DNA of 64,000 nucleotides from NCBI GenBank assembly GCA_011316305.1, contig SAUG01000002.1:310001-374000 (forward strand). The letters run 5' to 3'. A program made the position numbers and the translations under genes. Numbering within the stretch: position 1 is the stretch's first letter; each line of letters begins with the position of its first letter. Below the pieces are notes generated by a model. That model was not told the DNA's origin. It made no database searches and saw only the letters and a program-made list of their open reading frames with translations. This document shows positions 1-64,000 of the stretch, piece by piece. This DNA comes from Rusavskia elegans. Its lineage: Eukaryota; Ascomycota; Lecanoromycetes; Teloschistales; Teloschistaceae.

Positions 1-938
1 GGCAAAAGGTACGCTAACGCTTCTGGTATCTAGTTAAATAGAAAGGCTATAGGCCGTAATATAATAGTTAATATAAATTATAAGATTTAATATACTATAT
101 AGATTTTATTAACGAATATAATAAAAATTTTTCTTTTTTATCTGGATTTTATTATTAGAAATAATTTAATTATATTCTAGCGGTATTATAGTAACCGGAG
201 CTTTAAATATTCGTACCGCTAGTAGACTCTCTATATTATTCCGAACTAAAGTTAAAACGTTTATAAATTATTATATCTCGCCGGCGTTTTATATATTCGA
301 TCTGGTATAATTATATCTCTTTTTATATTCGGTAAAATACTACTACTATCTATGAGAATCTAATTCGAAGATTCTATTACCAGACGCTATAGTATAGTAA
401 TAGTACGTACCGCCTTTATTTAAACGATAAAAAAATTAGTTCGGCTATTTTATTAGCCGTTTTTTATTATTTAGAGGCTTTAGTATAGGCCGATTTCGAT
501 TTCTAATAGTACTATTTTCTTTTTAACCTTTTTAACGCCTTTATTTTTAACGTTTTTAAAGTTTTTAAATATTTAATACGAGCGTATCGAGGATAATACT
601 ATTTTTTCGTTTTATAGTATTTATTATAAACTATTTAAACTGTCTAAAACTTATATAAAGTTTAGTAGATATAGAAATACTGGCCGATAGTACCGGCTGA
701 CTAATACGCTGACTAAACCCCGTTAACCGCGGTTTATTAATCCTGCGAGATTCGTTACCTAATTAGATTTAGCGTTCAGCCTAATTCGTTTATTTATAGA
801 TAAACTTTCCATCTATATAAAAAAAAAAAAAGCTATTATTATCATTTTAAATAGATCTATAACAGATTTCAACGATCAAAATAAATTCGTATTATAAAAT
901 TTTTTTTTAGATAAAATCCGAATTAATAAAAGAATTTT

Positions 939-1463
939 ATCACTAAAAATATCGACCCCGTTTAAAATTAATTGAATAGATTTAAACTGATAAACGAATC
1001 TGATTCTATATTCTATTTAACGCGTTATAAAAGTGTTTATAAGCAAGATTTCTATTTATAAATAAAATTTTAGTTTATAAACGTTTATAAACGTCCTAAA
1101 CGATTTAAACGAATTTTAAATTTTTTAAAAAAAATCTTTTAAAAACTCTAAATTCTTCTATCTAATAGAGCTACTAATATCCTATAAAATACCTATATTA
1201 ATAAACTTTTAATATAGATTTTAAAAATTTTATTTATAGAACGCTAGTATTACTAGTTTCTAAACTAGAAACTTCCTATTATTAAATAGGAACTAACGGA
1301 TACTAAATTTTAAAAAATTAAATTTTAAAATTCTAGATATAGATAAAATAGTCGTTTTTAGAATATATCCAAATTTTTCTATTTATTAAATAAAATAATT
1401 TTATTTAAATCGGTTTAAACCGATTTAATCGATTTTAAACGTTTTTTTTATTTTAAAATACTA
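939..1463 (+). repeat. Left arm of large inverted repeat
   Basis: Read as reverse complement, 2405-2871 follows this stretch over its whole length. Both arms start with ATCACTAAAA followed by a match through ATCGACCCCG. The left arm is longer by about 55 bases because of one insertion near 1030-1085. Most differences are C/T or G/A transitions that make the left arm more AT-rich, as expected from RIP. The arrangement fits terminal inverted repeats of a fold-back or non-autonomous DNA transposon, or two solo LTRs in opposite orientation. No target-site duplication is obvious at 938/2872. Confidence 0.75.
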
Positions 1464-1570
1464 TAAACGGATTGTATATTTACTGATATTTACAGAGAAA
1501 TATATTTGGAATTATCGTATCTATCGAACGCGCCGCGAGATAGAGAAAGTGGAAATATTTCGACGCGTAC

Positions 1571-1680
1571 GTATAGATTGGCCGTCGGATCGGATTTCGA
1601 ATCCGGATTAATTTAAAAATAGTCAATCCGATCCGATCCGATCGGATTTCGAATTCTAAATCGTAATCCGATCCGATCCG
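1571..1680. repeat. GATCC/GGATC short tandem repeats
   Basis: The stretch carries several runs of a five-base unit (ATCCG and its complement) around 1585-1600, 1623-1645 and 1664-1680, interspersed with GGATTTCGAAT. The same motif returns near 1885-1930. The units are CpG-rich and stand out from the AT-rich surroundings. They lie inside the spacer between the two inverted arms. No function can be assigned. Confidence 0.5.
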
Positions 1681-1975
1681 CTAAAACTGCCAAGTTCTAA
1701 TATAAAAATATAAAGCTAATATAATTTTTATACGAATATATTAAAAATATTCCAAATTTTAATTAATTAACTACGCTAGCTAGAAATTTAGAGAATTTGT
1801 AATAAAACTAAATATATTATCTCGATATATTATCTATATTAAAATATTAAAATAGAAATATATTAAATATACAATTTAATCGGGTCGGATCCGAATCGAA
1901 TTACTAAAATCGGATCGAATATCCGACGGTTCAATAAAAACGTATCAGTAAATATATAACTCGCTTATAATATTT

Positions 1976-2095
1976 TAAAGGCCTGGTGGCGCAGCGGCAA
2001 CGCTGCGTGACCGGGAGGCCTAGCGAATCCAGCGCTTTTCGGAGTTAGCGGAATTAATCTAACGGGTCGGAGGTTCGAATCCCTCGAAAACTAAC
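1976..2095 (+). other. tRNA-like (SINE-head-like) patch inside RIP island
   Basis: A patch of about 115 bases with normal GC sits in AT-rich DNA. It has an A-box-like motif (TGGCGCAGCGG) near 1986 and a B-box match (GGTTCGAATCC) near 2071, the two internal promoter elements of RNA polymerase III. The T arm (GGAGG, loop TTCGAAT, CCCTC) pairs imperfectly. No 7-bp acceptor stem can be formed and no clear anticodon arm is present. It is therefore better read as a decayed tRNA or the tRNA-derived head of a SINE than as a working tRNA gene. Its intact CpA sites suggest that it arrived after RIP or escaped it. Confidence 0.35.
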
Positions 2096-2404
2096 TAATA
2101 CTTAAGTTTTTTCTATCGATTCTAATCGATTTTTATATAAAGTTTTTATATAAAGTACTTATATAATATATCATCTCGGTCTAGCCCGATCGATCGGAGT
2201 AAATAAGTTAATTAAAATTAAATAGATTACGGTTTCCCTCTGGGTTTTAGTCTAGATCTAGCTCCTTCGGGAGTTTTAAATTCGAATTTTCGGTAAAATA
2301 TTTGAATATTAAAATAATTGCGTAATCTAATCGAATTAGCGCCTTTAATATTAGATTCGTAAAAGATTAAAATCAAAATCCGAATAATTAATCGTATATA
2401 TAAA

Positions 2405-2871
2405 TAATATTTTAAAATAAAAAAAGCATTTAAAATCGATTAAATCGGTTTAAATAAAATCATTTTATTTAATAAATAGAAAAATTTAGATATATTCTAA
2501 AAATATCTACTTTATCTATATTTATAATTTTAAAATTAAATTTTTTAAAATTTAGTATCCGTTAGTTCTCGTTTAATAATAGGAAGCTTCTAGTTTAGAA
2601 ACTAGTAATATTAGTATTCTATAAATAAAATTATTAAAATCTAAACTAAAAGTTTACTAATATAAATACTTTATAGAATACTACTAGTCCTACTTGATAG
2701 AAGGATTTAGAATTTTTAAAAGATTTTTTTTAAAAATTTTAAAACTCGTTTAAAGCGTTCAGGACGTTTATAAACGCTTTTATAACGCGCTAGGCAGAAT
2801 ATAGGATCAGATCCGCTCACCAGCTCAGACCTGCTCAATTAACTCTGAGCGGGGTCGATACTTTTAGTGAT
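2405..2871 (-). repeat. Right arm of large inverted repeat
   Basis: Partner of 939-1463 in reverse orientation. Its outer end (about 2790-2871) keeps CpA and TpG sites that are TpA in the left arm, so this arm is the better guide to the unmutated sequence. The spacer between the arms is about 0.94 kb and holds the tRNA-like patch and the ATCCG repeats, but no transposase frame. Confidence 0.75.
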
Positions 2872-3088
2872 GACCCGACCCGAAACGGCCAGTCTACGTA
2901 CGTGTAAAGTGTTTATATCCGAATCCCGAGATAGCGAGCCGCCGCTCGCGATTAATCAGATTGGGGTAATTGATTGTTTACCTCAATCTTTCTACATCTT
3001 TACAGTCTCGCAAGATAGATTCTACGATTATCGATTCTTATATTCGTTTCCTTGAAGGAACTTTATGATAATTCGATAGCTCTGAATA

Positions 3089-5181
3089 ATGAACGACAGC
3101 AGTCATTCGAATTCCGATGGTAGCAGTGATACAGATTACGATTTCGATCAAAACACGGTAAATCTTATTTCATCGCGAGTAAATATACGAAAATAACCTG
3201 TTAATTATATATTAGAATGATTAAAATCCGCTTACCAACAATGCTCGCGATCTTACGATTAAAACAGCGACAAACATTCCTTCTTACGAAGAATTGTACA
3301 ACAAAGCTCGAGAGCTCTGGCCTACAGGCAAGCCGTCGTTCGCTCAAGAACGACGTGGTATCGAAGATGGAGATTTGAAAGAAGTTGTATTAGCCGAGCC
3401 TGATGGCAAAAACCCCGGCTCGTCTCCCTCAGTTCCACGCCCCGTTTTGACGGCTACACGATGGGATGCCAAATACTTCCTTTGGGTCTTGGATCGAGGG
3501 GCCGAAAAGTTCATCATGAAAGCCGTCGGAGGAACCTTTCGTCGATGCCTTGGTATTGATGGCAAAAAGAAAGCGCTCTACGAAAAGAGAAATTTCGCGT
3601 GGCCAGTCCCCGACCCACCGCATCCCGACCCACCGCCACGACGTCCTACTAGCCCGATTATCCCCGATTCGGACCCTGGCGTACCTGAGCATTTCATGAA
3701 TCGAAGTCCTTTCCAATACCATGAAACAGAACTTCCGATCATGCCGAGAAAAGGGCAACGCAGTCATGAGCTCAGTGGTGATTCTATTCCTGCGGCCCTT
3801 GTTCCCGTCCCGCAGACTTCATCGATCCAAGATACGATACAACAGGATCGAGCCTACTATGAGAGCCGAAATGGATGGCCACCCTATGTTAAGAGAGCTT
3901 CAAAACATCGTAAATTTGTAGCCGTCCTCGCAGACCAAGATGAAAACCCCAGCGAACATCAAATCCACGTCGAGGCTCGACAATGGAGCGATGGACATCA
4001 ATATTGGATCGCTAATATCCATGGTCAGGAGCGAATAGTGAACCTGTGCAGTGGTGGACACGGCGGCTGGAGATTACGGCTATGGTTGGGCCATGAAGAG
4101 CATGAGCAAGGAAGGCGCGGAGCGGTTATTGGATTCCCACCTCCAGAAACAGAAGGAGAGCTCTCTGGACAGTCTACAAAACGATCGTCAGAAGACTGTC
4201 CAGGTCAGTCAACAATCTCTTCCTGCACATTTGCCTTTTGCCATACTTACCTTCTTTCAGTCGCTCGAAGCACAAGGCAACGGACTATACCGCCTAGAGC
4301 ACACAAGTTAGCACGTCGCTCGGAACCCTTGACTCGGCGACATGAGGATACGCTCTCAACAACGGCCTCAGCGCCTAATACACGTCAGCAGAGCCAAATT
4401 GGGCCAACTTCCGCGCAGGTAGAAAACAAAATCCGCACGTCGAAAGGTCGATTTCGTAAGAGCACCGGTACCACTGGCTACAAATCCTCGCCCGTGGTTG
4501 GGCAAACGCTATCAGATACCGTTACAGGGCCTCCTGCTCTCGCTCCCACAGATATCGGCAACGAAGGCTCAGCGTATTCCCTCCCTCCACCCAACAAACG
4601 CAGTCAGGCCGTCAGAGCCTGCGACTCGTGTCGCAAACACCGCTCCAAATGCGATAATAACCAGCCTTGCTTCAGCTGCCGGCACCGAGGTGAACACTGT
4701 AGCAACTCCGGCCCCTCCGAAGTACCGACAATACCCTCGGCAATCCGATCAGCGGGTGAGCTATCCGCCATCGAATCCACCGATAATTCTGTTCCTTCAG
4801 CCAACGCCTTAACAAACGCGGGACCGTTGCCAGAGGAGCTACTTGTAAGTATCGTTCCTTTGTCAACATGCAGAGCCTGACGTAGAGTAGCGGCAGAAAC
4901 GTGAGATCCAGCGCAAGCAACTACTTGTCGTAAGTCCCTTTCATATAGACGTTGCTAGGTCGCTAATAAAGTTCTGTATCAGGAGAGCAAACTTGTATCT
5001 CTTGTAAGTCTCTTTCATGTTAGCGTGGCTAGGTCGCTAATAAAGTTCTGTATCAGGACCGCAAGCTTCTATCTCTTGTAAGTCTCTTTCATGTTGGCGT
5101 TGCTAGGTTGCTGATACAGGGTTTTTCCAGGACATGGAGGACATCGATGATCAACTGAAAAAGGCAGGGGTGGTGGTCTAA
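3089..5181 (+). CDS. Zn2Cys6-motif protein with heptad-microexon coiled-coil tail; possibly decaying
   Basis: Open frame from 3225 to 4844, then four introns with exact phase closure: exons 4897-4929, 4983-5003, 5057-5077 and 5131-5181 (stop). A Zn(II)2Cys6 binuclear cluster, the fungal DNA-binding fold, begins ACDSCRKHRSKC at about 4615 and is complete with six cysteines. Unusually it sits late in the protein and is followed directly by a coil-like tail built of seven-residue exons. The start is uncertain. An ATG at 3089 opens 23 acidic, Ser-rich codons up to a donor at 3158, but the natural downstream frame meets a TAA at 3222-3224 that looks like a RIP-type CAA-to-TAA change. Between about 4051 and 4203 a different frame reads better and ends in a good GTCAGT...TTTCAG intron (4204-4260), hinting at a frameshift. 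It may be a gene or a young pseudogene beside the RIP island. Confidence 0.65.
4909..5130 (+). repeat. 74-bp exon/intron unit in three tandem copies
   Basis: Three consecutive units (4909-4982, 4983-5056, 5057-5130), each exactly 74 bp. Each holds 21 exonic bases followed by a 53-base intron that starts GTAAGT and ends in CAG. The first two introns share the CGCTAATAAAG branch region and the TTCTGTATCAG end; the third has diverged and uses TTTTTCCAG. Each exon encodes one heptad (QRKQLLV, ESKLVSL, DRKLLSL). The unit length is not a multiple of three, but splicing leaves 21 bases, so copy number can change without breaking the frame. Confidence 0.85.
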
Positions 5182-6385
5182 AGCCGGTCTTCTCCCCGCA
5201 GCCGTCTCTGGGCAGGAACATTTAACGGTTCCATTTGATGGGAGGACATCTTGTCATGAAGCCACGTCCAGTATTTCTCTGGCACTTCGTGATCTTAGGT
5301 CTCGGAATTTCTTTTGCAAGATCATGTTTATTAAAGATTGGGGTTGCAGATGAGAGGGAACAAGGGAATCTTTAGAGACAGATGCAATTGATGTCTTTCC
5401 TAGTCTTGTGCTTTGTGATAAATTCTAGGTCGAGATCGAAAATCCCTCCCTTCTCGCAAGCCAACGACTCAAGGTTGCACTCTGCCTGCATGCTCCGTCT
5501 GACCCCTTGAGGCTGTTCAAGATGATACAGAAAGCGCTCACTGGCTTGGACCTGAAGATAGTGAGGACTCGAAGACCTGCACGCGGAGCTTGCTAGCTCT
5601 ACCGGCTTCTTCCCCTATCTAAGCGATTGACGATGGATTACTCCATACGGGAGGACTGGCAAGGGGTGGACGGATGGAAGGGTGCAAGAAAGGGTCGAGA
5701 ACAATACAAAAGAAGGAGGAAACCTGGGCCATGGAGGTATGTAACAGACTGCCGTGGGAAAGAGAGGAAGATGATCCGAAGATCGTAATAATGCTTCAGC
5801 AATGAAGTACCAGAGGAGCTAGCATGAGATTACCCAATGAAGCCTTGAATGGCGAGAAGTAATCTGAGTCACCTAATCACGAAATTCGTGATTGAGTGGT
5901 CATAGCAAGGAAAGTGATATGCCTGAGAAGTCGAGAAGACACCCAGGAAAGCCTTGAAAAGGGTCTTGTAACTCTCCACAGAAGGCATATGTCCCCCATG
6001 ACTTCATCTCCCTGTCCTGACGCAGCAGCGATTTCCGTGAGTGCTACAATCCAGGGCAAGACGTGACGGCCTAACGCCATCTAAGCCTACGTCGGACCGG
6101 ATTCTTGACATAACCCTCGACTCCCTGTTCTCGATCTATCGACTTTGAGCATACCCATAGCGGAGGCCGAGCTACCGGAGCCGAGTGCCCTTCCGATGTG
6201 CCGATTCATTGATGGCAATGAAGTGAATGCACGACACCAATTTGCTCGGAAGTGCGTGATCTTGTTTCCCTCCTCGCCCCTTGCTAGCACCTAGGACTTC
6301 ACAACTCTGGTTTTCACGCCCTGTGGAATTACGATGAGGGCCGTGAAGTTGTTCGTACAGTAGCCTTGTTCAAGTGACACTACAG
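5182..6385. other. Intergenic, no gene seen
   Basis: 1.2 kb of normal base composition downstream of the Zn2Cys6 gene. The short frames here are not supported by splice sites or natural-looking protein. It presumably holds the 3' end of the upstream gene and the promoter of the gene at 6386. Confidence 0.5.
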
Positions 6386-7610
6386 ATGGCTCGTACGAGG
6401 TGTCATTTGTGCCATGGGCCCAGTCACGGGGATCCGAATCTTCACCCTTGCAATGCGGCCGCCTTTTCGGATCTGCTTCTGGAAGAACGCCATCGTTACC
6501 AGAGCTCTCGACCTCCTTTTGTGCTGAATAATCGGTGTCGACCACTCCCAACTTCGAGAACGTTCCTGATCCAAGGTAATGAGGACGTTCCAGACACACC
6601 AATTGAGGTGAAAGTCGAAGACTGGAGCGAGCGTGACTTTTATTGCACCGCAGTTATTGGTGGCCAAAGAAAACTGCTAAAGAGGGTCAGTGACCGTGCA
6701 GGTCATCATGTTTTCGGCGAGTGGGACGACTATTCTCAATCTGCATGGCCAACGGTGGCCTACAGTGCTTCATCAGCGTCTTCAACGGCTTCATCAACTT
6801 CCGGAGTGCCGTCCGAAATGAGTACACCGGGTCTGTTGCTCCACTTTGAATTTTGAATAAGACTAATCGGCTATACAGGGGAGCACACTGGACCACCAAG
6901 CCGTGACTACGCGACTCCACCCAGTTCCGGGCGTTCATCACCTGAAGAAAAGTATTACCCACCAACCGTCGACAGTATTAAGCCGCGCGATGCATTCCCC
7001 CTTCGCCAGGAAGCATCCAGTGGCGGATTGTCTGGCAGCTCCAGCTCTAAAGGCTCGTCAGCCACCGAGCATCATCCACCAACCGTCGACAGGGTTAAGT
7101 GGCGCGATGCATTCCCCCCTCACCAGGAAACATCCAGTGGCGGATTATCTGGCAGTTCCAGCTCTAAAAGCTCGTCAGCCATCGACTATCATCCACCAAC
7201 CATCCGCAGTATCCACTCGCGGGATCCTTCTCCCTTTCAGCAGCAAGCCTCCAGTAAGCTGTCCAGCAGTCTCAGCGCTATGAGCTTGTCGTCCGTTCAT
7301 TGCGGGTCGTCGTCCTCTCTTCGAACCTTGACAGACCGTGATGATCTCGAGTATTGGCTGGTTAGTCAAGCCCTAAGCGTGATCGACGATAGCTGACCGA
7401 CCCTGCTTCAGCGACGAAAACGTGAGAATGCAGATGAGCGGCGATTCTTCGTGAAATTGAAGGTAAAACGGCTTCCAACCCCCAAGTCAAATACCTAGAG
7501 CCTACCCCTCGCAAGAGATAGACTGACTGTTCTTTCAGATGGAACAGCGGAAGATCAACCGTAGGATTCGGCGTCGTCAAGCGAGATTGCCGGGAGCAAG
7601 CAGCGATTAG
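6386..7610 (+). CDS. Ser-rich protein with 39-residue tandem repeats, unknown function
   Basis: Four exons with exact phase closure: 6386-6830, 6879-7360, 7412-7462 and 7539-7610, giving 349 residues. Introns are 48, 51 and 76 nt with AG acceptors; the first has a GACTAAT-like branch site. The N-terminus (MARTRCHLCHGPSHG) has a CxxC followed by a further His and Cys and could bind zinc. The middle holds two near-identical 39-residue repeats with the core RDAFP...SSGGLSGSSSSK, plus a decayed third copy. The end is strongly basic (RRKR, RRIRRRQ) and may be a nuclear signal. I do not recognise the family. Confidence 0.75.
6953..7300 (+). repeat. 117-bp coding tandem repeat (39 residues), 2 clear copies plus 1 degenerate
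   Basis: Copies start at 6953, 7070 and 7187 with a period of 117 bases. The first two are nearly identical (PPTVD...RDAFP...SSGGLSG). The third keeps PPT and the RD-SPFQQQASS start, then diverges. The period is a multiple of three, so expansion keeps the frame. Confidence 0.8.
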
Positions 7611-9153
7611 ATTTGCGCACACGAATCTCAATCAATTGGGTGGGCCCTATTGCTGAGGGTGGCCCGAAATGCTTAATAGATCCTTACGCATTTTCACCCA
7701 TATCTGCTGATACAGCGACGCCGGCTCTCTATCGCGTGCGGCATTTGGATGAGTAGATGGTGTCGATATCTGTTGGCCTTACGCCCTGAAAGGGAACAAG
7801 ATGATGTTTCAGAACGATCCCTGATTGGAGGAAGATGGTGGAAAGCTACTCTTGTGTCAATGCTGTCATGTTAGGCAAGTGGAGAAGCTTTTCGATCGGA
7901 ATTCTAGACGCTAGAGAAGTCCCAAGCTCTTGTCACCCTGCGGAGTAAAGCCGATCGTACCTTCCCAGTCCTAATAATGTCCCCCGATTTGCAACAAATT
8001 TGGCACGTAATCCATTTCCGCAGCGAGCATTTCCGTTCTTGGGCCGGAAACTGGCTTTGCCACTTCGCCTTCTATCCGGACATGGAAACTCAGAGAGCGT
8101 CTGCCTGGTACTGTCCTAAATGGATTGTGCATCCTGAGCTATTGCTACGAGACCATCACCGACAAGGTGACCACGGGTTATGAGACAGCGTACACTGTGA
8201 GTCGATGAAGCGAATCGACATGTTTGGGTTGGAGGGCTGTCAAGAGTAGCGTTTCCTGTCATTGGCGATCTGAGCAGTTGTTACTGGTCAAGAGCGGGGT
8301 TATTTTGAGAGGTGGATCCATGGTCGAGGTCTTGTGATCTTTAGGAGTTGTTTTGCCAAGCATCACGTACTGTGGGTGGCGGAGGTACCTTGGCCTTCTC
8401 CAAGCGACGGACTGATAGCTTATGGCCCTCGCAGGCCAAGCTCTTTGGAGCGCCTAAGGGAACTTGAATCGATCCAACTGGAGCGGGGTGCAAGAGGAAT
8501 GATGGAATGATGCGAATTGCGGGGGAAGAAGGTTGGAAGCGCTCTGGCTCGCCCCGTAGCTTCCGATGCAACATTCCATGCGACGCAGCTGACTAGTATG
8601 GGTAAGCATCCCAGGTAGTGCATAAGCGATGGAGGTGTTACATCTCTGGTCCATCATGGAGGGTGCAAAGGTGCATGGCTTGGCGATTGATAACAATAAT
8701 GCTCGAAACGATATTGCTTCACAGCCAGAAAACAGGCCATGGACGTATCGATGTAGCCATATCGAGGTGACGGCTTGTCTTCTTACCGTCTGGAGTTGGG
8801 GTCAGAATGGTCGGATCGTCATAATACGCCTGGACTAAAAGCGTGTGCTAGGGCTTATGCCCTAATCTTCTGAGGTCAGACATGGCACGTGCTCCCTTTG
8901 TCCTCCGATTGACGAAATGTTGGGCCTCGAGCACATCATCCACGGCATCCGACTCATTCGCCCACGTTCCACTACATCTTCCCCGTTCTCGTTGCCTTTC
9001 CCCCTCTCTTCCGCTTTCTTCTTTCTCCCATAAGCCGCTGTCTCCTGCCCACCCCCAGCAACATCAACAACAATAGCATCCAGAACCGAATATCAAGACC
9101 AACCTCAACCTCAACTCGGACAGCCTGATTAACTCAAGATTCGTGACACTCGT
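7611..9153. other. Intergenic, promoter of choline sulfatase at right end
   Basis: 1.5 kb without a supported gene. The last 200 bases are rich in pyrimidine tracts (CTTTCC, CTCTTCC near 8990-9050), common upstream of fungal start codons. Frames in 7977-8183 and 8454-8838 lack splice support or family resemblance. Confidence 0.5.
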
Positions 9154-11097
9154 ATGATGGATTCGCCCGATACTGCTCCCAGTACTCCCCCATCCTCCCT
9201 GGCCAACTCCCCGCCCACCGGCCAATGGCCACTTACTGACTCCAAGAAGCCCAACGTCGTCATCATCTTTGCTGATCAGATCTCCGCTCCTCTTTTACAC
9301 ATCCACAATGCCGCTTCACCCATCAAGACTCCCAACATCGACGCCTTGGCCGCCAGATCCACCGTCTTCTCCTCCGCCTACTGTGCTTCCCCTCTCTGCG
9401 CACCTTCACGCTCTTCCCTCTGCACTGGTCAGCTCCCCACCAAGATCGGCGCCTGGGACAATGCATCTCCTCTGGGCTGCGAGGTGCCCACCTACGCCCA
9501 CTACCTTCGACGGGAAGGCTACGAGACGGTGCTGTCGGGAAAGATGCACTTCATCGGGGAACAGTTACATGGCTTCGAGGAACGCCTGACCAGCGATATC
9601 TACCCTGGTGACTTTGGATGGTACGTGTAAAAAACAATGGAAGCGACTGGTGTGGACGTGGTCCTGGCGAGGGTCTGGAAGTTTGGGTCAAGTCCTGTTC
9701 CCAGAAGCAGTACAAATCATCACATTCACAGTTTGGCTAAGATTCCCACTCATCGTATTTAGGTCCGTCAACTGGGACGAACCCGATCGACGCCTTGAAT
9801 GGTACCACAACACCTCCTCCATCAACCAAGCCGGTCCCTGCATCCGCTCCAACCAACTCGATTTCGACGAAGAGGTAATGTTCAAGTCCACCCGCTATCT
9901 GTATGCGGCCGCTCGACGCAAGCCATCGGATCGCCCGTTCTGCCTGACTGTATCTCTCACCCATCCGCATGACCCATACACAATCCACAAGAAGTACTGG
10001 GATCGCTACGAAAACGAAGATATACCAATGCCAGACGTGAACATCCCTGATGAAGACCAAGACCCTCACAGTCGACGTTTGCTACATGTTGAAGGCTTGA
10101 CCGAAGAGAAGCCGCCGGACGAAGCGATCCTTCGAGCACGTCGCGCTTATTTCGGAGCAGTGAGCTACGTCGACGACAACGTTGGTCGTATCCTGGAGGT
10201 TCTGGAGGAGTGCGGCCTGGATGAAAATACAATCGTGATATTCTCAGCGGACCATGGTGATATGCTGGGTGAACGAGGCTTGTGGTATGCTCCTGACCCG
10301 TATTGACTGTCAGCTTGTCAGCTGAACAGACACACTGATTTGATAACCAAAGGTACAAAATGTCATGGTTCGAAGGCTCCGCCCGAGTCCCTCTTCTAAT
10401 CTCCTACCCGCAACGGTTCACACCCAAGACTATCCCGCAAAACGTTTCCTCCTTGGATCTTTTGCCAACTTTGGTGGATCTCGTCGGCGGTTCGATCGAC
10501 ACTCGCTTGCCACTAGACGGCACTTCACTCCTTCCATATCTCGAGTCTTCAGACGGCCTTGGTACGACCAACGACACAGTGTATGGCGAATATGCTGGTG
10601 AAGGTACCATCGCACCTTTGATGATGATCAGGAGGGGCCCTTGGAAGTTCGTCACTTGCCCGGTGGATCCGCCTCAGCTCTTCAATCTCAAGACAGATCC
10701 CAAGGAGTTGCAGAACCTGGCCACTAGCCAGACCCCAGAAGTACGGAACGTCTATACATCATTCGTCAAAGAAGCCAATGAGCGTTGGAATTTCACGAAC
10801 ATCCATGACGAGGTACTTCGGAGTCAGCGGTCAAGGCGAGTGTGCTGGGATGCTCTTTCGCGGGGACGGTATGAGAGCTGGGATTATCAGCCCAAGGAAG
10901 AAGCTGCGGAGAAGTACGCCCCTTCCTCTAGCATACGACGTCGTCCAGAGTACTGATTTGCATATTACAGATATATCCGCTCCAATGTACCTTTGGATGA
11001 ACTCGAGCTTCGCGCACGGTATCCGCCTGTGGACAAATTTGGCCACGAGCTCCCGAGAGGCCAGGCGAAGGGGATCGCTGGGTCGTACAACCAGTAA
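9154..11097 (+). CDS. Choline sulfatase (choline-O-sulfate hydrolase)
   Basis: Hydrolyses choline-O-sulfate, a fungal sulfur store and osmolyte, to choline and sulfate. Four exons close in phase: 9154-9620, 9763-10284, 10353-10913 and 10971-11097, giving 558 residues, the usual family length. The arylsulfatase active site CAPSRSS is present; its Cys is converted to formylglycine. Also visible are the metal-binding NVVIIFADQ near the N-terminus and FSADHGDMLGERGLW near the end of exon 2. VNWDEPDRRLEWYHNTSS and the C-terminal DELELRARYP region are typical of choline sulfatases rather than general sulfatases. No signal peptide is seen, so it is likely cytosolic. It stands alone: no transporter or sulfur regulator is adjacent. 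The second intron carries CTGAT near its 3' end. Confidence 0.93.
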
Positions 11098-11628
11098 GAT
11101 GATGATATGTCGAGTGGAAAAGCGTTTCTGCATCCTTCGATTTTTGGATTTGATTTGTTAAGGCTTTCAAAATTGATTTTCGTGGGTTATCAAGGCGAGC
11201 GAGCGATTTGCTTGAGTCGTGCACTTTAGCCTTTGCTTGTATGTTTGGAGTTGTTGGAGCGTTCGGAGTATATATAGCTTGGAATTTAGAAGAAAATGAC
11301 ACAATGGAAATTTCTTTTCCCCCAACTCGTCTCTATGGTGGATCCTTCTATGCTTCACTACAGCTTCCTCGAGGACCGTGATTTGTACACGCTTGGCGGT
11401 GATCGTTATTCGCAGTGTGAAATGACGAGGTCGTTCATGCCTTTCTCTTCACATTATCTTATCACATCGTCGACTGCATCGTAAAAGAAAGCGACCAGCT
11501 GGATATTCATTCAATCCTCTCATTCCCAAACCCGGTCTATCTATAATCATGCTCGCATCAATTTTATCTCTACCTTTGCTTTTCATAAACACTGCAGAAA
11601 AGATTCGTAAAGGGCCAAGTCCCCATGA
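11098..11628. other. Convergent 3' intergenic region
   Basis: The 3' ends of the plus-strand sulfatase and the minus-strand gene at 11629 face each other here. No further gene or RNA is visible. Confidence 0.4.
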
Positions 11629-12207
11629 TCAAAAACCAGCAAACGCATTACCACATTCGACCGGAAGTGAAATTATTTTCCCTCTGGGGATATTCGTAGT
11701 AGGATCTGATCTTCTTCCTGGTCGCACTAATAATCTTTCCTTTTCGTCTTCCTTGAGACTCTTGAGGAATCGTACGTAAGGCGGTACGGCACTCCACCGA
11801 AGAAAAGGAATACCTGTGCCCGTTATATAATCACGAACGACTCTCTCTTTTCTCTCATCCGCCTTCTTTTCGAGTTGTAGTCAGCGAGCTAATACCCTTG
11901 ATGGTGCTGTTGCGTTGTCAGTATGTGACTGACGCTGTGTTTTCCGGGGTGGGGTGCTCATACCTCTTTCACGTGCCTCTAGAACGCGATTGGTATACTG
12001 TTGTGCTCGGTAAGGCTGGTGGTGGAGGAGATTGAGATTGTTGGAGGCTGAGAGGTTTGTGCGTGAGGATGTTAGGACGTCGATTGCCGTTTCGATAGGT
12101 AGGAGGGCGTGGCTGATTGTTGGAGACGAAGGGTGGGGACTTCGACTGACGTTTCGATAGGTAGGAGGGCGTGGATGATTAGATGGGGACGAAGGATATG
12201 ATTGCAT
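11629..12207 (-). CDS. Hypothetical protein, two-exon model
   Basis: On the minus strand an ATG at 12207 opens a frame to a TGA at 11883-11881. The same frame reopens and reads natural protein, including YITGTGIPFLRWS and RFLKSLKEDEKERLL, down to a stop at 11629. A phase-1 donor (GTATGA near 11964) and an AAAAG acceptor near 11847 remove the TGA with an intron of 117 nt that contains CTGAC. The splice choice is mine and uncertain. The frame is also open upstream to about 12535 without an ATG, so an earlier exon may exist. The N-terminal part carries degenerate SPSNH...PPT repeats. I do not recognise the family. Confidence 0.45.
12076..12195. repeat. 63-bp tandem repeat, two copies, with diverged relatives to about 12480
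   Basis: 12076-12132 and 12139-12195 are near-identical, offset by 63 bases (shared core CGTTTCGATAGGTAGGAGGG and a GACGAAGG end). Looser copies of GGAGGGCGTAGCTG...GGGAACGAAGG lie around 12420-12470. On the minus strand the repeat encodes the SPSNHPRPPTYRN / SHALLPIET-type segments. Confidence 0.6.
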
Positions 12208-12980
12208 ATGTTGGCAAATATTCGCGGCGGCTTTTTCTGCGCGGCGAAGCTGGCGGTGGGAACGGTGGGTGCGTTTGTTGGAGGCTGAGAGGAGACTTTT
12301 GTGGAGGCTGTCGACTTGGGAGTCTGGAGGACTATGGTATGGTATTTCGATGGTCGTTTCGATGGTTGGGGGTGGTAGGTGGTTGGACGGAGAGGTAGGG
12401 GAGGTGGAGCGGTGAGTAAGAATGGGCGGGAGGGCGTAGCTGGTTGGATGGGAACGAAGGGCTGTGGAGCGAAGATGGCGGTGGACTAGAAGATTATTAG
12501 TGACGAGGTCGTTCGACGGAGGATGGAGTTCGGTGGGACCTTTTTAAACCTCATAGCCTGGCTGTGTATGGTTGAATGCAGGTCCTATGAGGTTGAGGTA
12601 GATGTTGCCCGGTTTGTAACCTCTTGGGATGAGGTCAGGTGGACAGGGTGTGTATTTGATTATTCGGGGCGTGGGATCGTCCATCTGCTGTGTTATTGTC
12701 CATGGTATGAGCACCGTCAGACAGCAGCGACGGGAGAAGACGAGCAACTGAGCATCGGTGCCAAACGGAGGGGGTACCTGAGAGCCAGGTGGTCATCTCT
12801 ATAGCGATCCGGGTTCCAAGTACGACATCCATCAAAGGTCAGTCAAACTTCGATTCGAAGGACATTGAACACCAATGATCAGTCAATTCCAGGAACAAGG
12901 AACCTTCCCCATGATCTTCGCTGCGAACTTTCCGTTGGCCGGCACCATCTCTCTAGTCGTCGTTGCTATGGTCATCGAAT

Positions 12981-13013
<33 letters not shown>

Positions 13014-13089
13014 TCGTCACTCTCGTCCCATTCTTCGTCGTTCAGAGTCACGTAACCAGTCTCTGGGGCCTCCTTATCAGGAGCTGGAC
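12208..13089. other. Interval with acidic-tail frame and GTC repeat
   Basis: No independent gene is supported. The minus strand at 12953-13093 reads a 46-codon frame that starts at an ATG overlapping the stop of the large upstream frame. It ends in a run of aspartates encoded by about ten GTC/GAC triplets at 12983-13012. It may be a C-terminal tail lost by a frameshift or gained by alternative splicing. Confidence 0.4.
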
Positions 13090-16000
13090 TCATCGTCGAC
13101 GGCGGCCGGTGTCTTTCCGATCTTGAGGTGGTTCCCGCTGCCTTTCTCGTCTACGCTCCAAGTCTCTCTTTCGATCATGTGCACGTTCCGAGTTAGATAT
13201 CGTTTGTTTCGTCATCTCCGCTCGAATTCTTTGCTGATGAGCAAGCCGCTGCTTGGCTTGAGGTTGATGAGCTTGTTCTGTCTCTGTTCTCAGCTTTGAG
13301 GTTCTAGCTCTTCGTTCGCGTTCCTTTTCTTCTCGTGCAGCGGCGTTGCTGGCTCTTGAATCGTAGAGAGGGGGGTTTTCTTGGTCCATGGCGACTTCAG
13401 TGTTGGGTTGGTCCACCTGCGGTATTTGCTGCTGTTGCTGCTGCTGTAATTGTTGCTGGTGCTGGAAGGGTGGCTGCTGCTGCTGCTCTTGCTGCTCTTG
13501 CTGCTCTTGCTGCTCTTGCTGCTCTTGCTGCTCTTGCTGCTCTTGCTGCTCTTGCTGCTCTTGCTGCTCTTGCTGCTCTTGCTGCTCTTGCTGCTCTTGC
13601 TGCTCTTGCTGCTCTTGCTGCTCTTGCTGCTCTTGCTGCTCTTGCTGCTCTTGCTGCTCTTGCTGCTCTTGCTGCTCTTGCTGCTCTTGCTGCTCTTGCT
13701 GCTCTTGCTGCTCTTGCTGCTCTTGCTGCTCTTGCTGCTCTTGCTGCTCTTGCTGCTCTTGCTGCTCTTGCTGCTCTTGCTGCTCTTGCTGCTCTTGCTG
13801 CTCTTGCTGCTCTTGCTGCTCTTGCTGCTCTTGCTGCTCTTGCTGCTCTTGCTGCTCTTGCTGCTCTTGCTGCTCTTGCTGCTCTTGCTGCTCTTGCTGC
13901 TCTTGCTGCTCTTGCTGCTCTTGCTGCTCTTGCTGCTCTTGCTGCTCTTGCTGCTCTTGCTGCTCTTGCTGCTCTTGCTGCTCTTGCTGCTCTTGCTGCT
14001 CTTGCTGCTCTTGCTGCTCTTGCTGCTCTTGCTGCTCTTGCTGCTCTTGCTGCTCTTGCTGCTCTTGCTGCTCTTGCTGCTCTTGCTGCTCTTGCTGCTC
14101 TTGCTGCTCTTGCTGCTCTTGCTGCTCTTGCTGCTCTTGCTGCTCTTGCTGCTCTTGCTGCTGCTGCTGCTGCTGCATTTGTACTTGTTGCTGCTGCTGG
14201 AAGTACTGCCGCTGCTCATAAAATTGCTGCTGCTGCTCAAAGTGCAGATAGTGCTGATACTGCAGCTCCTCCGGCGAATACTGCTGCAGAAGCTCGGGCT
14301 CATCTCCCACATCACACATATCTTCGTCGGTATCCATAAAGTCTGCCATACTGTCCGCCGGCCCGACTGCGACTGGATCTTCATTGCTCGCATAACCGCT
14401 ATCGTACCCTTCATCGGACATGGTGATATTCCCGTCAGCGTCGACTTGAGTGGCGCTGCCGTCGTATGTAAACTCCATCTCATCTGATGGCAGAACGTCC
14501 ACAGGAGGTTGAAAATTAGCCTCGGGATAATGGAGGCTGCTCAGCGATGTCGTCGGCTCAGTAATCATACTTGTACCATGTACGAACTGCTGAGGCTCTT
14601 GTTGATTGGGCTGTGCAGGTGGTTCCTGCACAGGTATGGCTACCTCGATTTCCACGGCGTTGGCAACCGGTAGGAATGTTGGTCCGGGCGCAATTAATTG
14701 GGGCTGGTCTTCTCTTGGTGCAGAGAGAAGCTCCGGCAGAGATGCAGTTGATGGTTCTTGGACAGATGTGGCTACTTCGTTCTCCGTTACGTTGGCATCC
14801 GGTAGAGCTGTTGGTCCTGACGCAATTGGTTGCGGCTTCTCTTCTCTTGGTGCAGAGAGAACTTCCGGCAAAGGTGCAGTTGATGGTTCTTGGACAGATG
14901 TCGCTACTTGGTCCTCGTGTACGTTGGTACTTGGTAGATCTGTTGGTCCTGACGCCATTGGTTGCGGCTGCTCTTCTAGCGCTGGGGAGACATGCCCTGG
15001 CAAGGGTGCAGTTGATCTCGGATTCGTGTCTGACTCCAGGATACTCTCTTGCACAGGAACAGATGAATGGCCCTGTTCTCTGTCAGTCGCTGGAGCGATC
15101 TCCGCTTGAGGTGAGGGAATCGGCAATGACTGCGGCTCAGTACTCAAGCCTGGGCAAACTTCTGGTAGGGGCATCAAGGTTATACTCTGACCTGCGTCAA
15201 CTCCCGAGGCATTGTCACTGGTCAGAGGCGCCGTTTGTGCTCCCTGCTTTTTGAAGGGACACCTAGTCTTGCTGGAGCCGATACCAGAAGCGGCAGATTT
15301 CTGACCATGTCGTTCTCGGGCTGTCGGAGACTTCTTCGTTGCAGCCTTGTATGCTGGAAAGGAGGGTTTGGGCTTCCTCTTGCCCTCTGCGGACTCATGC
15401 CGCGGAGATGGCGGCACTGTGCCTGATGTCATAATCTCAGTCGGCTCTTCCGATGCATCAGGCATACAGGACTGAGCTGGCGCCGAGCTCAATGTAGTCG
15501 ACGGCAAAGGCGAAGGGACTGTAGGTGGCGCGTTGGACTCAGCTGGCTGCTGGTCCGCAGGTGTGATTACAGGCAAATCCCTCGTCTGTGAAACTGGAGT
15601 AGACGCAGTCGTTGGATCGTCTGAGCATGATAGAATGACGGCTTCTGGAGATGAGATGCTGGGTTGCTCCCGCTGCCTCCTGGCACTTTCCTTTGCGGTA
15701 CGCAATGCCCGTTTTATTGAGCTTCGTTCGCTGATGTCAAGCGAAATCTTGTTGGGAGGACTAGGAGGAGCATCGGTATCCAGAGGCAATTGGGATGGTA
15801 GGTATCTAACATCGTCCGGAGTGTCCGCAAGAGTGACATGCTTCTTTGGTTTCGAGCCATTCTTCAAACAAGATCTGAGTCCCGGGTTTGCGACTTGTGT
15901 GGCTGTTCGAATACAAAGAGCGGACAGCGATTTGGTCAACGTATCCACGAAAATGCAGCTTGACGGAACAGATAGCAATAACGACTCCAGTGCCGGAGTG

Positions 16001-17802
16001 TCTGAATCATTCGAGCTGCACGAAGTAGACGTGTCATCTAACCCAAAGCATCCAAGGCTTTCGTGTGTAAAATCGGTGCCAGAAAGAGTGCTGGTATTCG
16101 AATCTCTTGGAGGCGTGCCGAATTCCTTGCTTTCGGTTGAAGATACATTGGACAGACTGCTGTATTCTGCCGGTTTGCTTTGATGGGAGCTTGAGCTCAC
16201 ATCTGCAGTCCCTGGAATATTGGAAGGACCGGAAATAAGTTCAGGCTCGTGAGGCTCACAGGCAGCCGTTCCAAGGTCTTCAACGTTGTTTGTGATAGGT
16301 TCAGGATCGGCCTCTGTCGTATCAGCGTTTCCAGCGGTGTAAGGAGTAATGCTGTCGAAGAGAAAATCGACCTGTGATGAAAGAAGACAATCTTGGTTTC
16401 CCGCATATTCTTCGTTTGTTTGACTGGAACGCCCGCCAACTCCTAAGAGCTCCGATAGCCATCGCATGCCATTTTCCATTTTACCATTTGGCCGAGGAAC
16501 AAAAGAGGGACTTGGAGGTGTCTGTGGCTTTCCAGCTGATTTCAACATTGATTTCCATTCCTGGGTGAAATCTTTACCAGCGACAGGTAACGTCTTGGGC
16601 ATGTAAAGGCGTTTCTTGTCTTTGCCTTTCTGCTTGCTGTTCGTCTGGGTTTGAAAGGTAAAAACAGATATGATCTTCGACAGCGCCTGCACAGGCTCGA
16701 TCTCTTCGGGCAAATCATCGGCGTCTTTCACAACCACGATAGCGCTTTCTACGGGCAGGCTGTCGTTGTTCTTACGGCTTTTGGTAACCACCGGTCGGTC
16801 CAGAACCATCATTTGGGGAACTGGTTTTTGCAGCCCAAAATTGACATTTGGAAAGACAACAACGGCATCTGCAGATGGGGCATGAACGGGGATATTCTCC
16901 GGACGGGCAACAATTCCTACTTGAAGTTAGTTCAAAGGTATGACGGACCCAAAGACTTAATTACCACGACATCCTTCGGGAAACTTGTTGTCGGGTATAC
17001 ACTGTGTCCCACGATGAGTCCAAGGCTGTTCTGGAGTTGTCGGTCCAGGAAGTCCGCTGCCGGAAATAAAACCAGCACTCTGTGTCAATCGAAGCTGGAC
17101 TTTGCCAACCTTCCCGGAGCATTTCAGCCCAGCCACTCGTGTAAGCAACCCCGTATCTCCTGCCGAGGTGACCTTCAACAAACAACTCATGTTACCTTTA
17201 GCGGTGAGCAATCCAACTGCAATTAGTCCGCCGGAGCTGACGTCGCTTCGGCGCAGAGAAGTAATATTAGTGGCAATCTTCCGGATTATCTAGATATCAC
17301 GATTGTCAGAGACTTATCTGGTATTCTGATGCTACTTGACTACCTTGAACATCGCCGGCTTCCATATTATGGCTTTCAAAGTTTTCGACACGACGGATTT
17401 GGCCGAATGCGAGGCAATGTGGTGACGGCGGCAGAGAGCATCAGTTGATAATGAGAAGACCCCTGTTAGATAGGCATGGATACCCCTCGCTCGAGAGTTG
17501 CTGAGTGCGATGACAACGTTGAAGAACGGCATGGGACAGCACATCTTTAACAGTGATAGGAAGACGAAACTCTCCACTGCTCTGCTGACTAGGTCTGTGA
17601 GAAGGTCAAGACACTGCACGAGTAAGGCCAAAAGTTGACATCCGAGTAAACTCAGAGTTGCAAAGATCGTGCACATCTGATAAAGGAAGACCAGCAGTCG
17701 ATGGACAAAGACCACAGACCGATACACGAACTTCAGCACTTGGCACACGAAAACCAAAAGTAGAACAACAAGCCACCACAGCGGTGTAACAAGGAACGAC
17801 AT
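13090..17802 (-). CDS. Membrane-anchored low-complexity protein with (QEQ)75 tract
   Basis: Three exons close in phase: 17802-17344, 17289-16965 and 16916-13090, with introns of 54 and 48 nt. The first intron has a CTGAC branch site, the second CTAAC. The product has 1,536 residues. The N-terminus is strongly hydrophobic (MSFLVTPLWWLVVLLLVFV and a second stretch ending LLGCQLLALLVQ), so it is probably membrane-inserted. A globular part follows (residues about 150-300). Next is a long Ser/Pro/Thr-rich disordered region with three PLPE...SAPREE-type repeats, then a tract of 75 Gln-Glu-Gln units flanked by polyglutamine. The C-terminus is basic and charged (RRRERQREPPQDRK). The start ATG was chosen because it opens the first hydrophobic segment. 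I do not recognise the family. Confidence 0.75.
13483..14157 (+). repeat. Perfect 9-bp minisatellite, 75 copies
   Basis: The unit CTGCTCTTG is repeated 75 times (675 bp) with no mismatch that I can find. It is coding on the minus strand as CAG-CAA-GAG (Gln-Gln-Glu). CTG-only triplets border both sides (13473-13482 and 14158-14176), suggesting that the 9-mer arose inside a CAG tract. The repeat contains no stop in five of the six frames, which explains the long shadow frames encoding poly-Leu, Ala/Leu, Cys/Ser and Ser/Lys. Confidence 0.97.
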
Positions 17803-19308
17803 GATGACGTCTGGAAGCGATGAAAGTTGAGGAGACACTTCAAGAACTAACTAGGGATTATGTGAGGATATTGGACCGGGAGTGGTATGTGGATTGACCT
17901 GGTGTAGAGCGAAAAAGAGGAGGAAGGAAGCAACATCATAAAAGGCGCTGGTCTTACGCTAGAGAATGACCCGGCTCGCTAAGCTACGTGATGAAGCAAA
18001 AAATGTCAACTGTGGGGCTGGGAAATTGTTGATTTCGCAAAGATAGAGGGGGAAATTCCGAGGAGAGCGAGCGGTACGGAGAATGGCGACCGCCTCCCAG
18101 AAAGACAACGGGAAAGACATTCAACAGTTTAAACAGATTGCAGGCGCAGCCACTGCTGTGACACGAGAACTAGCAGTTATATATAAGTTGCGATCGCTCG
18201 AATTGATGAATCTCGGGGTGAACTTCAGGTGGTAAAATGATGCAGCGGTAATGCATCAGGGGTTGAGAAGAGTAATTGCATCTCAGTGACTTGACGCAGT
18301 GTACCCAAGCTGCACCCATAATACAGATGGGACAGTGCCTGGTATTTGGACCTGTTGTTGGCCTTCGATATGGTTTCTGGCTACAGAGCTCACTTGAGTT
18401 GCATAGAATTGTCCTTAAAAGTGAGGAACGACGCTGTTTCGGACATACTGAATAGCACAGTATAAACAGATAGAGGCCCTTTTAAGTATCTTTACTGGAT
18501 TTACGACGAGTGTATCTGAGCGGTACTGTATCGGGTTCATCGAGTTGTGTTGACGTGACGTTGGCCCAAGGTTTGGAGCAACAAGCTTAGCGGGCTTGGC
18601 GATGACGAGTTAGGTTAAGAGCCTTGGCGCGCAACCCCTAGAGATGGCAGATGGTGCTTGCCCCCATCACCTACAACACTCGGCAGAAGAGAGTATGAAA
18701 AGCATGAGGTCTATGTGATTTCTATCGACTATCATTGCCTTGCACCCACCCACCAAAACATATTGATATTCCTTCATTGTCCGATGGGAGACAACCAATT
18801 TATGTAACAAAGCGGATCCTGCAGGGGACCGAAACACGCAACTCTTTCCAATCGAGACCGGACTACACGCATATGCTGAACCAAACAGAAAGCCATACAT
18901 GCAATGCATTCTCCAACATCATACACAAATTCCGTTTCCATGATAGCAGACCCAAGCTCGATCCAAACGCAACGCGAATAAGCCAAATCATGATCTCAAC
19001 CCACAGTCAGGTCGGAGGGAATGGACAAGCTCGTACACCATGCCAGTGAGTCTATTGCAAACCTCCTAGGAGCTCCTAGGAGGTCCGTATCGGCTATACC
19101 AGCATGGCTTCTGAACACAGTCGACATATCCCTACCTTAAAGCCAAGTCGGGAGATCCAGGATCGCTCAACATACGTTGCGAATAATGGGCCAGAGCATC
19201 TCTGATTGGGTAGTCAGCTCATGGCGTGTTACAAGTGGCTTGCGATGGTACGAACCACTGGTGTTCGAGTCCTGGTTTGTATCAAGTGCTGTGAAACACT
19301 GAATCCTT
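17803..19308. other. Intergenic with a 22-bp perfect palindrome
   Basis: 1.5 kb between the 5' end of the large minus-strand gene and the 3' end of the next. No supported gene. At 19062-19083 there is a perfect 22-bp palindrome made of CCTAGGAG blocks; it may form a hairpin in the 3' region of the neighbouring transcript. Confidence 0.5.
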
Positions 19309-21024
19309 CTAGGCCGCAGGGGCATCTTCAACACCCTGTGCATCGCGTCCCGTGTCGGCTTCGATTGCTGCACCATCATTTGCTCCCTGACCATTGGGCT
19401 TTCGTCGTACTCGCCGTCGTCGCTTCTTTTTGTTTGACTTTGTTGGTGTCGCTTCTGCAGCTTGACTTGGTTCGTCTTCCCCGTCGTTGCTCCGATCTCC
19501 TTGCGCGTGTTCCTGTACAGTCCTGCGATAAGTATATGACTGGGGATGTGGGGAACGTAGACAACGCTTGAGGGATCGTATACGTACAGGCTCATCTCTC
19601 CCCGAACAACTCTGCCCGGGTGCAACGGAATTGGAGTCTTGTCCAGCCGTTGGGTCTCCAACGGCAGCCGGGGTAGAGGTGGAGTTGTTGCCAAAGGCTT
19701 CCTGGGGGGCACACGATATTTGCTTGTCGGTCTCAGGCGTGGACGACTGGCTGGTCCCAATGATGAGTCCGGCTGAGTCTGTGCAGGCGGATGCTTGGGC
19801 CTTGAGTTTGTTGTTCTCTTTCTCGAGATCTGATATCTTCTGCCTCATAATGTCGCCCATTAGGAAGCGTCCAGGATTCCGCGTCGTCGGTATTGGTGGC
19901 TTATCATCGCCAGCATCTGTGGTTGGAGGATCGCAAGTCTTCTTATCACGTTCGCCTAGCTGTGCACGGAGCCGCTTTATCACCGTCTCATTGGCACGAT
20001 TGTCAATCTGTAATTGCTCCTCCGATTCGGTCAGAGCGGCGATCTTGGTATCGGACTGTTGTTGAGTGATGCGGAGATCGCTGATCTGCTTGTCCTTGTC
20101 ATCGTTGATTTGGCTCTGCATTGTCAGATCGCTCTGCAATCTGCTGCTATTTGCTTGTTCGTTCGTAAGTTCTTGTTTTGTTGCCGACAGCTCGATACTT
20201 TGGCTATTGCTGGATTGACGAAGTGCAATGTTCGTATGAGTGACGCTGCTCAAAGCCATGAAAAGCTGTTTGACTGCGTCGTTCGAAAGCTGTAGGTCGG
20301 TGCACGCAGTGCCGAGGAAGCGCTGGTGTAAGACCATGTCTTTCAGGAGGTGAGTGAACATGTATTGCAGCAAGACGGCAAAAACCAGGCGCTCGGCTTG
20401 GCTGCCGTGGATGAGGTGGGTGAGATTGATGTTGGCACAGCCAAACGCTGGAAAGTTGATGTTGACGGGGGTTGTCCGTGTCGTAAGGGCCCCGTTAGCA
20501 GTTTTGAGCGTCGATGCTTCTCCTTTGCTGCAATCAAATGTGCGCTTAATATGATTTGCGTCGATGAAGGAGTCGAGCTCTCTACGGATGCGATGTCGAT
20601 TGGGCGGAGCAGCGACTTTAAAAGCTGATGGTAGCATGGCGTCTTCGTCGATCGGTTCGCTCTCTTCGGTCTGTCCAAGGATGATGAAGTCCTTGCAGTC
20701 GTTGCAGTAACGGGTGTTCCACAGAAGTTTTGAAATTTGAGCTATAGTCGGAAGAAAGCTGACCAATAACATCAGAAGGCCGAGGTAGTAAGTCCACTCG
20801 CTGTCAACCATGTGCTCGACCTTGACGGTGGCAGTTGGGACAAAGGGAATTTCAGGCATGAATGCTGGAAACTTTTCCTTCGCTGTCAATGTAATTCGCT
20901 CCGCAATAAAATCTTCGATATGGTCCATTATTGCTGGATCCAGCTGATAAGCAACATAGGGTGTCGCTACCAGGCCGAGGGTACCGGCCACAGCTCTGAG
21001 CAACATTCTGCAGCGGCCTGCCAT
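19309..21024 (-). CDS. Coiled-coil protein with one predicted membrane segment, unknown function
   Basis: Exon 1 is 21024-19588. A 75-nt in-frame stretch (19513-19587) starts GTACGT and ends ACAG and is a good phase-0 intron, giving 546 residues; unspliced it would give 571. A hydrophobic stretch (YYLGLLMLLVSFLPTIAQ) lies near residue 80, and the first 25 residues are also apolar. From about residue 260 to 360 the sequence is a long heptad coiled coil (Gln, Leu, Glu rich). The C-terminus has a very basic patch (KSNKKKRRRRVRRK). Both spliced and unspliced forms are open. I do not recognise a family. Confidence 0.7.
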   Translation of the reverse strand: MAGRCRMLLRAVAGTLGLVATPYVAYQLDPAIMDHIEDFIAERITLTAKEKFPAFMPEIPFVPTATVKVEHMVDSEWTYYLGLLMLLVSFLPTIAQISKLLWNTRYCNDCKDFIILGQTEESEPIDEDAMLPSAFKVAAPPNRHRIRRELDSFIDANHIKRTFDCSKGEASTLKTANGALTTRTTPVNINFPAFGCANINLTHLIHGSQAERLVFAVLLQYMFTHLLKDMVLHQRFLGTACTDLQLSNDAVKQLFMALSSVTHTNIALRQSSNSQSIELSATKQELTNEQANSSRLQSDLTMQSQINDDKDKQISDLRITQQQSDTKIAALTESEEQLQIDNRANETVIKRLRAQLGERDKKTCDPPTTDAGDDKPPIPTTRNPGRFLMGDIMRQKISDLEKENNKLKAQASACTDSAGLIIGTSQSSTPETDKQISCAPQEAFGNNSTSTPAAVGDPTAGQDSNSVAPGQSCSGRDEPVRIRSLKRCLRSPHPQSYTYRRTVQEHAQGDRSNDGEDEPSQAAEATPTKSNKKKRRRRVRRKPNGQGANDGAAIEADTGRDAQGVEDAPAA

Positions 21025-22447
21025 TTTGGTGGAATGTTGAAGGCTGTAGCAGAAATAGTGGTGGTCCTGTAGGAGGGGGGAAAGCTGCGCAAGCCCAGCA
21101 GATGGAGTTACTGTTGGATGTTTATTCGACGTTGGATGTGGTAGAAAGCCTCAAGCAGCTACTTGCTAAGCGTACAGAGTAGTAGAGCTCTCTGTGATTT
21201 TTATGTTATTTGAGGTATGATTGTGACCGGGGTAGGATGTGCGATAGAAGGAAGACGAGTATGAAGCAACGGCAGTGCGCACGCGCAAGCGAAAGGTGGC
21301 TGGAGGAGATGTGATGAGTTGCCATTTTTTCTTTATCAACAGAAAGATCATGTTGCTCCTTTGTGTTGACACTCTCGTCCATTTTTCTTTGTGATTCTAC
21401 GCTGCTTGAGCTGGTACAATAGCTAGAAGACAATGGGACCGCAGTAATATTTTGCCCTTCTCGGAACCCTATTACAGTGTTGAGGCGATGTAGACGTAAT
21501 GGGGTTGATTGTCAATATGTGAGGAGACTCTGGGGTCGTATCGCCACATGGCCCTTTGGCCCTCCACGGATGCTCCCATAATGTCTGCTACTGTAGCGGA
21601 TACAGGACTCTTCATTAGAAAAACCGGAAGAGTACCTAGTCAGGCAGACAGTGGAAGAATCTGTGGTTTAGGATTTGATAGACAATGCGGACTCACAAGC
21701 AGGGCCACATGGAGAACTAAATGTAGATGAAGCGCATGGGTTTCTTGACTTTGCTGGCAGAGATCAACCGGGTCCTCCTGGCCACCCGGAGGGTGGCTGC
21801 TGACTTCGCGATGCTGAAGATCTTTGGTTCAAGTCCAAGTTCAAGGGCATTTGATTATGCTTGTGCGTATATTGCCATGTCTTCGACTATGCTGCTAGCC
21901 CTCTATTTTATTAGAACGGTCTTCCGTAATTCAAAATACATACAAGACGCATGGAAGCACAACCTCTTTGGCGCTGAGATGTGCTAAGCTTGCCTTTGGG
22001 CTGAAATCCCTTGAGACATTTGACCAGGAGGAAGTGACTGTACAGATCGAGGAGCTCGCTCATACTTGAAATGTTTCGGCATCCTGGTTAGACTGACTTG
22101 ACTCACGGCAAGTTTTGACGTCTGGGGACGAGTGTCCCGTCGATTGCGAGCGTGTTCCCTCCGGCCTCACCTTACCAGTCTATAGGAGTCCCTCGCGGGA
22201 GTCACGTGTATTTACACCACTACACCTGATATCCTAGTAACCGATAGAACGATATCCTTTATCGAGGTAACGGCTGTTGTACGCCTCCCATCGCGATTGA
22301 TCCGTGATGGGAAATCCTTACTTGAGATAGCTTGATCATACCCAGTGATTTGCCGGTAATGGGACGAGAACATGAGACTACCATCGTCACACTATTCTAG
22401 CATACCATCTACCCCAACCTGCAAGAAACTACACCATACCTTGAAGA
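21025..22447. other. Intergenic; possible small ORF at 21727-21987
   Basis: Upstream region of the minus-strand coiled-coil gene. A plus-strand ATG frame at 21727-21987 (86 codons) has a hydrophobic segment (YIAMSSTMLLALYFIRTVF), but no splice site, repeat or homology I recognise supports it. The rest shows nothing clear. Confidence 0.3.
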
Positions 22448-23432
22448 TTACATCGCCATCCGGAAAAGATATTCTTCTTCCCGCATCGTCCATCGCCTCA
22501 CGCCATCGTCTCCCCTTTCCGTGTCAAACAAATCTCCCAACCCCATCGGTCTTTGGATTCTGCGAAACCTGCCCTGTACTCTGCCTCTCTCCACGTCTCC
22601 CCAGAACCCTCTCCTTGTCGCAGTCACGATCCCCCCTTCCCTTTCATTGTCGAGTACCACGTTCGACTGATCGAGATTCACGGCTCCTTCCTCAGCCTGT
22701 ACTTCCAGGTAGGTCATGGTCGGAAGGATATTGTAGAAGAGGTTATCGAGGGTGTAGCGTCGAGGATGGCTGTTCTCTTTGTCGTTGTGGGAGATACCCG
22801 TGGGGATAATCGCGACGCGGTCGATGCGAGTGTTGCGGTCCCTTACATTCGAGGACGTAGATCGCAGAAGGCTGGTCATATCACCCAATACATTCCGCCC
22901 TTTACCATGGCTTTCGGTAGACAGGACAGCGACGCCTAGGTTTTTCCTGTGCCGGATGATTCCCTCACGCCCTTCATGAATAATATCTGGTCTGACTGGA
23001 CGCCATGCCCTGCTCTTCGCTTTGGTGGGTGACTCTCCTTTTGTTCTCGTCGTCCACTCTTTGCCGGTGATGGCGCCAGACGTAGCCCATCATGTACAGG
23101 GCCCTGACCCATTCGTTGTGCACAAAATCTTTTTCGAACTGCTTCATTTCATCTTGATTGGGTCTGTATCTTTCGAGGTTTCGGGCTGTAAAACGTTTCA
23201 AATGTAGGTAGTCGTCCGCGATGTGGCGCGCCGCAGAGTCTCGAGTTGCCATCTGCGTGAGCTCATGGTGCAGGATTTGTTCCTCGTCTTCGAAGATAGT
23301 TGGGAGACGTGATGGACGTTGTGTGAGCCGCACTGGGGGTTGAAGCGAAGAATTTCTGGCAGAGGAGGCTTCTGAGACCGAGAACGATGTTATCAAAGCC
23401 GTGATGAGCCGCACATCCATTGGGGATGCCAT
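22448..23432 (-). CDS. Hypothetical protein in two frames; intron or frameshift near 23010-23075
   Basis: The first part (ATG at 23432) encodes a natural helical sequence (ADDYLHLKRFTARNLERYRP, FEKDFVHNEWVRALYMMGY). From about 23035 downstream a second frame reads through without a stop for about 195 codons to a stop at 22448 and includes IIPTGISHNDKENSHPRR and a Tyr-rich segment. The two frames overlap around 23010-23075 and must be joined by a 3n+1 intron or by a one-base insertion. Candidate GTCTGG or GTGGAC donors are poor. I do not recognise the family. Confidence 0.5.
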
Positions 23433-23872
23433 GGTCAAAGGAATATTGGCTGAGAATTGACTTTCGGTGATCGGTTGCCACCAAGAGGAGAGTGATGTTG
23501 AAGATGTCAGGACAATTGACAGGAATCCGGATCAATCGAAGATTCGTCTAAATGGATCGAGCTCAGGAATGCGGACAAGTGATAGAATAGCCGGCCAACG
23601 ACTGTGAAAAGGTATATACTGGGAAGAAAACAGTGGATGCAGAGAAGTAAAGCGGTCAACGGATCTTGTATATATCACTGAAGGGATTTCATTTATAGTA
23701 CAAATGCAAATGCTTGAAAGCCTGCTGATAGCATGTGACTCCCGTGCGAATATTCCGTACATCGCCCAAAACGTCCAAGTTCGCATAATTTAGCGCCGAA
23801 CAATGTCGCTCTTGAAACCTCAATTCAAAAGATCGCTCAGAAGGTACGAGAGGAAACGAGCTAGTTCGCTTT

Positions 23873-26800
23873 TCACCTGCTCCTGCTTCCCCTTCTTGCG
23901 AAATACGTACTCGAAATACTCCTCGGGCTTGTCGGCGTTGGTGGCTGTGAGTACATTAATGGAGGCATACCGAATCTCACCTCCCCAATCCTCCTAAGAA
24001 GCGCCTGCAACCCCAATCGAATCTCAACACCCATGTCTCGATTTAATAGCTCAACTGCCAGAGGATAGAAAGTGTCAATGTGTTTCTCGAAGTCGTCACG
24101 TGGAAAATTGGTGTAGCCTTCCATGACGTCCACGACGACAGGTCGCCAGGCTTCAATGTTTCGGGGCTGAGATTCGTCGAGCCGGACGAAGCTCCCGACG
24201 ATGTCTGCGCAAAGCCTGGATGCTGTCAATATGTGGAGATAGATGCGAGAATAGAATTCACTTACGGAATCAACGCAGCCTCTGTAGCCCCTCGACTGCG
24301 CCGCCGCTCTTCGCCTTCATCGTGATACATACGGACCAGTATGGCGATATAGGTCGCAGCGCTACCACTTTCTTGCTTGAGCAGATTGGGTGGCTGCTTC
24401 ATGAAGCCTTCCGACCATAACTTCATCCGCAGATCCTTATTGTTGTTGAATCTCTTTGCGAATGAGTAGCTACCTTTTAGTAGCGCCATCAAGCGGAGCA
24501 GCTCTGAGCTGGGTATCTGCGCGTAGACCGCATCGTTCGAGAATAGCTCATTCACGGTTTCGATTATGAGTAATTGCAGGACGCAGCGGGTTATAATCTT
24601 ATTGAAAAGACGCTTTCGAGCGGCGGTAACAACGACCGGCTGCTGTTGTAGAGTCGATGGCCTTCCATAATCCTCGAGCTCACTGTCAACGGCTGTTGTC
24701 CCGTGAGATGGAGCAGGTGAGTTCTGATGTTGACTCGCGCCAGCCGCTGATTTCTCAGTGTTGTGGCTATTGACCGAGCCAGCTCGCTCTCGTCGATTGT
24801 CGTTTGTGGGTGGACTTGCCGAAGGGTGTTCTGCAGACGGCGACGTCAACGGCAATCCCGCAGTGCCTTCACTCTCTGGCACTGGCGCTTTGGGATCGTC
24901 ACCTTCAATTCCTGCAGAGTCTGGTATTGAGGCAGCAGCTGTGAAGAGCTCGTGGGCCGTTGTTCGCTCGAACAACTTAACAAAGCAGCTGACGATCTTG
25001 CTCCAGTGCTCAGGTTGGAATTTTGTGACGTTCTGCAAAATCAATTGCTGTAGGCAGTTGCTGCCGATACGGGCAATGGTATCATTCTCTTGGCAGATGC
25101 ACAAAGCGAGGAGGTCGAGGAAGCGATCGAGCATATATTCAAGCGATTCGAAGTAGTGGGTGAAGAGTAGGATCATATTTCGGAGCGCTTGTATCATGGT
25201 GGTCGAAAGCCAGACCGATAGATCCTCGTGATTGACGACCTTGGACATCTCCGATTTAGACTTAAGAACCATGAAGATTGGATAGAGAAGCTGGCGCCAG
25301 AGGGTATCCCAAAACTCGGGAGGAAAGTCTCCTCCGTATTTGATTAAAATATCGAAAAGATAATTAAGTGCCAACGATCGGACTTCGAGGTCGTCGCCAG
25401 TCATAAGAACGTCGTGAAAGGCGAAGAGGACAGGAAACCAAAACTGCTCTTCTTGTGTTTGGCGTGTGATTTGCTTGGGTACTGCTATACTATCCTCGCC
25501 AGAGCCGATAGGAAGGCTCCCAGCTCGGTGGGACAGTGGACATTCTGGCGTCTTCAACATCTTTGGTACTGTCGATTTCAGTGTCTCAATCGCAGCCAGT
25601 GACTTTTTCTGGAATTTGAGGTTCTTGGAGAATTCGGTAAGACAAACCACAAGGTCTGCAAAAGCTGCCTGAGAAATAATGACACCGAAACGAGTATTGT
25701 AGATCTGGGTGACGTGATCGAAAGCCAGATTGACAATAGCCTCGTATTGCTCCCTAGCGGCCACAGTGAAGACACCAAACATCGTTTTCCATCCAGATCG
25801 GATATTCTCCCCTCGAGCCTGAATCATCTGAATCAAGCATCTCAAAACCATATCCTTGACAGTGACTGTTGAGCTGTTGGCCATGACGTGCTCAAACGGC
25901 TTCAAGAAGTCCTTTTGAAATTTGAAGCCCGGTAATTCCTCCAACTCCATGAATCGCATCGAGAGTTGACGTAGGGAGTCCAATGCAAAGAAGACAACGT
26001 TCGTGTTGGTATGACATCCGACCTCGTTGAAATGCTCGCCAAGTACCTGCCAAATATTTGTCCATTCAAACCGGACTCGAGTCATGTTGTAGTAACTGAT
26101 CTCCACCAGCTTTTGCAGACTATAAGTCCGCGGAGATTCGCTGTTTCCAGAGGATTGAATTTCCTGCCAGCTGACCTCACTCAAGGCTTGCACGAAATGT
26201 ACAATTGCGTCGCCGGACAGATCTGCTGTACTGGTGAAGATGCGATCCACGCTCTTGATCATGTCAGCTGATCGACTTTCTTGGGCTATGTCAGGATGGT
26301 ATGATCCAGATTGTTGTAATGTGGATCGTGGCCGACCTGCTTGAGGTCGTCGAGGGCCATTGGTCGATGGCAGCACTCGAGCTTTCGAAACGTCCGGGAC
26401 ATACCCTTCATTCACGCCCCCAGATATAAGCTGGAAGCGGTCCAGTTGACTGATGCAGGTTAATATATCCCGCCATGATCCTTTTAGCAGGTTGCCTTCG
26501 TTCTGGGCAATCTCCAACAATACTTTCAACGCTTCTACGTTTCTTGCCATCATCTCGCTCAAGTTGCTCAAGTTGGTGAATTTTGCTAAGGAGGTGACGA
26601 AGGCTTCGCGAGGCGTGTCAAGATCGAATATACATGCTATACGGATTGCTAGCCTGAGCCCTTCGAGACACAGCCTGATGATCTCCAGGTTCTGCATATC
26701 CTGCATCTGGCCAGATACTCCAGACAGGAAAGACATCCAGCTGACGTCGAACATAGGCCCAACGTGGCGGAAGGACGAAGCGAGTATGTATCGGCCGTGC

Positions 26801-29800
26801 TGGTTCGTGATCGTTCTCCGCTGCGCCTTGATCATGTTCCGCAACCGTTGTTCGGCTTTGGAAGACATCTCCTCAGATGCTTGGGCGTAGGCTTCTCTTT
26901 GTAAATCGCGCGTTGCTTGCAAAAAAACTTGGTTGGCTCTTGAAGCAATTCCAGTGGATGGTGGTTGGACTGCCAGTCCCATTGCTGCAGCCCGTTCTCG
27001 CTCGGTGTTCAGGACTATTTCATTTTGGGCTATCTCTTCGAAGATGCTCGCAAGGTATTCATCAGGAAGATTGGCGTTGTCGTTGATGCCTCTATTGTTT
27101 TTGATGAAATCGTCAAGTGTCATTCGCTTGTTCTTCCCTAGCTTGCTGCTATGCTGGTCGGTGTTAAGCATGATCACAGAATATGCTAAAACGTAAGCTG
27201 TATCTGCATTGGCGAAGGCATTCGGGTTGCCGGTGATGTAGCGCTCAGCAAACTTGAGCATGAATCGATCGATCTTCTGGGCTTCACCGGGCAATCGAAA
27301 GCTCTGAAGGAACTGCCGCAAGGCATCCACGAACCTCCGCTTGGTAAAATCCATAGAATCTACAAATGCGTGCATCGTTGCGACGTTTTGCGGATCGCCT
27401 TCTCCAAGGTACTCGCCGATCATGGCTTTGTCCAACTGCTCGTGCTGCACCATGAACGAGGCGACGTCCTCTGGAGAGTCACTCTTGATGAAACCATCTT
27501 TCAGTAGAGTCTTGATACCTCGCTTGGGTTTGAAATTGAATTGACGGATACCGTTCGTCAAGGCCGTCTTGCGCAATTTGGCCTTCTCCAGTTGACTTGG
27601 GTCGTCTTCGAGTAGTGGCGTTGAGGGCGCTGCAGGGGTATCCGCTGCGGAGATCCTGGGAGAACCCCCAGGTCGGGCGGGATCGAAAGAGTCCCGGAAG
27701 CCTTCATGTGATTTTCTGATATCCATGGCATCGAGTTTGGCTGCAGAAGCGATCAAATTGTCCTGTGACCAATTGACCATTGATCGAAGTGTCCGGACTA
27801 GACAATCTAAAGCTTGCTGCTTCATTAGAAAATCAATTGGTAAATCCCACTCATGGTTCCAGGGGGTATTCAAGCTCATCGTGGTCAGTGACGGTGGCAT
27901 TTTTCCATGATCGTGCCAATCTAGATCTGCATCCGCATCTCTTGCGTGTTGCCCTTGGTAGTGCTGTTGCTGTTGCGGGGACACTACAGCGGACGTGCTT
28001 GCTATCCGTGATAAATGTTCCATAGTCCTTTGAAACATGTTGTCCAATGCCCTGGGCTCGCAGTCGTAGTTCAGATACATCTCGACCAGCGCCCGAGGAT
28101 CATTTGAGAGACGCTTCAGAATTTTCATCACGTAGAGCTTCTGGAAGCTGGGGGCATTCCTTCGTTCCAGGATTGCCAGATAAATCTCTTTGAGGAAAAC
28201 CTCAATTTCTCTCTGCAGTCTGTCAGACGAATGAAATCAGAAGATCACGGATGAAGTGAGCATACCTTGAGCATAACCCTCATATCTTTCAGTATAAGCC
28301 AAAAAATCTCACTACATGTCTCGAATACTTGTCGAACGGAGCTGGCACCATTGCGACTGAGACTAAGTCGCAGGTATTGATTGATTGCCTGTCCAAAACT
28401 CGTAGGTTCATTGTTCGTACTGCTCCGGATGACTACCAAGGGAGAAGTAAAGACAGCCATGTTGTTATTCAGGAGAGTTCGGATAATTGCCAGGGAGATC
28501 AGCTTCGAGCGCATGTTCGACGACTTTACGTCTTGCTGCTGATCTTGAGACAGGATCTTGGTACTCAATCTGCACATGGATCGGAAGACAAGGAAAGCAT
28601 CCTTGACATAGATTTCGTCCTCTTCATCCTCGTCTGGTGATGATGATTCATCATCGCCATTTGATTGCTGTCCAGAAGGCGTTCTTGTTGCCTTTTGCGC
28701 GGTTTTCAGGCGGGTGACCATAGTCGGTGCATTGTCGCCGATTTTGGCATCGTCGAAACTTTTTGCGTTCTCGAAGCTCTGTAGCGTCAATACCTCTCCA
28801 GGAACTTTACGGACCGGGTGGTCAGGAGTCAAGGTCGAAGTCTCTTCTGATCCATCGCCCTCGACTGCTCCATCCTGTTCATTGATTTCGATCATGGGCA
28901 TACTAGGAACCAGATCGGCCTGACTCGTGTTCGCCGTTCCTTTCTCTGACGCGATCCGGGACATGTTCATTCGAGCTTCCTTCATGGAGAGCCGAACAGT
29001 AACCCGCTCGAAGACCGTTCCTACCATCTGCGTCAATGTACCTTGAGCCACTTGTTGATTCGCGGTGGATTTGGAGAGCAAAAATATATTGTAGACTTGT
29101 CGAACTGCCTTTAGGAGCCCAGCGCCGTGCACGATGATTTTGTCGTTTAGGACAGCAGCCAGTAAGGATTTGACTATCTGCAGCTGTACCTCGGCTGGAG
29201 TCGCTTCATCTTGGAAACAATCGCAGATGGTCTCTATAGCTCTCTCTATTAATGGCGGTTGCGGCGGCTGCTGGGGTACAGCTTCTGTGTTGGAGGGAGC
29301 CGATGGGAGAGAGAAGTACGAATAGCTGATGAGCTTGCCAATGCAATCGAGTGCAGTAGTGGTCAAAGGTATGCTAGAGGTTTCGGTCGCGAGCCGCAAA
29401 GGTTCGAATATCTCTTCTGGCGTAGGGGTGGCGTCATGTTGCTTGATATTTGACAAGACCTTGGTCGCTGAGTCTCCGAGTTGCCTCTTCTTCCGGGCCT
29501 CCTTCGAGGCCGCGATTTGCTCCAAAGCAGTAACAACAAAAACCATGGAACTTATCGGTGACCTTTGTGTGCTGTTGGTAGCTCCTGTTGACTGTGTTTC
29601 TGAACGTTCCATTGTATGTGCAGAATTGCCATTGGTCAAAGCAGGCCCTACACTGCCAGGCGTGTCAGGCGGCGTAGGGGCCCTCAGACGATGGTCTTTC
29701 TCCGGTAGTGGAGGTGGTGGATCTTTAGGAGCTTCCGTTGTTGAGGTCATTGGTCTCTGTGGTTCAACGTCCGGTGACTCGTCAATGCAGTTCTCTTGAT

Positions 29801-30026
29801 ATTCGCTTTGTGGTGGTGGGACGGTGTCCACCTCTCCGTCTTCGACAGCCTGAACATCTTCACTGGAGCCCCTGTCGGGCACTTTGATCTCCGTCCATTT
29901 TTGACCATCCTGCAGACCCTCTTTATCCCTTTCCAACGAAACTCTGCTGTCTTCGCCTTGGATCGGTACCTCATCCTGCTCTTGCTCGTCCCTCATCGGG
30001 CTGCGCGCCTCTCCATCTTCGGCCAT
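23873..30026 (-). CDS. SEC7: Sec7-type ARF guanine nucleotide exchange factor
   Basis: Large BIG/Sec7p-type ARF-GEF that activates ARF GTPases at the trans-Golgi for vesicle budding. Exons 30026-28266, 28212-24266 and 24215-23873 close in phase (introns 53 and 50 nt), giving 2,016 residues, a usual length for fungal Sec7. The order is an acidic disordered N-terminus, a DCB/HUS region (residues about 170-800), the Sec7 domain with the catalytic glutamate in FRLPGEAQKIDRFMLKFAER, and HDS domains to the end. ALIPLCADIVGSFV spans the last splice. The last exon may continue differently: a GTGAGA donor near 23963 with an acceptor near 23912 would replace the Ser/Pro/Arg tail with a Lys/Glu-rich one that stops further on. 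It is divergent from LAT1 across a 521-bp shared upstream region. Confidence 0.93.
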
Positions 30027-30547
30027 GAGCCGAGATGCCTACCCCCAACGACTTGGGGCAGCTGGATGCTTTCCAATGTTTCTCTTCGGCTGTTCATAGG
30101 GCTTCGAAGGTCTTCCACATAGCCAACAAGGCTGTAGCACCTGTAAAGTCAATGCACTGCCAGTTGATCCCATCAGAATAAGGTGCTGTGTACCATCAAA
30201 GAAATTATGTGAGATGCCTAGAAGTAACGCTGATTGGCCGTCAGATGCACAGACCAGCAAGGACAAGGATAGAATACGGCAGGCATTCCCAAGCACCACA
30301 CTGTTTGTCCGGTGAGCGGTTCTTACGCCCTATGCAACGCCAAGAGATCAGAGCTCGGGGTTCATCCAACCTAGAAAACTTACCGGCGGAACAAGCTCCT
30401 CCCAACATTATTCAACCGCACCGAGTTCAATTTACCACCATTTAGGATCAGAATGCTCGCACTTTTCAGACTGCCGTAGTTGCGGTTTATTCACGTCTCA
30501 TCGTCGCTCTTTTGGAACAATTCCTGCTGTCGCAGGCCCAACCTGTC
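30027..30547. promoter_or_regulatory. Bidirectional upstream region of SEC7 and LAT1
   Basis: 521 bp between the two start codons, both genes transcribed outward. No TATA box is clear. No further gene is seen. Confidence 0.4.
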
Positions 30548-32244
30548 ATGTCAGCAGCCGTCCTGAGGCTTGCTCCCCGAGCTTGTCTCCGAACGTCCCC
30601 AATTGCTCCCACCCTTTCATCAACCTCCAGATTCCACTACGGGTCAAGGTGGGATTCTCCGGTCCATTCGCGCGCTGCTGCAATACTGTTCGACATCCAA
30701 TTGGCCAGCAGGTGTTGACGCTTTGCTTCCTAGACAACTACCTGCGCTCCTCACCATTGCTCGGAGCTATGCCTCCAAATGTGAGTCGCCCTATAGTGAA
30801 CACCATCTGATTCAGTCTTGCTAAGAGCTTCATGATCAGCCTTTCCTCCGCACACCGTGGTCAGCATGCCCGCGTTATCACCCACAATGACCTCCGGAAA
30901 TATTGGCACATGGCAGAAGGCCGCGGGGGATACGATAGCTCCCGGAGACGTCCTGGTCGAGATTGAAACAGACAAGGCGCAAATGGACTTTGAGTTCCAA
31001 GAGGACGGAGTTCTGGCCAAGATCCTGAAAGACTCTGGGGAAAAGGATGTAGCCGTCGGGAATGTGAGTTTTAGGACTGATTCTGGGTTGGACGGTATCT
31101 GACTTCGGTGTAGCCGATTGCCGTCATGGTTGAGGAGGGCACAGGCATCGCGCCGTTCGAGTCATTTACCCTGGACGATGCAGGAGGGGAGAAGGCGCCC
31201 CCGCAGAAGGAATCGACCGAGGAGGCTGCAGACTCATCAGAGCCTGCTGATACAGGGTCGAAGACGGCTCCTTCGACGCTACCCAAAGATGCCGATGCCC
31301 CGAAGGACGAGTCAAAACCAGAACCTCAAGAATCCGGATCGAGTGGTGGTCGATTACAGACAAGCCTCGAACGGGAGCCATCAGCTAGTCCGTCAGCGAA
31401 GGCATTGACCCTCGAACGTGGCGTGCCAATCAAACAAGTCAAAGGTACTGGGCCAGGCGGGAGAATTACGAAGCAAGATATTGAGAAATACAAGCCTGCG
31501 TCGTCCGCCGCTCCAGCTGCTAGCTCGCCTCCGACTTACGAAGACATCCCCGCCAGCTCAATGCGCAAAACCATCGCCAACCGTCTCCAGCAATCGATGA
31601 ACCAGAACCCCCATTACTTCGTCGCAGCCACTGTCTCCGTGTCCAAACTCCTCAAACTCCGACAAGCCCTGAACAATTCTGCGGATGGCCAATATAAGCT
31701 ATCAGTGAACGACTTCATGATCAAAGCTGCCGCTGTAGCGTGCAAGAAGGTGCCGGCTGTGAATTCGAGCTGGCGGGAAATCGATGGCCAAATCATCATC
31801 CGTCAACATAAGACAGTGGACGTCAGCGTAGCAGTAGCAACGCCGATCGGACTAATGACTCCAATAGTTAGGGGCGTCGAAGGTCTAGGGCTATCATCTA
31901 TTTCCGCGCAAGTCAAGGACCTAGGCAAGCGAGCAAGAGACGGCAAACTGAAACCCGAGGAATACCAAGGAGGAACCTTCACAATCAGCAACATGGGCAT
32001 GAACGCGGCCATCGATCGGTTCACGGCCGTCATCAACCCGCCACAAGCTGGTATCTTGGCTGTAGGAACGACCAAGAAGGTTGCTGTACCTTCTTCCACA
32101 GAAGAGGGCAATGGGGTAGGGTGGGATGAGCAAGTGGTGGTAACGGGGAGCTTCGATCATAAGGTGGTGGATGGAGCCGTCGGCGGGGAATGGATTCGAG
32201 AGTTCAAGAAGGTGGTGGAGAATCCCCTGGAGATGCTATTGTAG
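30548..32244 (+). CDS. LAT1: Dihydrolipoamide acetyltransferase, E2 of pyruvate dehydrogenase
   Basis: Core E2 subunit of the mitochondrial pyruvate dehydrogenase complex; it transfers the acetyl group from lipoate to CoA. Clear exons are one ending at 30780, 30840-31063 and 31114-32244, all in phase. The lipoyl domain carries the modified lysine in [14 protein letters not shown] peripheral subunit-binding domain follows ([20 protein letters not shown]). The catalytic domain ends with the DHKVVDG active-site motif. Between the first two comes an acidic Pro/Ser linker. The N-terminus from ATG 30548 is Arg/Ser-rich, as expected for a mitochondrial presequence. The first intron, somewhere in 30640-30716, could not be placed so that the phases agree, so the first 40 or so residues are uncertain. 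Confidence 0.93.
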
Positions 32245-32691
32245 AGGTCTGTTCGCCTGCAACTGCTGGGGCAGCACGGCGTTTGTTCTAGTGGTAGGGA
32301 AAGTTGTACTATTCGCCTGGTCAAGTGAAAGGGTTCTACGTTTTGTCTTGACAAAGTAATCTTCAAAAGGGTCTTCGCATATAAGCAGTTACTGACAAAT
32401 GACAATCTTCACCTGTGGCATCAAAGGCGTCGAGGGAAAAGTAGTCCTCGGATTCTCACAAGGATATGGTAGTATATATGTCGACGAGAGAAGACGAGAG
32501 ATTCAATACACTCCTGGCTATAACATACAGAAAAAAGCGTTCGTTACTCAAACATAGTCTGCTGTGTCGGCAGAATCGAAATACCAAATACACCATACGC
32601 CTCCAAAAAGCAACCCCCATTAATACCCTCGCATCTTCCAATCCTCCCATCTTTTCTTTCCCCCTTTCACTTCAAAAACCTCAAGCCATCA
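32245..32691. other. Convergent 3' intergenic region
   Basis: Tail-to-tail gap between LAT1 and the minus-strand gene ending at 32692. Rich in A/C tracts near 32640-32800. No gene seen. Confidence 0.4.
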
Positions 32692-33858
32692 TCATTTCCT
32701 CAGCACAGCATCATAAACCCCACCCAACACACTCAACCCAGCCCCCACCATCATCCCCACACTCCCACCCGGCACACTCCCCTCCACAACCCCCTTACTC
32801 TCCCCCTCCAACCCATTCCTCACGAAAATAATCCAAGCCACCAATCCCTTCACGACCCCGAAAGTAACAGGATCATACCCACCCTCTTCATCCCTCGTAG
32901 ACCTGAGATTCATAAACCATGCCCCCGTGACGGGTAGGAGAACGGAGGTGGTTAACCACAACCCAAACGGCAGCCAAAAAGCGGACGTCAAGAGCGCGAA
33001 GAGATCGGGGAGTTTGAGCGCCGTGGGGTCGGAGAGTCCGAGCGCGGGAACGGCGGGGATGGTGGTGAGGTATTTTAGGGGGACTGTTTGGCGGAAGAGG
33101 CCGAAGGCTTCGAGGGAGAGAATTAGGAGCTGAATGCTTGTTACGGTGCTCAGTTTCGCGCGGAGGGAGGAGAGGGTCGTGGGGATGGGGGAGGTGGTGT
33201 AGAGGTTGGTGACGGAGGCAGTGAGGGTCGTAGTTGATTCCTCGATGCGGTCGGCGAGGACGGAGGGGGAGGCTGGAAGGGCGAGTTGACGGGCTAGGGA
33301 GAATGGTGTTGAGGCGAATGGGGTGCGCGGTGAGGTTGGCGAGGTGGTTGTGAGGGGGAGTTGGGCTTCGGATTCGGATCTTGGTATCGAGGCGATCAGC
33401 TATGAGATTGAAAGAGGGGTCTGGGTACTTGAAAGGGATGGTGAAGGCTTACGGCGGTTCCAATTCCTCACGCGCCTTGATGGTCTGCCGTCGTTGTTTG
33501 GGTTTCTTGGCCTCCTCTGCTGTCGCGGAGGTTGCGCCTACGCCGCCACCAATTCCACTGCCTTTCTCACGTTTGACGGGAGATTCGAGACGCTTGTAGA
33601 AGCTGGAGAGAGCGGGGTCAGACTGTAGGCGGGTTTGGTTCTTCCGGAGGTAGTCGTCCAGAGCAAGTTCGAGGTCAGGCTTGAGGAGATTGTCATATCT
33701 GCAAATCGACGATCAGCAAAGTGTAGAGTCCAGAGAGACAATTATTCGGTTCGGGTTTGATTATAAGGGAGCCCATACTGCTTCATGCCAACGTGCGATG
33801 CCAGATTCTGGAGGTCAGGTTTCCGCTGCCTCTGCAGCCAGTACGCAACGGTGGCCAT
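32692..33858 (-). CDS. Multi-pass membrane protein with N-terminal SAP-like motif
   Basis: Three exons close in phase: 33858-33779, 33698-33453 and 33379-32692 (introns 80 and 73 nt; the second has CTGAT before its acceptor), giving 337 residues. The N-terminus (LQNLASHVGMKQYDNLLK, then ALDDYLRKN) has the two-helix pattern of SAP/HeH-like domains seen in some fungal membrane proteins; this is pattern recognition, not a database match. A basic linker follows. The C-terminal half has about four hydrophobic segments, including LTSAFWLPFGLWLTTSVLL and VVKGLVAWIIFV. The C-terminal exon lacks any ATG, so it would be missed by a single-ORF scan. Function unknown. Confidence 0.75.
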
Positions 33859-34353
33859 TATTGAAAGTAGAGCGGTTCGAGTCGCGCAAGTTATGCGACA
33901 GCAGTAAGATGCGATTGATGAGCTCAATAGCAATTGAAGTAAGGCTACGATTGTATATTTGAAGAATGTCTATTTACAGGTGTGGATGTTTACAATGAAT
34001 TTATCCGGCGCGTCGGATTTAGCAGATCTTAGCGCGCTTTGCTCGGCAGCCAATCACAGTACGAGTGGTCGATGCAAAGGAGTCTACAGAGCGTATACGC
34101 TCAAGCTGATTAGAGCACGATGAGAAGAGAACCGAGAGTCTATTGATCTACTCCACGCTATGCCGCTATAAATGCTAGGATGTCCGTCGACCGAATTGTT
34201 GTACAATAAAACACCTCCAACATATGCAAGCTTGTTCGTAGCCCCTTCATACATAAGGCAATATGTAACAATAATCGGCCAAGTGCTTGCAGTACATGTG
34301 CCAGCTGATATCGGGGGCCAGGTATTACTGTGCCAAAATGAAGTCTGTTTGTC
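33859..34353. other. Intergenic
   Basis: Upstream region of the SAP-like gene and 3' side of the carrier gene. No supported feature. Confidence 0.4.
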
Positions 34354-35703
34354 TTAGATGGCAGCGTTACCATTCCCAGGCACCAACGGATAGGCTTCTA
34401 GCTGCCGGAGAAGCATCTGGTAGAGGACCAGCATCGTTCCGCTTTGCACACTGGTCCAGACAAGTCGCGGTCCGACGCCACGGAAACAACCAGCAAGACC
34501 TTCTGTCTTGTATACTAGCTTCAATCCAGTGAAGACAGAAGATGTGTCCAGTGTCACTGACCCCGGCTTTCGCAATGTAGTATTTGGCGAGGATGTGGAT
34601 ATGGTACGGATAGACTGCTTACCCTGATGAGCTATCCCAGGCGCAATGCTTGACTTCAGACTCGGCTTTTGGGAAGACCGAGCTGTTGGCATTCCCTTGC
34701 TGACTGTCTCGGTAGGATTCACTTGAGTTTGGACTCTCGTCTTGACGACATCCAGCGGACACGTCATTACGCCAGCCAGACCGCCGGCAGTGCTTGCCGT
34801 CAAGACCTCCAACCCAAGACCGATATCTTTCGACCCAGCATACTGCTTCGCCCATGTCTGCTCTTGTTCGTAGAAGGCGAATTGAAGGGCGGAGAAAGGG
34901 AGGTCTCGGAATAGAGTGGCTCTGTAGCCGTAGAATAGCGCCGCGAAGCCTTCATCTTTGATGATAGTCCGGGCAGCATGAAGTGTAGACCGGTAGTTGT
35001 ATCCCGATTTGAAGTGTGGGTTATTGTATCGTCCTTGGAGTTGCAGTCGGGTTTTCAGGACTTCGGATGGTACGTACACCACCGAGGCAGCGAGATCGGC
35101 AAGAAAGCCTGAGGCGTCAGCATTGGAGAGCACTTGGGTGGTCTCTGAAAGGCTTACCGCTAGCTAGATAAGCAAGGGAATGGTTCATGCCGACATCGAT
35201 CAGATGCCTCTTGCTGTACTCATAGCAGCCGAAGAATATGAGTGTTCCAGGGAAAGAGCCAAGAAATGCCGGGGTGACTCCGCTGTAGAGGCCTCGGCGG
35301 ACGCCCTCCTGGCGGAGAATTTTGACATAAGATGAGGAGAGAGAGGTATATTTGGGTGGCATGTGCGGATCTCCTTGTTGGCGAGTCTTCACGGTATCGA
35401 TAGAGTGCATGAGTAGGTCACCGGAGGTACCTCCCAGTCCACCAGCGAGCATGCACTGTGAAGACGGTCAATGCTGATCGGGAGAGGTTCCTGTCCTTGG
35501 CTCACATGTATGTATGGGTGCCTGACCTCCTCCTCCTCTTCCATGCTGAGCTGTTGATCCGAGCTTGCATTGTACTGACTATGGAGCTGGCCCCCTTCGA
35601 TTGCAGGGGTGGCTGTGTGTGACGAGGAACTGGAGATCTCGTCTGGCGCAACTTGGGATTCGAGCGGCGAGAAGAAGTTTGCAATCCTGGAGACCAAGGA
35701 CAT
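34354..35703 (-). CDS. Mitochondrial carrier (SLC25) family protein
   Basis: Inner-membrane transporter of the mitochondrial carrier family. Exons 35703-35506, 35455-35158 and 35108-34354 close in phase (introns 50 and 49 nt), giving 416 residues. Three carrier repeats are visible with their PxD/ExxK signatures: SIDTVKTR in the first, PSEVLKTR in the second and PLDVVKTR in the third, each preceding a transmembrane pair. The second repeat has a Ser-Glu variant of the motif. An insertion of about 60 Ser/Thr/Lys residues lies in the third repeat and the N-terminus carries an acidic EEEEE segment. The layout resembles yeast Ymr166c/Mme1, proposed to export magnesium, but this assignment is from memory. 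Substrate uncertain. Confidence 0.88.
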
Positions 35704-36539
35704 CACCCTCCCTCAGGAGGCTCAAGAGTATGCCGACCAAAGCCCTCCTGTAACGCCAAATGCTCAAGTGGATGCGACGAGTTTACTTTTCGAAACGAAG
35801 GTGAGTTAGATGCTGCAAAAGACATTTTGGGAAAGTATTCAGCGTGGCATCGAAGACTATGTGTCAAATGACTTGGGTACCCATGGTCAATGCCAAGGCA
35901 TATCTAATTGTATTCGTTATCGCTGTCGAATTGGGTTCTAGCGGAATGAATTCCGCCTGAAAAGCCCCTGAATTTACCCTAGCGGAAGGGATAGGCCGCC
36001 ATAGGTCCCCAAGTACCAAGTCCTGTGTCGAGCGTTGTATCGAAATCCAATGTCGAGGTATTGACCGTTATTATTTCTCATTGTGATTGATTCTTTACAC
36101 AACGAGCTATATGCTTAGATGGTAGAAGGCAATCTTCGAGGCGGCTAGCATTGGATGACTCTTCTCTGTGCGACGATATCGTTGCGTTCAAACTAATAAA
36201 AGGTATATCCCATCAGCTGTATCTATTACCATAGCAAGAACGCCATGGAATGGATTTCACGTATCGCCGTTATTGCTGGCTTCTATGAACAGAAATCAAT
36301 GCCAGCATACGGCAAGAAAAGGGAGACGTGGGCGTGTAGGTTTGTGGAGAAGGGGAGCAGGTACCGATCATGCCATTAGGAAACGTAAAAACACCTAATC
36401 ACGATCAGTACGCCCTCCCAGTCCTACTGAACTCGTGTCAACCGAAGTTGGGGGCATTATATTATTCACGCAATGAATCCAAGGATCTGGAACGCACGGC
36501 AACAACATTATTGCAAGAGGTTTCAATGAATGATAGCGA
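35704..36539. other. Intergenic with dispersed repeat copy
   Basis: No gene supported. It contains the first copy of a 74-bp dispersed repeat at 36033-36106. Confidence 0.45.
36033..36106 (+). repeat. 74-bp dispersed repeat, copy 1
   Basis: About 80% identical, without gaps, to 38541-38614 in the same orientation. It starts CGTTGTAT and ends TCTTTACACAACGAG. The similarity may extend upstream (shared GTACCAAGT). Differences are mostly transitions. Probably a remnant of a small mobile element. Confidence 0.6.
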
Positions 36540-37840
36540 TTAGACCTGACGCTGGTCATTGCCTTGTAGCCAAGGGATACGCATAATGATTTCCCCGTTG
36601 CGTTCCCAGAGATGTATTGGAATATCGTCGTCGTCGTTGTCATCTTCGTACCGGTTTGTACTTCTACTACTCTTTACCTTCGAGTCCACCTTTGTTGTAA
36701 CCTCATTACATCCAGAACTTGATCCAGGACGCATTGCTCTCGCAAGGGCTTTGAAACGAGGACCGACACCGCTTATACCAATCGCGGTAGTCCCATCAGA
36801 TGCAATCGATTGCCGTCCTTGCAGTGGCAGAGGCAAGTCATCCTTTGATGACTGATCGGACCTCGACCGCGAATTGACTTTCTCAAATACCGAAGCCGGG
36901 ACCGAGATGTCTGCGTTCCCTTTAGACAAAGCATGGCCGTCGTACTGTCGTAAACCATCGGCAGGCTCGGAGGGTGTGAAGCCCTGATGATAGTAAGTAT
37001 TCTGACCTGAGCTACGATGGTATCGTTTCTCCCCGAACGTTTCACGACGGATACCTCGGGCGGCGACAGCCATAAGCTGATTCAAAACAACAAATCCCAG
37101 CCGAAATTTGAGACTGTAGCTAAAGATTTGGATCGGATGGCTCATCCCTGTCTGATTTAGATAGACGAGCAAGGTCGAGAGTATATCAAATAGTATGGTG
37201 ATGACATTGACATAAACGAGATCGAGGAAGACGCGGCGTTGTCGAACGGTTGGCTTCCAGCTGAGTAAACGCCAGAGGGCATGGATGTAGATGCCTGAGA
37301 TGATGCATTCAGCCAGAGTGAAGCCAAGCTGGGTAAAGCGCTCGACGATGCCATCGGGAGCCGACCATCGTTGAGTACTCTCGGGGTCAGGATTCCATGC
37401 AGGCCAAACGACAATCCAGATAGGGAGAACAAATAATATCCCACAGGCGACGCGACGATCAAGTACAAGACCCAGCGCTGGATCCGTGGATTGTCAACTA
37501 CCAGATGGAGCCGTGAATAGAGCACCAGCAGTTGGGCGATGGAGAAGAAGGACCAACTGACAAGTGCTGAAAGCGTATAGAGCGGCCAAATATGCTGCGT
37601 ACCAGGGACCAGGTATTTGAGAAGGATAGCAATGTTATTTACTGGTAAAGAAACGATGCCAATCAAGAGAGACCAGAAGTAGAGGCCTTGGCGCTTCTTG
37701 AACACACGGAAGATTTCGAATATTGTCTCAAGGAAAAGGAAGAAGCTGATGCCAACGAAGGCGCTCGCTGCACGGTCTTCCTGTGGCCGCAATTCAGGAG
37801 GCGCTGACTGTATCAGGCTATAAGGGGAAGTGTCGAGCAT
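36540..37840 (-). CDS. Fungal integral membrane protein (about 7 TM segments) with apparent one-base frameshift
   Basis: From ATG 37840 the frame encodes EDRAASAFVGISFFLFLE, then several apolar segments with VLYSRLHLVV, and stays natural up to about 37445. From there a different frame is natural (FVLPIWIVVWPAWNPD, GIVERFTQLGFTLAECIISG) and runs to the stop at 36540 through VYLNQTGMSHPIQIFSY and VLNQLMAVAARG. The join lies at 37438-37446 and needs one base that is absent. An intron alternative (GTGGGA donor, CCCGAG acceptor, 73 nt) fits the phases but would delete a transmembrane segment that looks conserved. The C-terminus is Ser-rich and acidic. The pattern is that of a widespread Pezizomycotina uncharacterised membrane family. 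Confidence 0.65.
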
Positions 37841-40333
37841 TTGTTGTTGGATGAGTGCTCTTCCACGGGCTCTCTCTGCTACTTAGCCAGTAGAATACCA
37901 AGGAGACTGCAGTCTCAGTGCAATATGTAGAGACGGACCGGGAGACTGTTGGGTTAACGTCGTCCTTCGGCCAGCGTCAGATACGCAAGGTTCGCGTCAA
38001 TGATCTGGTACCAGTGCTTTGATTGATGTTGGTCGTGCAGGTGGGTGGTTGGGTGTCTCCTCTGCGGGACTTTGATTCAGTGATCAAAATAATGAGGTGT
38101 CTCAAGTTTTGGGACTTCCTAGTATTGAAAGGCCTGAGAATGTTAGCTACCCGTATGTCTCTGGACCCATACTCCATCATGCATGATGATGCGGAAGCAT
38201 GATTGGTACTCAAATCGTCCCGTCCTTGCATTAGTAGTGAGGCCCGACTCACCCTTGACAACTTGAGGAGGTTCTGATCGTCGGCAACACCATCATTAAT
38301 GGCTTTGGGTCATGAGCTGCTAGTAGTGAGCGCTGACTGCTAAGACCCCGAGACGGGCTGCAAGCTTGCTTTGTATATAAGCGCACTTCTTTCATTGGCT
38401 GGTCCGCTAAAATTCCGGCAGTGCTATTCCCTCAGCAACCACCAAACAGGTCCCTAAGAATTGAGTTTATAAGCTACTCCTTATCGAGCATTGGCTTGTA
38501 GCTGTAACAGCAGATACGTACCAAGTTCTAGGCAATCGTTCGTTGTATAGAAATCCAACATCGAGGTATCCACTGTTGTTAGTTCTTATTGCTGTTGATT
38601 CTTTACACAACGAGATTGTCCCTCAGGTTCTCATGCCTAAGTCGATGATCGAGCAGAGTCGGCTACTGCTGAGCCGAAGCATAATACAGTAAGCGAAGGT
38701 TGCGTCGAAAACCAATCCCTGTGATAAGGGGCGGTACCACGATGTCGACTCTTGCATTGGCATTAGCTTCCATGAACTTTACAGTTACTGCTCGGATATT
38801 AGCCATCTACTCAGTCAAATAATGGTCGTTGCAGTAATATTGAATCATGATAGGGACTTATTATTTGGTGGTTGCACCGTTGCAGCGTGGCCCACCGGGC
38901 CTATAGTGCGATCGGCGTAGGAATGAATGAGGACGGTTCAGTACCGGTAGCTCAAGTGTATCGCTGTCGGCTCCAGAGGTCCTGACTTTTGATGAAATAT
39001 CCTGTCGATAGTATGTGCAGACGGCTTCTTTCTGCATGTCATCTCTGACATGAAGAGTCACTAGGCTATCCCTTTACAACATAGTGGCCAGTTTGGTGGT
39101 CGACCTATATATCATAATCTGATTGGCTGAATAACCCTTGAAGGCAGGGTTTTGATTGGTCAAATCGTGTCTTGGGCAGGGTGGACCGCCGAATTGGCCA
39201 CTAAAGGAATAATGACAATAATGAAGCGAAGATCTTGACAAGCCTGCGCTGAAAGAGAAGATTCTGTAGATCGATAACAACATCGGAAGGAATGGCAAAA
39301 CTGACCTAAGAACCTTCAGACCAATTTTTTCCAACGTTGAACCCATGATTCCAACATCTCACTCCATCTTCTCCGGCACACATGTGGAACGTGAAGATTC
39401 TGCTGGATCGCCGTATCCCACTGGAGCGCCTTCCAAGGCTAAGGCACCCCCTAACGCTAGTAACGAGCTCGGCCCAGCCAGAGGGAACATGTCGAAGCCG
39501 TCTTCGCATTTACGTCTGCACAAGTTCGGATTATTTGAGCGGTCTCTGCACTCAGCAATCGTGGTCTCGGTAGTGGAGTTGTCCTCTGGGATGGTGAAGT
39601 AGAGAGCGAAGTGGAATCAGAGAAGGGATGAGGAAAGCTCCCAGAAACGGTGAGATATACTGATGTTTTGTCCGAGGCGGAAGTAGAGAGACAAAGTACC
39701 TGATAAAGCCCACGGTTTCTAAACGTGGTGGTACGCAGAGGCTTCGAATTGAATTTGAATAGATGCCTGGATCTACCTATTTCTGTTTTCAACGCTTGCA
39801 ACCAGAGAAACTACAGACAACTTGTGCTTGAGAAACATTAGTAGGACACGGGAAACTGTGTTGGTGCTCTTTCTATCACAACAACAACGAACAGCCAAAT
39901 GCCACAGAAGACTGTTTCTCTGAATCAGTCTAAGCATTCGCACAGCGCAGGAGCATAATCTTACGAGTCATCGTCACTATTCCTACTACTCAGCTCTACT
40001 ACGACGTCGCAAGGAGTTCTTAGAAAGGCTCCCTCCGATTGCTCATCCTGTATAGACTGATCTTGGCGGATATGATGCCTGCGAGTTCGACCTGCTAATA
40101 AGACGATCTGCGACTTGTGTGGTGAGGACCACAGGCTTAAAGGGGGCGCGGGGAGAAAAAAACCCGGGGCATAGCCGGCTCGGCGATTAGTACGTTTAGG
40201 GCTAACCCTATCCATTTTGGCAAAAAGTGAAAGCTTAAAGGTATTTACTCTTTCATACAGATCAGCGAAGACGTGCACCTCCCAGCAGCAATTATCAGAG
40301 TTTGTACTTGAGTAGCACTCAAATTCTTCTCCT
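37841..40333. other. Gene-poor interval
   Basis: 2.5 kb without a supported gene. It holds the second dispersed repeat (38541-38614) and, at 40196-40210, two head-to-head telomere-type motifs (TTTAGGG and AACCCTA) close to the HET pseudogene start. Frames at 39345-39602 (+) and 39457-39801 (-) overlap each other and neither has splice or family support. Confidence 0.45.
38541..38614 (+). repeat. 74-bp dispersed repeat, copy 2
   Basis: Direct-orientation partner of 36033-36106, 2.5 kb away. Same length, about 80% identity, same GATTCTTTACACAACGAG end. Confidence 0.6.
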
Positions 40334-42801
40334 ATGGACCATGTACCGGTCCCTCAGAACCCCGTGCACTTGCCGGTAAAGATACCTTTGTTTTGTACTG
40401 ATGAGTACGTCGCGACGTCTTTCCTGGATTATTTTAGCCAAGTGGGAATCACGTCGGCCTACCTCGTTTCTTTGAGTAAAACATCAGACTCCCTGGGTGA
40501 CCTTAATGCTCTAATGCAGCATTGGGGCTGTTTTGGATTTATGAGCGAAGTATTCGGAAGGACCATAGTTATCAATGACTTCACCATGGAATGTACAGAT
40601 ATAGAGAGGTACGTCACGTCGAGCCTTCTGCCTAAATTCGTGTCAGAGTGGATTCAGTCCTCTCGCAGTCTAGAAGATCATGAGATACTTCATAAATGGG
40701 ACCATATGGAAAAGTGCATTTCGGAGATTCACAGAATTCTGATGGAGATATATCTCGAATCCGGTGACACGATTGATAAAAGATTGCTCTCTTCTATGGC
40801 CGTCTTTATTGAACACTTGAATGCAGCGAAAGCTAGAACAGGAGCTCATAGCAAGATCAAAACCAGCGACGGCAACTGCTTAGGGTGTGGATTTCATCGT
40901 TGAACGAATGCTCACTGACGGATGGTGTCCACGCGAAAGTCTGGACTATTTCCAAACGTTCAAGCTGCGCTCACCTATACTTTGTCAGCAATCTTGAGAG
41001 GCCGGGACAAGATAAGGATCATTCCTTGCTCGTTTGTACTTCGAGAAGTTGTCACGCATATCAAGTCAGACACAATGAATACAGACGCAAACATGCAACT
41101 ATTGAGTGCTCTTGCCCGGATGTACATGCATCGCGGCAGGGTTTGTTAAAGATTCTTAGCGAAGAAGGAGCACCAATTCCTCTCATTGCCCCATTCAGCT
41201 TACAACAACAGCAGCCCGATAAGCAAAATGTTCAGCTCGTCAGCTCGAACATTGAAGGAGAGTATATCGGTATCTCTCATGTCTGGTCAGATGGTCTTGG
41301 TAATGAAAAAGAGAACGCGATACCTATATGTCAATTCAGACGGTTGTCTAACCTTGTCACCGAGTCATGCGGCGACTGTCCAAAACCTTTCTGGCTAGAT
41401 ACCCTTTGCTTCCCTCTCGAACCGCCAGACGCTTACAAACTCGCGATGATCAGGATGCGATCGACATATGAAGATGCTCATAAGGTTCTGGTGTTGGATA
41501 ACTACCTAATGAGCCAAGCACGGATGAGCATGGGCGAAAACGAAATAGTGACAAGAATTAGGTGCTCGCCAGGTGAGTAATACGCGTCCATTCACTATCA
41601 GATCTGCAGAACGAATAAGGTGACTTTCATGTCTGTATAGGGAGCCGGAGACTGTGGACTCTTCAAGAGGGGGCATTACCGTCGTCACTGGTGTTCCAAT
41701 TCTACGATACCTCCGTATCTATCTCAATTCACCAAAAGGCGGTACGAGAAGTTGGAGGAAGCCGGCTATGAAATTTTTAGTAGTTCTTGGAAATCCTTCT
41801 ATGAGCTCCGTGCTACCGAATAGGACTTCGATGGGGAAGCTCTTGGGCAGAAGTCTCAGTTGACGCGCACAACTGGTCTGTACAACATACATAGTGCGAA
41901 GGACGCCCTCGCCTTTCGTTCTACAAGTGTGCAGGACGACGAGCCCTTATGCCTTAGCGCTCTGCTTAACACAGATGTTGAAGAAATCCTGACTAGTCCA
42001 GCAGATGAGAAGATGAAAATTATTTGGGAGAACCAGTTGGCTCTCCCACCATCAGCCATTTTCTGGACGGACCCAAATTTGAAGATACCTGGCTTTCGCT
42101 GGGCATCATCGATTTCTCTGAACGGCTTTCCACCAATAGGCTTTTATTCGCCTAACGTACCATGGGCCGAGTTGACGGATAAGGACTTATGGTTACTTAC
42201 CCTGAGATACTCTCGTCCGGATCCCAAAAACCTTTGCACAAGACTTTCCACTTCCAAAATGAGATGGGATCCTGTTTCCAAGTAGTCTGCCTAGAAGACC
42301 AAAGTGGCAAGTGGATAGACGACAGCATCACGACCATCGACCCTTGGCCTCCAGATGCTACCCAAGTATCGAAACTGGCAATCATAGCACCCAAAGTGTT
42401 AAGACTCAGCGTACGAGCCGTCTGCGCTTTTTGTCTTGGTCGAAGAAATTGATGAAGAGGCCATTCGAGTTCGATGGCTATACAGTGCGGCAATCGCTCG
42501 AGTCGAGGGATCTGAGTAGGAGGACGTAATCAAGCATATCGATATGGATCGAGAATCTGAAGCTATAAACCAATCGAGTAGCACTGAGGAATGGGACCAT
42601 GCGAAAGAGTGGACCGAAGCCGCGGAGAAGAACGGCGAAGGACCAGAGGCCTCGGAGGATGATGTGAAGAAAGTTTTAGACTCGTATCATCATTTGGCAT
42701 CGACGCCGCATGACGCGCTCACGTCGTTATGCGTCTGCAAAGCTCAATGTGTCATGCGAGGACAAACTACGAAGCCCAATCAAGTCTGGTGCGTCGATTG
42801 A
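40334..42801 (+). pseudogene. HET-domain (heterokaryon incompatibility type) pseudogene
   Basis: HET proteins trigger cell death after fusion of incompatible hyphae. The domain is clear: YIGISHVWSDGLGN, then FWLDTLCFPL and MRSTYEDAHKVLVLD, and after an intron (41573-41640) SRRLWTLQEGALPS; LAFRSTSVQDDEPLCLSALL follows near 41910. The frame is broken many times: shifts near 40880-40900, 40965-40975, 41710-41745, 42225-42230 (A run) and 42427-42435 (T run), and in-frame TAG codons at 41821-41823 and 42517-42519. Upstream, 40334-40880 encodes an intact N-terminal region. The lesions are indels plus stops rather than a RIP pattern. Decay of HET genes is common in fungi. Confidence 0.85.
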
Positions 42802-43964
42802 TAGACCCAATGCCGACCATTTTGAGAGCACGAGACCTCAATATGATAATCCTGGCACCACTAAGGTTTTGGTCCGCGCATCGTTCGTTTTTGTACTCTC
42901 AACGAATTCGCTGCTTCAAGTCCCATCACATGTTACGGTAAACGATGCTCCTCTCCAAATCAAGGGCCAGTGCTTGTGGATGCAGGCGGCACGGCAACGG
43001 TTCTTGCTGCGATAGATGCAGCTGTCATTGCGTTCGAGACATGACGTGGAGTGTGCAATAGCTTCGACGAGTGTTCTTGGATCAAAGGGCGGACAATGCT
43101 GAAGTGTCTGAGCAACGGTCCGGTATCTGCGCCACCAGAAACCGTTACTCCTATGGGGAAACATGTTCCATTGGATCATGGACTCTTCTTACTCCGCGCT
43201 GAGATTCAATCTCGCGTATGCCGCGGTCCGAGTCTCATCAGAGTCTCCAAGAGTAATCTCGAAGTCCAGTTGGGAACCGATCAGGCTATGAGAGTCTCCA
43301 ATCTGGAGGACAGCCAACACTGGGGAGGATTAGCGATAATCTGAACATGTAGATACTTCGGGAGAATCCTAGGATTTTGGTAAGGATCGCTATGAATAAG
43401 GGGAGTAAAACCCTATATATCAGCCATTACCTGTTGTTTCCAGCAGGATATAGCGATTGAAGGGCTGTATAACTCTAGTAAGGAGCGAGTAAGGGAGGAT
43501 AACCGTAGAAAATTATTTACCTACCAGTATAAGGTGTGTATTGTTTAATTGGCACCAATAAAACACATAAAACAATAATAAGGCGTGTATAAGCGCCTTT
43601 CACAACATTAGATTCAGCGATAATCTCTATACAACGATCCCTTACAAACGCCAAATTGCTTTAGGAAGGTAGACTACAGAGTAAAAATCTCTTGCTGTCT
43701 TGTAAGGCTGAAGCTGAGTCATGTATGAGTCACAAATTGAATGTTGTGGCCGTATCAATCTCAACTACCGTACAATTCAATTGTTCGACCGTCACTCACA
43801 TTCCCTAATCACCATACCTTAACCTCCAATCCAGCTGCGACCCGGCTTAGAAGTTTCCCATAGGTCGGGGTCTACTCGCCGGTCCTAGTACAAGTCCTCG
43901 CGTCTGTTCAGCGCAAGGAATACTGCGATCCCTAACAGGGCTGATTTGGAGAAGAACCGCCAGC
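42802..43964. other. Intergenic
   Basis: No supported gene. A short inverted repeat (AAGGCG...CGCCTT) lies at about 43580-43602 in an AT-rich patch, perhaps a small element remnant. The right end is the eIF2alpha promoter. Confidence 0.4.
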
Positions 43965-45160
43965 ATGTCGTTAACAAATTGTCGCTGTGCGTAAATCGAT
44001 GTAGGAACATTGTCAAGCTGCTAAATTGACCCGACGACAGTCTATGAGGAGAAATACCCGGACATCGATAGCTTTGTCATGGTTAATGTATGCAGTTTTT
44101 CTGCTAAGGATGTCACAGCTTGCTAATAGTCCCTCCAGGTCAAGCAAGTTAGTCCCCTTTCGCCGGTCGATCCGTCACGGCGCTCATCCAACCCTAGATA
44201 GCAGAAATGGGCGCATACGTCAAGCTATTGGAATACGATAACATCGACGGCATGATTCTACTATCAGAGCTATCACGGCGTCGGATACGAAGTATACAGA
44301 AGCTTATCCGAGTGGGAAGGAATGAGGTTGTGGTCGTGCTTCGTGTGGACAAGGAGAAAGGTGGCGAAGACTCTCAAAAGCAGAGTGTCGGCATGCTGAT
44401 CCTTACCAAGGCTACATCGATCTCTCCAAACGACGAGTCTCGCCCGAGGATATCATCAAATGCGAGGAACGCTTCAACAAAGGGAAGATGGTGGCATCGA
44501 TCATGAGGCACGTCGCAGAAAAGACCAGGACGCCCATGGAAACGCTGTACGCCGAGATTGGATGGCCCCTGAACAAGAAGTATGGCCACGCCGTCGATGC
44601 CTTCAAACTTTCCATCACGTATGTTATTGTCCCCTGACAGCGGCATTCGTCCCCTGACACGTCTTCATCTCAGTAATCCCGAAGTGTGGAATGAAGTCAC
44701 CTTCCCCTCGGAAGTCGTCAAGAACGAGCTCCAGACATACATCGCCAAACGCCTTACGCCGCAGCCCACCAAAGTCCGCGCAGATGTTGCAGTCTGGTGC
44801 TATGGATACGAAGGTATCGATGCTGTCAAGAACGCCCTTCGCTGTGCCGAGGCCAAGAATACTCCGGATAACCAAGTCAAGGTGAAGCTCGTAGCACCAC
44901 CATTGTATGTCTTGACGTCACAATGCTTAGAGAAGAGCACGGGCATCAACATTCTCGAGGAGGCGATCAAGGAGATCGAGGCTAATATCCGAAGTAACGG
45001 TGGTGATTCTCAGGTAAGAATGGCGCCGAAGGCCGTCACGGAGAATGACGAAGCCGAGCTACAAGCGCTGATGGAAAAGAACGAGAAGGAGAATATGGAG
45101 GTCAGTGGAGACGAGAGTCTGAGCGAGAGCGACGAAGGTGTCGTTGGCGAGACGATATGA
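43965..45160 (+). CDS. SUI2: Translation initiation factor eIF2 alpha subunit
   Basis: Alpha subunit of eIF2, which brings initiator tRNA to the ribosome and is the target of stress kinases such as Gcn2. Six exons close in phase: 43965-43986, 44041-44087, 44139-44147, 44198-44360, 44411-44618 and 44674-45160. The third exon is only 9 nt (Val-Lys-Gln). The S1/OB domain includes the phosphorylation site in [13 protein letters not shown] (the Ser51 region). The helical and C-terminal alpha-beta domains follow ([28 protein letters not shown]), and the acidic tail is of usual length. All five introns are 50-55 nt and four lie in the first quarter of the gene. The last holds two CCCCTGAC copies, possible duplicate branch sites. 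Confidence 0.97.
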
Positions 45161-45722
45161 CCAGCTTAAACTGCCGACTGTGTCCCCAGTGCGTGTGAGA
45201 TTCATCCCGCAAACGATGTGGAAATGCTCTACGGCACTTTCCGTTGCCTCGTGAAAGTCGTTCCTCAAAGCGCTGCACTATGCGTCCGAACGTCTGTCCG
45301 TGTGCACCTTTTAGCCTTTCATTTCTCCACCATGAAGTCTTCAACTTCTTCCGTTTTTGTCTTGTTGATACCTCTATTCTCTTATGCGTAGGTAAGTCTC
45401 GCTATTCCCGATCCTCTATTGGGGCTGCGATGTCTGAAACAGCCGCAGGGAACATTATCGACGATAGCGAAAGCGGCTGGAGAAACTCGGACACTACGAT
45501 GATAAATACCTTTCCAGCGTCCGGCAAACAACAGAGATTGCAGGAGAGCGTTATGATATGTTTTTTTGTATTGGATTTTATCTCACATGGCCAGTAGCCT
45601 AAGGTACGCGAGTAATCTATGCAAGGCTTGACGCCACGGATTAAGTCAACGCCTTCCCATCGGCTCATCAACCATGTTAGATGCTCGCCACGTTCTCCAA
45701 ACACCTTCGGAAAACTACTATC
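45161..45722. other. Convergent 3' intergenic region
   Basis: Tail-to-tail gap of 562 bp between eIF2alpha and glutaminyl-tRNA synthetase. No gene or RNA seen. Confidence 0.4.
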
Positions 45723-47648
45723 TCAACTCCCCTTTCCCGCGTCCTCTTTCAAGCTAACTATGCGATTCAAAACGACCTTGTCCTCTTTACTATCCCGATC
45801 CATACAGAAGTATCCTACTCTCAAACCCTGGAATCTGACGGTTTCCCACCCCGCTTCCCCCTTCTTGACATCCTTCTCGCCCTCTTCTTCCGGCCAAGGC
45901 GCTCTCCTCTTGATCTCTTCCAATCCAGTCTCGATCATCGCATTCGGGTAGATCTCCTCGCTGGCTGGATTGATGTCGTTCAAGTATCCTCCCTCCGCCG
46001 CCTCGGGGTTCTCGCTTCTGAAAAGGGGGTTGAAGATGCGGACTTCGGCTTTGATGGGCGAGGAGTGTGCAGGTGAAGACCCGACCCATTGGATATATGT
46101 TTTCGGTTTTTTGAACGCGGCGCTTCCATCTTCGGGCTTCTCGTAGTCGGCATGCACCGCCGTTACAAGACCTGATGCTTCATCTTTCTCAACTGATGTG
46201 GCTTTAATTGGGAAGGGTACTTTGAGTAGGCCGACTGATTTGCCTGGGGCAAGGCGAAAGAAGTCTTTGCTGTCGACTTCTCGGAAATCTGTACGGTCGA
46301 TGTAGACGGTCTTCGAAAACGGAACGAGATGGTTTCCGAAGGATGGATCCTTGGGGGAGAAGGGAAGTTCGATGTCTTCGACGTAGTCGTCAGGTAAATT
46401 GTCAATAATGACAGGTATCGGATCCAGGAGGAGCATAAGGCGGGGGACAGTTTGTTCGAGGTATCGCCGGACAGACTGCTCGAAGCGGGTGATTTGGATG
46501 CTAGTTAGCGCGGTAGACACACCGAGTTCATTAACGAAGGAAAGGATGGCGCCAGGGGGAATGCCGCGTCGACGGAGACCAATGAGGGTGTAAAGGCGAG
46601 GGTCGTCCCAACCACGGACATAGTGGTCTTCCACGAGTTTCAGAAGCTTCCGTTTCGAGAGGACTGTTCCTGTGAGGTTCAATCGACCGTACTCTCGTTG
46701 CATCGGCTTGTAGACCTCCACGGCATCGCAAAGCCACTCGTATGATGCTCTTGACAGCTGGAACTCGGTTGTGCAAAGGGAATGCGAAATGTCTTCGAAG
46801 CTATCACAAAGGCAGTGAGTGAAGTCGTAAGTTGGGTATATCCTCCATTTGTGCCCTGTCCGATGATGTGACTTCTCCAGGATCCGATATGCTGCCAGAT
46901 CCCACATCTGGGGATTACCGTCTGTCAAATCCTGCTTCATACGCAGAAAAGCTTCCCGTGGTTTGTATTTACCGTCTTTCATCGCTCGAAACTCTGTCAA
47001 CGATTCTTCAGGTGGTCGATCCCGATGTGGGCAGGCATATCTTGGACCAGCTGTGCCTTTTTCTCCTCCTTTTTGGAGCTTAATCTCTGTGTCTGTGCAA
47101 TGGCAAACATATGCGCCATCTTTGCTGATCAATGCCTCAGCCAGCTCATATAGCTTGTCAAAATTATCGCTTGAGTATGTGACTTTGTATGGTGTGAACC
47201 CCAGCCATTGGATCATATCCTCAATTGCCGTAAAGTACTTCTCTTCCTCAGCTTCCGGATTGGTGTCGTCGAACCGTAGGTAGCAGACACCGTTGCGGTA
47301 TCTCGCAAATCCAAAATTGATTGCAATGGCTTTGCTGTGGCCGATATGGAGGAAACCATTTGGTTCGGGTGGGAAACGGGTAATAACTCTCTGTGTTGGC
47401 TTTTCATTGTAGACGGACTTGAGAAACCCTTCTTTGAACATAGATTCCGGGTCAATTGGTGCTGCTGGAACATTGGGAACCTTCCCCTTCTTCGCGGGTG
47501 CTGGCTTGGGTTCCTTTGCAGCTTGGGCTTTCTTTTGGGCTTTCTCGAGTTTCGACTTCTCTCGATTCGACCGAGGCTCCAGAGCGTCACCATCCTTCTT
47601 CGGTCGTTCTGGGAGCGCAACGGGGTTGATTTCGTCGTTCTCATCCAT
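45723..47648 (-). CDS. GLN4: Glutaminyl-tRNA synthetase
   Basis: Class I synthetase that charges tRNA-Gln in the cytosol. The class I signature is PEPNGFLHIGHSKA (HIGH); the KMSKS equivalent is VLSKRKL. Both catalytic motifs and the C-terminal anticodon-binding beta barrels are present, in one long exon to a stop at 45723. A Lys/Ala-rich linker precedes the catalytic core. The start is uncertain. MDENDEINP at 47648 is used here. The frame is open to an earlier ATG at 47771, and another ATG (MSAAKAAVIVF near 47744) could be spliced to 47648 by a GTATCC...CCTAAG intron. Divergent from the Spf1 gene across about 265 bp. Confidence 0.95.
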   Translation of the reverse strand: MDENDEINPVALPERPKKDGDALEPRSNREKSKLEKAQKKAQAAKEPKPAPAKKGKVPNVPAAPIDPESMFKEGFLKSVYNEKPTQRVITRFPPEPNGFLHIGHSKAIAINFGFARYRNGVCYLRFDDTNPEAEEEKYFTAIEDMIQWLGFTPYKVTYSSDNFDKLYELAEALISKDGAYVCHCTDTEIKLQKGGEKGTAGPRYACPHRDRPPEESLTEFRAMKDGKYKPREAFLRMKQDLTDGNPQMWDLAAYRILEKSHHRTGHKWRIYPTYDFTHCLCDSFEDISHSLCTTEFQLSRASYEWLCDAVEVYKPMQREYGRLNLTGTVLSKRKLLKLVEDHYVRGWDDPRLYTLIGLRRRGIPPGAILSFVNELGVSTALTSIQITRFEQSVRRYLEQTVPRLMLLLDPIPVIIDNLPDDYVEDIELPFSPKDPSFGNHLVPFSKTVYIDRTDFREVDSKDFFRLAPGKSVGLLKVPFPIKATSVEKDEASGLVTAVHADYEKPEDGSAAFKKPKTYIQWVGSSPAHSSPIKAEVRIFNPLFRSENPEAAEGGYLNDINPASEEIYPNAMIETGLEEIKRRAPWPEEEGEKDVKKGEAGWETVRFQGLRVGYFCMDRDSKEDKVVLNRIVSLKEDAGKGS

Positions 47649-47913
47649 CTTAGGCGTTGCAAGGAGAACAGAATGGTTTGTGGACGGATTTGTGACTCTT
47701 GTATACGGATACGAACACAATGACGGCGGCCTTGGCGGCGGACATGTTGCGGTACGGTGGCCGACATTCATCACAAGTGCCACGGCCGCGGCTCGGAACT
47801 TTCGATAGTCGACACATCGATTTCAGACAATAACCCATCATGCTTTGCACGGGCTCAACGTGACATATCCAAAGCTCTAATATCACTCGTACCAGTGGCA
47901 GCGGGTCTATAGA
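47649..47913. promoter_or_regulatory. Shared upstream region of GLN4 and SPF1
   Basis: 265 bp between the start codons used here, genes transcribed outward. It may hold a non-coding or short first exon of the synthetase gene. Confidence 0.35.
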
Positions 47914-50900
47914 ATGTATGGCAAGTATCTACTCCTGTCAGACATACACTGATCACCTCACAGGCCGCGCCTCGTCGATAATCCCCAAATTGCCTCGGCC
48001 AGCCTCCATAATCCTCTTCCACTATTCCTCCATACCTACATCTGGCCCTTCCTGTTCGCGTGGCCCGCCTTTTTTGCCTTCTACCTCTCAGAAGAACGAT
48101 ATACCAAATACATCAACGGACCCGAGTGGACTTTCGTTTGGGCCGGTTCAATCATCAGCATCCAGTCCCTGACCTGGCTCACTACGCAATGGAACGTCAA
48201 TCTAAACTCCCTCTTTACCTCCACCACGGCCTCAGATGTGTATGCTGCTAAGACGATCAAAGTCATTCCCGTGGCAAACTCAGGATCAGCCGAAGTATGC
48301 CCCTTGATCAGAGATACGGCAGGAGGGAGACAGAACTTGTCCTTCCTATTTCAAAAGCGTCGATTTCTGTACAACCGCGAGACTGGCACCTTTGCCCCTT
48401 TGTCCTATGATATCGACAAATCACCACCACCACCAATTAAGACCTTCCAAGCCTCCAAGGGCCTGGCGTCCGAGAAGGAGATTGACCGGTTGCAGCAACA
48501 TTATGGCGATAACACCTTCGACATTCCCGTCCCTACCTTCACTGAACTGTGGAAGGAGCACGCAGTGGCGCCCTTCTTCGTCTTCCAAATGTTCTGTGTT
48601 GGGCTCTGGCTGTTGGACGACTACTGGTATTATTCGTTGTTCACTCTTGTCATGCTGGTGGGGTTTGAGAGTACCGTAGTGTGGCAACGACAAAGAACTC
48701 TGAACGAGTTTCGAGGGATGAGCATCAAACCATACGATATATGGGTTTACCGTCTGAACAAATGGGAACAAATCACCAGCGATAAACTACTTCCGGGAGA
48801 TCTCGTTTCCGTAGGTCGGACCAAGGAGGATAGTGGAGTGGCGTGCGATATGGTCTTAGTTGAGGGTACCGCGATTGTCAACGAAGCTATGCTCTCCGGG
48901 GAAAGCACACCCTTACTCAAGGACTCTGTGCAGCTCAGGCCAGGCGATGCACAGATCGAGCCTGAGGGTTTGGACAAGAATGCCTTCCTCTACGGAGGCA
49001 CCAAAGTACTTCAAATCACCCATGGTGTGGTAAGCGAAGAGGCGTCTGATACAGTTCCCGTACTTGTTTCTGGAGTCGATCCGCCACCCGACAATGGAGC
49101 GATGGCCGTCATCGTTAAGACCGGCTTTGAGACGAGCCAGGGAAGCTTGGTTCGGACCATGATATATTCTACCGAACGAGTGTCTGCAAATAATGTCGAA
49201 GCTTTGCTGTTCATCCTCTTCCTTCTGATTTTCGCAATCGCGGCCTCTTGGTATGTCTGGCAAGAGGGTGTGGCAAAGGACCGGAAAAGATCAAAACTCC
49301 TGCTTGATTGTGTGCTCATAATCACAAGTGTGGTGCCCCCAGAGTTACCGATGGAGCTCAGCCTGGCTGTCAACACAAGCCTCGCAGCTCTCAGCAAGTA
49401 TGCAATCTTTTGCACGGAGCCCTTCCGGATACCGTACGCTGGTCGGGTTGACGTTGCCTGCTTTGATAAGACCGGTACACTTACAGGAGAGGATCTGGTC
49501 GTTGACGGTATTGCCGGGCTTTATCTTAGCAAATCTGGATCAAATCAAGGTGCTCATCCTGAGGTCACATCCGTGGAAAACGCAGGCCAGCAGACACGCT
49601 TAGTCCTCGCAACTGCTCATGCATTGGTCAAGCTCGACGAAGGCGATATCGTCGGAGACCCTATGGAGAAGGCCACTCTGAATGCCCTTGACTGGACACT
49701 TGGTCCACATGACACGCTGATGGCCAAATCTAATGCAAAGCATGTTGGCGCCCGGGACATGGTCCAGATCAAAAGGAGATTCCAATTCTCGTCGGCGCTT
49801 AAGCGGCAGAGCTCGATTGCCACTACGGTCACGACTGATCGGTCGAAGTCAAAGAGCATCAAGAGTACTTTCGTTGGTGTCAAAGGCGCTCCTGAGACAA
49901 TTCGAACGATGCTGACTAAGACTCCGCCCTACTATGAGGAGACCTACAAGTATTTCACGAGAAATGGTGGTCGCGTCCTAGCCCTGGGCTATCGATATCT
50001 TGCTACAGACTCGGAACTTGGCCAAAACCGTATCAATAACCTGAAACGTGAAGAGGTCGAAGCCGATTTGACCTTTGCTGGTTTTCTAGTCCTTCAATGT
50101 CCTCTCAAGAGTGATGCGAAGGAAGCAATCCGAATGCTCAACGAAAGCAGCCATCGTACGGTGATGATCACAGGCGATAATCCGCTAACGGCAGTGCATG
50201 TGGCTCGGCAGGTAGAAATCATTGACCGAGAGGTCTTGATTCTAGACGCACCGGAGCATGATAGCAGCGGCAAGAAATTGGTCTGGCGAAGCGTGGACGA
50301 CACTGTCAACATCCTGGTGGATCCTACCAAGCCTTTGGACGCGGAGATCCTAAAAAACAAGGACCTTTGCGTCACGGGCTATGCTTTGTCAAAGTACAAT
50401 AACGAGGCTGCACTACCATCTCTCCTTCGTCACACCTGGGTCTACGCTAGAGTTTCTCCCAAGCAAAAGGAAGACATACTACTTGGCCTCAAGGAAGCCG
50501 GATACACGACGTTGATGTGCGGTGACGGTACTAATGATGTTGGCGCGTTGAAGCAGGCTCACATTGGCGTAGCACTGCTCAATGGTTCACAGCATGATCT
50601 CAATAAGATAGCTGAGCACTATCGTAACACTAAGATGAAAGAGATCTACGAAAAGCAAGTCGGTCTCATGAAGAGATTCAACCAGCCAAGTCCCCCAGTA
50701 CCACTCCAGATTGCCCACCTTTACCCACCAGGCCCTACCAACCCGCACCATGACCGAGCTGTACAGCAGCAAGCAGAGCGCAAAGGCGGTGCCGGAGCTG
50801 TAGTAGCGCCGACTGGCAAAACTGCAACAGACGATAACATCCCAACGATAACTTCCCCCGGCGCAAAAGCCCTTCAAGAAGCGAACGGTAGTGCGAGCCC

Positions 50901-51948
50901 AGCGAAGCCGAAACAGACGGATGCGCAGAGGAAAGCTGCAGATCTAGCCGACAAGTTCACGCAGTCGATGATGGAACAGGAATTGGACGAGAACGAACCA
51001 CCCCGGATCAAGCTTGGAGATGCATCCGTAGCAGCGCCATTCACGAGTAAACTCGCGAACGTGATTGCCATACCGAACATTATCCGACAGGGCCGATGCA
51101 CACTGGTGGCAACGATCCAGATGTACAAGATCCTGGCATTGAACTGCTTGATCAGCGCCTACAGCCTGAGCGTCTTGTATCTCGAGGGAATCAAATTTGG
51201 AGACGGGCAGGTAACGATCAGCGGCATGCTCATGAGCGTCTGCTTCTTATCTATCTCACGAGCCAAGGTAAGCCTAAAACCAAATGAGTATTCTGCTTGT
51301 GAAATCAGGTGATGTGGGTCATGACATGTATCGAAGCTGACGATGTCATAGTCCGTGGAAGGCCTTTCCAAAGAACGACCCCAACCCAACATCTTCAACC
51401 CGTATATCATCGGCTCTGTCCTGGGCCAATTCGTCATTCACATCGTTACGCTCATCTACATATCGAACTACGTGCAGAGGATTGAGCCGCGCTCGGATAT
51501 CGTTGATCTCGAGGGTGACTTTGAGCCATCGCTTCTCAACAGCGCCATCTACCTACTTCAATTGATTCAGCAGATATCTACCTTCGCCATCAACTACCAG
51601 GGCAGACCATTCCGAGAAGGCATCCGCGAGAACCGGGGCATGTACTGGGGTCTGATCCTTGTGTCAGCCGTTGCCTTTTCATGTTCGACGGAGTTTATTC
51701 CTGAGCTGAACGAGAAGCTCAAGCTCGTGCCATTTACAACGAGCTTCAAGCTCACAATGACTATGGTCATGATTGTTGACTACATCGGATGCTACATCAT
51801 CGAATTCGTCCTGAAGGCTGCCTTCAGCGACTTTCGACCGAAAGACATTGCGATACGCCGACCAGATCAAATCAGGGTAGAGGAGAGCCGTAAGGCGAGG
51901 GATAGGGAGGCTGAGCTGGAGAAACTATTGAAGCAACAGCAACAATAA
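47914..51948 (+). CDS. SPF1: P5A-type ATPase of the endoplasmic reticulum
   Basis: P5A ATPase that removes mis-inserted transmembrane segments from the ER and affects ER ion and sterol balance. Exons 47914-47924, 47964-51267 and 51352-51948 close in phase, giving 1,303 residues, the usual length. Exon 1 is only 11 nt (MYG plus two bases) and intron 1 only 39 nt with CTGAT near its end; the join gives the family-typical start KPRLVDNPQI. The P5 signature VPPELPMELSLAVN, the phosphorylation motif CFDKTGTLT and the hinge MCGDGTNDVGALKQ are all present. An apolar N-terminal region and a C-terminal set of membrane helices complete the topology. A Gln/Ala/Pro-rich insertion lies near residue 950. 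Confidence 0.96.
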
Positions 51949-52488
51949 TGTAGGGCTGGTTGATGGGTCTCATTTGTACAGTATAGATTTGTCAGCTTAA
52001 TCCACTGTTGATATCCTGTCCTATTGGCAGGTCATTCGATATGATGGGTGATCCAAGTATCTGTTGCCTTGTTCACTCTGACATCTCATTCCCTTGGCAG
52101 GACAGTCGATGTACAGAGTTGGTGGTCGATGTGTCGATGTCATTGCTGAAATAACCCCTCGCTTGGCTTGGTAATCGATACAACGGATTCCTGGTATCAT
52201 TGGAGTCTCTTTGTCGTGGAAGGGACAAATGTGATGATGCAAGCTAGCGTCACGTTTGGTGACAACCACCTCCATCTTCCATGCTTACACTCTTCCCTTC
52301 TCTTCTCTCTGTCATAGCAGATCGACCCTGTGCCCTCATAGTCGACAGATGGAAGTATGAGTATGGTCCTTTCCTAGCCCAAGGCTCTGTCATAGGCACG
52401 TACCACAAAGTGCTCTCAAGCCCTGCCATCGTGGCAGTTTCAACATCTCAAGAACCGTCCGCCATCCGCCTGCAGGCATCACCATACG
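51949..52488. other. Intergenic
   Basis: 540 bp between Spf1 and the next plus-strand gene. Two imperfect copies of a short motif (TTGGCAGG...CATTCGATATGATGG type) lie around 52025-52110. No gene seen. Confidence 0.35.
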
Positions 52489-53820
52489 ATGTCCACCATA
52501 CCCTGTGCCAGCCTGAATGTCGGTCCGGAACAAGAGGGCTCTGATGGTGTACTGGTCACCCGTAGTGGCCGTCGTCTGGTTAGAAAGCCACCTAAGAGGT
52601 AATCTTTCCTTTGCTTCATCCCTTTCTATTTGTGTTGCTACTGCACACTGAAATCTGTCAGACATGAGCCGTTCCCCTTCTTCAAGCTGCCAAGCGAGAT
52701 CAGGAACATGATATACCGTTTCGCCCTAGCTCAAGGAGCCATCTCCAAAGAGTGTACACATCCCGTAGGGAGCATCGGCATCACAAACACGCAGTTACGC
52801 AGCCACCGTTCGCGCACTGTCCGAAGCAAGCGTCGCCTCAGATCCTCGTACCAAACATTGAACAGTATTTTCTGCTGGGAATGCAGAGAGTATCACAACC
52901 GGGAGCTCATTACTGCGACTTACTCGCTGGTACGATCTGAAAAACTTCCAGCTCTCGGGATCCTAGCAGTCAACAGACAAGCAAGATTCGAAGCTGTGCC
53001 AATCTTCTACGGCGAGAACATCTTCCATTTTTATGGCGTGGGCGCCGTCATCCCCTTCTTAAAGGATTGTAGCCTATACAGTCGTCAACAGATTCGCCAT
53101 CTGGGACTTTTCTTTGATGTGAGCCGCCATAATGACGGGCTCCATCAACACCAGATCGATGAGCGAGCAAAGGCATTTGCTTACATAGCGCGACAACTCA
53201 GGCTAAGCAAGATTAGTCTCTACGTCAATGATGTCACCCATCGCTTTGAGGAAGCTCTCACGTCTGTCATGCGAGACGAAGAATGGATTCAAGCTGTGAC
53301 TCAGATTCGCGATCTTGACGAACTCATATTCGATCTTGACTTCGATGGAATTGAGGGCTACTGCGAATCGTTCCTTGACGAATGGCCACCGTCCGGTCCG
53401 ACGCTTTTACTAGATGAAGCTCAGGACAAGTGGGACGAGATTCGGGAATGGATAGTGGATACTGAAGATGGTTACCGCGGCTACCTCGAGTCTAAAATGC
53501 TGAAGAAGAAACAAACACAGCTTGATCAGTGGCTCAAGCATCATGTCTGCGACATCCAATGTAAAGACATTGCCAAAGGCAGAGCGGCAACGAAGGATGG
53601 ACTTCCCTGGTCAGTCACACGTGGACAGTGGACGCTTCCGGACGTGGATTTGGACGCGCTCTATGCCGAGGCTGGAGCCGAAGCTTTTACCGATGACAGC
53701 GACATGGATGATTGGAGCGATGAAAATAGCGAAGTTACCGATAATGATCACGAAACAGAGTCTCATGCACCCAAGGTCAGCTGCTCACGGACAGCAGAAT
53801 CTACCGGCCCTCTGTCCTGA
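52489..53820 (+). CDS. F-box-like protein of unknown target
   Basis: Two exons close in phase (52489-52598, 52662-53820; intron 63 nt), giving 422 residues. PFFKLPSEIRNMIYRFAL is the F-box-like opening common to many Pezizomycotina proteins, in which the F-box would bind Skp1. LAVNRQARFEAVPIFYGENIFHFY follows, as in the same group of fungal proteins. The C-terminal third is acidic (DDSDMDDWSDENSE). The function is unknown; the family is large and variable. The stop is only 118 bp from the stop of the next, convergent gene. Confidence 0.85.
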
Positions 53821-53938
53821 TGCACCCTGTTCTCACGTCAAAGACAATCGGTGTGATAATCGAGGTTTGGATGATACTGGTAGTGGTGCCTGGAGCGCTG
53901 ATGATACTATGGACGACGATGAAGGAACCCAACCCTAA

Positions 53939-56106
53939 CTATGAACCATTTGCTGCTGTCTTTGCTTCCAAAAGTTTCTTCAACTCTTCCACTCGCTCTC
54001 GTAAGTCCCGGATTTCGAGCACAGCAGCATCAGTATCTACATTTGGCTTGGTCGCTTCCACCTTCTTTGTCCAACCTTCGCCCTCCAGGTCAAGAGCATC
54101 AGTCATCTGCTCCCATTCCTCTACGGTATCTTCGTCCTCTTCGCCTCGCCGCCGGTTCCTATTCACACGTCCAGCTTGCATGGTCTCCAGGAAGGCGGTG
54201 ATCAACAACAAAGGCGAATAGATGATGCCCATAACATAGTTGTTGAGGCGCTCATAGCGTGCGGTGGGCATCCACCATTCGAACGGAATTATTAGGAAGA
54301 ATATCTCGATTAGGTTGAAGGCTGTTTGCTTGTTAGCTGTTTTGCATGTTCATTGATTTGCATACTCATGTTCAGCATCCTAGAAAGGAAAGATAGAGCT
54401 TACGTGGTATAAAGACATTTTCATCAGGAGCTCGAACAAATTGCAGGGTTTTTTGGCTGAAAAGCGCCATGTATTCGTCAATCGCATTCTCAGTGATGTC
54501 TTCGTAGGCGCTGTTGTAGAGAGCAATCAAAATATTCAATAGGACTGTCACATGTTAGTGACAGACTCTCTTCACCGTGGACAGCTGCCTTGGTATCCCA
54601 CTCACCAACCATGACAACAAATGTGAAGATGTAATACAGCACGATCCCAAATGGAGGGGCGAAATTCTCGAAGCCGTCGAAATCCGGGCTCTGCATTACC
54701 GCATTGGCCATCGCTTGCAGAATGAACCCCGTCACAGCACCGTTGTCATCGACCTCATCCATTCCGATAAAAGCTTGGAGAAAGCCAACGACGATGATGG
54801 TGAGGAGGGCGAAGAAGATGAGGGACTCCTTCATCATGACTTTGAGGACGACAAGCATGGCGCCGAAGAAGCGGATGTTGTCAAGGTACAGAAGGAGGCG
54901 GAGGTAGAACATTGGAGCGCTGAAGGCTAGGAAATTGTAGGAGAGTCTGTTGGGGAACATTAGCTATCTGTATGACTCGAAAGGAGATTGAGGCGGGGAA
55001 GTATGGGTGGGACGTGCTCATTGAATCTTCTCCTTTGCCCATCAACATCATCCACGTCATGACCATAGGCTATCATACGGGTGATTAAAGAGACGCAAAG
55101 TAAGGAATAGAGCGTGCTGTTGAAGACGTTCCAGAAGCCAATGTAGAACCGCCCCACTTTCCAAAATTTCGAACACTCGTCTGCCACGAAGCCTAATGTC
55201 ATGAGATACAATATTCCTTCGACGACATCCAAGTCGCCGTCTCTGTTGATCGTATTGATTGCTATCGTATACAGAACAAGATAGAGTATCGAGAAGAAAA
55301 TCTGTACGGTGTTCTGATAGACAGGAGCACGCATCCGATCGGGGTCGAAGTGCGACCAGAAATCGGTATTGCCTTTGCCAGCCCAGGAAATGAAGTTGGA
55401 GGGGTAGGAGTCGTCTTGGATGAGCCAACCGCGCCAGAGGTAGGAGATACATTTCTGGTAGCCGGAGGACCCGATGACCGTAAGAGCATGTAGATCGACG
55501 GCACGTTCTACGGCGTTGGCGGGATCGGTGGGTTGGCCGTTGGCGAGGACAGAAAAGCGTTTTAGAAGGAGGGATTGGAGGAGGTAGGATTGGTCTTCTT
55601 CGGTTTCGATGCTGGATGGTATATTAGCATAGTCGATGGAAGAAAGGAAGAAACAAAATACATGCGCTTTGCCATGATCTCACATGCTACCGCCCGTACG
55701 TTGTGCAGATCAGCATCCCAGAGCTCGATGTTGGCTTGTCGCTTGAACCAGCGAAGGCAGACGAGCAGGCAGTAGACGACGCATGCCTTGTGGTCTTTTC
55801 CACCAGCTTCCCTGGCCGTTCGAACGACCTTGTTGGTAATGACCGGGCTGTTGGCTTTGGTGATTTTCCATTGTTCGAGCTCGCAGGGGATGACTTGTTC
55901 TATCTGGTATTTGAGACGGAGCGCGACTTTGGTAACGTCTCCCGGAGGCATTGCGGGTTCAATGAGATCGTCGGCATTGGAGGGGAGGACTGAGCAGTTA
56001 GCTGAAGCAGGTAGAAGGGAGCGGCGATTGATTTACGTTGGTGCAACTCATCGCGGATAGAGTGGTCTGGGGATGTGACTGCGAAGAGTTTCTTCCAGCG
56101 GACCAT
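53939..56106 (-). CDS. YVC1: Vacuolar TRP-type cation channel
   Basis: TRP-family channel that releases calcium from the vacuole. Six exons close in phase: 56106-56037, 55989-55662, 55611-55014, 54963-54606, 54544-54404 and 54321-53939, giving 625 residues, close to yeast Yvc1. The N-terminal ankyrin-less cytosolic domain leads into several apolar helices (VQIFFSILYLVLYTIAINT, VMMKESLIFFALLTIIVVGFL). The pore region around VMQSPDFDGFENFAPPFG is followed by the last helix (LLNILIALYNSAYEDI) and NLIEIFFLIIPFEWW. The C-terminus is an acidic coiled coil. The introns are 47, 50, 50, 61 and 82 nt. Confidence 0.94.
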
Positions 56107-56528
56107 GTTCGCACAATAACGCCAATTGATACTGTGAAGACCGAGAATTGACTACTCGCGGTCTCTACCTATCAGATGGGCTCTGTATAATTTTTTAAAT
56201 GAGTGAGGGTGATGTCAAAAACGACCGACGTGGGAATACTTAAAAGTAAGGTGGAGAGCTCGACCCAAAACCTGGCAGTCGCGTCTTGGCGCTCGACGGC
56301 ACGCCTTATCGATAGCAGATCAAGCTTGTTTTGACTTCACGTGCACTGTGCAGGGTCTCTTCTTCCCGTCATGTTAGATTTCATGGGCAATCTCCAGGCC
56401 AGGTCGTGTTAGACTCCATTGCATAGAATAAGCAGCATGAATATCAATACCTATCCGCCAGTCATAAAAAACACGATAAGCATATAGATAGGAAAAAGGG
56501 GTTACACCTTCAATAGATCCCGACGGTC
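56107..56528. promoter_or_regulatory. Upstream region of YVC1
   Basis: 422 bp of upstream sequence before the palindromic repeat nest. No motif I would name. Confidence 0.3.
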
Positions 56529-57132
56529 GGAGTGTCTCGGGAGCGCAACAACTGAACGCAACATGCTAGCGGGCGCAACAAATGCCCTACTAACTAACAT
56601 CTCTAGATAAGCAGACGACCATATTTCATACGCTTTTTAAAAATTATAAAGAGTGTATCTTCTAAGGCTCTATCTAATCTATAGTTCTACCTCCTTAGAA
56701 TTATTTTTTATATACTGGCTGTTTACGTACAGGGGTAAAAGAACTTTAGTAGAGGTCTTGGCGCTCCGTAGAGCCTCAGAAACAGCTAAGATTTTCGATA
56801 GCCCTCGGGCCCTGGACTATATAAATCCAGCGAACAAATATTAAATTCTAAAAAGGCAGAATCATAGAACAGATAAAGTCGTAGAAGATACACTCTTTAT
56901 AATTTCTGAAAAGCGTGTAGAAAGTGGTTATTGTACAGAGGATGACACCGATAGTCCTCACCACGCGCTAAAAGCCGCCCGTAGCCTACGGTCGCCCGGA
57001 CTACCTGGAGCCCCAGCCTAGATTGCTAGCGCATGGTGAGGACTTTCGGTGTCATCCTCTGTACTCCGTAAGTGTTACCTTATAACATCAGGTTGTTGCG
57101 CCCGTTCAGTTGTTGCGCTCCCGAGACACTCC
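56529..57132. mobile_element. Nest of miniature inverted-repeat elements
   Basis: Three inverted-repeat pairs lie in 604 bp. The outermost is a perfect 30-bp pair (56529-56558 and 57103-57132). Inside, 56629-56706 and 56841-56919 are a pair of about 78 bp differing mostly by C/T and G/A, the shape of a MITE about 290 bp long. Next to it 56933-56970 and 57027-57064 pair at 36 of 38 bases around a 56-nt loop, with a TA at both ends, as for a Tc1/mariner-type MITE. No transposase frame lies between. The elements are non-autonomous. Confidence 0.75.
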
Positions 57133-57383
57133 GCCGACGGTCTTGGCGATTGCCGAGTTAGGGATAGACTGTTGCTTATCGATAACCAAAAACTACATCA
57201 CTTCAATGCTTGCCCTTCAAGACAGTCAGAGAAGCATAGTTCTGCTGTATGTTGATACCCATATCACGTTGCTCATTCAGTCTCGTCACTCCGCACTCTG
57301 CGATTGAAGCTTTTCGAAACCACTTACCCTATAAAGTAAAGCATCAATACTACCATTTTTATAAAATTTCTTTAGCAAGAAAT

Positions 57384-58374
57384 ATGAACAGCCAAACCGT
57401 CACAATGTCCAGCATGCCAACGCTTTCACAGAACTATAAAGACCAGACTCTGCTACCTGCAAACCAAGAAGATACACAATTCCCGCCTTCCCCTGTTCTC
57501 AATTCCAAAATCACACTCATCAGAACGTCCATCACCGATCTTGAAGTCACCTCGATCGTTAATGCTGCAAATACGTCGCTCCTAGGTGGAGGTGGAGTGG
57601 TACGTCTATTGGATGTTCTTTCCGCCTCCGTACTGATTAGTTGTAGGATGGCGCTATTCATGCTGCTGCAGGCCCCGACCTCCTTCGGGAATGCGAAACA
57701 CTTAATGGCTGCGACACCGGATTCGCCAAAATTACCTCTGCATACCGACTCCCCTCCAAGTACGTTATCCATGCCGTGGGACCCGTATACGGACGAGAGA
57801 AGCGTAAGCGTGATGGCCTGCAAGCGGAGCTACTGGCTGGCTGCTACAAGACGAGCCTGGACCTTGCGGCGGAGAAAGGTGGCAGCATCGCCTTCAGCTG
57901 CTTGAGCACTGGCATCTACGGGTACCCAAGTGATGAGGCCGCTGAAGTGGCTTGCAGAACGGTACGATCGTTCCTTGAATCAGAAGAGGGCCAGAATCTG
58001 GACAGAGTGGTGTTTTGCTGCTTCTTGCAGAAGGATGAGTTGGAGTACCGGCGGCTACTACCGTGAGTGAGACTTTTGCCTAGCTATCGCCCTCATAAAA
58101 GAGATTGTAGCGAGTTTGGCTATGGACGCAGCGTTGATTGCTGACCACAAATTCCAGGATGATCTTTCCACCTAGCGAAGATCAGCTTTTGTCTACGGAT
58201 ATCGACAATGATAACCCAGAAAATGACAAAATAAATCCTGAGGTCGTCAATTCAGTAGTACCCTCCGCCGCCCATGCAGATGAAAGCATAGATGAAAGCT
58301 GGGTAGCAGTCGAGAAACCTCATCCGACCGCTGTGCCTGATGAAACAGTCAGCAACGGGTCGCAGAGTAAGTGA
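57384..58374 (+). CDS. Macro-domain protein (ADP-ribose/O-acetyl-ADP-ribose binding)
   Basis: Three exons close in phase: 57384-57599, 57647-58062 and 58158-58374 (introns 47 and 95 nt), giving 282 residues. The macro domain is clear: IVNAANTSLLGGGGVDGAIH, then AAGPDLL after the first splice, VIHAVGPVYG, and the C-terminal SCLSTGIYGYP loop. The first intron falls between Val and Asp of the GGGGVDGAIH loop. The usual activity in this MacroD-like group is removal of ADP-ribose or deacetylation of O-acetyl-ADP-ribose; not shown here. The last exon adds an acidic, disordered tail. It is adjacent to the MITE nest. Confidence 0.92.
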
Positions 58375-58900
58375 GCACGATGGGCTGGGAGCTGCTGCTG
58401 ACACGGTGGTATCAAAGATAGCGTTGGAAAGGGCGAACTACAAAGTAGCTTACTCAAGGACTGGTAGCATGAGGTAGCGATGTCACGACAGATGACAGAC
58501 CCATATTGAGTATTCATTTCGTTCGCCAATCGTTCACGAACCTGTTCGTATCTACATTGGCTTCACTGCATGCTGCGGTAGAAGCCTCGACTCCTTAGCA
58601 GTAGACCTCCTTGGTTCAAGTAGTCACTTCAATGCAACATCCACAGGTGATCCATTTGTCTTATCTACTGGGTAGCGAAACCACACAGGCTAAGATCTGC
58701 ACTGACAGGCATCAACTTCAAAAAGGAAGTGACTAGTCAAGTCATCACATTGACTAGTCAGTCGATACCACGATTTAATCAATCGATATCACGATTTCGA
58801 TTTCGCTAGCTTCGGCCCTACCGTCTGTTGAATCCCCTCGTCACGAGCATTGTACTCAACAGACCTCACAGCAGAACTCAACTGTCCCGCTCACCACACC
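58375..58900. other. Intergenic
   Basis: No gene seen. A tandem of TGACTAGTCA-type and ATCGATAT-type short palindromes lies at 58730-58790, upstream of the next gene. Confidence 0.4.
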
Positions 58901-59713
58901 ATGGAACCGTTGGCATCCATCGAAGAGGCACATGACGAGGGCGAAGGTATGTAGACTCCGAGTGCCGTGAAAATCGCTTCCATGCTGACAGGCTCTTTAA
59001 AAGCAATGCAACATCTAATTGATGCAGATGAGGCACCACTCCCTGCACCTTTCGAGGACAAGTCTACCGAAGCTGAAAGCCACATGACGCCTCTTGCCAA
59101 GTCTAAAGCAAGATCAAGGTCTCCCTACACGGATCGATTTGGTCTACGACAGCCTCCACCGCCAAGTAAGCTCTATGGCGGTGACAATCTACATTACCTC
59201 ACGGGAGTATGTGTCATAGATGCCATGATGAGGAACACAGCGGTACCGATGCTAACGTCAGTGCAGCGCCGTGAGTACCTCAAAGAAGACCAAGATCTCC
59301 TGCCATTCCACCACGAGCCCGAGACCTACATACATTCAACCCGGCGTACCGTCAGCACTGCCGGCTGTGATACGTTCCAAGAGGCGGAAGCGATGCAGGG
59401 GGTCCTCATGGAACAGACCTATAAAGACCATGTCGACAACCGCGCGAAGCTTCATTGTCTTGAAGACATCAAAACCTTTACTCGTCGGTCGTGCCTTTTG
59501 ATGAAGAAGAGCCCATCTGATCGTAGGTCAGTGGAAGATCGCATGGAAGACCTTTTGAAGGAATATTCATTCGATAAGATGAGCCAACGAACTCGAAAGG
59601 TCGACGGCGCGCAAGCCGCGGAGCCGTACGTGCCCTTTCCAGGGAGGAATGTTGATTGCCAGAGGTCCGCCGGGACGTTGCCAAGGAAAGAACTTGACGA
59701 GATGACACCTTAG
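58901..59713 (+). CDS. Hypothetical protein
   Basis: Exon 1 is 58901-58946 (MEPLASIEEAHDEGE). A 45-nt intron (58947-58991, GTATGT...GACAG) joins it in phase to 58992-59713. The protein is charged, with a KARSRSPYTDRFGLRQPPPP segment and a C-terminal KEYSFDKMSQRTRK. A further intron (GTAAGC near 59165 to an AG near 59263, phase 1, with CTAAC before it) is possible and would remove about 33 residues. I do not recognise a family. Confidence 0.6.
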
Positions 59714-60203
59714 CTGTCTAGCACGGACGTCATCAGCCACAAGGGGCCGATCGGACGAGTCTCACGGGCAGCGGATTAGAGGGTAGGGCGAACATGTCAC
59801 GGGACGGGTGACATGCCTACTATTGAACCCCTCCCAATCGGGTAATGAGCATAAAGCATTTTTCTAAATGCACGCATTATCCGCGCTTTCTTGCTCTTCC
59901 ACCTGATACGTACTAAACCCATTTGGGAACAAACAGGGAACCTAAGGCTCTAGATGTATTACCAAATGCCTAACGCTAGAACCCTCCATTTATATGTATG
60001 TCTCTGTTCCCACTCTTGGTCTGCACGTTCGTCTATCTTGTCTATATTTCGCACAGCAAGAGACGCATATATTACTGTCCATTTTCACACAAAGCTCTTT
60101 GATACAAGGACCATATCCTCCTAGCCCTGTTACCTAAATTCCCAGCTGGAATTATCTCAGTACATCGTTCTAGTCCGCATCGACTTATTCGATCTATTTC
60201 GCC
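59714..60203. other. Intergenic
   Basis: 490 bp between two plus-strand hypothetical genes. Pyrimidine-rich upstream of 60204. Nothing else seen. Confidence 0.35.
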
Positions 60204-61226
60204 ATGTCTTCCAAATCTCGGCGGCCTACCGATAATATTCCCAACACTTCAGCACGCATCACCGGCTACAGACCTTCACCCAGCGGTCCTTATATCCCAC
60301 ATGGGCTGGACGTGCTTCCTCTACAGCCCTTGAACATCCACCACACGCCCACCGGGCTCCGTATCCAGCGGCAACTAGCCACGGATTACATGAGACGACT
60401 CCGGGAATATGATGCCGTCCTTGCGCAGACAGCTAATGGGCTTGCACAGAGACGCAATGATTACCGCGTTTTGCTGCAGCAGATCATGATAGCGAGACAG
60501 GATGTAGATGAAGAGGATGACGAGTATGAGAGCGAGGGTGAGAATACCCAGAGCGACATCGAGAGCGATGCCATGGATGTCGATTCAGACGGTTCAGACG
60601 ACGACGACGACGACGATGACTACGAAGACGGCATTGAGGACATGTCTGTGGGGAATAGACCTGCCTATGACACCACCAATATCAGCCATCCTTCTAACGC
60701 TCAGGTTTCCACCATCACTCCCGCCACAGTCAATACTGTCCAGAAGTCCGGTCCGATTCATATACCCGCAATCATTACCAGATCTTCCAACACCAACTCC
60801 AATTTTCAACTTCCCACTCCACCTCCATCACCACAACCCAATTTCACCAGGCAACAGCTTCCCTCTCCTCCGCAAACTCCACCTCCAGGGAAGGCCCAAT
60901 CTCGTCTTCGTGGGGGCCGAGCACCGCCTCCTCACCTCAATAATGACCAAGCGAATATAGATGAATTGTACCGGAATTTTGGGCTTGATAGCCGCCGTCT
61001 AAGACAGGCGTTTATGGAGCTGGTGAATCGAGTAGTGGAGCAACGAAGAGAACGTATTCCGCCGAGTCTGTCGCAATTGAGGGAACTAAGAACATTGGCC
61101 AGACGTATCCTCCAGGGAGAAACAGATGTTACCGAAAGGAGAACGTGGAGGTGTATTGTGTTGCGCTTGGAGGAAAATATACAGTTGAGGGAGATAGCAT
61201 TGGCGGCGGAGGCGGCCGCGGAATAG
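60204..61226 (+). CDS. Single-exon hypothetical protein, acidic and proline-rich
   Basis: 340 residues from ATG 60204. A helical segment (residues about 55-95) precedes an acidic block (DGSDDDDDDDDYED). A Pro/Ser/Thr-rich stretch with PTPPPSPQP and PSPPQTPPPG follows. The C-terminal 90 residues are again helical and Arg/Leu-rich (LRELRTLARRILQGE). The codon pattern is uniform. No family recognised. The acid and proline blocks suggest a disordered linker between two helical parts. Confidence 0.65.
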   Translation: MSSKSRRPTDNIPNTSARITGYRPSPSGPYIPHGLDVLPLQPLNIHHTPTGLRIQRQLATDYMRRLREYDAVLAQTANGLAQRRNDYRVLLQQIMIARQDVDEEDDEYESEGENTQSDIESDAMDVDSDGSDDDDDDDDYEDGIEDMSVGNRPAYDTTNISHPSNAQVSTITPATVNTVQKSGPIHIPAIITRSSNTNSNFQLPTPPPSPQPNFTRQQLPSPPQTPPPGKAQSRLRGGRAPPPHLNNDQANIDELYRNFGLDSRRLRQAFMELVNRVVEQRRERIPPSLSQLRELRTLARRILQGETDVTERRTWRCIVLRLEENIQLREIALAAEAAAE

Positions 61227-61651
61227 GAGGTTGCTGGAATTAGGGATGGGTGCAATAGGCTAGGAATGCTCGAATATGTCGGATCGCGGATTCCCGGTCA
61301 CAACGGTACAACAATGTGATGTCGATACATCGACTTTTTGAAGTGGCATCCTTAGTCAGGCAGGCCCATGCCACTTCCATTACCTTTCGTTGATCTTACC
61401 AACTTTCCAATTTTCCAACCCTCACATCTTTTAAAATTCCTTCCTTAAACGCATGCCACACCGCCAATAGCTTGCAGCGTCCTGCAGTATTGGACTTCGT
61501 CGTCAATCATGACAAAATCTGAACCGCGTGCCACAGCCAACGGCCATCTGGAGAGATCCCAAGACGCCTTGGGACTTGACGGGTACGGATGACGATGTGA
61601 TCATTGTAAGCGGTCATCGGCATACAATAGGCAAAGTGATTGACAGATGAT

Positions 61652-62191
61652 ATGTACTGGGTCCCGCGGGCGCCTAGTGCTCCCAAAGCGTGGTATGGAG
61701 AGCCTCCTCCCTGTATCAACTTGGACCCGGTAATTCACTGGAACGTCCTCTTCGGAGCTAGATCAACTTACACGTCATCAAGATCGCGAATTCCTTTACA
61801 TACCCAGCGAGGAGACACGTCTCCAGACTTTATGCTCTGCGCAGATTCTGGCTGCTTCGTATCAACAACTGTCGAAGATTACGTCCTCATGCTTACCAAG
61901 CGCATTCGCGATATCTCCAGGGTCATACTCGACGGCCACGACAGTCCTTCTGGTTCCACCCAGGCTCCTGTTGACAACTTGCATGATACAATCCGGACGG
62001 GAATAATGTGGCTAGAAGAATTGGCTGAGATCGAAATCCAGAGCAAGCAGCGATGGTTCGAGTTGCAAAGACATGGCACTATGACTGTTCGAGAGACGAT
62101 GAGATACGAGAACATGCGAACCAACCAGGAGTCATGGGACAGGAAGAGAAAGGCGCTGCTGGCTTGTGCCATGGCTGGAACAGGGCCATGA
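61652..62191 (+). CDS. Hypothetical protein, 5' end unresolved
   Basis: The frame reads natural protein from at least 61640 (MYWVPRAPSAPKAWYGEP from ATG 61652) to the stop at 62191. It includes SCFVST-like and helical segments (VEDYVLMLTKRIRDISRVI, MRTNQESWDRKRKALLA). An upstream ATG at 61510 opens 23 codons (MTKSEPRATANGHLERS) with GT donors, but no donor and acceptor pair keeps the phase, so the true start is unknown. No family recognised. Confidence 0.5.
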   Translation: MYWVPRAPSAPKAWYGEPPPCINLDPVIHWNVLFGARSTYTSSRSRIPLHTQRGDTSPDFMLCADSGCFVSTTVEDYVLMLTKRIRDISRVILDGHDSPSGSTQAPVDNLHDTIRTGIMWLEELAEIEIQSKQRWFELQRHGTMTVRETMRYENMRTNQESWDRKRKALLACAMAGTGP

Positions 62192-64000
62192 ATCACATAT
62201 GTGCCGTTTGAATCGTACAGGTGGAGTGAGTTTGTTGACCACTCATGATTTGCTGCCCCAGCGGACCATCATTCAATCACCTGAGCATGCATTTGGGGCG
62301 CTTCTTCCCCCCATACCACATTTTATCGCTCAGAAAAAGATCTTTTCAAACACTTCAAACGTTCATGGTCGTCTGACTGCTGGGGCCATTTTCTAACATG
62401 TTCGAGAAAACCTCACAGTGCAACCCCGCTGCCAGGTTTTCCCCCTCCCCCATCGACGAGACTTTGGAGCTCATACACAGAGAAACGGAAGAATCTGAGC
62501 CTATCTGGGTATTCGGCGCGTGAGCAAATAGCTCATGAAACGAAATCACGGGACATCAAGACTACATTCCATGCGAACCTTCATACTTGAATACCCTAGG
62601 CTTCTGGAGGAGTATTCTCAAGATTTAGCTTCTTTTTCTTATCAGCTCCAAACGTTCATACCCGCACAGCTCAACATAGAACACATTATCAGACCTACGG
62701 TTGCATGTGTTAGAAATTTGGTCCTCAACGGAGACTCTCCACTTGCCAAATGTCAGTTTGTAAGGAAGTCTCGACCCGTTCCAAGTCTTCTCCTTGGAAA
62801 ATCGCTGTGCGCTTCAGGCTTCCGTTATCATTCTCGTTACAAAAGAGAGGATATCTACCCAGAGATTGAGGTCTGTCAAACAGGGGGAGCTCGTTAGATG
62901 ACAGCCACTTTACGAAACAGACTCCAGCCATCTGACGATGCCCAACAGGCGGCCCCTATCGGTTTGACACCTCTATTCACACATTGCAATTGCATCCAAC
63001 GTCCTCAAAGGAGTATACAGAAAGCTGCCTGTCAGGTTGGTATATTCAAGGCATGGATACTGCCCATCATAGCACCAACAAAAAGGGCATTTCCATTCAT
63101 CACCTTCCCATTCCTCGTCGGGCCCGCGCAACCATCTTGACCAGAAGGGCAACAGTAATCAATGAGACCACGCTTAACGGTGCTCATTCCGCCGCCGCAT
63201 AGGATGTTCATGGCAGCTGGCTGAGCAGGGCATACGAGAACATCCGTTGCGAAGGTATTGACCGCCGATCGGAAGGGTTGTAATACCAGAAATCTGCTTG
63301 TACGGAGGCGTGAGAGTTTAGGAAGAGGAATGTGGTTTTCAGGGTTTTGGGAAACATGTTGATGGAGTTTGTGACGTACTGGTGAAGGGGTTCTGTCATC
63401 GGTCAGGGGATACGTCGATAAGGCCACCGCTCAACTCGTACCTCCAGTTGGCAGTTTTTCTTTGGTTTTCGATGTTCGATAGAATAGGCATCGTGGAATG
63501 GATGTCGGTCTTATGATCACTGTCTGAGATTCTACCATATCCATCCGCTGATAGAAAGGGGTTGGATACGGCTTGGCGCCAAGTATCTTGAGGGTCAGAA
63601 AGTATGGACCTTGTGCCTAGCGACTGGAGATTATCCTATCTTGCTATAGACTGAGCAGATTCACGAAGGTTCAACCGCTTGGCAGCGATGATGGCTCTAG
63701 GTACACGATTACGAGAAGAGGAGGAGTCAGTGCCAAGGAGAGAAAGAATGGCTTATGACCGGACCAATTATTATTTATACCTTAAAGCCCAATGGATCGT
63801 CTTGAATAGTAAGGCGGATGACGAACCTTCATCTTTGCGTGATGGTCTCTTCATTGCCTATACTATACTTGTCTACAGCCGGGGTTTCGGCCTTCAGGAT
63901 AGAAGGGCTTGTGAAAAGGTGTCCGAACCTCGCTTGCTTCGTCAAATATTGGAGAAACCACAACAATACTATGGGCAGAAAGCACGGAAGCGTTGTCCCG
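62192..64000. other. No supported gene in the last 1.8 kb
   Basis: Several short frames exist. The plus frame at 62535-62897 begins with plausible helix. Minus frames in 63032-63427 contain a Cys/Gly-rich stretch (CCPSGQDGCAG) and a neighbouring natural segment (TTFLFLNSHASVQADFWYY). None has a start and splice set I can defend. A minus-strand gene with its 5' end beyond 63450 is possible. Confidence 0.3.

Follow-up and report, generated by a model that had tools for sequence, protein, structure and literature searches.

The locus described here lies in the window (the whole 64,000-nt stretch of Rusavskia elegans DNA that was analysed) and comprises a putative Zn2Cys6 gene, encoded on the plus strand throughout, with a 74-bp tandem array at its 3' end. 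The upstream coding part (3225..4203) is an open frame with named relatives (P0002-P0006, at 41-50% identity over the best BLASTP alignments), and several genes of the same genome carry stretches similar to it. Pfam detected nothing beyond Zn_clus on the upstream-gene open frame, and a hand search for the gene start near 3089 gave no frame-keeping acceptor. The open frame is followed by a 57-nt intron (4204..4260, GTCAGT..CAG) that stays in frame whether spliced or unspliced; its residues are missing in the orthologue models, and P0001, which is an ORF, reads into it. The next exon (4261..4844) ends in EELL and contains the Zn2Cys6 cluster (about 4614-4718; PF00172, E 3.1e-8, 34 bits versus a cut-off of 21), with cysteines spaced by eye as CX2CX6CX5CX2CX6C. 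The domain ends ~126 nt upstream of the intron that opens at 4845.

The cluster is conserved in the close relative P0009, and Zn_clus in this protein was the only domain above cut-off when P0002, P0003, P0004, P0009 and P0010 were searched against Pfam. It is missing at one place in P0002, P0003, P0004 and P0010, models which align across the region, and P0005 and P0006 have no Pfam domain; a weak further match, the Hypoxylon protein P0007, covers the Zn cluster only. The Zn2Cys6 domain of the window gene may therefore be either a recent insertion or a segment spliced out in the other models. We rejected its interpretation as a retained intron here as the likely one: in-frame GT-AG pairs do exist from the GT at 4603, yet the donor GTCAGG is poor and no match to CTRAY, the branch-site consensus, was seen by eye.

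Downstream of EELL the predicted gene is divided into short pieces. An ancestral phase-0 intron (4845..4890) would precede an ancestral short exon of 39 nt (4891..4929, RQKREIQRKQLLV), followed by the 53-nt intron of unit 1 (4930..4982), an extra 21-nt exon encoding ESKLVSL (4983..5003), the mosaic 53-nt intron of unit 2 (5004..5056), a further extra 21-nt exon encoding DRKLLSL (5057..5077), the 53-nt intron of unit 3 with its diverged 3' end (5078..5130), and the last exon (DMEDIDDQLKKAGVVV and the stop, 5131..5181), which is conserved in P0002, P0003, P0004 and P0010. The first-pass annotation had assigned complete splice signals to every unit, and we find the same: the four introns as drawn there (52, 53, 53 and 53 nt) are all GT..AG with GTAAGT donors, and a single CTRAY branch-like site occurs at position 34 of every 53-nt intron. 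The array junctions are phase 0. When exons 4897-4929, 4983-5003, 5057-5077 and 5131-5181 are joined to 4844 they form a single open frame to TAA at 5181, and the unspliced stretch 4840-5181 has stops in all three forward frames. This closure at 5181, taken earlier as support for the model, does hold for the spliced frame, but by itself it is weak evidence since ~41 stop-free codons are not rare, and the conserved ends in relatives are the stronger argument. That 74 is not divisible by three, also considered noteworthy, has no bearing on the frame, because intron length is irrelevant and only the 21 exonic nt count. Splicing of the array is supported by comparison with own-genome genes and orthologue models.

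The short exon is probably 39 nt long, with its acceptor at 4890 (TAG, favoured by the relatives) rather than at the in-frame alternative 4896 (CAG). Acceptor 4890 gives a short exon of 13 residues, as in the three out of three readable orthologues, versus 11 residues for 4896, and it gives the start [RQ][RQ][KE]R that is shared with these three orthologues and with own-genome genes B, C and D, not A. Against this choice, it is 4896 whose distance from the branch-like site agrees with the one in the other three introns. The array had been read as three 21-nt exons, which stands for units 2 and 3, whereas unit 1 corresponds to the last 21 nt of an older exon of 33 or 39 nt. As unit 1 is the end of an older exon, the extras consist of two 21-nt exons and two introns, not three.

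The array itself is made of three 74-bp copies in the same register (units 1, 2 and 3 at 4909-4982, 4983-5056 and 5057-5130, plus strand), as first described; array detection recovered them, and a spacing analysis gave the same 74-bp period, starting from 4910. In the register 4909-5130 the units differ by 16 (1-2), 15 (2-3) and 21 (1-3) mismatches per 74 sites, copies too divergent for an assembly stutter to be plausible. The repeat exceeds chance. In a survey of 294 kb of the same contig we found five arrays (seven rows) with a period of at least 40, among which only the 74-bp array combines an intron-like stretch with a residual exon divisible by 3 nt; the intron-plus-exon pattern also matched three other arrays, two of them out of frame (117 bp and 132 bp) and the third (62 bp) with its whole period covered and no exon left. 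At the DNA level, own-genome searches (44.2-Mb assembly, 217 contigs) of a type that skips very common words did not reveal the array a second time, and with 4930-5130 as query they returned only the query itself at E <= 10. Introner-like elements are near-identical introns dispersed over many genes, and the self-only match, in a search of this type, speaks against such an element. DNA relatives of the locus are absent from the phage collection, as expected for a fungus.

Other repeats were observed in the window. Positions 13473-14171 hold about 78 copies of the 9-bp unit GCTGCTCTT, 99% alike, and three frames are stop-free over 13430-14250, among them a minus-strand frame reading (EQQ)n and a plus-strand frame reading (AAL)n. 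A 132-bp repeat (14658-15016, 2.7 copies) has stop-free frames on both strands and is perhaps coding. At 12075-12195 lies a 62-bp tandem repeat (1.9 copies, 88% matches) whose period is not a multiple of three, with one minus-strand frame stop-free.

The gene has related neighbours in its own genome, three upstream on the same contig (genes A, B and C) and one downstream within the window (gene D). All four show, at the DNA level, a phase-0 intron, a single short exon, a second phase-0 intron and a last exon, with short exons of 36, 39, 45 and 51 nt (for B and D the frames come from a manual reading of ORF translations); in gene D this unexpanded 3' end, with its 51-nt exon, lies at 7361..7610 on the plus strand. 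Since genes A-D all end in one short exon between phase-0 introns, the unexpanded layout is probably that of the family. Gene A is distant (E 5e-5), and the kinship of gene D is weak, resting on a single tblastn match to P0006 (E 8e-4) against a small local database; D was found only through this local tblastn, and as a query in the own-genome search it returned only itself. The three own-genome protein searches returned the same-contig cluster and one weak Zn-cluster match on contig C162 (E 4.6e-4). The five apparently related genes occupy G000:C101:295580-317610 (L009, L010 and window 3225-7610), and an AT-rich island divides this cluster, extending into window 1-3000 (GC 0.25-0.30; in L010 from about 2800 by eye). 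The open frame of gene D also contains a 117-bp tandem repeat (window 6959-7255, 2.5 copies, 39 residues more per unit), an adjoining plain coding repeat.

Close relatives of the protein that carry a name belong to Xanthoria, Xanthocarpia and Xanthomendoza, which are lichen fungi of the family Teloschistaceae. Two of the protein searches scored the 7998 candidates richest in shared words, and further orthologues may exist; X. parietina was missed by these two and came from another search. At least nine orthologous entries were found (P0001-P0006 and P0008-P0010, with P0001 and P0009 possibly fragments of the same gene). The tail is readable in three of the nine, with putative exon borders (hyphens below) placed by length and likeness. 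The gene models of X. parietina (P0010: EELL-QRKRDTYRKLLTL-DMEDIDAQLKKAG, last exon opening DMEDI) and Xanthocarpia lactea (P0004: VELL-RQKRDFQRKLLLL-EMQCIDDQLKEAG, last exon opening EMQCI) have no extra heptad, that of Xanthoria sp. 1 has one (P0002: EELR-QRKREIQRKQILL-DRKLLSL-DMEEIDDQLKKAG, last exon opening DMEEI), and the window gene has two (EELL-RQKREIQRKQLLV-ESKLVSL-DRKLLSL-DMEDIDDQLKKAG). ESKLVSL is thus missing in the three readable models, and the single extra heptad of Xanthoria sp. 1 has the same seven residues as the second one here. The remaining entries end before the tail or lack it (P0001, P0005, P0008, P0009) or have diverged (P0006), and the model of Xanthocarpia ochracea (P0003) joins EELL directly to DMHDI, omitting even the ancestral short exon. 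Gene models can miss 21-nt exons, and that the orthologue copy numbers come from such models counts against the 0-1-2 series. The first-pass annotation had proposed copy number in relatives as a check on its reading, and numbers of 0, 0 and 1 with an intact frame are indeed present, in protein models only and in three of nine entries. In a gene tree of nine rows, the window gene pairs with P0001 (100/100; 95% identical over 296 columns), and this pair is sister, with moderate support (85/85), to Xanthoria, a clade (100/99) that holds Xanthoria sp. 1 and, grouped with each other (100/98), X. aureola and X. parietina. Outside lie the two Xanthocarpia together with P0008 (100/99), while Xanthomendoza sits on a long branch.

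The three units form a mosaic. Among 26 informative sites, 10 unite units 1 and 2, 11 unite units 2 and 3, and 5 unite units 1 and 3. Eight of the first 10 fall in the intron's last 21 nt, whereas all 11 sites uniting units 2 and 3, as well as the five uniting units 1 and 3, are confined to the exon and the 5'-most 32 nt of the intron. A permutation test over the best single split, treating sites as independent, gives p = 6e-5. Units 1 and 2 are identical over the last 21 nt of the intron (21/21), the 5' part of the unit 2 intron is more like that of unit 3 (29/32), and the 3' end of the unit 3 intron matches those of units 1 and 2 at 13/21 sites. The 74-nt stretches closest to their own copy 74 nt downstream start at 4950-4961, with 6/74 mismatches, the minimum over all starts, and the split according to a mid-intron model leaves 7/74. 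The last duplication thus apparently ran from mid-intron to mid-intron, its two copies spanning 4950..5109 on the plus strand with a breakpoint placed to about 12 nt. The exons of units 2 and 3 differ at 4/21 sites and the introns within this last duplication at 3/53 (p = 0.095); such an excess of exonic over intronic divergence runs opposite to strong coding constraint, on few sites and without reaching significance. DRKLLSL opens with GAC, which is the first codon of the last exon and not the CAG of unit 1, and the CGCAAGC... that follows looks like a copy of the end of the short exon.

We therefore favour, with a probability of about 0.8, a growth of the predicted spliced tail in two steps, an exon duplication followed by a mid-intron duplication. 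At the ancestral end one short exon, with a phase-0 intron on either side, would have preceded the last exon, and together they would have encoded a C-terminal helix. In the first step, a 74-bp tandem duplication would have taken ~18 nt of the short-exon end, the 53-nt intron and GAC, producing the first 21-nt exon, DRKLLSL; this step requires breakpoints in exons, as DRKLLSL starts with GAC and continues as a copy of the short-exon end. In the second step, which the mosaic supports, misaligned recombination or slippage between the two similar introns would have copied the 3' half of an intron, the 21-nt exon and the 5' half of an intron, adding ESKLVSL and another intron. With breakpoints inside introns, this second step could not harm the frame. 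Splicing would then join 13 + 7 + 7 residues ahead of DMEDI, with the helix longer by about two turns per unit. Tracing the mosaic back one step leads to an ancestor with one DRKLLSL-type extra exon, which matches the Xanthoria sp. 1 model. The array had been presented as a case of intron gain by tandem duplication; exon and intron do appear to have been copied, with seven residues each and the frame kept, but an existing intron was multiplied and none was created, two processes which are kept distinct in the literature (going by the accessible text of PMC4974935).

The units were also said to add coiled-coil heptads. A Zn2Cys6 cluster is typically followed by a dimerising coiled coil, and a coiled coil in the spliced tail is plausible: the leucines at codons 4 and 7 of both ESKLVSL and DRKLLSL suit one, and QRKQLLV of unit 1 has Q at codon 4. 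In its best a/d register, the spliced tail has 8/13 hydrophobic residues versus 9/30 elsewhere, and a continuous heptad pattern does not rise above shuffles (p = 0.22), so that coiled-coil heptads are not supported in the form proposed; periodicity was likewise not significant in seven of the eight tails analysed, gene A giving p = 0.046. The description of exactly one heptad per unit is correct for length, with seven residues each, but it reflects one or two events only, and a multiple of seven codons among frame-keeping lengths would arise by chance in an estimated ~1/7 of cases. The tail of P0002 is modelled as a single 36-residue helix (residues 446-481, block pLDDT 61-84) in a structure model of low overall quality (mean 53, 7 sequences), for a protein lacking the Zn2Cys6 cluster. 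The extra units thus likely lengthen a predicted C-terminal helix. The same model has two strand-rich segments with no Pfam name.

Several other scenarios were weighed against the two-step growth. In one of them, which we regard as very improbable, the gene is unspliced here and terminates with the in-frame stop at 4878-4880, which would leave the array downstream as a non-coding minisatellite. The open frame does terminate there, and P0009, the open frame of the close relative, ends in a matching stretch; P0009, however, continues directly from EELL just as an unspliced frame would, orthologue models retain the downstream last exon as conserved protein, and phase-0 junctions occur at the corresponding position of the neighbouring genes, the four donors here being GTAAGT. 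Unlikely, to a lesser degree, is a plain unit-wise duplication in which 4909-4982 was copied twice and the mosaic arose later by gene conversion between units. Such a duplication gives the same unit length, and gene conversion between tandem repeats is common and could produce the mosaic too. Yet the best duplication segment starts mid-intron, with its 6 mismatches against 15, 16 and 21 for whole units, and the GAC that opens DRKLLSL points to the last exon rather than to unit 1.

In the gene tree, Xanthoria sp. 1 with its one unit falls into a clade with X. parietina, which has none, next to the window gene, which has two. This requires either a loss or a second independent gain, and the motif KREIQRKQ, present in the short exon of both expanded genes and in neither zero-unit gene, leans towards a single gain and one loss. 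The same two observations would fit an older expanded state, with X. parietina having lost its unit by contraction and the array flickering between copy numbers. We hold this to be a real possibility, if below even odds: Xanthocarpia lactea and the four own-genome genes are all at zero, which makes zero the likely ancestral state of the family, and the fork joining the window gene to Xanthoria is the moderately supported one. Far less probable, in our view, is that copy number has been selected, with each unit extending a coiled coil for dimerisation next to the Zn2Cys6 domain and thereby altering DNA-site spacing. Each extra unit is seven residues long and has leucine at its codons 4 and 7, comparable to the hydrophobic positions of chicken BG (in the part of PMC5938342 available), and the tail is modelled as a single helix, which would be consistent with this scenario. 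Conversely, the heptad periodicity is not significant, a single event accounts for the length of seven, and the Zn2Cys6 domain, besides ending well before the intron, is missing from four other models aligning there. That unit number tunes the length of the coil, as had been suggested, implies selection, for which we found no evidence.

The array in the window looks real, but its growth by copying exon and intron together is an already known way for genes to grow. The closest parallel is CNN00420 of Cryptococcus neoformans, where introns were gained through expansion of an intron-containing repeat (Sharpton et al., 2008, PMC2395259). According to the accessible text of that paper, the repeat of ~107 nt comprises exon ends and a full intron, its number varies between strains, the intron copies are near-identical, the introns have EST support and the strains were resequenced. 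Here too a fungal repeat unit holds a complete intron with exon ends (a 53-nt GT..AG intron and 21 exonic nt). Unit number may differ as well, with 0, 0 and 1 versus 2 in the gene models of three of nine orthologous entries. The last intron of CNN00420, intron 6, has additional 3' sequence according to the same text, and the 3' end of the last intron differs here as well. In contrast to CNN00420, the exonic part of our unit is exactly 21 nt, the units are more diverged (53-59 of 74 sites alike in the register 4909-5130) and a mid-intron breakpoint is suggested; the EST and resequencing data are particular to CNN00420.

A second parallel is found in the tails of chicken BG proteins (butyrophilin family), which are encoded by many 21-nt exons of one heptad each, with hydrophobic residues mostly at codons 4 and 7 and an exon number that varies between genes and haplotypes (PMC5938342, as far as its available text goes). 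The extras of the window gene are likewise 21-nt exons of seven residues with hydrophobic codons 4 and 7. According to the same source, there are 27 to 37 such exons in the BG genes it names versus two extra ones here, in an unrelated protein; BG exons split their first codon, whereas the introns of the window gene are phase 0 and its only Pfam match is Zn_clus, and BG comes with transcript data. By analogy, the array may work like the chicken BG heptad exons without being a member of that family. Tandem internal duplication of whole introns is also described for TOUCH3 of Arabidopsis (Knowles and McLysaght, as reported in the accessible portions of PMC4974935 and PMC2395259), where an existing intron was similarly multiplied with exon on both sides, in a different gene and kingdom. 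In the Rogers model, as outlined in the available text of PMC4974935, duplication of an AGGT-containing exon segment makes a new intron from exonic sequence and leaves the peptide unchanged; tandem duplication raises intron number there as it would here, but the introns of the window appear to be copies of an existing intron and the protein would grow by seven residues per copy. Tandem repeats at exon-intron borders alter human genes too (PMC2812944, in the part available). Among the papers listed in the literature searched, which leaves out most subscription papers, none describes an array of this kind from a lichen fungus.

If the 0-1-2 unit series holds, it is a compact natural one in which the origin of both introns and both heptads could be dated and the breakpoints read. 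The mosaic suggests a rule, by which after a first duplication of a unit later gains can fall in introns and be harmless to the frame, and if this rule is true, arrays of exons and introns can ratchet. A bolder and rather doubtful extension would be that the array acts as an unstable, frame-proof length dial, in which crossovers between near-identical introns gain or lose heptad exons, so that the number of units (0, 1, 2 or more) would vary among species, perhaps also among isolates, and with it the length of a helix at the end of a DNA-binding protein, independently of chicken BG. The array would offer a fungal counterpart of the chicken BG heptad exons.
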